From the IMG/VR virus record IMGVR_UViG_3300032462_000026, positions 1 to 38,743 of that record: a DNA stretch of 38,743 nt, one strand, 5' to 3'. The notes beneath the pieces were generated by a model, which saw only the letters and a list, made by a program, of their open reading frames with translations, did not search any database and was not told the DNA's origin. Shown here piece after piece: positions 1-38,743 of this stretch. This DNA is from a virus. How positions within the stretch are numbered: the first letter of the stretch is position 1; every line of letters starts with the position of its first letter. Both the position numbers and the translations under genes were made by a program.

Positions 1-380
1 CTGTAACCGTTATCACCTAACCAGATCTCGTTGATATAATCAGCGAGCCACTTGGCAATACCTTCACAGCCAGTTCTTTCAACAACTACCATCTTACAGA
101 GTCCCTTTTTATGGAGCTCTTCAAACGTATTGAACTCTGGATCATCTTGAGCGACAAGTAGAGTGTGATCAAACCAGTCATCCAGATTTTCTTTTAGTGT
201 TTTGAATCCACCGAAATCTGCTACCCAGTTACGCTGATCAAGAACCTCTGCTTCAAATTCAAAGTGAAACGCAAGTGCGTATCCGTGAATCAGATTGCAG
301 TGAGTGTCTGCTCTCCACTGACGATATGCGACAGCGTAACCTTTCTCATGCCCGTATGTCTTAGTACTTACAAATTTCAT
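1..380 (-). CDS. queD: QueD-like 6-carboxytetrahydropterin synthase family protein (partial, C-terminus beyond window)
   Basis: This is a translation I derived by reading the reverse complement from the ATG at 380; it is open to the window edge (about 126 codons). QueD converts dihydroneopterin triphosphate to 6-carboxytetrahydropterin in the preQ0 (7-deazaguanine) pathway. The visible signature is a Cys followed by Ile-His-Gly-Tyr (CNLIHGY, near residues 32-38). It is followed by DFGGFKTLKENLDDWFDHT, which matches the QueD 'DF..lK....lDH' block, and by an ERTGCEGIAKWL block matching the later Glu region. The family's usual HGH zinc motif is HGY here, and the usual N-terminal AAH is not obvious, so this is a divergent phage-type member whose activity is inferred. 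The start follows a GGAG ribosome site and overlaps the micro-ORF stop by ATGA. The QueE-like gene nearby supports the assignment. Confidence 0.75.
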   Translation of the reverse strand, partial: MKFVSTKTYGHEKGYAVAYRQWRADTHCNLIHGYALAFHFEFEAEVLDQRNWVADFGGFKTLKENLDDWFDHTLLVAQDDPEFNTFEELHKKGLCKMVVVERTGCEGIAKWLADYINEIWLGDNGY

Positions 381-457
381 AGAATCTCCATTACGTGAAC
401 CGGGAAGTTGATTGTGCGCCACCCGAGTGCCTCAATAACTTTTTTCTTTACGATCAT
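377..457 (-). CDS. 26-residue micro-ORF coupled to its neighbours
   Basis: Reading the reverse complement from the ATG at 457 gives a 26-residue peptide beginning MIVKKKVIEALGW and ending VMEIL. Its ATG overlaps the TGA of the upstream DUF7352-like gene (ATGA), and its own TGA overlaps the ATG of the QueD-like gene (ATGA). A clear GGAGA ribosome site sits five bases before the start. These coupling signals suggest that it is translated. It may act mainly to link translation of its neighbours. No family is recognised. It could also be a decayed remnant of a longer gene. Confidence 0.45.
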   Translation of the reverse strand: MIVKKKVIEALGWRTINFPVHVMEIL

Positions 458-741
458 TTTTTCTCCAGTGCATGATACACCCGATACATAGCAGAGCCAG
501 CAGCGATGTGGCCACTGTTTGTTGCTGTTCCGATATAATCGTAACTTCCATCTGCTGGTATTACTTCTCCAGTATAGATGAGACGCACTTCTCTTGATAG
601 TTTGGTGGCTGAATCTTGGTCAATAAGTGCATACACGACCACCTGAAATGGCTCACATTCTATATGTAAGAATACTGCACCTATGTCCAAGAGCAGGGAG
701 TTTGACCCCATGTTCAGCGGAAATTTATGTATAACTTTCAT
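454..741 (-). CDS. DUF7352-like small phage protein
   Basis: This is a 95-residue protein. I start it at the ATG at 741 rather than 768, because a strong GGGAGG ribosome site precedes it and it overlaps the phosphoribosyltransferase stop by ATGA. The N-terminus MKVIHKFPL and an internal VVVYALIDQD stretch resemble the small DUF7352 proteins common in phages (a 'MKV..KFPL ... v.aLvd' pattern), followed by a region ending IYTGEVIPADGSYDYIGT. The function is unknown. It is the middle gene of a tightly packed accessory operon, with no signal peptide and no membrane segment. The family name is from memory of the pattern and has not been checked by search. Confidence 0.6.
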   Translation of the reverse strand: MKVIHKFPLNMGSNSLLLDIGAVFLHIECEPFQVVVYALIDQDSATKLSREVRLIYTGEVIPADGSYDYIGTATNSGHIAAGSAMYRVYHALEKK

Positions 742-1193
742 TTTGCCTCCCAGAAGAATTCTACCCACCTCTTATCGGTTTGTCTATCGATAAGGTAACC
801 CGTAAGCACGGCGTCTGCCGCTGGTTTACCATCAACTACAACCTCTGTATTAACAACTAGAGCAGCAAACTTTGCTTTTGGTAGTTGTTTTTGAACTTCC
901 TTTAGAGTTTTTCCACTATCCACTATGTCATCAACAACTAATATGTTACTTGTGTGTTTTTCATACAACTCGCGGATCTTGTCGCTTACAATTTGGTCAA
1001 ACCCATCACGAGTTTGCCAATCCAGTACCTCACATGGTACACCAAGTTTGTGAGAAAGGGCAACAGCTGGAACTAATCCACCCCTCTTGATTCCTACGAC
1101 AATTTTAGGATAGTAGTTTTCGAGCGCCATTTGTTCCATTATTACCACAAGCGAGGCTTTGAACTTTTCGTGTGTGAAGTGAATTTTGCTCAT
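738..1193 (-). CDS. Phosphoribosyltransferase (type I PRTase fold)
   Basis: This is a 151-residue protein. The PRPP-binding signature is explicit at residues 86-97: VVDDIVDSGKTL, two acidic residues followed by the SGKT loop. Upstream, IVVGIKRGGLVPA (residues 31-43) is the usual PPi-loop region of purine PRTases. Such enzymes join a base to PRPP to give a nucleotide. The substrate is not visible; hypoxanthine/guanine/xanthine-type salvage is the usual role for this size class. It sits with QueD- and QueE-like genes, so action on a 7-deazaguanine precursor is possible but only inferred. The start at 1193 avoids overlap with the upstream gene that ends at 1204. No strong ribosome site is visible, so translation may depend on coupling. 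Confidence 0.85.
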   Translation of the reverse strand: MSKIHFTHEKFKASLVVIMEQMALENYYPKIVVGIKRGGLVPAVALSHKLGVPCEVLDWQTRDGFDQIVSDKIRELYEKHTSNILVVDDIVDSGKTLKEVQKQLPKAKFAALVVNTEVVVDGKPAADAVLTGYLIDRQTDKRWVEFFWEAK

Positions 1194-1203
1194 TGTGGAA
1201 ATA

Positions 1204-1653
1204 TCATGCTGGTCGTAGCTTGTATATTGGTTTTGGAGGATAGCATGGGAAATCGATCCACACGCGGCTGTTGGGTTGTGTAGTGTAGCAGCTCTGGTAT
1301 TCTTTTCCTTCATCATCGTTTACCATGTCGTAAAACACAATTCCGTTGATGTCGTATGCGCGCCCACCTTTACTATCCTTGAAAATATGGCTACAACGGT
1401 TGTTCTGGAACAGATCTGCCCCCACTTCGTTCCATTCATGCTCGTCGCCGGTTAGTGGTGAAAGTGGTTCGAACGCAAGCAACTTTTCCAGCAACCCGAG
1501 AGCATACGACGCCGATGATCCCGAGTGGCCTTCATCCGCAAATTCGTCGACCATGTGAAGTATATGATTGCGCATGGCAACGTTCATCTCATCGCCGTCT
1601 TTTGCCATCCCAATCAAATCAAGTTCACGCTCTGCGTGGTGTCTTAAGCTCAC
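1204..1653 (-). CDS. Conserved phage hypothetical protein
   Basis: This is a protein of about 149 residues with no function I can name. Its style is familiar from T4-like phages: an N-terminal helical, acidic part (SLRHHAERELDLIG, then NVAMRNHILHMVDEF), a helix ALGLLEKLLAFEPLSPLTG, then an aromatic/basic C-terminus (NGIVFYD, VWIDFPCYPP). The longest frame begins with TTG at 1659. A GTG at 1653 lies eight bases after an AAGG site and is preferred. It lies between the QueE-like gene (upstream, about 40 bases away) and the phosphoribosyltransferase (10 bases downstream), in one apparent transcription unit. No signal peptide or membrane segment is seen. Confidence 0.7.
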   Translation of the reverse strand: MSLRHHAERELDLIGMAKDGDEMNVAMRNHILHMVDEFADEGHSGSSASYALGLLEKLLAFEPLSPLTGDEHEWNEVGADLFQNNRCSHIFKDSKGGRAYDINGIVFYDMVNDDEGKEYQSCYTTQPNSRVWIDFPCYPPKPIYKLRPA

Positions 1654-1692
1654 GTTCAATGCCTTTCTTTGAATTGTGTAGATTTCTTCATA

Positions 1693-2550
1693 TTATGTTC
1701 CCCATTCGTTCTTGAACAACGGCACCTGCAACCGGTCACTATATCTCACCCCATGTTTCATTGCAAGGAGCGCAACAGCTTTATTGTTGAGGTTGTATAC
1801 CGACTCTGTTCCACCAACCGGCATAAAATATGTTGACCCAAAGAATCCATGCTGTTGGTAGCTTTTTGTTGCGCGCAGAGCTTCTTCTGCATCTTCCTCA
1901 GTCGCAATTACATACTTCAGGTATGTTGGGCCAATCTTCTGATATTCCTCAACAATAACTGGTCTAATAGCATCTTCTTGGTTTTCTCCAGAAACAGAGA
2001 GTTTTGGAGAAACAGAAAACGTGATCTCACGTTGCCCATATTGTGTTGATTGTGACAACCACTCTTTGAGATATTTGCTGAAAGCCACCGTTATTCTCTG
2101 TGTCCCGTTCGTTTCGAACGTAATGTGTTGGAGGTGTCTCATTGCGGGGTTATTGAGGAGATCGGGGTAAGCACGCTGCCACCCCAGAAGCGGTTCACCT
2201 CCTGTGATGACGAGGTGTTCTTCTTCCCAGTGTTTGAATGGGAGAATTTTTGATATTTCGTACGCAATTTCATCCGTCTCAAGACTCGGAGAAAGATGTT
2301 TGAATCGAGGATCCCAAGAAGCATAAGAATCGCAGCCGGTAGCAACCAATGGTAGGTTACCGTAATTCTTATATAGTCCAATATTTGCTGCAGCAAGATC
2401 TCGCTCATTGCTCACCATACCTTTCGGCATATTAAAGCCACCACATGTGAAATTACATCCAAACGTGCGCAAGAACACACTAGGAACGCCCATATAGCGC
2501 CCTTCACCCTGAATGCTATAGAATAACTCAGCTACTTTGATTTTTGCCAT
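1693..2550 (-). CDS. queE: QueE-like 7-carboxy-7-deazaguanine synthase (radical SAM)
   Basis: This is a 285-residue protein. The N-terminus AELFYSIQGEGRYMGVPSVF is the typical QueE opening. GCNFTC supplies Cys32 and Cys36 of a CX3C cluster motif. The next expected Cys (CX2C) is Phe39. A cysteine in a 'TGCDSYASWD' context at residue 73 looks like the displaced third ligand, because canonical QueE has Cys-Asp-Thr there. VITGGEPLL (around residue 113) is the SAM-binding GGE motif, and ISFSVSPKLS-type sequence (TFSVSPKLSVSG) follows. QueE makes the 7-deazaguanine ring from 6-carboxytetrahydropterin, using SAM and a 4Fe-4S cluster. The start overlaps the deformylase stop (TAATG). With QueD it implies preQ0-type chemistry, perhaps for DNA modification. 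The remaining pathway genes are not in this window. Confidence 0.85.
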   Translation of the reverse strand: MAKIKVAELFYSIQGEGRYMGVPSVFLRTFGCNFTCGGFNMPKGMVSNERDLAAANIGLYKNYGNLPLVATGCDSYASWDPRFKHLSPSLETDEIAYEISKILPFKHWEEEHLVITGGEPLLGWQRAYPDLLNNPAMRHLQHITFETNGTQRITVAFSKYLKEWLSQSTQYGQREITFSVSPKLSVSGENQEDAIRPVIVEEYQKIGPTYLKYVIATEEDAEEALRATKSYQQHGFFGSTYFMPVGGTESVYNLNNKAVALLAMKHGVRYSDRLQVPLFKNEWGT

Positions 2551-3047
2551 TATGGCCTTCTATTTAATTTTTTCTGAAGCCGACGACCTTGCTCGACATG
2601 AAATGAACTTGCCCGACTAGTATACAACATTCCGTTCAAATGGTCAAGCTCGTGTTGAAAGCAGCGAGCAGTTATTCCTGTGAACTTTTGTGTTATTGTT
2701 TCTTTGTTTGGAAGTTCAAAGCGAACTTTGATTGATTTTGGTCTCTTGATCTTAATGAATAGGTTTGGAAACGTTAGGCATCCCTCTTCAAGGAGAACAA
2801 TGCCCTTTGCTGTTTGATCAACAATTCGTGGATTGAAGCAGACAAGTACAGGGTTCGACTTTATTGCAAACACCCGATATGGAAGACCAACCTGTGGAGC
2901 CGCAATTCCTAGCGCGTTTTTCGCAATCATCGTATCTGCAAGGTTTTTTGCAAGCTCGATTGGATCACCTGGGAGAGCATTCCAGTCCCAATCAGGTTGA
3001 ACTAATCTCAGTATTGCAGCGTCATCGGACACCAGGTCAAGAATCAT
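2550..3047 (-). CDS. def: Peptide deformylase
   Basis: This is a 165-residue enzyme that removes the formyl group from N-terminal formyl-Met of nascent proteins. All three family motifs are visible: GIAAPQVG (residues 47-54, the GxGxAAxQ motif), EEGCLTFPN (87-95, with the metal-binding Cys90) and HELDH (132-136, the HExxH metal site and catalytic Glu). The ATG at 3047 is chosen because it overlaps the upstream stop (ATGA) and gives the normal N-terminus MILDLVSDDAAILR. Phage deformylases are known in marine T4-like phages, where they are thought to support heavy phage or photosystem protein synthesis. Here it is coupled downstream of the recombination genes. Confidence 0.93.
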   Translation of the reverse strand: MILDLVSDDAAILRLVQPDWDWNALPGDPIELAKNLADTMIAKNALGIAAPQVGLPYRVFAIKSNPVLVCFNPRIVDQTAKGIVLLEEGCLTFPNLFIKIKRPKSIKVRFELPNKETITQKFTGITARCFQHELDHLNGMLYTSRASSFHVEQGRRLQKKLNRRP

Positions 3048-3241
3048 ATCAACTCTTTCCATGTGTGGCCACATGTTGCACACAACATTAGCCTCGTTGT
3101 TCTGCTTGGGTCAGTATCGTGTATTTTGTTGCCATATTTGTCGGTGACTGTAGGAACCACGTACTGAGACGAGATCACACAATCTTCCCTACTACACAGC
3201 GGCGTTGGTGTTTCTACCTCTGAAAGAAACTGTTTTGTCAT
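3044..3241 (-). CDS. Small zinc-ribbon-like protein
   Basis: This is a 65-residue protein with two cysteine pairs, CSREDC near residues 16-21 and CATCGH near residues 54-59, which together could bind one zinc ion. No enzymatic domain is present. Its start overlaps the gp46 stop by ATGA, and its stop overlaps the deformylase start by ATGA, so it is co-translated with both. It resembles the small zinc-finger proteins of unknown role often found beside phage 46/47 genes. DNA, RNA or protein binding is possible, but nothing in the sequence decides between these. Confidence 0.7.
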   Translation of the reverse strand: MTKQFLSEVETPTPLCSREDCVISSQYVVPTVTDKYGNKIHDTDPSRTTRLMLCATCGHTWKELI

Positions 3242-4953
3242 GCTGCAATCCTCGAAAAGTTTTTGTGTTTCTCAAACTTAATAATGTTAGTGAACCTATC
3301 AAACAATTGATCCCCTTTGTGGCTTATTATAAACATGTTATTATCTTTTGTCAACGTATTTAAAATCTTCATAAATTCTTCCGTCCCTGAGCTGTCGAGC
3401 GAACTATCGAAAACCTCATCCATAATCAATAGGTTTGTCGATGCACTGTTCCTCATTTTGGCAATAGATCTCCACGTGAACAAAAGTGCGAGATCGATTC
3501 GCATCTTCTCGCCTTCAGAGAAGCTTTGATACGTAAAGTCATCACGGAACCTTGACCTAATTGTTTCTTCAAACTTCTCGTTGAGTTCAAATTGAACAAA
3601 AAAGTCCATTGATGCAAGGTATTTGTTTACGAGTTTGTTCATGATCGGAATATACTGCTTGATTATCTTTGTCTTGATACCCGTGTCCTTGAGAAGAAAT
3701 CCGGCGACTTCAATGATCTGCTTATCTTTTTGTAGTTCCTCTAGCTTTTGTGTAGATTGTTTCTGAATAGCTTTGATTGTTGCAATTTCATTCTCGTTTG
3801 TACTTATATGGACATTGTTTGATTGTGCCGCAACGATATCTTTTTCGTGGTTAGCTGTTGTCCTATCGTTCAACGCAATCTCATTCAGCGCTGTTTTTCT
3901 TGCAATCTCATATTGGCCAACCTTTTTGGATATCTCCTCGATTAATGTAGCAATAGCGGTACCTCGAGAAATTTTAGCAGCAATTCTAACGAGCCCATCT
4001 TCAACATCAACAAGCTTGTTCTGCTTTTGTTCAACGTTTGAGCTCCTAAAATGATCATCAATAGATTGCAAGCATGTCGGGCAGTCGTCAGTTGTTTGTA
4101 GGAACTTAATTTCCTTAACCAACTTCTGCTTACGGTCTTCAAGTGTGCACTCTATTTCTATCAACGTGTTATGAATAGTCCTCTTCTTTTCAAGTTGAGG
4201 AAGGGCTGCACTTGTAGCAACAATACTACTATCTATTTGTGCAATATCGTCCTGAATACCTTTGTTCGTTTGCTTAATCTCTTTGATTGTAGCTTGCTTC
4301 TGAAGAACAACTTCGTCATTAGCTTTCGCCATGATTTCGATGTGTTGTAGATGTATTTTGATCTTCTCTGTAGCAAGCTTAATGTCAGATTCCGCTCCCA
4401 TTATCTGCTCTCTGTTGTCAACTACCTTCTGCTTTAACAGAACATTCATTTTGGAGAATATGTTGATGTCCAAAAGGTCTTCGATGATCTCTCTGCGATT
4501 TGTGGCAGACAGTTGCATGAATGGTGTGAACGATGCAGATCCAAGAATAACAATTTGGTTAAATGCTTTTTGATTAAACTTGAGGATGTGCTTTTCGAGA
4601 TATTCTTGATACTGTTTGACGTCAGCATGCTGATCTATTAGTTGGTCGTCAACATATATTTCAAAGACATTGGGTTTGAGTCCACGACGAATTGTATATT
4701 GCTTGCCGCCGATCGTAAGATCAACCTCAACAACAGCATCCTTTTTGTTTATCGAGTTAACAAGCTGTGCTTTTTGTATGTTGCGGAACGGCCGTCCATA
4801 GAGGACGAACGACAGTGCATCGAGTATCGTCGACTTTCCTGCACCGTTTTCACCAACGACGAGCGTTGATCCTCGTTTCGAGAGATCAACCTCAGTGATT
4901 GTGTTGCCTGTTGATAGAAAATTTTTCCACCGAATTTTCTGAAATAACATCAT
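3238..4953 (-). CDS. 46: gp46 recombination endonuclease subunit (SbcC/Rad50-like ATPase)
   Basis: This 571-residue SMC-type ATPase partners with gp47 to resect DNA ends and start recombination-dependent replication. Walker A GENGAGKST is at residues 34-42. A central coiled coil surrounds a zinc hook CPTC at 291-294. The ABC signature FSEGEKMRIDLAL and Walker B LLIMDEVFDSSLD lie near residues 480-530. The length and domain order match T4 gp46 (560 residues). The first ATG (4953) overlaps the gp47 stop; a second ATG follows at once, so the start could be one codon later. It lies in the same unit as 47, 55, uvsW and uvsY. Confidence 0.96.
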   Translation of the reverse strand: MMLFQKIRWKNFLSTGNTITEVDLSKRGSTLVVGENGAGKSTILDALSFVLYGRPFRNIQKAQLVNSINKKDAVVEVDLTIGGKQYTIRRGLKPNVFEIYVDDQLIDQHADVKQYQEYLEKHILKFNQKAFNQIVILGSASFTPFMQLSATNRREIIEDLLDINIFSKMNVLLKQKVVDNREQIMGAESDIKLATEKIKIHLQHIEIMAKANDEVVLQKQATIKEIKQTNKGIQDDIAQIDSSIVATSAALPQLEKKRTIHNTLIEIECTLEDRKQKLVKEIKFLQTTDDCPTCLQSIDDHFRSSNVEQKQNKLVDVEDGLVRIAAKISRGTAIATLIEEISKKVGQYEIARKTALNEIALNDRTTANHEKDIVAAQSNNVHISTNENEIATIKAIQKQSTQKLEELQKDKQIIEVAGFLLKDTGIKTKIIKQYIPIMNKLVNKYLASMDFFVQFELNEKFEETIRSRFRDDFTYQSFSEGEKMRIDLALLFTWRSIAKMRNSASTNLLIMDEVFDSSLDSSGTEEFMKILNTLTKDNNMFIISHKGDQLFDRFTNIIKFEKHKNFSRIAA

Positions 4954-6008
4954 TCTAGTGATATTGCATCATGATAAAGGTTTCTCAATACACCCTCGAG
5001 CCTTGGTTTATCAACAGCTACCTGGAGCTGCTGTATATACTTACTTACTAGCGAAAGCGTGTCCTCTGCTTCGTTGATGATATCAGAATCTTCTTCCATA
5101 TTGAGGTTCATGTGATCATCAACAACCTGCAATGACGCCACATTCTTCTTCTCAATTATATCTACCATCAAGTCGAAGTTGTGTGGGTTTGTTTTGTTTG
5201 ATACGACAATCTTAACGAACTTGCCCGTTAGGTTTTGTGGATTAAATGTTTTGATATCAATTGGGTTCTTAACGTCGTCATAGTATATTTTGTGGAACAT
5301 TAATAGTGGGTTCTCAATGAACTCGAGGCTGCGTGTGTTCGTGTCAAAGATGTGAAACCCTCGAGGGTCATCGTAATCGGACCAAGTCATCTCATAAGGT
5401 GCACCGAGATAGTTGATGTTGTCGCGGGTTGATTTGTGGTGGTAGTGACCTGAGCAGACAATATCGAACTTCTTGAACATTGAAGCGCTGTATCCTATGT
5501 TGATCATTGATCCCTTATACATCTCAAATCCCTGAAGCTCAAGGTGTCCAAAACATACCTGGGCTTTTGTGTCATTTATGAATCTAACGGTTTCGTCGAC
5601 GTTGTCTTCACATATCCACGGAATTAAAGCAATCTCTACCCCATCAACTATTATGCTGCGAGGGCCTGCATGCACTATAATATTGTTGTATTCCTTAAGC
5701 AGCAGATCCGGTGAGTTAATCTTGTTGGTGTTTTTGTAGTATGTGCAGTGATTTCCAACAATAACATCGTGACGTATTTCCCGAGCAGCTACCTCATTAA
5801 ACCAATACCCCCTACAACGATCCAATGAAAAATAGTTCACATATTTTCGACGGTCGAATGTGTCACCAAGATCAATAATATGCTTAATATTGTGTTTATC
5901 AATATAAGGGAAAAACACGCTACCATAAAATTGTTCAAAATGTTTGTGAAAAACTTCTGAGTCGTTACGAGCTCCAAAATGCTGATCAGTAATCAGAGCT
6001 ATCTTCAT
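4950..6008 (-). CDS. 47: gp47 recombination endonuclease subunit (Mre11/SbcD-like nuclease)
   Basis: This 352-residue metallophosphoesterase is the nuclease partner of gp46. The motifs are D8-x-H10 (TDQHFG), GDTFDRR (48-54), GNHC (85-88), FGHLEL and the C-terminal metal site SGHYHH. The third motif is usually GNHD; the Asp is Cys here, while the metal-binding Asn and His are kept. I recall the same change in related marine phages, so I do not treat it as inactivation. The stop of 55 (TAA) is immediately followed by this ATG, and a GGATG sequence may serve as its ribosome site. Confidence 0.95.
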   Translation of the reverse strand: MKIALITDQHFGARNDSEVFHKHFEQFYGSVFFPYIDKHNIKHIIDLGDTFDRRKYVNYFSLDRCRGYWFNEVAAREIRHDVIVGNHCTYYKNTNKINSPDLLLKEYNNIIVHAGPRSIIVDGVEIALIPWICEDNVDETVRFINDTKAQVCFGHLELQGFEMYKGSMINIGYSASMFKKFDIVCSGHYHHKSTRDNINYLGAPYEMTWSDYDDPRGFHIFDTNTRSLEFIENPLLMFHKIYYDDVKNPIDIKTFNPQNLTGKFVKIVVSNKTNPHNFDLMVDIIEKKNVASLQVVDDHMNLNMEEDSDIINEAEDTLSLVSKYIQQLQVAVDKPRLEGVLRNLYHDAISLE

Positions 6009-6578
6009 TTAATCATCCGTAAATTTCTCCACGCCTTTTTTGGCTTTTGCCCTCTTATTTTTTAACTTCTTCTCTCTAAGAGTATCCTCGAAAGCCTTGA
6101 TAAAGTCAACAGTGTGTTGGTCGGAAACTAAATGTTGTGTCGTGTTATGAGGATCCTCATTATTACTTTGTTCGACAAGCTCATCAAATATCATTGACGA
6201 CTCTGTCACCTTATGTTTAATATATGTCTGCTTGCGTTCCTTCAGTATTCGACGAAGAAAGGCGTAGTATATTATTTGTGTGAAGTATGCAAAAGGATTT
6301 TCCGACTTTGCTGGGTCGAAGTTGTCAAAATAGCTGACACAATTCTCAATACCATCGCTAATCATTTCATCACGAAACGTATAGTTGATAAATTGGTGTT
6401 TGTGTGACAGTCCTTCTGCGATAGCCATTAAGCAAACGGCTATTGGTCCAGGGATCTGCGGCTTTTCCTTCTTCTTCTTTTTTGCGATGATACAATCGCT
6501 CTTGTACTTGATGATCATCTCGTACAGTTGCTTATTGTTTACATAATGATTAGGTTTTGCTTTTGGTTGTGTAGCCAT
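6009..6578 (-). CDS. 55: gp55 late-transcription sigma factor
   Basis: This 189-residue protein directs host RNA polymerase to late promoters (TATAAATA in T4), together with the sliding clamp. Its central region, with ENCVSYFDNFDP, NPFAYFTQIIYYAFLRRI and KERKQTYIKHK, is the sigma region 2-like core seen in T4-type gp55. The frame is open up to an ATG at 6623, but that codon lies between the -35 and -10 of a strong promoter (6609-6637) and cannot be on that transcript. The ATG at 6578 (MATQPKAKPNHYVNNKQLYE) is therefore the start. Seven exact TATAAATA boxes in the window are its probable targets. Confidence 0.94.
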   Translation of the reverse strand: MATQPKAKPNHYVNNKQLYEMIIKYKSDCIIAKKKKKEKPQIPGPIAVCLMAIAEGLSHKHQFINYTFRDEMISDGIENCVSYFDNFDPAKSENPFAYFTQIIYYAFLRRILKERKQTYIKHKVTESSMIFDELVEQSNNEDPHNTTQHLVSDQHTVDFIKAFEDTLREKKLKNKRAKAKKGVEKFTDD

Positions 6579-6608
6579 ATAGTATAATATCTTTCCCCCG
6601 ATACTGGG

Positions 6609-6637
6609 ATTATAATGATTCAAATAATGAAAGTCAA
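6609..6637 (-). promoter_or_regulatory. Sigma70-type promoter upstream of gene 55
   Basis: On the minus strand the sequence reads TTGACT, 17 bases, TATAAT. The -35 is at 6632-6637 and the -10 at 6609-6614. Five of six -35 bases and all six -10 bases match the consensus, with ideal spacing. It should be used by unmodified host polymerase early in infection and serves 55, 47, 46 and the genes below. Transcription would begin just upstream of the chosen gp55 start. Confidence 0.85.
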
Positions 6638-6649
6638 CAGTTCTTTTAA

Positions 6650-7039
6650 TTAATTTAAAGGGCCATTAAAACCTTCAAGGATAGCTTTGTACATAGTTTC
6701 TGTTGGCGAATCTGATGTATTTGAAGCTCGGTCGAGCTCCTCACTTATGATACCATCAATCTCTTTGACCATTTGATCAACAGCTATCTCGTAGTATCCT
6801 CCCATACCCTCTATAACACCTGCCTCGGATACAATCAACGATCGCTCAAAAGAGATATCGCGGGTATTCGCAAACTGCATATATCTTGTCAATGAAACAT
6901 GTGGAAGGCTTGAGAATTCGTTCTTATAGTTGATTTGAACAGGGTTTGTTAAAACCAATTGTGTTGGCGTTCTCTTTTTAATATTACCAATAACCTCGAT
7001 ACCACTTATCAGCTTAATTAGCGTTGGTTTCTTTTTCAT
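6650..7039 (-). CDS. Conserved T4-like phage hypothetical protein (possible Sm-like fold)
   Basis: This 129-residue protein lies between uvsW and 55, and its start overlaps the uvsW stop by ATGA. The N-terminal half is a short run of likely beta strands (TLIKLISGIEVIGNI, then QLVLTNPVQINY), with an L-P-H-V-S-L-T-R-Y motif. The C-terminal half is helical and acidic (EIAVDQMVKEIDGIISEEL). The opening 'lvsGeeiiG' pattern recalls small Sm/LSm-like proteins found beside late-gene regulators in marine T4-like phages. That link is memory-based and the function is unknown. It could be an RNA-binding or regulatory protein, given its neighbours. Confidence 0.75.
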   Translation of the reverse strand: MKKKPTLIKLISGIEVIGNIKKRTPTQLVLTNPVQINYKNEFSSLPHVSLTRYMQFANTRDISFERSLIVSEAGVIEGMGGYYEIAVDQMVKEIDGIISEELDRASNTSDSPTETMYKAILEGFNGPLN

Positions 7040-8496
7040 AGATCTACGTTGTATATCTTATAATTAAAACCGCTTTCGTCATACACACCCACTCTTTCGT
7101 GGAAATGCCTCAAAGTAATATTGGGTTTGGGATTTAGTTTATTTTTTGGGTTATGTGTCAAGTCGTCGGCAATATCAAAAAGAGTGGCCATATCTTTTCC
7201 GTCACTCTTTCGTAAAGACCTTCCAATCGACTGAAGAACAGTAATACTTGATTTAAATGAGCTTGCGAAGATGACGTTATGTAGTTTTGGCACGTTAACG
7301 CCCTTGCTAAAGCTACCAACAGAAGCGACAGTAATACTGTTATCTTCGTTGTTAATTTGTAACCTTATTTTATTTCTCTCCTCACCAGGAACACCACCGT
7401 GAATAAAGTATATCTTGCGATCAACTTTATTATGCTCAACGATATCATCATACAGAACCTTTCCGTGCCTCTCTACAAAGCGGAAAAGAACAAGCGTGTT
7501 TCCTTTGAGTGAAAGCGCGAGGTTGCGAACGAACTTGTTTCGTTGGTTGTGGGTGACAATAAAATCGATTTCTTCTGCAAAATCCATTTTCTTTACTAGG
7601 GCAGCAGATTCCTCTGAGTGTTTGAGCACGATAGCCTTAATTCGGAAAGGAGATAGGTATCCCTTGTCGATTAACTCTGATGTTGTAGCTACCCTCAAAA
7701 CGGGACCAAAGAGCCCCTCAAGAACAAGCTCGTTCGTTTCCGAACCATCTAAAGTTCCTGTAAACCCCACCCTAAAGCTGGCCTCAGACACACTTTCCAT
7801 AACCTTCTTTAGACTCGCGGCTGCAAACAAGTGCACTTCGTCACCAAACACCGCTTTAAAACGCTTAAACCACGCCTTCTTAAGCTTAACAATTGATTGC
7901 CACGTCGTGATAGTGATGGCGCGATTGACTTCCGTGTCTTGCCCCTGATAGATGAGGTGTATGTCGTATGGATCACAACCGTAATCGATAAAATCTGTTT
8001 TGATCTGGTGAACAAGGCTAACGGAATCAACAACAATAAGAACGTTGGCTCCTATCATCCGCGAAAGCACGTAAAGAATGAGGGATTTTCCAGAGGCTGT
8101 CGGGGAAAGTATTACCCCCCGTCTATTTCTTGTGCAATGAACTATAGCGTCTTTTTGAAAGTAGTGAAGGTCGAACGGAAGGTTGAGTGACTTTATAAAA
8201 TCATCTAGCTCAACAAGAGATACGTTCGTGGCGCCTGGTGTGTTGTCGCAGATACTGTAATCTCGTGCTGCAGCGAATTGTTTTATTTTACCAACAAGCC
8301 CTGTGTAGATTGTTTGGTTCATCATATTGAACAATCTGATCTTGCCGTCCCAAATCTTATCCTTAAACTTCTGCATGTACCTAGCATTAGGAACCATAAA
8401 AGTAAAGTTATCACTAATCTCCATTGCAATACTACGCTCACAGATTATCTGAACGTGTGATGCATCTACAGGATTAATTGTGATATCAAAATTCAT
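7036..8496 (-). CDS. uvsW: UvsW DNA/RNA helicase
   Basis: This 486-residue superfamily 2 helicase unwinds R-loops and branched DNA and drives the switch from origin-based to recombination-based replication. Motif I SPTASGKS is at residues 131-138, the DExH box GDEVH at 218-222, motif III GFTGTL at 244-249, and motif VI QSIGRSLRK lies near the C-terminus. The N-terminal 90 residues (with MVPNARYMQKFKDKIWDGKIRLFN) match the UvsW-specific domain. The start at 8496 overlaps the uvsY stop (TAATG) with an AAGGA ribosome site five bases upstream; the longer frame to 8523 is rejected. Confidence 0.96.
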   Translation of the reverse strand: MNFDITINPVDASHVQIICERSIAMEISDNFTFMVPNARYMQKFKDKIWDGKIRLFNMMNQTIYTGLVGKIKQFAAARDYSICDNTPGATNVSLVELDDFIKSLNLPFDLHYFQKDAIVHCTRNRRGVILSPTASGKSLILYVLSRMIGANVLIVVDSVSLVHQIKTDFIDYGCDPYDIHLIYQGQDTEVNRAITITTWQSIVKLKKAWFKRFKAVFGDEVHLFAAASLKKVMESVSEASFRVGFTGTLDGSETNELVLEGLFGPVLRVATTSELIDKGYLSPFRIKAIVLKHSEESAALVKKMDFAEEIDFIVTHNQRNKFVRNLALSLKGNTLVLFRFVERHGKVLYDDIVEHNKVDRKIYFIHGGVPGEERNKIRLQINNEDNSITVASVGSFSKGVNVPKLHNVIFASSFKSSITVLQSIGRSLRKSDGKDMATLFDIADDLTHNPKNKLNPKPNITLRHFHERVGVYDESGFNYKIYNVDL

Positions 8497-8930
8497 TACG
8501 ATCCTTGTGTAAACTTCATCCAATCAATAGCAGACTTGATGTTAAATCCTCGCGTCGAGAGTGACTTTATAATTGATTCGAGAAAGTCGACTCGCTCTTG
8601 AATAATATCAATATGTAGCTGTTGATTAATTAGGTCATCATCAGCTTCAAGATACATTGATAACTCGTTTTTCATAATACGAAGAGACATTGGTTCCCAA
8701 TTACGAAACTTCAACTCCTCCTCACTCATTGTCCCAGTGTAGTATTCGTACTTTGCTTTATACAATTTCTTGAGGTCGGTGAAGAGCTTCTTTAACCTCA
8801 GGCGCTCTTCACTATAAATCTTAAAATACTTTACGTGGAGCTTTGCAATGTCGAGAGATGATTGGCCAAGGTCTAATCGGTCAATGATGCTGTCTTTCTC
8901 CCACAATTCTTGTATGTCATTCAACTTCAT
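8496..8930 (-). CDS. uvsY: UvsY recombination mediator protein
   Basis: This 144-residue, highly charged helical protein loads the UvsX recombinase onto SSB-covered single-stranded DNA. LYKAKYEYYTGTMSEEEL and the helix-rich C-terminus with ERVDFLESIIKSL match the T4 UvsY pattern (137 residues in T4). The ATG at 8930 follows a GGAG site with seven-base spacing; the upstream codons to 8987 run into a strong promoter and are not coding. It is the first gene of the uvsY-uvsW-hypothetical unit. Confidence 0.93.
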   Translation of the reverse strand: MKLNDIQELWEKDSIIDRLDLGQSSLDIAKLHVKYFKIYSEERLRLKKLFTDLKKLYKAKYEYYTGTMSEEELKFRNWEPMSLRIMKNELSMYLEADDDLINQQLHIDIIQERVDFLESIIKSLSTRGFNIKSAIDWMKFTQGS

Positions 8931-8958
8931 TTCACTACTCCAAAATAATAATATCGAT

Positions 8959-8987
8959 ATTATAACATATTGCAGGGGAAAGGTCAA
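8959..8987 (-). promoter_or_regulatory. Sigma70-type promoter upstream of uvsY
   Basis: The minus strand reads TTGACC, 17 bases, TATAAT, with the -35 at 8982-8987 and the -10 at 8959-8964. Ten or more consensus positions match and the spacing is ideal. It lies in the gap between the tube-like gene (ends 8991) and uvsY (starts 8930). It marks the boundary between the late head genes and the early recombination block. Confidence 0.88.
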
Positions 8988-8990
8988 CGA

Positions 8991-9539
8991 TTACAGGCGG
9001 GCAATTTTAAACCTTCTAAAAGCAAAAGTTACTGTCGCGCTTGCGTGGACAACGTCACTTTCGGTTGAGGAAAAAGGAATCTCAGAAAGACTTGTAGGAA
9101 AAGCTTCGATGAAAGTAATCTGGTGTAGAGGGTTCATTGCACTCGAAAGAATTGTTAAAGTAGCATCAGAGTATATACCGTGTCCCGTCATTCGATCTGT
9201 GAGACCGGTGATCACTCCACCGCGTCGCTCATCAATTGCTTTGAATTCATCAAACTCATCCGGAAAACCCATTGCAATCATCCAATCAAAGATCTCGAGG
9301 TAATTATCTAGATTCTCGTCGACCTTGAATGTGACGGAAAGGTCACCAAACTCGAGGTGATCACCAGCCAAAGGAATTCGTATAAACGGGCTAGGAACAT
9401 TACTTTGCCCTAACGTCAGGTTTGGTAGCGTGACGTTTTGAACGAAGTAGTTGATCGACGGCGTTTTGTTGATCGTGAACTTAAATCCAAGAGGTGAAAG
9501 AAAGTTCTGATTCGCTGGTTGATTTGAAATTGTGGACAC
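8991..9539 (-). CDS. gp19-like tail tube family protein (second copy)
   Basis: This 182-residue virion protein resembles the tail tube protein gp19 encoded at 17044-17595. Both share a strand pattern with VPxxFxRxxLAGDxxxFGDxxVTF and, after it, an E-x-x-D/N-x-hydrophobic helix with WM/W near the middle. The ends differ. A second tube-fold protein could form a tail tube terminator, baseplate tube initiator or neck component; the sequence does not decide. It starts with GTG at 9539, five bases after a GGAG site, and lies between gene 23 and the uvsY promoter, with its own possible late box. Confidence 0.7.
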   Translation of the reverse strand: MSTISNQPANQNFLSPLGFKFTINKTPSINYFVQNVTLPNLTLGQSNVPSPFIRIPLAGDHLEFGDLSVTFKVDENLDNYLEIFDWMIAMGFPDEFDEFKAIDERRGGVITGLTDRMTGHGIYSDATLTILSSAMNPLHQITFIEAFPTSLSEIPFSSTESDVVHASATVTFAFRRFKIARL

Positions 9540-9555
9540 GTAATCTCCTTTATCC

Positions 9556-9563
9556 TATTTATC
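9556..9563 (-). promoter_or_regulatory. Possible late promoter for the tube-like gene
   Basis: The minus strand reads GATAAATA, one base from the T4 late box TATAAATA, 17 bases before the GTG start. It lies directly downstream of the gene 23 terminator, where a new promoter would be needed. The spacing to the start is shorter than for the exact boxes (25-52 bases), so this is tentative. Confidence 0.4.
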
Positions 9564-9567
9564 AACG

Positions 9568-9594
9568 AAAAAAAAGGGGATCCGAAGATCCCCT
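9568..9594 (-). terminator. Rho-independent terminator after gene 23
   Basis: On the minus strand an AGGGGATC stem, TTCG loop and GATCCCCT stem are followed by eight T residues. The eight-pair stem is perfect and has the extra-stable UUCG loop. It lies 35 bases beyond the gene 23 stop and should end the abundant capsid transcript. Confidence 0.92.
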
Positions 9595-9628
9595 GTTTAA
9601 TGTAACTACTAGTTTATTATAGTTATTA

Positions 9629-10975
9629 TTATAGAATATTATCCACAAGAACGCGACGGTAGTACACGTTGCTATCCTTGGTGATAGCACCAAGACCAGC
9701 TGTTGAACCTTCGGCGTATGGATTTGCGACAATTCCGTAACGTGTCTTAAATCCAATTTTTGGTTGGAAGCTGTCTTGATCAACAGCACGAACCATTTGG
9801 AGCGGTACGTATGGGCAGTAGAAAAGCCCGGCGTCAAATGCACTTGATCCCTTGTAACCAACAACCATGTAGTTGCCGGTTGAGTATGGATCGATATAAA
9901 CGCGGATGCGACCGTTTAGAACACCGGCGAATGTGTTGCCAGTATCATCAACGTTCAATGCGTTAGAGTTAAGTGCAGGTGCGTAGTCAAGAACACCAGC
10001 CATTTGAAGAGCAGAAGCTACATCGCTCGAGCAGATGATGATGTTACCTTTACCACGTCGTGTCGCCTTTGCGATCGCGTTACTTTCACGTTCAACTTGG
10101 AACATCAAGCCCTTGAACTTTTCAACTGACCAACGACCGTTTGCATCTGTATCAAGGTCGAAGCGGCCGACTGTCGTTGTGCCTGAAGCAGCACCACGCG
10201 TTGCTGTTACTAGAACAGTACGAACGATTTCACGGTTGATTTCAGCAAGAATTTCCGAAGAAAGAATGTTGCTGAGTTCTGTTTCTGCGTCAAGACCATG
10301 AATTGCTTTCAAGTCTTGTGCAAGTTCCATTGTGTATTCTGCTTTCAAGGCACGCGATTGTGCTGTAACAGATACTTTTTCAATGCTGAATGCCATTTGT
10401 GGAATAGCTGTATTACCAGTTGTTCCAAGAGCTTCAGACTGCGACGTTGGCATTGCATCACCAAAGTTGTAGATGCCGGTTTCTGCTAGGTTAGCAGTGC
10501 CGCTTGTTGTGTTACCTGGGTATCCACCAACGTGCTTGTCACCAAGCGTATTAGCATTACCAACAACAGAAGCGTGTGAAGTGTTAACTTCGTTGTAGAA
10601 GGTTTCGGTACCGACCTGGTTAGCGTAACGAGCGCGCATTGCGAAAATCAAGCCTGTTGGGCCTGTCATTGGCTGAACGCCGCAGATATCGTATGCGATC
10701 AAATTAGGCATTGCACGACGGACGAGGCTGATCAACACAGGATCGAATGTGTCGATTGAAGCACCACCATCCCCAGCTTGCGCGGTGTTAACAGGCAAAC
10801 CACCTTCACTCAATAGCGATGAGCGAGTGTACTGCTGACCTTCGCGGAGTGCGCGTTCTGTATTTTCCAACAGAACTGATGTGACGCCACGCCGGTGAGC
10901 ATCGGCGATCTTTGGTAGATCTTCGTGCTCAAGAATTGGCTTCCATTTTTGTTGTAGATCTTCGGATAGGTACAT
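9629..10975 (-). CDS. 23: gp23 major capsid protein
   Basis: This 448-residue protein forms the head shell. MYLSEDLQQKWKPILEHEDLP is the standard gp23 N-terminus. It is followed by FDPVLISLVRRAMPNLIAYDICGVQPM and MTGPTGLIFAMRARY, the best-known gp23 signatures. The N-terminal ~57 residues are probably removed by gp21; an L-S-E at residues 55-57 fits the T4 protease rule (Leu/Ile-X-Glu), but the cut site is inferred. The length is shorter than T4 (521) and similar to marine relatives. A strong AAGGAGA site precedes the ATG, an exact late box lies 28 bases upstream, and a UUCG terminator follows. Confidence 0.97.
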   Translation of the reverse strand: MYLSEDLQQKWKPILEHEDLPKIADAHRRGVTSVLLENTERALREGQQYTRSSLLSEGGLPVNTAQAGDGGASIDTFDPVLISLVRRAMPNLIAYDICGVQPMTGPTGLIFAMRARYANQVGTETFYNEVNTSHASVVGNANTLGDKHVGGYPGNTTSGTANLAETGIYNFGDAMPTSQSEALGTTGNTAIPQMAFSIEKVSVTAQSRALKAEYTMELAQDLKAIHGLDAETELSNILSSEILAEINREIVRTVLVTATRGAASGTTTVGRFDLDTDANGRWSVEKFKGLMFQVERESNAIAKATRRGKGNIIICSSDVASALQMAGVLDYAPALNSNALNVDDTGNTFAGVLNGRIRVYIDPYSTGNYMVVGYKGSSAFDAGLFYCPYVPLQMVRAVDQDSFQPKIGFKTRYGIVANPYAEGSTAGLGAITKDSNVYYRRVLVDNIL

Positions 10976-11002
10976 ATAATTCTCCTTACGAGTTGTTTTT
11001 AT

Positions 11003-11010
11003 TATTTATA
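11003..11010 (-). promoter_or_regulatory. Late promoter (TATAAATA) for gene 23
   Basis: An exact T4-type late box TATAAATA on the minus strand, 28 bases before the gp23 start codon and within the short gap after gene 22. gp55, encoded in this window, is the likely recognition factor. Confidence 0.85.
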
Positions 11011-11012
11011 AA

Positions 11013-11978
11013 TTAACGATTTTTAACGGTGCGGGAAATTGCAGCAGCGTAGTTTGCCATCGGGCCTTTTGTGACCACTTTTGGTTCTTCCACTTCTTCA
11101 ATTTGTTCAGTTAGGTCTTGAGCTGACGACTTTTTTGAAGGAAAGTAGTTCTCTTTCAAAATCCCAAGCTTCTTCTGGTACGACTCTGCTGATGTAAACT
11201 CTACACCCTCAACGATCGTAGCAAATTTTTCTGCTTCTGTTGCTGCAAGTCCTTCAGACACTTCGTCAAAAATACTTTGCTGTTCTACAACATCACTTAC
11301 TTTGCGAAGTTCGATATTTTCTGAAATCTGGCCGTTGAGCTGCTCTTCGAGTTCTGCAACACGATTTGCAAGTTCTTCAACAACGTCAATTTTCTCTTCT
11401 GGAATGTCAATGTTGTTTTCTTCAAACAACTGCTTGAGACCAGCGATGAATTCTTCAGAAATTTCTGTTTTGATAGAAGACTCAATAGCAACTTGATTTT
11501 CTTCCATCCACTGCTCAACAACATAGTTGAGGTACTGATCAACGTGGGCTGCGAGCTCTTGTTGGTTTTCTTCTTGAATGCTTGCGAACGCTTCTTCGTA
11601 CTGCGCTGCCAGCTGTTCTTCAATTGTTTTTACTTTTGCTGCAACAGCCGACTCAAACACGACAACGGCACGCTCTTTGAACTCTTCTGTGAGGTCAGCA
11701 TCAACAAACATCGCTTCAATTTCTTCCTTCATTGCAACCGACGCTTTGTTTGATGCTGCATTGTCAGCTGTTGGTTTTGTGTTGTTGGCTGGGTCAGTTT
11801 CTTGAACTTCGCCTTCAAGCTTCTTTGGTTCTAGGTCGCCTTGGACTTTGCTGTTGCCAGGTCCTTTAGCACGAGTGACCCCACTCGAAGCTGGGTCACC
11901 AATAGAAACGCCTGTTGCGCCTCCGCCGGTAACAATCTTCTCGTCGAGCTTTTCTTTGAATGTTTGTTTTTGTGGCAT
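11013..11978 (-). CDS. 22: gp22 prohead core scaffold protein
   Basis: This 321-residue, strongly acidic, helical protein has long Glu-rich coiled-coil segments (for example VVEELANRVAELEEQLNGQI) and almost no aromatic residues until the C-terminus. It has the typical 'YQKKLGILKENYFPSKK' element seen in T4-like scaffolds. It sits in the standard place between protease 21 and capsid 23. It forms the internal core of the prohead and is then degraded by gp21. The N-terminal 90 residues are Gly/Pro/Asn-rich and probably flexible. A clear AAGGAG site precedes the ATG. Confidence 0.93.
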   Translation of the reverse strand: MPQKQTFKEKLDEKIVTGGGATGVSIGDPASSGVTRAKGPGNSKVQGDLEPKKLEGEVQETDPANNTKPTADNAASNKASVAMKEEIEAMFVDADLTEEFKERAVVVFESAVAAKVKTIEEQLAAQYEEAFASIQEENQQELAAHVDQYLNYVVEQWMEENQVAIESSIKTEISEEFIAGLKQLFEENNIDIPEEKIDVVEELANRVAELEEQLNGQISENIELRKVSDVVEQQSIFDEVSEGLAATEAEKFATIVEGVEFTSAESYQKKLGILKENYFPSKKSSAQDLTEQIEEVEEPKVVTKGPMANYAAAISRTVKNR

Positions 11979-12001
11979 AAAAATCTCCTTGTATGTGGTA
12001 T

Positions 12002-12009
12002 TATTTAGT
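12002..12009 (-). promoter_or_regulatory. Possible variant late promoter for gene 22
   Basis: The minus strand reads ACTAAATA 24 bases before the gp22 start, the same position as the exact late boxes of genes 23 and 67. Six of eight bases match TATAAATA. It is considered because of its position, but the match is weak. Confidence 0.3.
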
Positions 12010-12013
12010 TATT

Positions 12014-12670
12014 TTACTTTTTAGAGAGCGAGTTAAGGAAAGATTCGAATATAGCAAATTTATCCTTGGCAAGCGTTTTTTTGCGGGCTGCTTCGTTAAT
12101 AGTTTCTTTAATTGCGTCCATTTGCTGAGCCTTCAGGATCCCATTGTCCCAAACCCACTCAACTCCCTCCATTATTCCCTGCACAAACGCATTCGGAGCA
12201 GAAGGATCCGCAACAATATCGCCAGCTGTTGCAAGGTGAAAGTCGTTTTGGACTTCCATAATACCATTTTTCTCAACAAGAGATCCCATTCCTCGTGACG
12301 AAACCCCGAGACTTGCACCCTCAAGAATCAAATTCTTGACGATGTTGCCCATTGGTGTTTCCATAATCTTTGCGCGCCCAATAACCTGGTTACCAACAAT
12401 CTTTAACTCTTTAATCATGTGCGATACACGATCAAGGTTAATTGAAGGTCCCTGTGGATGCCCGAGCTCACCATAAGCGCGGTTTGCTTGCACACTTTCC
12501 TTGATGTATCTCTCAATAACAGGAATTGTTGTTTCAGAGCGGTAGATTCGGTTGTTCCGATTCTTTATTTCCATCTCCATGAAAACACCCTCGATGAAGC
12601 AGTTTTTCTTACCGTCTTTTTCTTCAACGAGGAGTTTAACGTCCTCTGAAATTTCGCAGAATAGCTTCAT
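12014..12670 (-). CDS. 21: gp21 prohead core protease
   Basis: This protein of about 218 residues is the head maturation serine protease of the T4 gp21 family. The catalytic His lies in YGELGHPQG, the Ser in GVSSRGMG, and the Asp of the family triad is probably in the intervening or following segment (AGDIVADPSAPNAFVQGIMEG is a conserved block). It cleaves scaffold and capsid proteins after Leu/Ile-X-Glu. The longer frame begins with GTG at 12673; the ATG at 12670 has better spacing (seven bases) from the AAGGA site. It follows the 93-residue protein by 12 bases. Confidence 0.95.
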   Translation of the reverse strand: MKLFCEISEDVKLLVEEKDGKKNCFIEGVFMEMEIKNRNNRIYRSETTIPVIERYIKESVQANRAYGELGHPQGPSINLDRVSHMIKELKIVGNQVIGRAKIMETPMGNIVKNLILEGASLGVSSRGMGSLVEKNGIMEVQNDFHLATAGDIVADPSAPNAFVQGIMEGVEWVWDNGILKAQQMDAIKETINEAARKKTLAKDKFAIFESFLNSLSKK

Positions 12671-12682
12671 CACATTATCCTT

Positions 12683-12964
12683 TTAGTAAAATCCAATTGG
12701 AGCACCCTTGGCTATGTCAGCCGTGTTTGCTTCGATTGTGTCGGAAGGGTTTTTCATTAAACATTCACCGCTAAAATCTGTTGCCGACGACCCGATTGTA
12801 AACGATCCAAGGACTGTATTGGACGTGTCACGAAGAGTGATCAGAACGTGGTTTGATGCGTCAGTGTTTACTATTCGCACAATAGTTGAATTTGCAAACG
12901 TGCTGCGGTTGGCATTAATACCAACGTTCGCCTCTACACCCTTAATTTTAATATTATCGGCCAT
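12683..12964 (-). CDS. Small putative virion protein
   Basis: This 93-residue protein is rich in Thr, Asn, Ser and Val, with likely beta strands (STIVRIVNTD, HVLITLRDT, VLGSFTIGS) and an ending AKGAPIGFY. Proteins of this kind beside gene 21 in marine T4-like phages are usually counted as virion structural proteins, perhaps a small head decoration. No specific family is recognised. It starts after an AAGGA site and overlaps the end of the 465-residue gene upstream. Confidence 0.65.
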   Translation of the reverse strand: MADNIKIKGVEANVGINANRSTFANSTIVRIVNTDASNHVLITLRDTSNTVLGSFTIGSSATDFSGECLMKNPSDTIEANTADIAKGAPIGFY

Positions 12965-14351
12965 ATTTATTCCTTAATGTGGGGTTTTGAAACCCCACGT
13001 GTGTTACTTTAAGGTAACCATCGTCTTGCCCTTGTTCGAGCTCAGTAGCAGATATCTTCTCGCCCTGTTTGAATCTTTTTGGGTCGGAAGATTTCACAAC
13101 AACGTGGTGACCTTTTTCGGTGTGTGGCTTGACGTGCAACGCAACTTTTAGAGCAACTTCCGCCAATTGTGTTTCCTCATCCCATGTTGCTGGGACGTTT
13201 GCGTGACGCCCCTGTACTTTGAGGTAAACATTTCCTAAACCCTTGTTGCGGCGATCAATCAACCGCTTAGCAATACCTTTGTACTCACCCTTCTTTGCGT
13301 GGGGTGTAAGGTCCTTGATCTGCTTGGTTGCCTTTTGTGCATAGTTTGTCAACATGTTGACGGAAACTTCATCAACCCGCTCCACTTCTTCTTTCTGCAG
13401 CTTGTTAACGTGGTGCATGATCTCGTCGTGGTCCAATGGCGCGCGCGAGTCTTGAGAACCGATTAGGTCATCCTCAAACTCACGGACATGCTTTTTTGTG
13501 ACTTTTTCTCCTTTGTGGCGATCAACGAGAAACTTTGCAATATCGCTGTGATTGTCAAAACCTTCCTTCACCGGTTCCGATGGGGAATGCTCACGCGTGG
13601 CATATTCACCCTGTTGGTGAATGTTGTCGTGAAGATCTTGAAGTTGATTAGCGAAATGATTCAAACTACCAACATGTCCAAAATGTGGCTTACCACCTAG
13701 TGCAGCTTTGTGGTTATCAATACCAGCTGATATTCCCTTGATGAGGCCTTTAATCCGACCGTGATGTTGCTTGTACAAGTCCTGTGCCACAGAACTGCGT
13801 GCACCTTCATCGAGGTTATCATACTCGTCTTTTTGCTTGCTGCCACCATACGACTTGCCAGCAATTTTGCGAAGTGCAGACTTTTTCTTTTCTGGTTCGT
13901 TGAGGGTGCGCCCTTTTGCAGCCGCGCGCTGGCGAGCAGCTTCTATCCTGTCTTCGATTCCTTCCTTGACGCCGGCAGGCTCCTTGAGAGTTTCTCCGTG
14001 AAGCGAAACAGTCCCACTAGGCAGAGATTTTGCTTTGGCGAAAGCGTTCTTAACACTACCGGTCATGTGAACTAGCTTGTCGCCAGATTTAACTTGATAG
14101 ACGCGTTGCTCGTACACTTTTTCGTCGTCGTCAATTCCACGATCACTATAACCGTGGTGAGGAGGACGGGCAGCAGTCTTTATGTTCGCCGCTTGAAAGA
14201 GATCGTCGTCTTCTGAAGGACCTTTTCCTTTAACAGAAGGAGATTTATCTAATGTTTTGCTTTTGACGACAACGTGCTTGTTCTTAAACTTCTCTTCGTC
14301 GCCAGGCTTGGGGCCGTAAACCTCAAGCATCTGTTTCAGTGTCTTATTCAT
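12954..14351 (-). CDS. Large basic protein in the gp68 position (likely prohead core/internal protein)
   Basis: This protein of about 465 residues lies between gene 67 and the protease. T4 has the 141-residue core protein gp68 at this point. It is rich in Lys, His, Asp and Gly, with basic helices (RIEAARQRAAAKGRTLNEPEKK). One block, VYQVKSGDKLVHMTGS with SGTVSLHGETL, looks folded. The C-terminal part contains ALHVKPHTEKGHHVVVKS. No signal peptide or membrane segment is present. An internal head or core role is inferred from position, charge and several L-x-E sites that gp21 could cut. The ATG at 14351 is favoured over 14357 because the AGAGG site would abut the earlier one. Confidence 0.7.
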   Translation of the reverse strand: MNKTLKQMLEVYGPKPGDEEKFKNKHVVVKSKTLDKSPSVKGKGPSEDDDLFQAANIKTAARPPHHGYSDRGIDDDEKVYEQRVYQVKSGDKLVHMTGSVKNAFAKAKSLPSGTVSLHGETLKEPAGVKEGIEDRIEAARQRAAAKGRTLNEPEKKKSALRKIAGKSYGGSKQKDEYDNLDEGARSSVAQDLYKQHHGRIKGLIKGISAGIDNHKAALGGKPHFGHVGSLNHFANQLQDLHDNIHQQGEYATREHSPSEPVKEGFDNHSDIAKFLVDRHKGEKVTKKHVREFEDDLIGSQDSRAPLDHDEIMHHVNKLQKEEVERVDEVSVNMLTNYAQKATKQIKDLTPHAKKGEYKGIAKRLIDRRNKGLGNVYLKVQGRHANVPATWDEETQLAEVALKVALHVKPHTEKGHHVVVKSSDPKRFKQGEKISATELEQGQDDGYLKVTHVGFQNPTLRNKYGR

Positions 14352-14589
14352 CGGCATCCTCTGTGTCTAGTTGGTCCATTTCTTCATCTGAAATATCGGC
14401 GTCAGACACTTCAAGCTCTTCTGTGTCGTCATCTACAGGATCAGAAAACATACTTTGCTGCAACTCTTCTTTTCGTGCTGCAACAGCATCAACAATCTTT
14501 GACAACATAATATCGTTAACTAACCCACTCATTTGACTAGGGTTATCGTCAACAGCTGCGGTCACAATATCATTCACGGTTGGTTCCAT
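14344..14589 (-). CDS. 67: gp67-like prohead core protein
   Basis: This 81-residue acidic protein has an N-terminal helical half (NDIVTAAVDDNPSQMSGLVNDIM, then AARKEELQQSMF) and an almost wholly acidic tail. T4 gp67 is the same size (80 residues), also acidic, and encoded in the same place after the portal gene. It is a minor prohead core component. Its stop overlaps the next gene's ATG. It has a strong AAGGAGA site and an exact late box 25 bases upstream. Confidence 0.85.
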   Translation of the reverse strand: MEPTVNDIVTAAVDDNPSQMSGLVNDIMLSKIVDAVAARKEELQQSMFSDPVDDDTEELEVSDADISDEEMDQLDTEDADE

Positions 14590-14613
14590 TTAGATCTCCT
14601 TTATAATCACAAG

Positions 14614-14621
14614 TATTTATA
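14614..14621 (-). promoter_or_regulatory. Late promoter (TATAAATA) for gene 67
   Basis: An exact TATAAATA on the minus strand 25 bases before the gp67 start. It lies in a 120-base gap (14590-14709) in which I see no other convincing signal. It should drive 67, the 465-residue gene, the 93-residue gene and 21. Confidence 0.85.
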
Positions 14622-14709
14622 AACAATTAACATTACACTCAATCCTTTAATGCGATAAACTGATTTTTCGTCAATAGCTGTTGGCAACGTGGTCGCCATT
14701 TATTAATTA

Positions 14710-14910
14710 TCAATCTTTCAGACTGAGGAACTTACCAACAGTTAGTAGACCGGCAGGATCGGCTATTTCCTCTAGTTGCGCTGCAAGCGCAGCTGTATAG
14801 CCCTGTGACGTCATTCCTGTTTGCACTTGTGCTGGCACATCAGCTAGTTGCGCTGCGAGCGCGGCTGTATAGCCCTGTGACGTCATTCCTGTCTGCACTT
14901 GCGACGGCAC
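14710..14910 (-). pseudogene. Out-of-frame C-terminal region of the collagen-like protein
   Basis: This frame follows directly on the collagen-like gene, shifted by one base (+1). It encodes two copies of a 24-residue unit beginning VQTGMTSQGYTAALAAQL, then a short tail ending KFLSLKD. The only start in it is a GTG at 14910 without a good ribosome site of its own. The simplest reading is that it is the natural C-terminus of the collagen-like protein, cut off by a frameshift or joined by programmed frameshifting. A separate coupled gene is the alternative, since the stop and GTG are three bases apart. Confidence 0.5.
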
Positions 14911-14916
14911 ATCAGC
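14773..14916. repeat. Two tandem 72-bp direct repeats
   Basis: Copies lie at 14773-14844 and 14845-14916 and differ at only about seven positions. Each begins TAGTTGCGCTGC and ends GGCACATCAGC on the plus strand. Each encodes 24 residues (minus strand) in the frame downstream of the collagen-like gene. The outer edge of copy two lies at the point where the collagen-like reading frame ends. Confidence 0.93.
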
Positions 14917-15355
14917 AATGTCTCCCGTCCTTACCGTTCTTGCCGTCTTTGCCGATCAGCCCATCTTTACCGTGTTTACCAGCAAGGCCATCCTTACCAT
15001 CGAGTCCGTTCTTTCCATCCTTACCGTCTTTCCCGTTCTTTCCATCGGTACCATTCCTACCATCCAATCCATCCTTACCGTCGACACCATCTCTTCCGTG
15101 CTCCCCGTTATCGCCGGCAACACCACTATCCCCCTTATCCCCTTTTAACCCACGAGGTCCAATATCACCAACAATACTAAACCCCGAAACACCTTGGTCA
15201 CCTTTAGGACCTTGTGCTCCTCTTTCGCCTTTATCTCCTTTGTCCCCCTTCTCCCCGGGGCGGATTACTACTTTCTGTGCAAGCTGCTCTTGAATTTTAA
15301 AATCAGTTATTTTCGCCGCGGCTTGAAGAATTTCAACCTTCTCGAGTTCTTTCAT
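14912..15355 (-). CDS. Collagen-like GXY repeat protein
   Basis: This 147-residue protein has a helical N-terminal part of about 30 residues (MKELEKVEILQAAAKITDF). About 37 Gly-X-Y triplets follow, interrupted once by a short GFSIVGDIG segment. Many triplets are GKD, GLD or GRD, a pattern typical of phage collagen-like fibres that form trimeric rods. The frame ends abruptly in RHC, without the globular or repeat C-terminus such proteins usually have; a likely continuation lies in the +1 frame below. Its place between portal gene 20 and gene 67 suggests a head-associated fibre, but a tail role cannot be excluded. A weak AGG site precedes the ATG. Confidence 0.85.
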   Translation of the reverse strand: MKELEKVEILQAAAKITDFKIQEQLAQKVVIRPGEKGDKGDKGERGAQGPKGDQGVSGFSIVGDIGPRGLKGDKGDSGVAGDNGEHGRDGVDGKDGLDGRNGTDGKNGKDGKDGKNGLDGKDGLAGKHGKDGLIGKDGKNGKDGRHC

Positions 15356-15455
15356 GTTTGGCGACCTGTTCTAATAATGAGTTAAAATTTGTCAGCATTG
15401 AACGATCTTGATCGGATACTTGATCTTGTGGTTCAGGTTCAGGCTCAACTTCAAT

Positions 15456-17003
15456 CTACTCAAGCTGCTCAGCAACAGGAGGAGCCGCCCCTTGCGCTCC
15501 TTGGAACGCCGTGAGCTCCGAACCCTCTTCCAACATCTCGTCACTCATCTCCTGAATTTCTTCGTCGGTCTGCATCAACACAGAGCGTTTGATATATGAT
15601 TTCGAGTAGTACGTTCCAACATAATTATTCATTATCTCGAGAACAGCTAGCCGCTCTTTTTCCACCTCGAGATCTTTAAGTTCAGAGAAAAAGTTGTCGC
15701 GGGCGTAGTTGTACTTCAATCTGTTTTGGATTCGGGTCCAATCGTCCGCGGTGATAATCGATTTAAGAATTAGCTGCTTCTCTAATGCTTTTGTAAACAA
15801 TTGGCTAAAACGAACACGGAGACGATCGATGAATTTTGCGAACTTGATTTCATCACGAGAAATCTCTGATGATCTGCCGAGATTGAACGCTTGGTCAGGT
15901 TGCAACCTCGAAATAGGAACACTCAAAGCACGGAACAATTTATTTTGGAAATATTTGATATCTTCAATTTCGCCGAGGTTTTGGCCACCTGGTAGTGTTT
16001 GAATTTCCGTTGCTTTCCCATCTCCACGACGAGGTAACCAGAAGTCTTCAAGCATCGTCATAAACTTACGATCGTCGCGGACTTCACCGGTGCCGACATC
16101 ATATTGTAACTTATTCTTGTGACGCGTCATCATATCACGAAGATATTGCTCTGCCTTCATCTTCGGTAAATTACCAACGTCGATGTAAAATATACGACGT
16201 TCTGGCGCGCGCGAAATACGATATATTACTGATGCGTCTTCAATTGTTTTTAATTGATTAAGCGGCTTAATTGCTTTGTGGAGGTAAGACAACACCAACG
16301 ACGACTTGCTATCAAGAAGTCCGGATGTAACGTGTATAATGCTGTCCTTTGCAATCCTGATCCCTTGCGTCGATGTGCTTGACGCAGGCGAAGGACCGGC
16401 TGTTGAGAATCCACGTTCTGTGTAAATGAAGTATTCGTTGACTACTTCTTGCGTTGATGCTGTTGGATTGTCTTTTGAAGAAAGGCCCTTATTTCGAACT
16501 TCTTTGACCTTGCGTATTTTGCGTGGATCAATATAACGGAGCTCTTGAATACCGTCGGCAGGTTTTGTCTTATCAATTACTGCCTGATAGTACATCCTTC
16601 CGTCGATATACCAACGACGGAATATGTCATATCCTTTTTGATTGAATCCAAGAAGATCGAAAATATATTCGAACTCTCCTTCGATTTTCTTTTTGATGTT
16701 TGGCGAAAGGTCGGTGTTATCGAGGACGAGCTCAACGATACGGTCGATCTCTGAATTGATAGATTCGTTGACAATATCGTCGATAGCCGCTTCAACTTCA
16801 GGGTGGAGAGACATTTCACGATATCTTGTGACAAGCTCAGACTCTGTTTTTGCTGCACCCTCAAGGTCAACATACAACCCATACGAACCGCCAGACGCAA
16901 CTGTAAGAGCGCCATCGTCCTGAGATTCAGGACCAATAGCGTCTAAGTTTTTTTTGTTTTCGTCTTCATTCTTGCGGCGGATCTCAAATCCGAAAAAATC
17001 CAT
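15456..17003 (-). CDS. 20: gp20 portal vertex protein
   Basis: This 515-residue protein forms the dodecameric ring at the head vertex through which DNA is packaged. Strong family signatures are VEAAIDDIVNESI near residue 75, RWYIDGRMYYQAVID, ELRYIDPRKIRKVKEV, SYLHKAIKPLNQL and RISRAPERRIFYIDVGNLPK. The length matches T4 gp20 (524). A GGAGA site and an exact late box precede it. The frame ends at an amber TAG after AEQLE, but the same frame continues for 40 more sense codons with a protein-like acidic/Pro composition before TGA at 15333 (see findings). Confidence 0.96.
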   Translation of the reverse strand: MDFFGFEIRRKNEDENKKNLDAIGPESQDDGALTVASGGSYGLYVDLEGAAKTESELVTRYREMSLHPEVEAAIDDIVNESINSEIDRIVELVLDNTDLSPNIKKKIEGEFEYIFDLLGFNQKGYDIFRRWYIDGRMYYQAVIDKTKPADGIQELRYIDPRKIRKVKEVRNKGLSSKDNPTASTQEVVNEYFIYTERGFSTAGPSPASSTSTQGIRIAKDSIIHVTSGLLDSKSSLVLSYLHKAIKPLNQLKTIEDASVIYRISRAPERRIFYIDVGNLPKMKAEQYLRDMMTRHKNKLQYDVGTGEVRDDRKFMTMLEDFWLPRRGDGKATEIQTLPGGQNLGEIEDIKYFQNKLFRALSVPISRLQPDQAFNLGRSSEISRDEIKFAKFIDRLRVRFSQLFTKALEKQLILKSIITADDWTRIQNRLKYNYARDNFFSELKDLEVEKERLAVLEIMNNYVGTYYSKSYIKRSVLMQTDEEIQEMSDEMLEEGSELTAFQGAQGAAPPVAEQLE

Positions 17004-17031
17004 AATATCTCCTAAAGTGTTTCTTCACGTG

Positions 17032-17039
17032 TATTTATA
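17032..17039 (-). promoter_or_regulatory. Late promoter (TATAAATA) for gene 20
   Basis: An exact TATAAATA on the minus strand 29 bases before the gp20 ATG, in the 40-base gap after gene 19. Confidence 0.85.
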
Positions 17040-17043
17040 GAGT

Positions 17044-17595
17044 TTAAACCCCGCCGGCTTGACCTGTCACTCCACCTGAAATGTTCCACCAGTCGTATTG
17101 GAATGTGACTGTGAATTCTTCGATCTGATCTGTCGCGTTCCAATCAAGTTCGATTGGTGATACTGAAGAAGGGAAAATTCCATTGAACTGGTAAGTGCGA
17201 ATTGGAACACCAGTTTTTGAAAACTGTGTAACCTGGGCGTTAGCTTTATAAAGCAAAGGACTTGCAGCACCAAAGTTACGAAGGTTTCCCTGGAGAGAAT
17301 TGATCTTGTTTGACCACTCTTCCATTGCGTTTCGAATTAGAAAGTCTTCATCGTTGATTATTGTTACTGTCCAATCACCAAACACACGATCGCCGGCCAG
17401 CTTGATACGACGACCGAAGTATGGTACTTCGATGATTCCAAGATCCGATGAAGGGATTTGTGCAGTTCGCACCATAAAAGGTACTTTAATGTCAGCAATT
17501 GAGTTACCTGGATTCTGAATGGTAACTTGAAAGAGCGACTGGCGCGCTCCTCCAAATGTTAGCTGACTTCTGATCTCATTAATATTAAATGCCAT
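17044..17595 (-). CDS. 19: gp19 tail tube protein
   Basis: This 183-residue protein is the subunit of the inner tail tube. MAFNINEIRSQL at the start, FMVRTAQIPSSDLGIIEVPYFGRRIK, LAGDRVFGDWTVTIINDEDF and the helix RNAMEEWSNKIN are the standard T4-type gp19 sequence. The length matches T4 (163) and marine relatives. It is preceded by a CAGGAGA site and an exact late box at 17636. A homing endonuclease gene separates it from sheath gene 18. Confidence 0.96.
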   Translation of the reverse strand: MAFNINEIRSQLTFGGARQSLFQVTIQNPGNSIADIKVPFMVRTAQIPSSDLGIIEVPYFGRRIKLAGDRVFGDWTVTIINDEDFLIRNAMEEWSNKINSLQGNLRNFGAASPLLYKANAQVTQFSKTGVPIRTYQFNGIFPSSVSPIELDWNATDQIEEFTVTFQYDWWNISGGVTGQAGGV

Positions 17596-17635
17596 TTTGT
17601 TTCTCCTGAGGAAAAATTAAAACCTTTAGTAATAT

Positions 17636-17643
17636 TATTTATA
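17636..17643 (-). promoter_or_regulatory. Late promoter (TATAAATA) for gene 19
   Basis: An exact TATAAATA on the minus strand, 41 bases before the gp19 start. It lies 12 bases from a plus-strand late box of the same sequence, giving a divergent pair. Confidence 0.83.
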
Positions 17644-17654
17644 TATAAAATGGT

Positions 17655-17662
17655 TATAAATA
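17655..17662 (+). promoter_or_regulatory. Late promoter (TATAAATA) for the homing endonuclease
   Basis: An exact TATAAATA on the plus strand, 28 bases before the endonuclease ATG, the same spacing as seen at genes 20 and 23. It would give the plus-strand gene its own late expression. Confidence 0.8.
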
Positions 17663-17689
17663 CCCCACAACCTCACGCAAGGATCAACA

Positions 17690-18475
17690 ATGTCAACACC
17701 TTACACCTATTTAATTGGATGGCCACAACATGATGTGTTCTATTACGGAGTTAGATACAAAGCTGGGTGCGACCCAAACGATCTGTTTGTAACTTACTTC
17801 ACATCATCAAAACTTGTTCATGCTTGTATAATGAAATTTGGGATGCCATCTATTAAATCGATTCGTCGAACCTTTAAGACACCGAAACAAGCTATGATTT
17901 GGGAACAGAAAGTCCTTCGTCGTGTTAAAGTTTTATACAGCAAAAGATGGTTGAATCAGAATATATCAGGAGCTATCGAATTTAACATCGATGTTCGGCG
18001 CGCCATGAGTGATGCTAAGAAAAATAAAATCTGGGTTAATAAACACGGGAAAAAGACTTTGATTAGGCGGGAATTACTCAATACTTTTATAGAAAATGGC
18101 TACGCCAAAGGTCACGGCCAATTAAATTTAGGTGACCGCAACGGCATGTGGGGTAAAAAGCATTCGAAGGAAACGCGACAAAAAATATCTAATGTTAGAT
18201 CCAAACAAGGATGTATTCTAACTGAACAAGGCCGCGCAACAAAATCCATCTATATGCAAAAAAACAATCCGATGCATAATCCTGAACACAAAAAACAATA
18301 CGACAATATTATGTCAACTATTAAACGGGGTAAAGGTGTTACAGGGCCAGGCAATCAAGTTTTCAGCTCTGTTCGCGAAGCACAAAAAAACCACCCAGAA
18401 ATAAAATACACAACACTTGCTTATTATTGCGCAAAAAAGAAAAACGGCTGGAGCTACACCGTTTTTCCTTTATAA
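17690..18475 (+). CDS. Free-standing GIY-YIG homing endonuclease with NUMOD3 motif
   Basis: This is a 261-residue protein. YTYLIGW (residues 5-11) and FYYGVRY (17-23) fit a GIY-YIG nuclease core, with a basic helix (Arg59/Arg60) and a candidate catalytic Glu in KQAMIWEQKVLRR (about residue 72). Residues 150-173 (NGMWGKKHSKETRQKISNVR) are a NUMOD3 DNA-binding motif, and a second NPMHNPEHKKQ element follows. The C-terminus (VFSSVREAQKNHPEIKYTTL) resembles a NUMOD1/IENR-type helix-turn-helix. Such genes cut sites in related phages and spread into them. It is one of the few plus-strand genes, lies between 19 and 18, and has an AAGGA site and its own late box. Its 3' end holds the gene 18 terminator. 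Confidence 0.85.
   Translation: MSTPYTYLIGWPQHDVFYYGVRYKAGCDPNDLFVTYFTSSKLVHACIMKFGMPSIKSIRRTFKTPKQAMIWEQKVLRRVKVLYSKRWLNQNISGAIEFNIDVRRAMSDAKKNKIWVNKHGKKTLIRRELLNTFIENGYAKGHGQLNLGDRNGMWGKKHSKETRQKISNVRSKQGCILTEQGRATKSIYMQKNNPMHNPEHKKQYDNIMSTIKRGKGVTGPGNQVFSSVREAQKNHPEIKYTTLAYYCAKKKNGWSYTVFPL
18433..18466 (-). terminator. Terminator-like hairpin after gene 18 (inside the endonuclease gene end)
   Basis: AAAAACGG at 18440-18447 pairs with CCGTTTTT at 18459-18466 around an 11-base loop. On the minus strand the hairpin is followed by TTTTTCTTTTTT, giving a good U-tract, and it lies just beyond the gp18 stop. On the plus strand the run of T is shorter, so weak bidirectional use is possible. The DNA also encodes the last residues of the endonuclease. 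Confidence 0.6.
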
Positions 18476-18487
18476 TCAACCTGTTAA

Positions 18488-20803
18488 CTAAAAGGACCCG
18501 ACGACCTCACTAAACTCAACACCAGTGCGAACCGCTACAAAGTTCAACTGAATAAAGTTAATCGATTTAGCTGGTTTGATATAAATGTCACCAATGAATT
18601 CGTTACGATCAATTACTTCGCCAGTGTTGTTTGTTGAATCGCAAACAACCTTAAAGTCGTAAACGCCGCGACGACCTTGCACATCACGTAGGAAAGGCTC
18701 AACAAGGTTTTTGAACTGTGCCCGTGTGAAATCGTCGTTGAATTCAAACAATGTAAACTTGGCTGCTGTGGCAATTGCTTTTTCAAGAACGATAAACAGA
18801 CGGCGGACGTTGATACGATCAAATGCGCTTGGTTTTGCAAGAAGCGTTTTGTCACCGTAAAGGATTGTTCCTTGTCCAGGGAAGGTAACCACAGGGTTGA
18901 CTCCCGCCTTATAAAGAATATCGCGTTGTGCTTTGTTTGGATTGAAAGCAAGCTTAACGATGTTCTTGATCTGACCGCGGTTGAAACCAGCAATCGAGAA
19001 CCAAGGATCACGCTGCTCGTCTGTGCGAACTGCAAGACCTGCCATGTCACCATTCAAAGGAATGTAACGGTAGACGTCGTTGTATTTGTCGTATTGGTAT
19101 TTGTAACCACAATCCAAGAAACCATATGACGTCGAGCGAACAGAGTTACGGAAAGTTACAACGTGATCTGCTTCCTGGCCAAGGTTCGAAACAACATCAG
19201 CGCGATCAGGCGAGATGAACGCTACACAATCTTTACGTGATTCACAGATATTGTCGATAATGTAATTACCGAGCTGTTCTCCGTTTGTTCCTCCGCGTGC
19301 TTTGCCTTGTAGAACAAGCGAAACATCAACGTTTTCTGCAGAAGCAAACAGATCGTAGGCCTCTGTTAGAATGTTAATTGCGCATGTGACTTCGTTAGCA
19401 CCATCTGTACCACCAACAAACGAACCAGTGAAAGGCTTCGTGTTAGTTGAGTTGATAACAAGCAGCGCTGTATTTGAAGCAGCACCACTACGAGGATTTA
19501 CAGACCAAACATATGCTGAGTTCTGGTTAATAACGTCTTTGAAGTATACCGTTGCACCGTCAGCTGACTTCGCATTAGTAGCGCGCGATAGACCTTCGTA
19601 CACTTCAAGAATAGTTCCTGGAACACCAGTGAATGCACCATCCTGATCAGAAACAACAACGTGAACTTCGTCTTTTGCGCTCGTGTTACCTTGTCCAGAA
19701 ACGAAATCTGATGTCCCGATCGTCTTATCAACGGTATTGAAGAACTCCCAGTTGCGAGTAAACGTGTTAGCGACAAACGTTGTTGAAAGAATGTATACAT
19801 CTTCAAAACCAACGGTTGTGTAGCTGTGCGTTGTGTTAACAGCAAGGGTACCAATGGATGAAACTTGGTTGTATTGCTTCCCAATTGATGTGTTTCCGAG
19901 GACAACAACGTCTCCAACAGTCAATTTGCTGATGATCGCTGTGATCTGTGTGTTTGTTGTCGTGAGATCTACACCTGTGTTTGATCCAACACGAATCAAA
20001 GCTGTATTGGATCCAACAGCAATTGTCAAGTCTGAAATTGATGTGTTAACGTCGCCTGATCCAACAGTAACTGTTGATTCAAAAGCGTTCGACGAATCGC
20101 ACACCGAAACCTTCAATGAATTGCCGAGCAACCCAGGGTACTTTGCAACAAAGACTGTGTCAGAATCTGCGGCAAAATATTCACCGTTTGAATCTTTTGA
20201 AGTGAAATCGTCTTCGTTCTTTGTGATCATGTTGTTAATGTCAGCAACAAGACCTGTAGAAACAGCAGCGTTGCGTGTTACTGTTGGGTCTTCAGTTACG
20301 GCTGTAACTGCGGAAGTGTTCGCTCCGTTAGTTATTTGTAGGGCAGTGTTAGATCCTGTGTAGACGCTAAAAAAACCTTCCATTGTCGCCACGTTAACTG
20401 TTAGAGTTGATGTGTTTGCAAGAACAATTGTTCCAATAGCAGTGTTGTTTACACCATCGATACCGCGCTGGTAAACTGTTGATCCATTAGCAAATTTCGT
20501 GTCAGCGTTTTCAACCGTAAGAACTGTGTTAACGCCACTGATTGTATTAGCGGCACGGGAAACAATCAACTTGTTACCGTATGAAAGGAAGTTTGCACCA
20601 GTGAAGAACGTTTCTGCATTGAATGATGTTGGTTTTCCGAACCGTGCGGCCAACTCTGCTTCAGAGCTGATCAAAACTCTTTCGCCGACAGGACCCCATC
20701 TGAACACACCACCAAGCGCGCCTTCTGTTGTCGAAACGGCAGGCACGACCGTTGTAAGGTCGATCTCGGTTACATTTACGCCTGCGCTTACTTGAAATGG
20801 CAT
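18488..20803 (-). CDS. 18: gp18 tail sheath protein
   Basis: This 771-residue protein is the contractile sheath subunit. The N-terminus MPFQVSAGVNVTEIDLTTVVPAVSTTEGALGGVFRWGP is the classic gp18 start, and FVGGTDGANE and the conserved C-terminal domain (YKAGVNPVVTFPGQGTILYGDKTL) are typical. It is longer than T4 gp18 (659), with extra Ser/Thr/Asn-rich surface sequence in the middle. The frame extends to a TTG at 20818, but the ATG at 20803 has a GAGGAG site seven bases upstream. The gene ends in TAG and a terminator-like hairpin follows. Confidence 0.96.
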   Translation of the reverse strand: MPFQVSAGVNVTEIDLTTVVPAVSTTEGALGGVFRWGPVGERVLISSEAELAARFGKPTSFNAETFFTGANFLSYGNKLIVSRAANTISGVNTVLTVENADTKFANGSTVYQRGIDGVNNTAIGTIVLANTSTLTVNVATMEGFFSVYTGSNTALQITNGANTSAVTAVTEDPTVTRNAAVSTGLVADINNMITKNEDDFTSKDSNGEYFAADSDTVFVAKYPGLLGNSLKVSVCDSSNAFESTVTVGSGDVNTSISDLTIAVGSNTALIRVGSNTGVDLTTTNTQITAIISKLTVGDVVVLGNTSIGKQYNQVSSIGTLAVNTTHSYTTVGFEDVYILSTTFVANTFTRNWEFFNTVDKTIGTSDFVSGQGNTSAKDEVHVVVSDQDGAFTGVPGTILEVYEGLSRATNAKSADGATVYFKDVINQNSAYVWSVNPRSGAASNTALLVINSTNTKPFTGSFVGGTDGANEVTCAINILTEAYDLFASAENVDVSLVLQGKARGGTNGEQLGNYIIDNICESRKDCVAFISPDRADVVSNLGQEADHVVTFRNSVRSTSYGFLDCGYKYQYDKYNDVYRYIPLNGDMAGLAVRTDEQRDPWFSIAGFNRGQIKNIVKLAFNPNKAQRDILYKAGVNPVVTFPGQGTILYGDKTLLAKPSAFDRINVRRLFIVLEKAIATAAKFTLFEFNDDFTRAQFKNLVEPFLRDVQGRRGVYDFKVVCDSTNNTGEVIDRNEFIGDIYIKPAKSINFIQLNFVAVRTGVEFSEVVGSF

Positions 20804-20854
20804 ATCATTTCTCCTCAAAAATTGTTATTTTGTTAATGTTTACTCAGATGTAGG

Positions 20855-20862
20855 TATTTATA
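20855..20862 (-). promoter_or_regulatory. Late promoter (TATAAATA) for gene 18
   Basis: An exact TATAAATA on the minus strand, 52 bases before the gp18 ATG, in the gap after gene 17. Confidence 0.83.
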
Positions 20863-20870
20863 AATTCACA

Positions 20871-22493
20871 TTATTCTGTAAACATCAACCATTTATCGTT
20901 GTTTACTGCTAAAACCACATCCTTTTCAATTAGATCAAAATCGTTTGAGCTAAGGAAAGGAACGACCTCCTCATCAATTGCTGGTTGTTTTTCAGCAAGC
21001 AGAGCTTTTCGTGCATCTGTGTCGGTAAGGTCTTTGAAATATGTTTGTGATGTGGCCCACGCAAAAATTACGCAACACATCACCATGTCGTCGTTCCCGT
21101 CTTCAGCTTCATAAGAATTTTTGACAGATACGAATCGCATCAATTCAAACATGATAGTCTCATCACGCAAAAGCATTTTTTGGTTTTCGACCAGCGACTT
21201 CAGATTTGAACATCCAAACTTCTTTGATTGCTTTGTTGTTCTCATACCTAATTTTGTCGCTCCACCAAAACCACCAGAAAGAACCTGAATACCTGATTTC
21301 TGGTCGCTCGATGTTGTAAGCACGTTCTCATACTCCAGATCATAATGGAGGATGTCACATACCTGTTGCCCAATATCATTCGTTTCAACAAGCACGGCAC
21401 AATCCCGGTACTTTTCTGCTGCCGATTTAATTACAGTTGGGAAAAGTAAAGGTGACAGCAAATTGTTGCGGTATGTCGCAACAACTCTATAGGGCACCTC
21501 TGTGATATCAAAAATAACAAATGCAGAATAATCAGCTCCCTGACCTCTTGCAGTATCAACTGTCATCAGATAACTTCGATCTTTCTTCGGTTCCTCATAA
21601 ATCGAAACCTCTGCGTGTTTGATTATAGGAACGTCGGCAACGAGATGTCTAAGAATATCAGGATGAATAAGGGTGTTTGATGACCCGACAAATTCTGTCT
21701 CAAATTCGACGCGGAACTGGTCAGCGCTTGTGTTACGGATTGTTTCCTTCTTCCACTTCTCGTCGCGACCTGGTGTTTCCGACCAGTGGATACTGACGCG
21801 GTTATAATCGTTACGCCCGAGCTCGCTATCTCTCCACATTTTGTAGAAGAGGTTAAGACCATTCGGTGTTGATGTAATTAATACCTTTGTTGTCTTACCC
21901 GACGAAATAACGGGGTACGTTGAAGCAAAAAATCTTTCTTGGAGGTTGTTCGGGACGAAAGCGAACTCGTCGAGATATACAAGGTTATATGAACCGCCTC
22001 GACCACCAGCTGAGGTTGTTGAAGATGCAATTATCTTCGAGTGATTCTCGAGCTCAATTGTTCCTTTGTTCCACTCAACGACACCTTGCTGCATCCACGA
22101 CGGAAGGTTTTCATAAGCAAGTTGAATCCTCGAAAGAATTTCTCGAGCTTGTGCTAACTTGTGAGCAAAAATAGCAATTGAATACTCTTCGTTGAACAAC
22201 ATATACCAAATCATCAACCCGACAATTGCAGTTGTCTTACCACACTGGCGTGGCATCTTGCAGATAACAAAACGCTCTGCCACCGACGTTGTGATAATAT
22301 TTGTTTGGTATTGATATGGAACAAAATTAACGAGACCCTCGTCAACGTTAATAATCTTTACATAATTTGAAATAAAGTAGATAGGATCACGAGAGCACTT
22401 GACGAATTCTTTGACCTGGTCTGCTGTAAAATTATGTGGTACATCACTCTTTTTTAGGTGACGGTTTCCTTGGTAGATTTCACTTCTTGCCAT
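20871..22493 (-). CDS. 17: gp17 terminase large subunit
   Basis: This 540-residue packaging motor ATPase and nuclease drives DNA into the prohead. Walker A is PRQCGKTT (residues 81-88), Walker B is LVYLDEFAF, and a coupling motif region lies at LITSTPNG. The RNase H-like nuclease domain shows MTVDTARGQGADYSAFVIFD and ETNDIGQQV, supplying the conserved acidic residues. The length is near T4 gp17 (610). Its start lies within the end of gene 16 (14-base overlap), so the two subunits are translationally coupled. Confidence 0.97.
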   Translation of the reverse strand: MARSEIYQGNRHLKKSDVPHNFTADQVKEFVKCSRDPIYFISNYVKIINVDEGLVNFVPYQYQTNIITTSVAERFVICKMPRQCGKTTAIVGLMIWYMLFNEEYSIAIFAHKLAQAREILSRIQLAYENLPSWMQQGVVEWNKGTIELENHSKIIASSTTSAGGRGGSYNLVYLDEFAFVPNNLQERFFASTYPVISSGKTTKVLITSTPNGLNLFYKMWRDSELGRNDYNRVSIHWSETPGRDEKWKKETIRNTSADQFRVEFETEFVGSSNTLIHPDILRHLVADVPIIKHAEVSIYEEPKKDRSYLMTVDTARGQGADYSAFVIFDITEVPYRVVATYRNNLLSPLLFPTVIKSAAEKYRDCAVLVETNDIGQQVCDILHYDLEYENVLTTSSDQKSGIQVLSGGFGGATKLGMRTTKQSKKFGCSNLKSLVENQKMLLRDETIMFELMRFVSVKNSYEAEDGNDDMVMCCVIFAWATSQTYFKDLTDTDARKALLAEKQPAIDEEVVPFLSSNDFDLIEKDVVLAVNNDKWLMFTE

Positions 22494-22914
22494 CTTTACT
22501 CTTTATAAGAGCAAGCAACTCAGCTGAACTTCCCACAAACAAGTTATTGTGGTTTGTAACCGTCTTGCCTACTTCACCTTTAAGTTCGGCGGCCTGTCTC
22601 GATAGATCGATTAGGTCTTTGTTGGTTTGTGTAAGTGTTTTGATTAAGTCAGCCACGACTTCATATTGCCGTGACTCTTGCCCTCGTTTTGCTATCTCAA
22701 GCATACTATCGAGCGCAGTACTGCCTTTTTTAAGAACGTCTTTAATGTTTGTTCGGGCGAGATTAAAATCTTCGTCGACAACTCCTTTGTCTTCAGGTTC
22801 GAGTATTGGAAGCAACTCCCCCTGCTCAACAACTACAACTTCCTCTCCTTTAGAAATTGAAAACCGCTCAACAACGTTCTCGTCAATCCCAAGCGACTTA
22901 TCTATTTCACTCAT
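22480..22914 (-). CDS. 16: gp16 terminase small subunit
   Basis: This 144-residue helical protein recognises DNA and regulates the large subunit. The pattern of a central coiled coil (EVVADLIKTLTQTNKDLIDLSRQAAELKGE) with an oligomerising tail fits T4 gp16 (164 residues), and its place directly before gene 17 is diagnostic. The ATG at 22914 is chosen; the longer frame begins with TTG at 22926, directly against the AAGG site. It follows the gene 15 stop by two bases. Confidence 0.9.
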   Translation of the reverse strand: MSEIDKSLGIDENVVERFSISKGEEVVVVEQGELLPILEPEDKGVVDEDFNLARTNIKDVLKKGSTALDSMLEIAKRGQESRQYEVVADLIKTLTQTNKDLIDLSRQAAELKGEVGKTVTNHNNLFVGSSAELLALIKSKDGKK

Positions 22915-22915
22915 A

Positions 22916-23743
22916 TTAATAATCAACCTTCGTAGTTATATACTCGTAATCACTATTCGCAGCAATTGAATTTCTACCCACAGTCAACAAACTATTAGTT
23001 GTCCCAACACCGTTTGCGTCTAGTCCGGGAGTAATGTTTATATCAGCAATAACTGGGGCAACGCCGACAGCATTGTCTATATCATCATACGGCGAAGCGT
23101 CGAAAAAGTTCACGTCAGTCAATGTTATGACACCTGTCTTAGAAACGGGGCCAAACAAGTACCCCTTAACAATCATATTCATAGTCCAAACCAGGGCGCG
23201 CCGCTCTTCAAAATTCCCTTCATAGATATCTTGGGCAACGACATCCAACATTACCACAGGAATGTCACGGATTATATTCATCTCGGGGACTAAATTTACA
23301 GTCGGCGTCCATTCGGGTGTGAAGAAAGGAAGTACCTGTTCAATAATCTGTGTAGCATCTTCGGTATTTTTGCACATGACACTCACCGTAAACATGAAGT
23401 CGTATGGCACCGGATTATACTGCGATACCACGCTTCGTGATGTTGTGTTTGAGACATTCACGTTTCTATTGATTGTGAGTAGCTTTCGCTCTGGTGCGTA
23501 GTTAATATTAACAAGCTCAAACGATATCCGCGGGAGACTAATTGCAAACTTGCGGTCAAGGTTCGGATCTTGTGTCAATCGCGCAAGCGTTTTTTCTTTC
23601 GGCCCAAACGAGATAGGAACCTTAATAGATTGTGTGACGTTGTTCGACGAATCGCGTCTATCGATTTCAATATCATTAAACAATGTTCCCACAAGGGTAA
23701 CATATTTTCTAATTGAACCGTGGTAGAATTTTTTACCAAACAT
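22916..23743 (-). CDS. 15: gp15 tail terminator / sheath stabiliser
   Basis: This 275-residue protein caps the assembled tail and joins it to the neck. MFGKKFYHGSIRKYVTLVGTLFNDIEIDR, ISFGPKEK, LPRISFEL and VVSQYNPVPYDFMFTVSV align by eye with T4 gp15 (272 residues). Its ATG meets the end of gene 14, and it is followed closely by gene 16, the T4 order. Confidence 0.95.
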   Translation of the reverse strand: MFGKKFYHGSIRKYVTLVGTLFNDIEIDRRDSSNNVTQSIKVPISFGPKEKTLARLTQDPNLDRKFAISLPRISFELVNINYAPERKLLTINRNVNVSNTTSRSVVSQYNPVPYDFMFTVSVMCKNTEDATQIIEQVLPFFTPEWTPTVNLVPEMNIIRDIPVVMLDVVAQDIYEGNFEERRALVWTMNMIVKGYLFGPVSKTGVITLTDVNFFDASPYDDIDNAVGVAPVIADINITPGLDANGVGTTNSLLTVGRNSIAANSDYEYITTKVDY

Positions 23744-24480
23744 TAGAAGCGTCCTGATTCAGAGAAAGGGTTAGATTCAGAAAAATTGACGAATGTGTCT
23801 GTTTCTGTTTGAATTGTTTCGTTTTCAGCTGCCGCGTCAATTACCTCGAGCTCGTCGCCCTCTGTCAAGAACTGCTCACCACTTTCCATCAAGAAAGGAC
23901 TCTCTAGACGATCATCAACCAATAAGTTGAATATACTTGCCTTGCCAAGAAAATTACTAACGTATAGGTCATCAATTTCCGAGAACCCTGTATTGAAATA
24001 CTCGCTGTTGTACTCAAACAACTCACATTTTAAATCGTACATCTGCAGAGCACCCATCTGGTAAAAAACTGGTTCATGCTCTACAAACTTTATCTCAAAC
24101 ATCTTTCGGTTGAGAGGGAAATAAATTAGATCTCCTTCACGAGGCCTTGTAATGGAAAGAAGCGTACCAAGTTCTTGTTCAAACGACCGCCGCGCTACCG
24201 TAAACGTCATTTGATCGCGGATCTGAAGATTGAATTTTGAAAGGAAGTCCCCTTCTCCTCCAAAGCCTTCAACGTTTTTAATATACATCTCAACATCACC
24301 AGTTTCCGTGTAGCGGGACGTCTGACGATCTTCACCGTAGACCTTATCTTCGTTTTGAAGAGTACGCTTGATATACTTAATATCAACACCGTAGATCTTA
24401 ATAGTCTCAATCACAAGATCTTCAATAAGATTTTGCTCTTGGCTATTTGTGAAATTATTAAAGTAGAAATTGGTGGCCAT
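23743..24480 (-). CDS. 14: gp14 neck protein
   Basis: This 245-residue protein forms the head-to-tail connector with gp13. The N-terminus with FYFNNFTNSQEQNLIEDLVIETIKIYG and YIKRTLQNEDKVYGED, plus RPREGDLIYFPLNRKMFEIKFVEHEPVFYQMG, is the characteristic gp14 sequence of marine T4-like phages. It lies seven bases downstream of gene 13 and its end overlaps the gene 15 start. Confidence 0.95.
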   Translation of the reverse strand: MATNFYFNNFTNSQEQNLIEDLVIETIKIYGVDIKYIKRTLQNEDKVYGEDRQTSRYTETGDVEMYIKNVEGFGGEGDFLSKFNLQIRDQMTFTVARRSFEQELGTLLSITRPREGDLIYFPLNRKMFEIKFVEHEPVFYQMGALQMYDLKCELFEYNSEYFNTGFSEIDDLYVSNFLGKASIFNLLVDDRLESPFLMESGEQFLTEGDELEVIDAAAENETIQTETDTFVNFSESNPFSESGRF

Positions 24481-24486
24481 GAATCT

Positions 24487-25230
24487 TTAGCCGATCATAT
24501 CGATGTTTGGAAGGGAGTACGAATTTAACATCTCATCTTCCATCTTAACAATTTCTGCCGCTGCGTCGTCGTATATCTTCTGCCCATTAAACTGGACGCC
24601 ACCTGGCAATACCAACCCTTCAAATTTTGTTAAGTTTGACCCCCACTGTTTTTTAATTAGCTGTGTGCAATAGTTCCCTAACCAACGATCACCCCACACA
24701 TCAGTAAACTCGTCGGGATCAACAACTTGGTATGCTTGAATAACAAGATACTGCCCAACATTAACCTTCTCCCAATCCATATCAATATGGAGACGGTTTC
24801 TGTGTCTGTTGTAACGGATTGGTTGTTTACCTACTAGCAACTCTTGAATGAAGGCAATATGTTCCATTGCCATGTAATATGGAATCATCGACACGCTCGA
24901 AAACGTGTACAAATCATTCAGAGCGATTTGGTAACGAATGTTGAACAAATCGTTACTACTAACAGCAGGATCGCCTACAGGAAAAACATACACGGCACCG
25001 ATAATATTTTCTGGTGTTGTAATGTATCTGTCGGTAATTGTCTGTGCGGTAATAAGATGTTTATAGTACACCATTTCAGTGCCATCAAAATGGTAGTCCC
25101 AATAATATTTAATTGCTTCATCAATACGATCTTCAACCTGATCGTCGTCGACGTTTATTTCGATGACAGGCTTTCCTAGCTTTCGCAAGCAATACTCTTT
25201 AAACTGCGACCTACTTGATGGAATAGCCAT
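24487..25230 (-). CDS. 13: gp13 neck protein
   Basis: This 247-residue head completion/neck protein has conserved blocks FKEYCLRKLGKPVIEINVDD, VEDRIDEAIKYYWDYHFDG, NRLHIDMDW and a Trp-rich ADVWGDRWL-like stretch (VWGDRWLGNY). The C-terminus with VLPGGVQFNGQKIYDDA is typical of gp13. It is downstream of and nearly fused to the 108-residue structural gene, whose final AACGAGG codons include its ribosome site. Confidence 0.95.
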   Translation of the reverse strand: MAIPSSRSQFKEYCLRKLGKPVIEINVDDDQVEDRIDEAIKYYWDYHFDGTEMVYYKHLITAQTITDRYITTPENIIGAVYVFPVGDPAVSSNDLFNIRYQIALNDLYTFSSVSMIPYYMAMEHIAFIQELLVGKQPIRYNRHRNRLHIDMDWEKVNVGQYLVIQAYQVVDPDEFTDVWGDRWLGNYCTQLIKKQWGSNLTKFEGLVLPGGVQFNGQKIYDDAAAEIVKMEDEMLNSYSLPNIDMIG

Positions 25231-25232
25231 AT

Positions 25233-25559
25233 TTACCTCGTTACGTTAGGTGTTACGGTCACAATACCTTCAACCGTTCGGATTACAGTGTTACCGTCAG
25301 TCGCCTCAACATCATAGACATATCGGCCGCCTACAATATTTGCATTGGTTTCGGCATTCATTGATAGTGTTTGGGCACCGTCGATCGTGCCTAACACGAC
25401 CGTAAATGTATAAGCAGTATTCGACGTGAAATGCTTGCGCATCTGACCGTTTGCGGTGAACCCTGTAAGATCAACCACCTCTCCTGTATTTGATAATGCA
25501 ATAATAGTGTTGGAGAACGAAGCCCCTTGTTCCATAACCAAATTTACTTTGCGTGCCAT
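25233..25559 (-). CDS. Ig-like/BppU-N-like putative virion protein
   Basis: This 108-residue beta-rich protein opens with VNLVMEQGASFSNTIIALSNTGEVVDLTGFTANGQMRK and ends GRYVYDVEATDGNTVIRTVEGIVTVTPNVTR. This 'EQGATF...DLTGYTA..QMR...G.Y.YDVE' pattern is common in phages and is linked to BppU-like N-terminal or Ig-like domains on virions. Its exact place on the particle is unknown. It is the first gene of the neck cluster, has an exact late box 28 bases upstream, and borders the accessory cassette. Confidence 0.75.
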   Translation of the reverse strand: MARKVNLVMEQGASFSNTIIALSNTGEVVDLTGFTANGQMRKHFTSNTAYTFTVVLGTIDGAQTLSMNAETNANIVGGRYVYDVEATDGNTVIRTVEGIVTVTPNVTR

Positions 25560-25586
25560 GTTTGTCTCTTTGCGATGTTATACAAA

Positions 25587-25594
25587 TATTTATA
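25587..25594 (-). promoter_or_regulatory. Late promoter (TATAAATA) for the neck-terminase cluster
   Basis: An exact TATAAATA on the minus strand, 28 bases before the start of the 108-residue virion gene and within the 43-base gap after the TctC-like gene. It should drive that gene and genes 13 to 17. Confidence 0.85.
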
Positions 25595-25602
25595 CAAAAA
25601 CA

Positions 25603-26520
25603 CTATTGGGTTACACCAGCGTCCTTACGAGATTTTGCAATATAATCAGTAAACTTCTTTGATCCGAAGATGCTTGGACTCCAATACAGGTTGTTGTTTT
25701 TGTAGTATTCAACTACGTCCTTATCTTGCAACACATCCATCATCAGAGCAGAGTAGAAATTAATTACCTGTTTTGATACTCCTTTTGGAAGTATAATTCC
25801 ATATCCACCACTGAACGCGAAACCGGGGAGAACTTCACTCAGCGCAGCTACGTTTGGTAGGTCAGGTAAGCGGTTTTCACTTGTAACAGCCGCAATTCCT
25901 ACCTTACCATCGCGGTATATCTCTGCGACTGAACCGACAGGAAGTATTGCATAATTAATATGCCCACCTTGAATGTCGGGGATTATTTGCCCACTCGATT
26001 TATACGGAACAAGTGTTGCTGTTCCTTTCACCACTTTTAACAGGTCGTTTGCTCGTGCGATTTGACCTTTACTTGACACACCAATTGTTGTTTCAACCTT
26101 GTTGAGGTTAGATATGAAATTGGGTAGAGTTCCTACTCCAACAACCGCGAAATAAATTTTTGATGCTATAGTAATATATTCAAAATCGGCCGCGGTATAC
26201 TCCTGCACGCCTTTATAGAAGATATCATTGTATACGAAATGCGATCCGATACCACTAAACGCGAAATAAGACCCATCCTTTGGTTGCCGGTGGAAATAAT
26301 TAATACCAACAACACCGCTGCCACCAGGTCGGTAATCACGAAGCACTTTGATACCCCTCTTTTCGATAGCTTTGTAAATTGGCGCCAACGCCGCGTCGGT
26401 TGATGACCCAGCTGGATACGATACCACGACTACTAGGTTCGTTGGTTTAAATTCTGCATGTGTTTTGATAGTGAACCCGAACAGGACCAAACATAAAACA
26501 ACTATTGATAATATTTTCAT
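25603..26520 (-). CDS. TctC/Bug-family periplasmic solute-binding protein (copy A)
   Basis: This is a 305-residue protein. The first ~22 residues are a Sec signal peptide (MKIL, a hydrophobic run VVLCLVLFGF, then a likely cut after THA). The mature part carries the tripartite tricarboxylate transporter binding-protein pattern: VVVVSYPAGSSTDAAL, a YRPGGSGVVGINYF loop, PKDGSYFAF, VPYKSSGQIIPDIQGGH, AAVTSENRLPDLPNV and GGYGIILPKG. Family members bind carboxylates or aromatic acids in the periplasm and deliver them to a TctAB permease, which is not encoded here. It is translated six bases after PP-loop protein A with a GAGGAA site. A phage copy is unusual; it could supply a host permease or have a new role. 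Confidence 0.88.
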   Translation of the reverse strand: MKILSIVVLCLVLFGFTIKTHAEFKPTNLVVVVSYPAGSSTDAALAPIYKAIEKRGIKVLRDYRPGGSGVVGINYFHRQPKDGSYFAFSGIGSHFVYNDIFYKGVQEYTAADFEYITIASKIYFAVVGVGTLPNFISNLNKVETTIGVSSKGQIARANDLLKVVKGTATLVPYKSSGQIIPDIQGGHINYAILPVGSVAEIYRDGKVGIAAVTSENRLPDLPNVAALSEVLPGFAFSGGYGIILPKGVSKQVINFYSALMMDVLQDKDVVEYYKNNNLYWSPSIFGSKKFTDYIAKSRKDAGVTQ

Positions 26521-26526
26521 ATTTCC

Positions 26527-27735
26527 TCATATAATGTATAGTTTTGATTTAACTCTTGTAATCCTGTTAGGAAGGGTTTTGTCGTGGAATTGCATCGTTT
26601 GCTTGATCCACGGTGCCTTAATACTACTTATGTAGTGTTGCAAACCGCCAACGAGAAGATCAACAGAGCCGTCCGAGCGGCTCTGTTGATAAAACCAAAT
26701 GTCGCGCTCGTTGAGAAAGTGCCCAGATGGCTTCGAGTTAAACTTATTGAAAGAGACCAAATCAGCCGACGTGAGGGAGGGGTAGAGAAGAATTTTCAAC
26801 ATATCGCCACCCAACGCACATATTAATTTGCCATCAGCAGAAAAGTAATTTGACACAAGTTGGTGTTTATATGGATCTTTCCCCGCGTATAACTTTCCAA
26901 GAGTGCTGATTGTTTTATTTGCTACGTGCCGTTGAAAAAAGTTCTTTATAATATGTGATTGCTTAATTATTATCTGTGCGCCTTCATATGTCGGCGACCA
27001 GTAAAACAACTCGTCGACCCCTCCACTCAAACTACTCTCTAATATGTTTTTTGTTGGCGACATTAGTGTTATACAGTCAGCAAAATGAAATGAAAAGTTT
27101 TCGCCGAACCCCTCAACGCGCGGCTTTTCGGCCCCCCACACAAAACAAACTTTTTTTCCTGCTGTTAACAATTCCTTCCATTCACGGGTTCCGTTTTCGT
27201 AAATACTTCCGGCCCTCACCCTGGCTTGAGTGAAAGGTGTCCCGATATCGTTTATCCAGTGGATAAAATCAGAGTTCTTTTTTGTGTAGAAGTTGTTGAG
27301 GTTGTCAGTGATATCAAACAGCGTTTGTTTTGTTTGTATTCCTAATTTTTGCACTTTCGGTATTGCAACATTAAACACTTCATTGTTGACAAAGCTTGCG
27401 GGATTTTGGGATCCCTTCAAATCAACCATAAAACATACTTCGTCGAGCGGAATGTTATTGCGCGCAAACGTTTCGAGAATGTTTGTCGAATCGGACCCGC
27501 CGCTATACATAAGAACAATATGGTCGTATTGTTCTCGTAGTTTTTCTGCTCTTTTCGTATACAGCTCGTCCAACGAGAAGGGTGGTTCAGTTGTCCAGTC
27601 AAACGATGAAAAGAACTCGTCATTATAGTTCCACTTCACATCTTGTGGGTTGTCGGCTAACTGCATTATTTCATATTTGCTGGTCGTTATTAGTTGTTTG
27701 TACTGATAAAAACCATATGTGTGAGGATGATTCAT
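26527..27735 (-). CDS. PP-loop ATPase-like protein A
   Basis: This protein of about 402 residues has the PP-loop pyrophosphatase motif SGGSDS at residues 78-83, in a Rossmann-like context (HIVLMYSGGSDSTN). PP-loop enzymes (asparagine synthetase, QueC, tRNA thiolases, NAD and GMP synthetases) adenylate a carboxylate, carbonyl or base. The substrate is not visible. Further landmarks are KVCFVWGAEKP near the middle and DELFYWSPTYEG. It is clearly paralogous to the protein at 29487-30539. It starts with ATG at 27735, or GTG at 27744. It precedes the TctC-like gene A in the minus-strand arm of the cassette. A perfect 13-bp hairpin lies in its coding region. Confidence 0.82.
   Translation of the reverse strand: MNHPHTYGFYQYKQLITTSKYEIMQLADNPQDVKWNYNDEFFSSFDWTTEPPFSLDELYTKRAEKLREQYDHIVLMYSGGSDSTNILETFARNNIPLDEVCFMVDLKGSQNPASFVNNEVFNVAIPKVQKLGIQTKQTLFDITDNLNNFYTKKNSDFIHWINDIGTPFTQARVRAGSIYENGTREWKELLTAGKKVCFVWGAEKPRVEGFGENFSFHFADCITLMSPTKNILESSLSGGVDELFYWSPTYEGAQIIIKQSHIIKNFFQRHVANKTISTLGKLYAGKDPYKHQLVSNYFSADGKLICALGGDMLKILLYPSLTSADLVSFNKFNSKPSGHFLNERDIWFYQQSRSDGSVDLLVGGLQHYISSIKAPWIKQTMQFHDKTLPNRITRVKSKLYII
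26659..26690. other. Perfect 13-bp inverted repeat inside PP-loop gene A
   Basis: ATCAACAGAGCCG at 26659-26671 is followed by a 6-base loop and its exact complement at 26678-26690. No T-tract follows on either strand, so it is not a standard terminator. It could form an RNA hairpin in the coding region or be a remnant of an insertion; chance is possible. Confidence 0.75.
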
Positions 27736-27751
27736 ATACTTCACTAACCTA

Positions 27752-27771
27752 TATAATATCTGTACAGCTAT
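27752..27771. promoter_or_regulatory. Putative divergent promoter region of the accessory cassette
   Basis: The centre between the two arms holds TATAATAT on the plus strand at 27752-27759, about 27 bases before the TctC-like B start. It also holds CCTAAATA on the minus strand (27764-27771), about 29 bases before the ATG of PP-loop A. These spacings match the exact late boxes, but both sequences are imperfect. TATAAT could also act as a -10 element without a good -35. Confidence 0.35.
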
Positions 27772-27785
27772 TTAGGAGGTTGGTT

Positions 27786-28688
27786 ATGAATTGGTTATTA
27801 GTGTGTTTGATTGTTTTGATGCCGTCGACGCCGCGGGCACAGGATGTTTCACAAATATACGTTGCGTATCCACCAGGAGGGTTAGGAGATATTTTAGCGC
27901 GGCACGTGTCAAAATATATAGGGCCACTTCAGGTAGTCAATATCCCAGGACCACTCAATCAACAAGCAGCCAAGACAGCTTTTCGTAACAACCAGTTGAT
28001 GTCTGTTGAAACATCGAGTCTCGCAATTACTCCTGAGATTTACGGCCGAGAAAAATCGTACGACATGTACGATAACTTTCAAAGAGCAATAATATTAGGA
28101 TCGTCGCCGATGGTTCTTGTTGTTAATGCTGACCTCCCTATAAACAACGTTGCCGAATTCAAACGATATAACGCTGATAATAATGTCGACGTCACATACG
28201 CAACAGCCGGCTCTATTACGATTGTAGCGGCGTTAGAATTTCTCGAGCTTGCAAAGATTAAAGCTCGCCCAATTCCATACAAGGGTGGCGCTGATGCTAT
28301 CCAGGCAGTTATGGGTGGGCACGTGACGTTTCACTTCGGAAATCTCACAGGAGCAATAACACAAACACGCGTTAAAATTATTGCGGTCGGTACACAAAAC
28401 CGAGTTGACCAGCTTCCTGAAGTAATGACAGTGAAAGAGCAACTCGGCAAAACGCTCACAACAAAAGGTTATTTTGGTGTTGGTTTGCCAAACGGTATTA
28501 ACAGTGATATGGCTAATGTGTGGGCAAACCGGTTTAAGTTGTTGTGCGGCAGCAATCAGTTTGCTGCAGATATGAGTAAATACGGGTTTACAGTCGAGTG
28601 TTTAAACGGTGCAGCCTATCACACAACAATCACAAACCAACAGAAATTTTATCGTGATATGATTACAAAATATGGGCTGCAAAGATGA
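27786..28688 (+). CDS. TctC/Bug-family periplasmic solute-binding protein (copy B)
   Basis: This is a 300-residue protein. A short Sec signal peptide (MNWLLVCLIVLMPSTPRA, likely cut before QDV) precedes a mature domain with IYVAYPPGGLGDILARHVSKY, the 'PPGG..D..AR' hallmark of the family. PIPYKGGADAIQAVMGGHVTF and IAVGTQNRVDQLPEVMTV follow the family order. It differs widely from copy A, so this is not a recent duplication. The start has an excellent AGGAGG site; a longer open frame from 27582 is antisense to PP-loop A and rejected. Its stop overlaps the next gene by ATGA. Export to the periplasm is predicted; the ligand is unknown. Confidence 0.88.
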   Translation: MNWLLVCLIVLMPSTPRAQDVSQIYVAYPPGGLGDILARHVSKYIGPLQVVNIPGPLNQQAAKTAFRNNQLMSVETSSLAITPEIYGREKSYDMYDNFQRAIILGSSPMVLVVNADLPINNVAEFKRYNADNNVDVTYATAGSITIVAALEFLELAKIKARPIPYKGGADAIQAVMGGHVTFHFGNLTGAITQTRVKIIAVGTQNRVDQLPEVMTVKEQLGKTLTTKGYFGVGLPNGINSDMANVWANRFKLLCGSNQFAADMSKYGFTVECLNGAAYHTTITNQQKFYRDMITKYGLQR

Positions 28689-29500
28689 AAACACACAAAA
28701 ACTGGCTTTTAACAAATATTGCCGAAAAACAGTTTAATCATCACCTCAACTATACGGTTTATACCCGTTTATACCCGTTTTACGACGTTTCCTTTCAACG
28801 ATCGATAGAATGTACGATCAATGAAATTCGAAACCTTAAAAACGACTTATATGTTGGATTGAGTGGTGGAGCTGATTCTGAGTTTGTGTTGAAGTCGTTC
28901 GTAGAACGACATGTTCCTATCACACCCGTAATTGTAAAGTGTGAAGGAAACGAAGCAGAAACATTCTATGCTTATAAAGCGTGTCGGCGCTTTAATGTTG
29001 ATCCGGTAATTATTATGGCTGATAACAACAAACTAATTAGCACGTTTGAAGAGATGAATGGAAAACTTCCAATGCACGGAATAATGGCTATCCCACAACT
29101 AATTGCAGCAGAGTTTGTTGCGCGCCGTGAAGGGTTTATAATAAACCCAAACCACTTAAACGGCGACGGCGACGGAAAAGTTATTGAAGGAATTTTTGAG
29201 CGGAATGAATGGGACGATTATGTCGATGTACTGTATCCAGGAATGGCAATCGAATTTTTCTCCTACCACATTGAAACGATCTACGCAATGACACTGCTAG
29301 CAACAAAAGGAACGTGGCAACAGTATAAAAGCAAACTATACCAAACACCATATCGACCGAAGATGCGCGCGAAATACCACCCAACAGTAGTCGATTTTTT
29401 TGACAAAACGATTGCAGATTTTCCACAATCGAACCCCCACTTTTGTTTTGGCAACAGGAATCAAGTCCTTGAAAGATTGAGCCCCTATGTTATCAAGTAA
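28685..29500 (+). CDS. PP-loop ATPase-like protein B
   Basis: This 271-residue protein has SGGADS at residues 60-65 (YVGLSGGADSEFVLK), the PP-loop signature, and no cysteine desulfurase-type partner domain. It is shorter than proteins A and C and not obviously paralogous to them beyond the motif. A region PMHGIMAIPQLIAAEFVARREGFIINPNHLNGDGDGKV may form the substrate site. It overlaps the TctC-like B stop (ATGA) and its end overlaps PP-loop C by 14 bases, so the three plus-strand genes form one coupled operon. An amide-forming or base-modifying reaction is possible; nothing fixes it. Confidence 0.8.
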   Translation: MKTHKNWLLTNIAEKQFNHHLNYTVYTRLYPFYDVSFQRSIECTINEIRNLKNDLYVGLSGGADSEFVLKSFVERHVPITPVIVKCEGNEAETFYAYKACRRFNVDPVIIMADNNKLISTFEEMNGKLPMHGIMAIPQLIAAEFVARREGFIINPNHLNGDGDGKVIEGIFERNEWDDYVDVLYPGMAIEFFSYHIETIYAMTLLATKGTWQQYKSKLYQTPYRPKMRAKYHPTVVDFFDKTIADFPQSNPHFCFGNRNQVLERLSPYVIK

Positions 29501-30539
29501 GTTAGGTTTTTATCAGAGTGGGAAAAATGTTAGTGTTTCGCGTCGAGAAGTAACAGAAAGAACACTATCAATACCACATTGGAATTTCAACGACGATGTG
29601 TTTAGTGTTGTTAATTGGAATAAAGAACCTCCAGAAACATTATCGGATTTATATATTGCGCGTTGCCGGCAACTAAGAGAAAAATACGATTACGTAGTTC
29701 TAATGTTTAGTGGTGGCAGTGACAGCGACAATATGTTGGAGCACTGGTTGCTTTCAGGATGTAAGTTGGACGAGGTTGTTATATTGAACAGGCAATCAGG
29801 TGCCAACGACAAAACGAGTTTTTCAGAAATTGAGCAGAACGTTGTTGCGATCCCAAAAGCGATGATGCTCCAACAACTTCACAAGTTCAAACTAACAATA
29901 TTTGACCAATCGACAGCGATGATCGATTTTATAAAACAAACAGACGACATACCATACGTAAGCAACATCATAATCACGCCAAATGTAGGCTCGAGAAGGT
30001 TTTTGTTTGAGCAGCCACATATTAAGCGTGTGCTTAGTCAGGGCAAGAAAGTGGTTTTAGTTTGGGGGGCAGATAAAATTATACACAGCTTTCGCAAACA
30101 AAAGCTTTCTGTGTCATTTGATCAACATAACGTCGAATGTTGTGTTGGTCCGCTACTAATTGCTAACAGTGGTGAGAAAGAAGGGAAGTGTCACGAGCTT
30201 TTTTATTGGACCGCTGACTTTCCAGATGTTGTTATTAAGCAAGCGCACGTTATCAAACAGTATCTGTCGTGCCCAATAAACCACGTAACTAATCCACAAT
30301 TTGTATCGTATGGGCAGCAATCAATCAAGCTAACGGACGACGGGTACCGAAGAGTCGTGTACCCTTTTTGGGATTTAAAAACATTTACGGCAGGAAAAAG
30401 CAGTAGCACAACAATCTCTAATAGAGATCAATGGCTTTGGAGAGGTAATCTACCTGAAGCGAGAAGGTTTGAAGATATCGTAAAACAATACCACACAAAC
30501 GTCACAACAACGAAAAATACTTACACAGTCGGGTCGTAG
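29487..30539 (+). CDS. PP-loop ATPase-like protein C (paralog of A)
   Basis: This 350-residue protein has SGGSDS at residues 75-80 (VVLMFSGGSDSDN). It shares with protein A the same layout: GFYQ at the N-terminus, a W-N-F-N-D segment, EPPETLSDLY, LREKYDYVVLMF, LDEVV, AIPK, LVWGADK and ELFYWTADFPDVVIKQAHVIK. The two are therefore paralogs, placed in opposite orientation on either side of the cassette. The start is inside the end of PP-loop B. Its final 19 bases overlap the convergent gene ending at 30521, so there is no space for a terminator. Confidence 0.82.
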   Translation: MLSSKLGFYQSGKNVSVSRREVTERTLSIPHWNFNDDVFSVVNWNKEPPETLSDLYIARCRQLREKYDYVVLMFSGGSDSDNMLEHWLLSGCKLDEVVILNRQSGANDKTSFSEIEQNVVAIPKAMMLQQLHKFKLTIFDQSTAMIDFIKQTDDIPYVSNIIITPNVGSRRFLFEQPHIKRVLSQGKKVVLVWGADKIIHSFRKQKLSVSFDQHNVECCVGPLLIANSGEKEGKCHELFYWTADFPDVVIKQAHVIKQYLSCPINHVTNPQFVSYGQQSIKLTDDGYRRVVYPFWDLKTFTAGKSSSTTISNRDQWLWRGNLPEARRFEDIVKQYHTNVTTTKNTYTVGS

Positions 30540-31024
30540 GAGTCGAACTGTACATTGACGGCCAATAGAGCATCAATCGACGTTGCCGCGTTCAAATCCT
30601 TCGCGGCGGCGTCGGCAAGTTTTTTAATCGATTGCTTGTATTTGATTAATTCTTCGAGAACGCCGCCCTGTTCGATGAGGTCGATTGCCCGCATTTTTGC
30701 GTAGTCATTAAGATAGTTATATTTTGATTTCAAATTTTGTTGGATTCTATTGCGTACCAATTTCAATTCAACATCGGAAACTTTCAGTGCAATTGATGAA
30801 TCCTCTTCGTTCATTACGTATTCCCCATCAAAATTATGTTTTTCAAGATCGGGGCAACGGTCAACAATTTCGGCAATCTGATTCTCGACGACAAAAAGCA
30901 TGCGGCTTAAATTGTAGCCAGCAACGTTATTAGCGAATTCGTCTGGCGACAGTCGTCGAGCAACAGCGGACCGGTCAGCAGTGAGGTAGACGAATTGTGT
31001 ATCTTTTACGTTAGCGTATATCAT
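30521..31024 (-). CDS. Unrecognised protein, possible tail-fibre assembly protein
   Basis: This 167-residue, helical, charged protein has an internal coiled-coil-like stretch (LVRNRIQQNLKSKYNYLND, then ELIKYKQSIKKLADAAAKDL). The overall style resembles small phage chaperones or fibre assembly proteins encoded beside fibre genes, but I see no diagnostic motif. Its start overlaps the 2OG oxygenase stop by ATGA. Its 3' end overlaps the convergent PP-loop C gene by 19 bases. Confidence 0.55.
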   Translation of the reverse strand: MIYANVKDTQFVYLTADRSAVARRLSPDEFANNVAGYNLSRMLFVVENQIAEIVDRCPDLEKHNFDGEYVMNEEDSSIALKVSDVELKLVRNRIQQNLKSKYNYLNDYAKMRAIDLIEQGGVLEELIKYKQSIKKLADAAAKDLNAATSIDALLAVNVQFDSYDPTV

Positions 31025-31569
31025 ACAAATTTAGGCCCCGTAAACCAGTTAACAAGCGAGTATCGCGTTCCAAATGTTACGGGAGCAACACGATGTCTCA
31101 ACGCTGAAGGAAACACCATAACAGATCCTCGTGGTTTGATTAGCGGTTGTTCTTCTCGTTTATATCCTTCAAACTGAAAATCGCCGCCACCATAATCATC
31201 GTTTAATGTGATCACGAGGCTGAGCTTTCTCATTCCGTCTTTGTGTCGTGAAGAGTCTTGATGATAGTCGTAAAAATCATCAACATCATACACAGTGAAC
31301 TGAGGAACTTCTTGCCCGGTGATTGCAAAGTTCCACGCCTGCTTATTAGCTTGTGACATATAATGCCACGCGATAGCGGAAAGCCACGCGTGTTTTGAAG
31401 GCTCGAGGAAAGCAGTGCGCGATAAACGAATATCTTCGTTGACTTTTGGGTTATCGGTATCAACAACCGCCGCAGCTATTCCCCCTCTCAAACCTTCAGA
31501 AATTATTACGTTGCACACCGAAGGTGGAATTTCACTTTCCCAAAACCAGTGAGTTGGCTCAATAATCAT
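31021..31569 (-). CDS. 2-oxoglutarate/Fe(II)-dependent dioxygenase (prolyl 4-hydroxylase-like)
   Basis: This protein of about 182 residues has the jelly-roll Fe(II) triad YHQDSS (His-x-Asp) in the central region, and a distal His in LRHRVAPVTFGTRYSLVNWF. The Arg 10 residues after that His binds 2-oxoglutarate in this family. GGGDFQFEG and KPRGSVMVFPSALRHRV are typical of PKHD-type hydroxylases common in marine phages. Substrates are unknown; hydroxylation of a fibre protein, such as the nearby Gly-rich or collagen-like proteins, is a fair hypothesis. The ATG at 31569 overlaps the DUF6065-like stop by ATGA; an earlier ATG at 31584 has no ribosome site. Confidence 0.9.
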   Translation of the reverse strand: MIIEPTHWFWESEIPPSVCNVIISEGLRGGIAAAVVDTDNPKVNEDIRLSRTAFLEPSKHAWLSAIAWHYMSQANKQAWNFAITGQEVPQFTVYDVDDFYDYHQDSSRHKDGMRKLSLVITLNDDYGGGDFQFEGYKREEQPLIKPRGSVMVFPSALRHRVAPVTFGTRYSLVNWFTGPKFV

Positions 31570-32267
31570 ACCTTCTTTTCCCATAAATTATCGCGGTAAT
31601 AACTTCTTTCCGACGATCGGCGATCTCTTGTCTTGTTGAGTTTTTGCAAATCTTTTCCTGTCAACGAATCAATTAGTGGAGCCTTTTTGTAATCTCTTTT
31701 AAACGGAATTGCCTGCATAAGAGGATACCCCCTCTCAAGTTTCATCGGTCCATCTGTTACTTTGAGGAAACCAGGGAAGTTAACGAACTCGAAGTATTTA
31801 TCTGTCTCGACAATACCAGTCATCAGATCGAGTTTTCCGTCTGGGCGGTTGAACGGCATTGTGAATATTGTCGACCAGCCAGGAGGAGTTTGGATCAACC
31901 AATGGTTGAGAAATTTGAGGGGAACAGAGGGAACTTTTGGATGACCAGCTATTTGCTTCAGATTATGTGACTCGCACATATTCATGACAAAATCACTCTC
32001 CCAACAAACGCGTTCTCCGTTGTTAGAAACAAGAAAATGTATATCGGCAGCGAGAGGAATAATCCACCCAACCGACATGGCGTCGAGGAATGGCGGGCAG
32101 CGTTTAATTGTTGACGCCGGCGTTATTTTTCCTTCTTCTTGAAAAGTAGGATCGAGCCGTTTAAACCAATCAGGGATCAACCGTTTCGCTGGATACGGCT
32201 CTGGTATAACATCCTTACAACGCGGGTCACAAAGAAATTTAATTTCATCACTTCCATTCCAAAACAT
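31566..32267 (-). CDS. DUF6065-like conserved phage protein
   Basis: This 233-residue protein has aromatic and Pro-rich blocks: DVIPEPYPAKRLIPDWFKRL, a CPPFLDAMSVGWIIPLAADI stretch, HWLIQTPPGWSTIFTMPFNRPDG and RGYPLMQAIPFKRDY. This is the pattern of DUF6065 proteins found near tail genes in T4-like marine phages, often beside 2OG dioxygenases. Function is unknown. It is translated with an AAGGAGA site that includes the Gly-rich gene stop region, and it couples to the dioxygenase. Confidence 0.75.
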   Translation of the reverse strand: MFWNGSDEIKFLCDPRCKDVIPEPYPAKRLIPDWFKRLDPTFQEEGKITPASTIKRCPPFLDAMSVGWIIPLAADIHFLVSNNGERVCWESDFVMNMCESHNLKQIAGHPKVPSVPLKFLNHWLIQTPPGWSTIFTMPFNRPDGKLDLMTGIVETDKYFEFVNFPGFLKVTDGPMKLERGYPLMQAIPFKRDYKKAPLIDSLTGKDLQKLNKTRDRRSSERSYYRDNLWEKKV

Positions 32268-32277
32268 AATGTTCTCC

Positions 32278-33351
<1,074 letters not shown>

Positions 33352-33355
33352 TACC

Positions 33356-33679
33356 TTACCCTATTTTAGGGGTTTTGGCAAGAAAATCTTTTGGTAGCTC
33401 ATTAATTGCTGTAGCCCAACTTCTCTTAGCATATATCTCTTCACCGTCTGGTGAAATCCAATACACCTTATCAAAAATGATTATAGGAAACCCGGCGAAA
33501 GTTTTTTCGGGGAACCACGTGTTAAGTGCATCAAGACAAGATTGTTCGTCATCCAACGTTGGGTATGACATGTTAGCATATTTGATTCTAAATTGGTCAA
33601 GAAAAATACGCAAGTCAGCAGACTCTAAATTATATGTCGTGTACAGCTGAATGTTGTTATATTTGATTGGGGTTGCCAT
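33356..33679 (-). CDS. Small fibre-associated hypothetical protein
   Basis: This 107-residue protein begins MATPIKYNNIQLYTTYNLESADL and contains MSYPTLDDEQSCLDALNTWFPEKTFAGFPIIIFDKVYWIS. I do not recognise a domain. The ATG at 33679 has a strong GGAGAG site; the longer frame would overlap the 1194-residue fibre gene. It lies between two fibre genes and may encode a small fibre or assembly protein. Confidence 0.65.
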   Translation of the reverse strand: MATPIKYNNIQLYTTYNLESADLRIFLDQFRIKYANMSYPTLDDEQSCLDALNTWFPEKTFAGFPIIIFDKVYWISPDGEEIYAKRSWATAINELPKDFLAKTPKIG

Positions 33680-33689
33680 ATTCTCTCCG

Positions 33690-36600
33690 TTATGCTTCAA
33701 TGAACGACATTGAAACGAACCAGTTCGCGACACCATCGTATTTAGTAGCAACAAAAATTGTTGTTTTATTAGCCCCAGTAGCAGCTACTGGCTGCGTTGC
33801 GCTGTTATTAAACTTCAACGTTTCTCCACCAGGAGCAGCGAGAGTTACTGTGTATCCACCAGTGCCATTCTGTGTAAAAATCATCACAATCGTCTTAACA
33901 GAATCTGTTTGGCCGGGCATACTTGCTGGTAAGGTTATTGTGCAATTATTATCGACCGTGTACCGGGTTACGTTACGTGATGATGAAACAGTAAGGCCTG
34001 TGTCTGTAGCTGTAAATGCTGCAGCGTCTTCAACGAAGTTTTGAATTTTTGTTGCGTTGAACGTGACGGCCGTAGAATTTGCTGCGAGTCCGTTACCGAC
34101 GGATAGAGTTGAGCTCGTGACAACACTGTTAACCGTACTGTTGCCGACTTTAACTTGTGACGTTGAAAGATTGACGTTAGCGCCGACATTTATTGCAACA
34201 GACGCATTTGCGGTACCGGTTATTGTTGCGCCGGCAGTAGGTGACAACAATCCAGCAACACTTAACGTGTTTGAAAGTGTTGCTGCTCCCGTAACAAACA
34301 GCGTGTTCGAAAGTGTTGTTGCTCCAAGAACTGCTAGTGTTCCATCAGTATCAATCAATCCCGAAGTGATTGCAGTATTGACTGTTGAGTTGCCAACGGT
34401 AATTCTTGATGTTGAAAGATTGACGTTTGCGCCGACATTGATAGCAACCGAAGCGTTTGATGTTCCTGTTACCGTCACACCAGCTGTAGGCGATAACAAT
34501 CCGGCGACGCTCATTGTATTCGAGAATGTGGCTGCACCGATCCCTGTGGTTGTTGTCTCAGCTCGAATTGATCCATTAACAACGAGGGAAGATTGGGTGA
34601 GAACGGCATTTACGGTGCTGTTACCAACTCTAACCGCAGTTGTATTAGCTGATACATTAGCTCCAACGTTATATGCTGATGTTACGTTAGCAACAGCTGG
34701 TAGTCGCAAAGTATTGAGTGTTCCTGATGAGATATTATCAGCGTTTGAAGCATAGGTGTTTGTATATGATACGCTGTTTGAATATGCGGCCGCAGCGTTA
34801 CCTGAATAATTGATTGCGTTTGCGTAAGCGAGAGCAGCGTTACCAGAATAAGTGATTGCGTTTGAGTAAGCTGTTGAAACATCATTATTCGTCGCGATGT
34901 TCAAATATGTAGAACCATCGGTCGTTAGCGTCCACTTGTCTGTAGACTCGTTCCAAATCATAAACACGTTTGCACTAGATCCACGAGCAATTTCGAGGCC
35001 GGCGTTTTCTGAAGGGGCCCCTGACGCGTCGCTGTTCAATGTTATGATTGAATCACCGATCTCAACAATATTTGTGTTGACATATGTTGCGGTCCCAGAA
35101 ACCGTCAAGTTGCCAGCAATTGTGACGTTATTACTAAATGTGGCTATACCAGCAACGTTGACTGTATTGGAAAATGTTGCTGCACGAAGAACATCGAGAG
35201 TCCCATCAGTATCAATAGACGTTGAAGTAATTGATGTATTAATTGTTGAATTACCGACTGTAACTTTTGATGTCGATAGGTTTATATTTGCACCAACGTT
35301 AACTGCGACCGACGCGTTAGCGGTTCCAGTGATTGTTGCACCACTGGATCCAGTAATTAACCCTGTTACATCTAACGTGTTCGAAAGCGTAGCTGCTCCT
35401 GTAACAAACACTGTGTTCGAAAGTGTCGTAACACCTGTCACACCAATAGTATTTGAAAGTACAGCTGCACCTGTTACATTTAACCCAGCTGAAGCAACTA
35501 CGTTAGCAACAAATATTTTTGACCAAACAAGTGCTGTGTTACCAAGGGAATATGTTACGTTTGCACTTGGAACAAAATCACCTGTAGAAGTTCCTGTGTA
35601 AATCAAGTTTCCGGTTACTGTTAGATCACCACCAATTTTCACGTTGTTGATGACGTTTGCAAATGCAATATTTGCACCACCAGAAAGTGTCACAAGACCG
35701 GTCACACTCAACGTATTTGAGAGTATAGCAGCGCCGGTCACGTTAATTGTATTTGACAGTATAACTGCACCAAGAGCATCCAGCGTTCCATCCGTATCAA
35801 TAGATGCACTTGTAATTACAGTGTTGACTGTGCTGTTGCCGACTTTAACTTGTGATGTTGAAAGATTAACGTTAGCGCCGACATTCATAGCTGAAGTTGC
35901 GTTAACATATCCTGTAAATGATGCACTGTTTGATGATGTAACTAGCCCTGTTATACCAACCGTATTTGAGAGTGTTGCTGCCCCAGCAACGTTAACCGTG
36001 TTCGAAAGTGTTGTTGCTCCAAGAACTGCTAGCGTTCCATCAGTATCAATAGAAGTTGAAGTAATTGCTGTATTAATCGTGCTGTTGCCAATCTTAACTT
36101 GTGTTGTCGATAGATTGACGTTCGCACCCACGTTAACACCAACGGAAGCATTAGCAGTTCCAGTTATTGAAGCACCACCGGTCCCTGTAATAAGCCCCGC
36201 AACTGTTACTGTATTTGAAAACGTTGACACACCTACTGCATTTACAGAGTTTGAAAATGTTGCTGCGCCTGTCGCGATAATTGTATTTGAAAGTGTTACG
36301 GCCCGAAGAACACCTAGTGTTCCGGCAGTGTCAATTGCTGAGCTGGTTATAACTGTATTTACTGTGCTATTCCCAACACTAATTGCTGTTGATTCGATGA
36401 CAACGTTCGCCCCAATTGTGATCGTAGAATTAGATAGCGTTGTGTTGACTGTGCTATTACCTACTTTGATTTGCGTCGTTGTTAGGTTTACATTCGCACC
36501 AACATTCACCGCACCGGAAACATTAGCTGTTCCAGTAATCGTCGCTCCACCAAGGGCAGTTAATAATCCTGTTACACTAGCAGTATTAAGAAATTGAGCA

Positions 36601-37274
36601 TTCCCTGCAGCAACAATTGTGTTCGAAAATGTTGCTGCACCCAACGCGGCGACTGTTCCAGCAGTTTCGAAACTGCTTGAGGTAACTGTTGAATTGACCG
36701 TTGAGTTGCCAACAGTAATTGTGCTTGGTGTTAAAACGACGTTCGCCCCTACTGTTACACCACTTTTTAGTGTAGCGGTGTTTGAAGCAACATCTGTAGA
36801 AGTGATTACACTATTAACAGTCGAATTACCAACTTTGATTTGTGTCGTCGTTAGGTTTACATTTGCGCCAACATTTACAGCTGTCGAGACGTTAGATGTC
36901 CCCGTAACAGTTGACCCACCAAGACCCGTAACTAGACCCGTAACGCTTAATGTGTTTGAAAGAGTAGTGCTGCCAGTAACAGCAAGAGTATTCGAGAAAG
37001 TAGCATTGCCAGTATTAACAAACGTGTTCGCAAAAGTGACTGTACTATTAACACCCAACGCCCCAGCAATATTCGCCGCTCCACCAATACCTACTGTCGA
37101 GAGAAGATTGGCTGCCCCGGTAACAGAAAGGGTGTTTGAGAGCACTACGTTGCCGGTCAACGCAGTCCCACCAGCAATATTCAGACTCTCAACAACATCG
37201 AGGTTACCTGTTGCAACGTTCACTCCATTAAGAGCGAGTAAACCATGTTCTACTTTAAATGCTAGATTTGCCAT
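33690..37274 (-). CDS. Long repeat tail-fibre protein
   Basis: This 1194-residue protein is built from Thr/Asn/Ser/Val-rich repeats. About ten modules contain VNVGANVNL(T/S)T(T/S)Q(I/V)KVGNSTVN and alternate with TLSNTLSVTGAATLSNT segments, the style of marine T4-like fibre shafts. Near residue 740 a block with EIGDSIITLNSD, GLEIARGSSANVFMIWNESTDKWTLTTDGST is a widespread phage fibre element. The C-terminal ~90 residues (ITLPASMPGQTDSVKTI, LKFNNSATQ) look like a globular tip or trimerisation domain. It probably binds the host surface. The long plus-strand frames here are shadows of the repeats. Confidence 0.88.
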   Translation of the reverse strand: MANLAFKVEHGLLALNGVNVATGNLDVVESLNIAGGTALTGNVVLSNTLSVTGAANLLSTVGIGGAANIAGALGVNSTVTFANTFVNTGNATFSNTLAVTGSTTLSNTLSVTGLVTGLGGSTVTGTSNVSTAVNVGANVNLTTTQIKVGNSTVNSVITSTDVASNTATLKSGVTVGANVVLTPSTITVGNSTVNSTVTSSSFETAGTVAALGAATFSNTIVAAGNAQFLNTASVTGLLTALGGATITGTANVSGAVNVGANVNLTTTQIKVGNSTVNTTLSNSTITIGANVVIESTAISVGNSTVNTVITSSAIDTAGTLGVLRAVTLSNTIIATGAATFSNSVNAVGVSTFSNTVTVAGLITGTGGASITGTANASVGVNVGANVNLSTTQVKIGNSTINTAITSTSIDTDGTLAVLGATTLSNTVNVAGAATLSNTVGITGLVTSSNSASFTGYVNATSAMNVGANVNLSTSQVKVGNSTVNTVITSASIDTDGTLDALGAVILSNTINVTGAAILSNTLSVTGLVTLSGGANIAFANVINNVKIGGDLTVTGNLIYTGTSTGDFVPSANVTYSLGNTALVWSKIFVANVVASAGLNVTGAAVLSNTIGVTGVTTLSNTVFVTGAATLSNTLDVTGLITGSSGATITGTANASVAVNVGANINLSTSKVTVGNSTINTSITSTSIDTDGTLDVLRAATFSNTVNVAGIATFSNNVTIAGNLTVSGTATYVNTNIVEIGDSIITLNSDASGAPSENAGLEIARGSSANVFMIWNESTDKWTLTTDGSTYLNIATNNDVSTAYSNAITYSGNAALAYANAINYSGNAAAAYSNSVSYTNTYASNADNISSGTLNTLRLPAVANVTSAYNVGANVSANTTAVRVGNSTVNAVLTQSSLVVNGSIRAETTTTGIGAATFSNTMSVAGLLSPTAGVTVTGTSNASVAINVGANVNLSTSRITVGNSTVNTAITSGLIDTDGTLAVLGATTLSNTLFVTGAATLSNTLSVAGLLSPTAGATITGTANASVAINVGANVNLSTSQVKVGNSTVNSVVTSSTLSVGNGLAANSTAVTFNATKIQNFVEDAAAFTATDTGLTVSSSRNVTRYTVDNNCTITLPASMPGQTDSVKTIVMIFTQNGTGGYTVTLAAPGGETLKFNNSATQPVAATGANKTTIFVATKYDGVANWFVSMSFIEA
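34120..36890. repeat. Degenerate coding repeats of the fibre gene
   Basis: About ten imperfect copies of a segment encoding 'VNVGANVNL...VGNSTVN', spaced roughly 80-130 codons apart. They are diverged at DNA level rather than identical. They could recombine with one another and change fibre length. Confidence 0.75.
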
Positions 37275-37280
37275 TGTTTT

Positions 37281-38072
37281 TTACTTTATTAGGTTAGCAA
37301 CAATTTTTACTGATGAGTTGTTTTGTGTCTGTGCAAAACTGACAATCACGTTCGACGCGTCAGTTGAAACAGAATAAACGCCCAAGTTTGCTCCTGCTGG
37401 TGCCACGATGGTTGCATAAACGGTTAACTGTGCAGTATTTGTGGTAGTGTCCTGCGCCACAACGAGTTCGTTGATCTGCGTGTTTGTACCAAGCTGGGAC
37501 TGTGCAGTAATCTTTCCTGAAGAGTATGTAGCTTTAGGAAACGTAAAAACGGGAAGTGGTGTCAAGCCCGTCCCAAGATTCGCGTTTGCGGAAACAATGT
37601 GGGTGTGGTTGGTATTAAAAATAACATTCGAACCGATGTTCACATTATTTAACGTTATTGTGTTTGATGTGACAACTACAGTATTCGACCCAATATTTAA
37701 TGTATTACCATTCAACGTGCTGTTGACGGCATTGCAAAAAAGATTCGCGGCCGAAATACTAGTGTTTGTTTGTAGTCGAACAAAAACTGCTGTTGAATTG
37801 ACAGTGAGGTTTCCAGACACAGCAACATCAGAAATAATATTAAGCGTTGCGAGTGTTTGGACATTGCCACCACGAAGAGCTGAATCAACAACAACGTTGT
37901 TTGATCCGAGAATACCAATAACAAACGCGTTACCGGTAACGAGAGAACCATTCGCCTCAGAGTTAGCAGTTAGTATTTCGTTTGTTAGGGCATCCAAAAG
38001 TTTGTTTGTTTGTGTTACCCAACCCCCGAAGGTATCGGTTGCAATATCGACGTTTGCTACTGGTTTGGCCAT
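37281..38072 (-). CDS. Fibre-type virion structural protein
   Basis: This 263-residue protein has an N-terminal segment (NVDIATDTFGGWVTQTNKLLDALTNEILTAN) common to marine phage fibre proteins. It is followed by Asn/Thr/Val repeats (VTSNTITLNNVNIGSNVIFNTN) and a NTNHTHIVSAN motif. It resembles the long fibre gene next to it and may form a proximal fibre part. It starts inside the end of the 71-residue protein gene. Confidence 0.8.
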   Translation of the reverse strand: MAKPVANVDIATDTFGGWVTQTNKLLDALTNEILTANSEANGSLVTGNAFVIGILGSNNVVVDSALRGGNVQTLATLNIISDVAVSGNLTVNSTAVFVRLQTNTSISAANLFCNAVNSTLNGNTLNIGSNTVVVTSNTITLNNVNIGSNVIFNTNHTHIVSANANLGTGLTPLPVFTFPKATYSSGKITAQSQLGTNTQINELVVAQDTTTNTAQLTVYATIVAPAGANLGVYSVSTDASNVIVSFAQTQNNSSVKIVANLIK

Positions 38073-38272
38073 TTTTTATCCTGTAATTCTTGAACTTTTT
38101 TTGTTAAAACGGCAACTTGCTGTTGCAAATCTCTCACCAAATCAGCAAGTTGCATTAATTTTTGCCGCTCTTCGCGGCGTTGCTTATAAGTTTTATACGC
38201 GTCTCTATCATTATTTATGACCGCATTTGTTGCGGGATCACGCTCAAAACCAGGAGCTATCGGTGTTTTCAT
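38057..38272 (-). CDS. Small coiled-coil phage protein
   Basis: This 71-residue protein opens MKTPIAPGFERDPATNAVINND, a start I recall from many marine T4-like phages. It continues with a coiled coil (MQLADLVRDLQQQVAVLTKKVQEL). The function is unknown; it may be a small tail or fibre chaperone or virion protein. It ends in TAG, and its end overlaps the next gene start. Confidence 0.75.
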   Translation of the reverse strand: MKTPIAPGFERDPATNAVINNDRDAYKTYKQRREERQKLMQLADLVRDLQQQVAVLTKKVQELQDKKWPNQ

Positions 38273-38274
38273 GT

Positions 38275-38743
38275 TTATGCTGATACCGCGATTGCCCTCA
38301 CGTCTTTAATCAAAGGAACACTGAACGTGTATGGCGAAAGAAGAACAACCTTCAACGCAAATTGTTTATACGTGTCGACAGGAGCGAGACCGTTTGTGTA
38401 ATACCGAGCAATATTGCTGTTTTGTGGATTAATAAAAGCAGAAAATTTGTTAGCGTCAGAGACCTTTTCAATTTGCAACCCGTTCGAATTAAACGAGGTA
38501 TTGCTTACTGTATCCGCGACTGTAATCGATATTGAATTTGCAGCTGTCACAAGTGACACGAAGAAATTGTTCGGTGAACCTTCCTGGTACACGCGAATTA
38601 ACGTGCTATTAACTGTAACGTTCGACGAAATATCTGCAGACGTGCGTATCACGTTGTTTGGTGTTACCATACCACCTGCTGCAGCAAGAAGCGTTCCGTC
38701 AGTGTAATAATTAGGAATCTGATATTCGCGCTCAACGACGTCA
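38275..38743 (-). CDS. C-terminal part of a large virion structural protein (DUF4815-like, partial)
   Basis: The frame is open to the window edge, so the 5' part is missing; the ATG at 38670 is probably internal. About 155 residues are visible. The end YYTNGLAPVDTYKQFALKVVLLSPYTFSVPLIKDVRAIAVSA resembles the 'fk.falKivl.s.....P.i.DlRaial' ending of DUF4815-type structural proteins in T4-like marine phages. The sequence before it (SNVTVNSTLIRVYQEGSPNNFFVSLVTAAN) is beta-rich. It may be a baseplate or fibre component. Confidence 0.65.
   Translation of the reverse strand, partial: DVVEREYQIPNYYTDGTLLAAAGGMVTPNNVIRTSADISSNVTVNSTLIRVYQEGSPNNFFVSLVTAANSISITVADTVSNTSFNSNGLQIEKVSDANKFSAFINPQNSNIARYYTNGLAPVDTYKQFALKVVLLSPYTFSVPLIKDVRAIAVSA

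Follow-up and report, generated by a model that had tools for sequence, protein, structure and literature searches.

The cassette and its genomic setting

The window, that is, the whole stretch of 38,743 nt analysed here (IMG/VR record IMGVR_UViG_3300032462_000026, positions 1–38,743), is a virus record whose portal, sheath, terminase, sheath stabilizer and neck genes are of T4 type. Between its T4-type neck and tail genes lies a cassette of five genes, whose two arms diverge from a short intergenic region (nt 27736–27785). The minus arm consists of PP-loop A, an N-type ATP-pyrophosphatase-like protein of 402–405 aa (nt 26527–27735 with an ATG start, or up to 27744 with a GTG start), followed by TctC A, a predicted exported solute-binding protein of 305 aa (nt 25603–26520). 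The plus arm encodes TctC B, also a predicted exported solute-binding protein (300 aa, nt 27786–28688), PP-loop B (271 aa, nt 28685–29500) and PP-loop C (350 aa, nt 29487–30539). The start of PP-loop B overlaps the stop of TctC B by ATGA (nt 28685–28688), the PP-loop B and C genes overlap by 14 bases (nt 29487–29500), and TctC B has a ribosome site, AGGAGG, at nt 27774–27779. The five reading frames, both overlaps and the divergent gap were thus all found where a first-pass annotation, made from the letters of the window, had placed them. The slot is bordered on the left by a head-tail adaptor or neck protein gene (nt 24487–25230, minus strand; phrog_211, 5e-39) and on the right by a 2OG-Fe(II) oxygenase gene (nt 31021–31584, minus strand; PF13640, 4.8e-14). 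Genes were called with a simple ORF picker, and the records searched were fragments.

According to the first-pass annotation, evidence of an assembly chimera would have refuted its proposal. A chimera was ruled out for the cassette by a 92-kb contig from another metagenome (IMGVR_UViG_3300007722_000005), which shares 99.8% identity with the window over 18 kb, including the entire cassette. Each cassette gene differs between the two contigs by 0–4 mismatches, and TctC A is 100% identical.

Promoter scans of the window were uninformative, as shuffled sequence scored as well. No exact copy of the T4 late-promoter sequence TATAAATA occurs within the cassette, whereas exact copies are present outside it, one of them at nt 25587, just beyond its edge, which argues weakly against a dedicated late promoter. 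Two further genes of the window may be mentioned. One, beside the sheath gene (nt 17690–18475, plus strand), is homing endonuclease-like (phrog_314, 6.5e-15). The other, near the cassette (nt 32278–33351, minus strand), encodes a glycine-rich protein resembling glycine-rich tail-fibre adhesins and lies in a 57% GC island.

TctC receptors and PP-loop proteins

TctC A and TctC B score above the PF03401 cut-off (46.8 and 82.9 bits, respectively, versus 27; E-values 3.7e-12 and 3.6e-23), which bears out the earlier identification of both as TctC proteins. Signal peptides were called by a hydropathy scan and by eye for AxA-like sites, without SignalP. A Sec-type signal peptide, MKILSIVVLCLVLFGFTIKTHA, was found in TctC A, and TctC B has the signal MNWLLVCLIVLMPSTPRAQ and carries a YPPGGLGD motif. 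A profile built from TctC B and other phage TctCs matched the structures of Bug27, BugD and the terephthalate-binding protein (1e-58 to 1e-62). The two proteins are thus members of the PF03401 solute-binding proteins, for which export and carboxylate binding are predicted. They share with the Bug receptors the family, the signal peptide and a YPxGG-type motif; they differ from them in being phage-encoded, in standing beside PP-loop genes and in having no TctA in the same phage. The best plasmid-borne bacterial copies are 26–30% identical to TctC B. The window and its 92-kb twin, which jointly cover about 96 kb of this phage, yielded neither a TctA nor a DctM permease gene. TctC genes without permease neighbours are common in bacteria, so that the missing neighbour does not lower the membership claim. 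Receptors of the TTT and TRAP types are known mostly as carboxylate binders.

The three PP-loop proteins carry the motifs SGGSDS (A and C) and SGGADS (B), but gave no significant match to Pfam, PHROG or NCBIfam models. They had been described as three PP-loop proteins without distinction. The motifs and folds agree with this, and it can now be refined, since A is a homologue of C (34% identity) and B belongs to a separate PP-loop subfamily. Across 32 aligned relatives of the A/C family, SGG-D-S is invariant and signal peptides are absent. The profile of PP-loop B relatives matched NAD synthetase (4.9e-8), and also GMP synthase, TtuA and QueC. The structure predictions suggested in the first-pass annotation were made for A and B, and both AlphaFold models (pLDDT 78.9 and 82.6, respectively) matched N-type ATP-pyrophosphatase folds in a Foldseek search of the PDB. 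For A, the nearest folds were beta-lactam synthetase, asparagine synthetase B, LarE and carbapenam synthetase; for B, they were asparagine synthetase, NAD synthetase and TtuA. Match probabilities reached 1.00, with best E-values of 6.6e-4 (A) and 1.5e-6 (B), and TM-scores were between 0.2 and 0.5. At such TM-scores the models support the class (AsnB, beta-lactam synthetase, NAD synthetase) but not an exact reaction.

Like the known enzymes of this class, among them the C-terminal domain of AsnB, beta-lactam and carbapenam synthetases, LarE and NAD synthetase, the cassette proteins have the SGGxDS loop and the predicted core fold; unlike them, they fit no named family and lack a glutaminase domain before the loop. 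Membership of two named families was ruled out. The AsnB family was rejected because the N-terminal glutaminase domain is missing: the loop is preceded by only about 80 residues in A, 73 in C and 59 in B, and no glutaminase Pfam match was obtained for any of the three. In NH3-dependent NAD synthetase, a GTGNKSE-type motif follows the PP-loop, and this motif is absent from A, B and C.

Distribution of the PP-loop family and content of the slot

A profile of PP-loops A and C detected 32 viral loci, and a broader PP profile at least 411 viral loci in one collection, before dereplication. In contrast, a scan of 84,980 species genomes returned a single match, on a 3.1-kb contig of a Methylococcaceae MAG that has the gene order DctP-PP-PP and is itself virus-like. 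An origin as a prophage or bacterial gene family was ruled out on this basis. Among isolate phages, no relative of PP-loops A, B or C or of TctC A was found, and TctC B had four distant TctC matches; Pseudomonas phage Cygsa01 encodes one protein 26% identical to a marine PP protein, annotated as MnmA, with no TctC annotated nearby. In the collections searched, the PP family thus appears nearly confined to uncultivated viruses.

Two phages (L011 and L013) share the backbone of the window at about 40–60% identity, with a neck protein 52% identical at the same place. In both, the slot from the neck gene to the 2OG oxygenase contains orthologues of PP-loops B and C, but no TctC. In a third phage (L019), the right half of the slot is as in these two and a PP-loop B orthologue occupies the same slot. 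The oxygenase is 48–49% identical at the same place in all three. On the tree, PP-loop C groups with the TctC-less PP genes of these phages. The closest relative of PP-loop A is a PP gene of another phage, L004 (42% identity, support 99), which also adjoins a TctC gene, in convergent orientation. Given that PP-loops B and C stand in a TctC-less slot of phages with the same backbone, the cassette is composite, made of a PP-loop B/C block shared with the L011/L013/L019 type and of a block comprising PP-loop A, TctC A and TctC B.

Association of TctC and PP-loop genes

The association was surveyed in the best 80 of the 411 PP loci and the best 80 of the 470 DctP loci. At the PP loci, local HMMs detected transporter genes of the TctC, DctP, TctA, SBP family 5 and porin types, usually touching or overlapping the PP gene. 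A TctC match was present in 12 of the 33 records searched from the A and C profile. When PP proteins were clustered at 60% identity (n=53), a transporter gene was found within 500 b in 19 clusters and within 3 kb in 31. Among 57 dereplicated PP-anchored lineages, TctC, DctP or TctA was present in the locus in 26 and was the next gene in 23. Over these lineages, 28 transporter genes adjoined a PP gene, versus 6.3 expected, and the maximum in 2000 within-locus shuffles was 14. TctC alone accounted for 22 of the 131 genes located within 500 b of a PP gene (17%), versus less than 1% at 2–8 kb. Reciprocally, of 79 DctP-anchored loci (out of 470), PP-family genes were present in 49 and TctC genes in 23 (within 5 kb). 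Placement in relatives was therefore not random, and a linked module, as proposed in the first-pass annotation, is strongly supported over chance neighbours.

The pairing was not inherited as a single arrangement. Mapped onto the tree of 98 PP proteins, the label “TctC neighbour” requires 25 changes, at least 16 of them forced by well-supported branches, so that the pairing has arisen many times. In 36 TctC-PP pairs, 27 were tandem, in either order, seven were divergent and two convergent; the divergent two-arm layout described for the cassette is thus not conserved. On the other hand, 56 of the 98 dereplicated PP genes had no TctC, DctP or TctA-type neighbour within 250 b, and the same was true of the nearest relatives of PP-loop C.

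That the two genes have come together so often argues for selection on the combination and against inheritance of a single block; the main rival is a shared insertion hot spot. Under this alternative, TctC or DctP genes (boosting uptake) and PP-loop genes (acting in nucleotide, cofactor or glycan chemistry) would be separately beneficial, would act on different compounds and would merely share a slot between T4-type structural genes. Insertion at a shared site could by itself raise adjacency. Moreover, the content of the slot varies without TctC in phages of the same backbone (radical SAM, PP-loops B and C, 2OG oxygenase), and PP genes also adjoin radical SAM, NMO-like, MR_MLE, carbamoyltransferase and FkbM genes. 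However, TctC is the commonest neighbour family of PP genes, lying immediately next to them and often overlapping them, in either order, and the link recurs when loci are anchored on DctP. If a hot spot were the sole cause, the genes should be mixed over a distance of several genes, whereas the TctC, DctP and TctA types made up 28 of the 131 genes lying no more than 500 b from a PP gene, but 9 of 586 at 2–8 kb. We consider the hot spot somewhat unlikely as the explanation of the pairing.

Permeases, porins and DctP proteins in related phages

A TctA gene was present in 6 of the 33 PP-bearing records, adjoining TctC in several of them. Phage genes for Gram-negative porins (PF13609) adjoin TctC or PP-loop genes in two relatives (L006:17491–18372 and L028:17722–18741); among the relatives, an MFS carrier gene also lies near a PP gene. 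The similarity of the porins and TctC proteins hints, tentatively, at freshwater hosts of Burkholderiales type. In a phage represented by L178/L209, a DctP-PP pair occurs together with genes for a permease of the DctM type and a TAXI-like receptor, whose signal peptide was identified by eye. In L209, which is T4-like, the permease and receptor genes stand between the terminase and tail-sheath genes (L209:1702–3964, minus strand). The presence of matching permeases and porins in relatives lends support to uptake as part of the function.

A profile of phage DctP proteins (TRAP receptors, PF03480) detected about 470 viral loci before dereplication (e.g. L025:7852–9771, L178:4998–5942). These proteins correspond to PHROG 31178, which has no function annotation, and many of their genes overlap a PP-loop gene by ATGA. 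All of the 82 examined lack a signal peptide and start at the first strand of the mature protein; they should therefore stay in the cytoplasm, whereas the TctCs are predicted to be exported. The first-pass annotation did not include these proteins. Six of seven aligned phage DctPs have an arginine at what we take to be the carboxylate-binding position of TRAP receptors. They could thus be cytoplasmic carboxylate binders working with the PP enzyme. Estimates of dN/dS, from pairs with unsaturated synonymous sites, were 0.10–0.17 for TctC, 0.05–0.06 for PP and 0.07–0.23 for DctP, values which show that the three proteins are maintained by purifying selection.

The binding proteins might instead have been repurposed, as decoys, as receptor-blocking or superinfection factors or as virion parts, with the PP-loop proteins in an unrelated role. 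Signal-less DctP genes can indeed sit among structural genes, and a glycine-rich fibre-like protein is encoded near the cassette. However, the TctCs have ordinary Sec-like signals and conserved receptor motifs, and permeases travel with them in relatives. We regard repurposing as very improbable, and for the exported proteins nothing was found in support of the receptor-binding or superinfection role that had been put forward as an alternative.

Possible function of the module

Asparagine, beta-lactam, carbapenam and NAD synthetases activate carboxylates with ATP. As TTT and TRAP receptors mostly bind carboxylates and the nearest folds of the PP-loop proteins are mostly carboxylate-activating, capture and import of an organic acid and then its ATP-dependent activation is the simplest joint reading. 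During infection, TctC A and TctC B, exported to the periplasm, would pick up a scarce carboxylate there and hand it to a TctA/TctB-type permease, the host's own here and a phage-encoded one in some relatives. After import, the cytoplasmic PP-loop enzymes would adenylate the carboxylate and turn it into an amide, ester or thio product, a conversion which would trap it or feed phage biosynthesis. We tentatively favour this function, with the cassette as one instance of a module that recurs in T4-like phages infecting aquatic bacteria, at a likelihood slightly short of even. It is weakened by the lack of a TctA or DctM gene in about 96 kb of the window phage, by the signal-less DctP proteins of relatives, by the many PP genes that have no transporter neighbour and by the remoteness of the fold matches. 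Consistent with the function, the partner class shifts among relatives (TctC, DctP, TctA, DctM with a TAXI-like receptor) while the substrate theme apparently stays that of organic acids. For the compound-handling system proposed in the first-pass annotation, linkage and uptake are thus backed by the relatives, with their permeases and porins, and the activation or conjugation step is one that we infer from the fold class.

Two further readings were considered. According to the first, TctC boosts carbon or nitrogen import during infection, and the PP-loops are unrelated ligases or nucleic-acid modification enzymes. It has precedents in phage pstS (PMC6359870) and in a tctA domain match in SUP05 viral contigs (PMC4164917), and relatives carry permeases and porins. 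However, it leaves the pairing with PP genes and the signal-less DctP proteins unexplained, and appears quite improbable. According to the second, exported TctC and signal-less cytoplasmic DctP would form a two-compartment system delivering organic acids to virus-specific PP-loop ligases. The product of these ligases would be specific to the phage (a modified nucleotide, cofactor, glycan, lipid or sequestered signal), going beyond a mere boost to host metabolism. The uniform lack of a signal peptide on phage DctPs does not fit plain uptake; still, we hold this more elaborate system to be rather unlikely.

Phage PstS is thought to boost phosphate import during infection (PMC6359870). As in that case, what the phage encodes is the solute-binding component of a transporter of the host, but the cassette receptors would be for organic acids and have an ATP-dependent enzyme as gene partner. 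The host-type transporter gene lies here in a genuine phage genome, between T4-type structural genes, and the same phage was recovered from two metagenomes. The tctA match in SUP05 viral contigs, a single domain match with no role assigned, concerns the permease of the transporter family of TctC, and no PP-loop partner is described in the passage on it (PMC4164917). In the literature searched, which covered a minority of subscription papers and no bioRxiv preprints, no phage module of the TctC/PP-loop or DctP/PP-loop type was found to be described. The recurrent pairing suggests a previously undescribed phage module for nutrient uptake and chemical activation.

If the favoured function is correct, many uncultivated T4-like phages (at least 411 PP and 470 DctP loci, before dereplication) bring their own chemistry for capturing and activating organic acids. 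Phosphate uptake would then be joined by a new class of auxiliary metabolism, carried by a protein family that is nearly restricted to viruses. Strong pairing also predicts a shared substrate, so that the function of an orphan enzyme family becomes testable through its binding-protein partner.

Three related loci have a richer gene content. One phage contig (L016:1–9960) encodes three TctA, three TctC and fatty acid desaturase-like genes with one PP-loop gene, and in a related one (L017) a gene for a Vut_1 transporter (putative vitamin uptake) occurs as well. The third (L031:8485–18901) contains a radical SAM/SPASM gene, two PP-loops, a TctA (frame-broken here), a TctC-like exported protein, a carbamoyltransferase and an SBP family 5 gene, and resembles a small cluster for biosynthesis and uptake.
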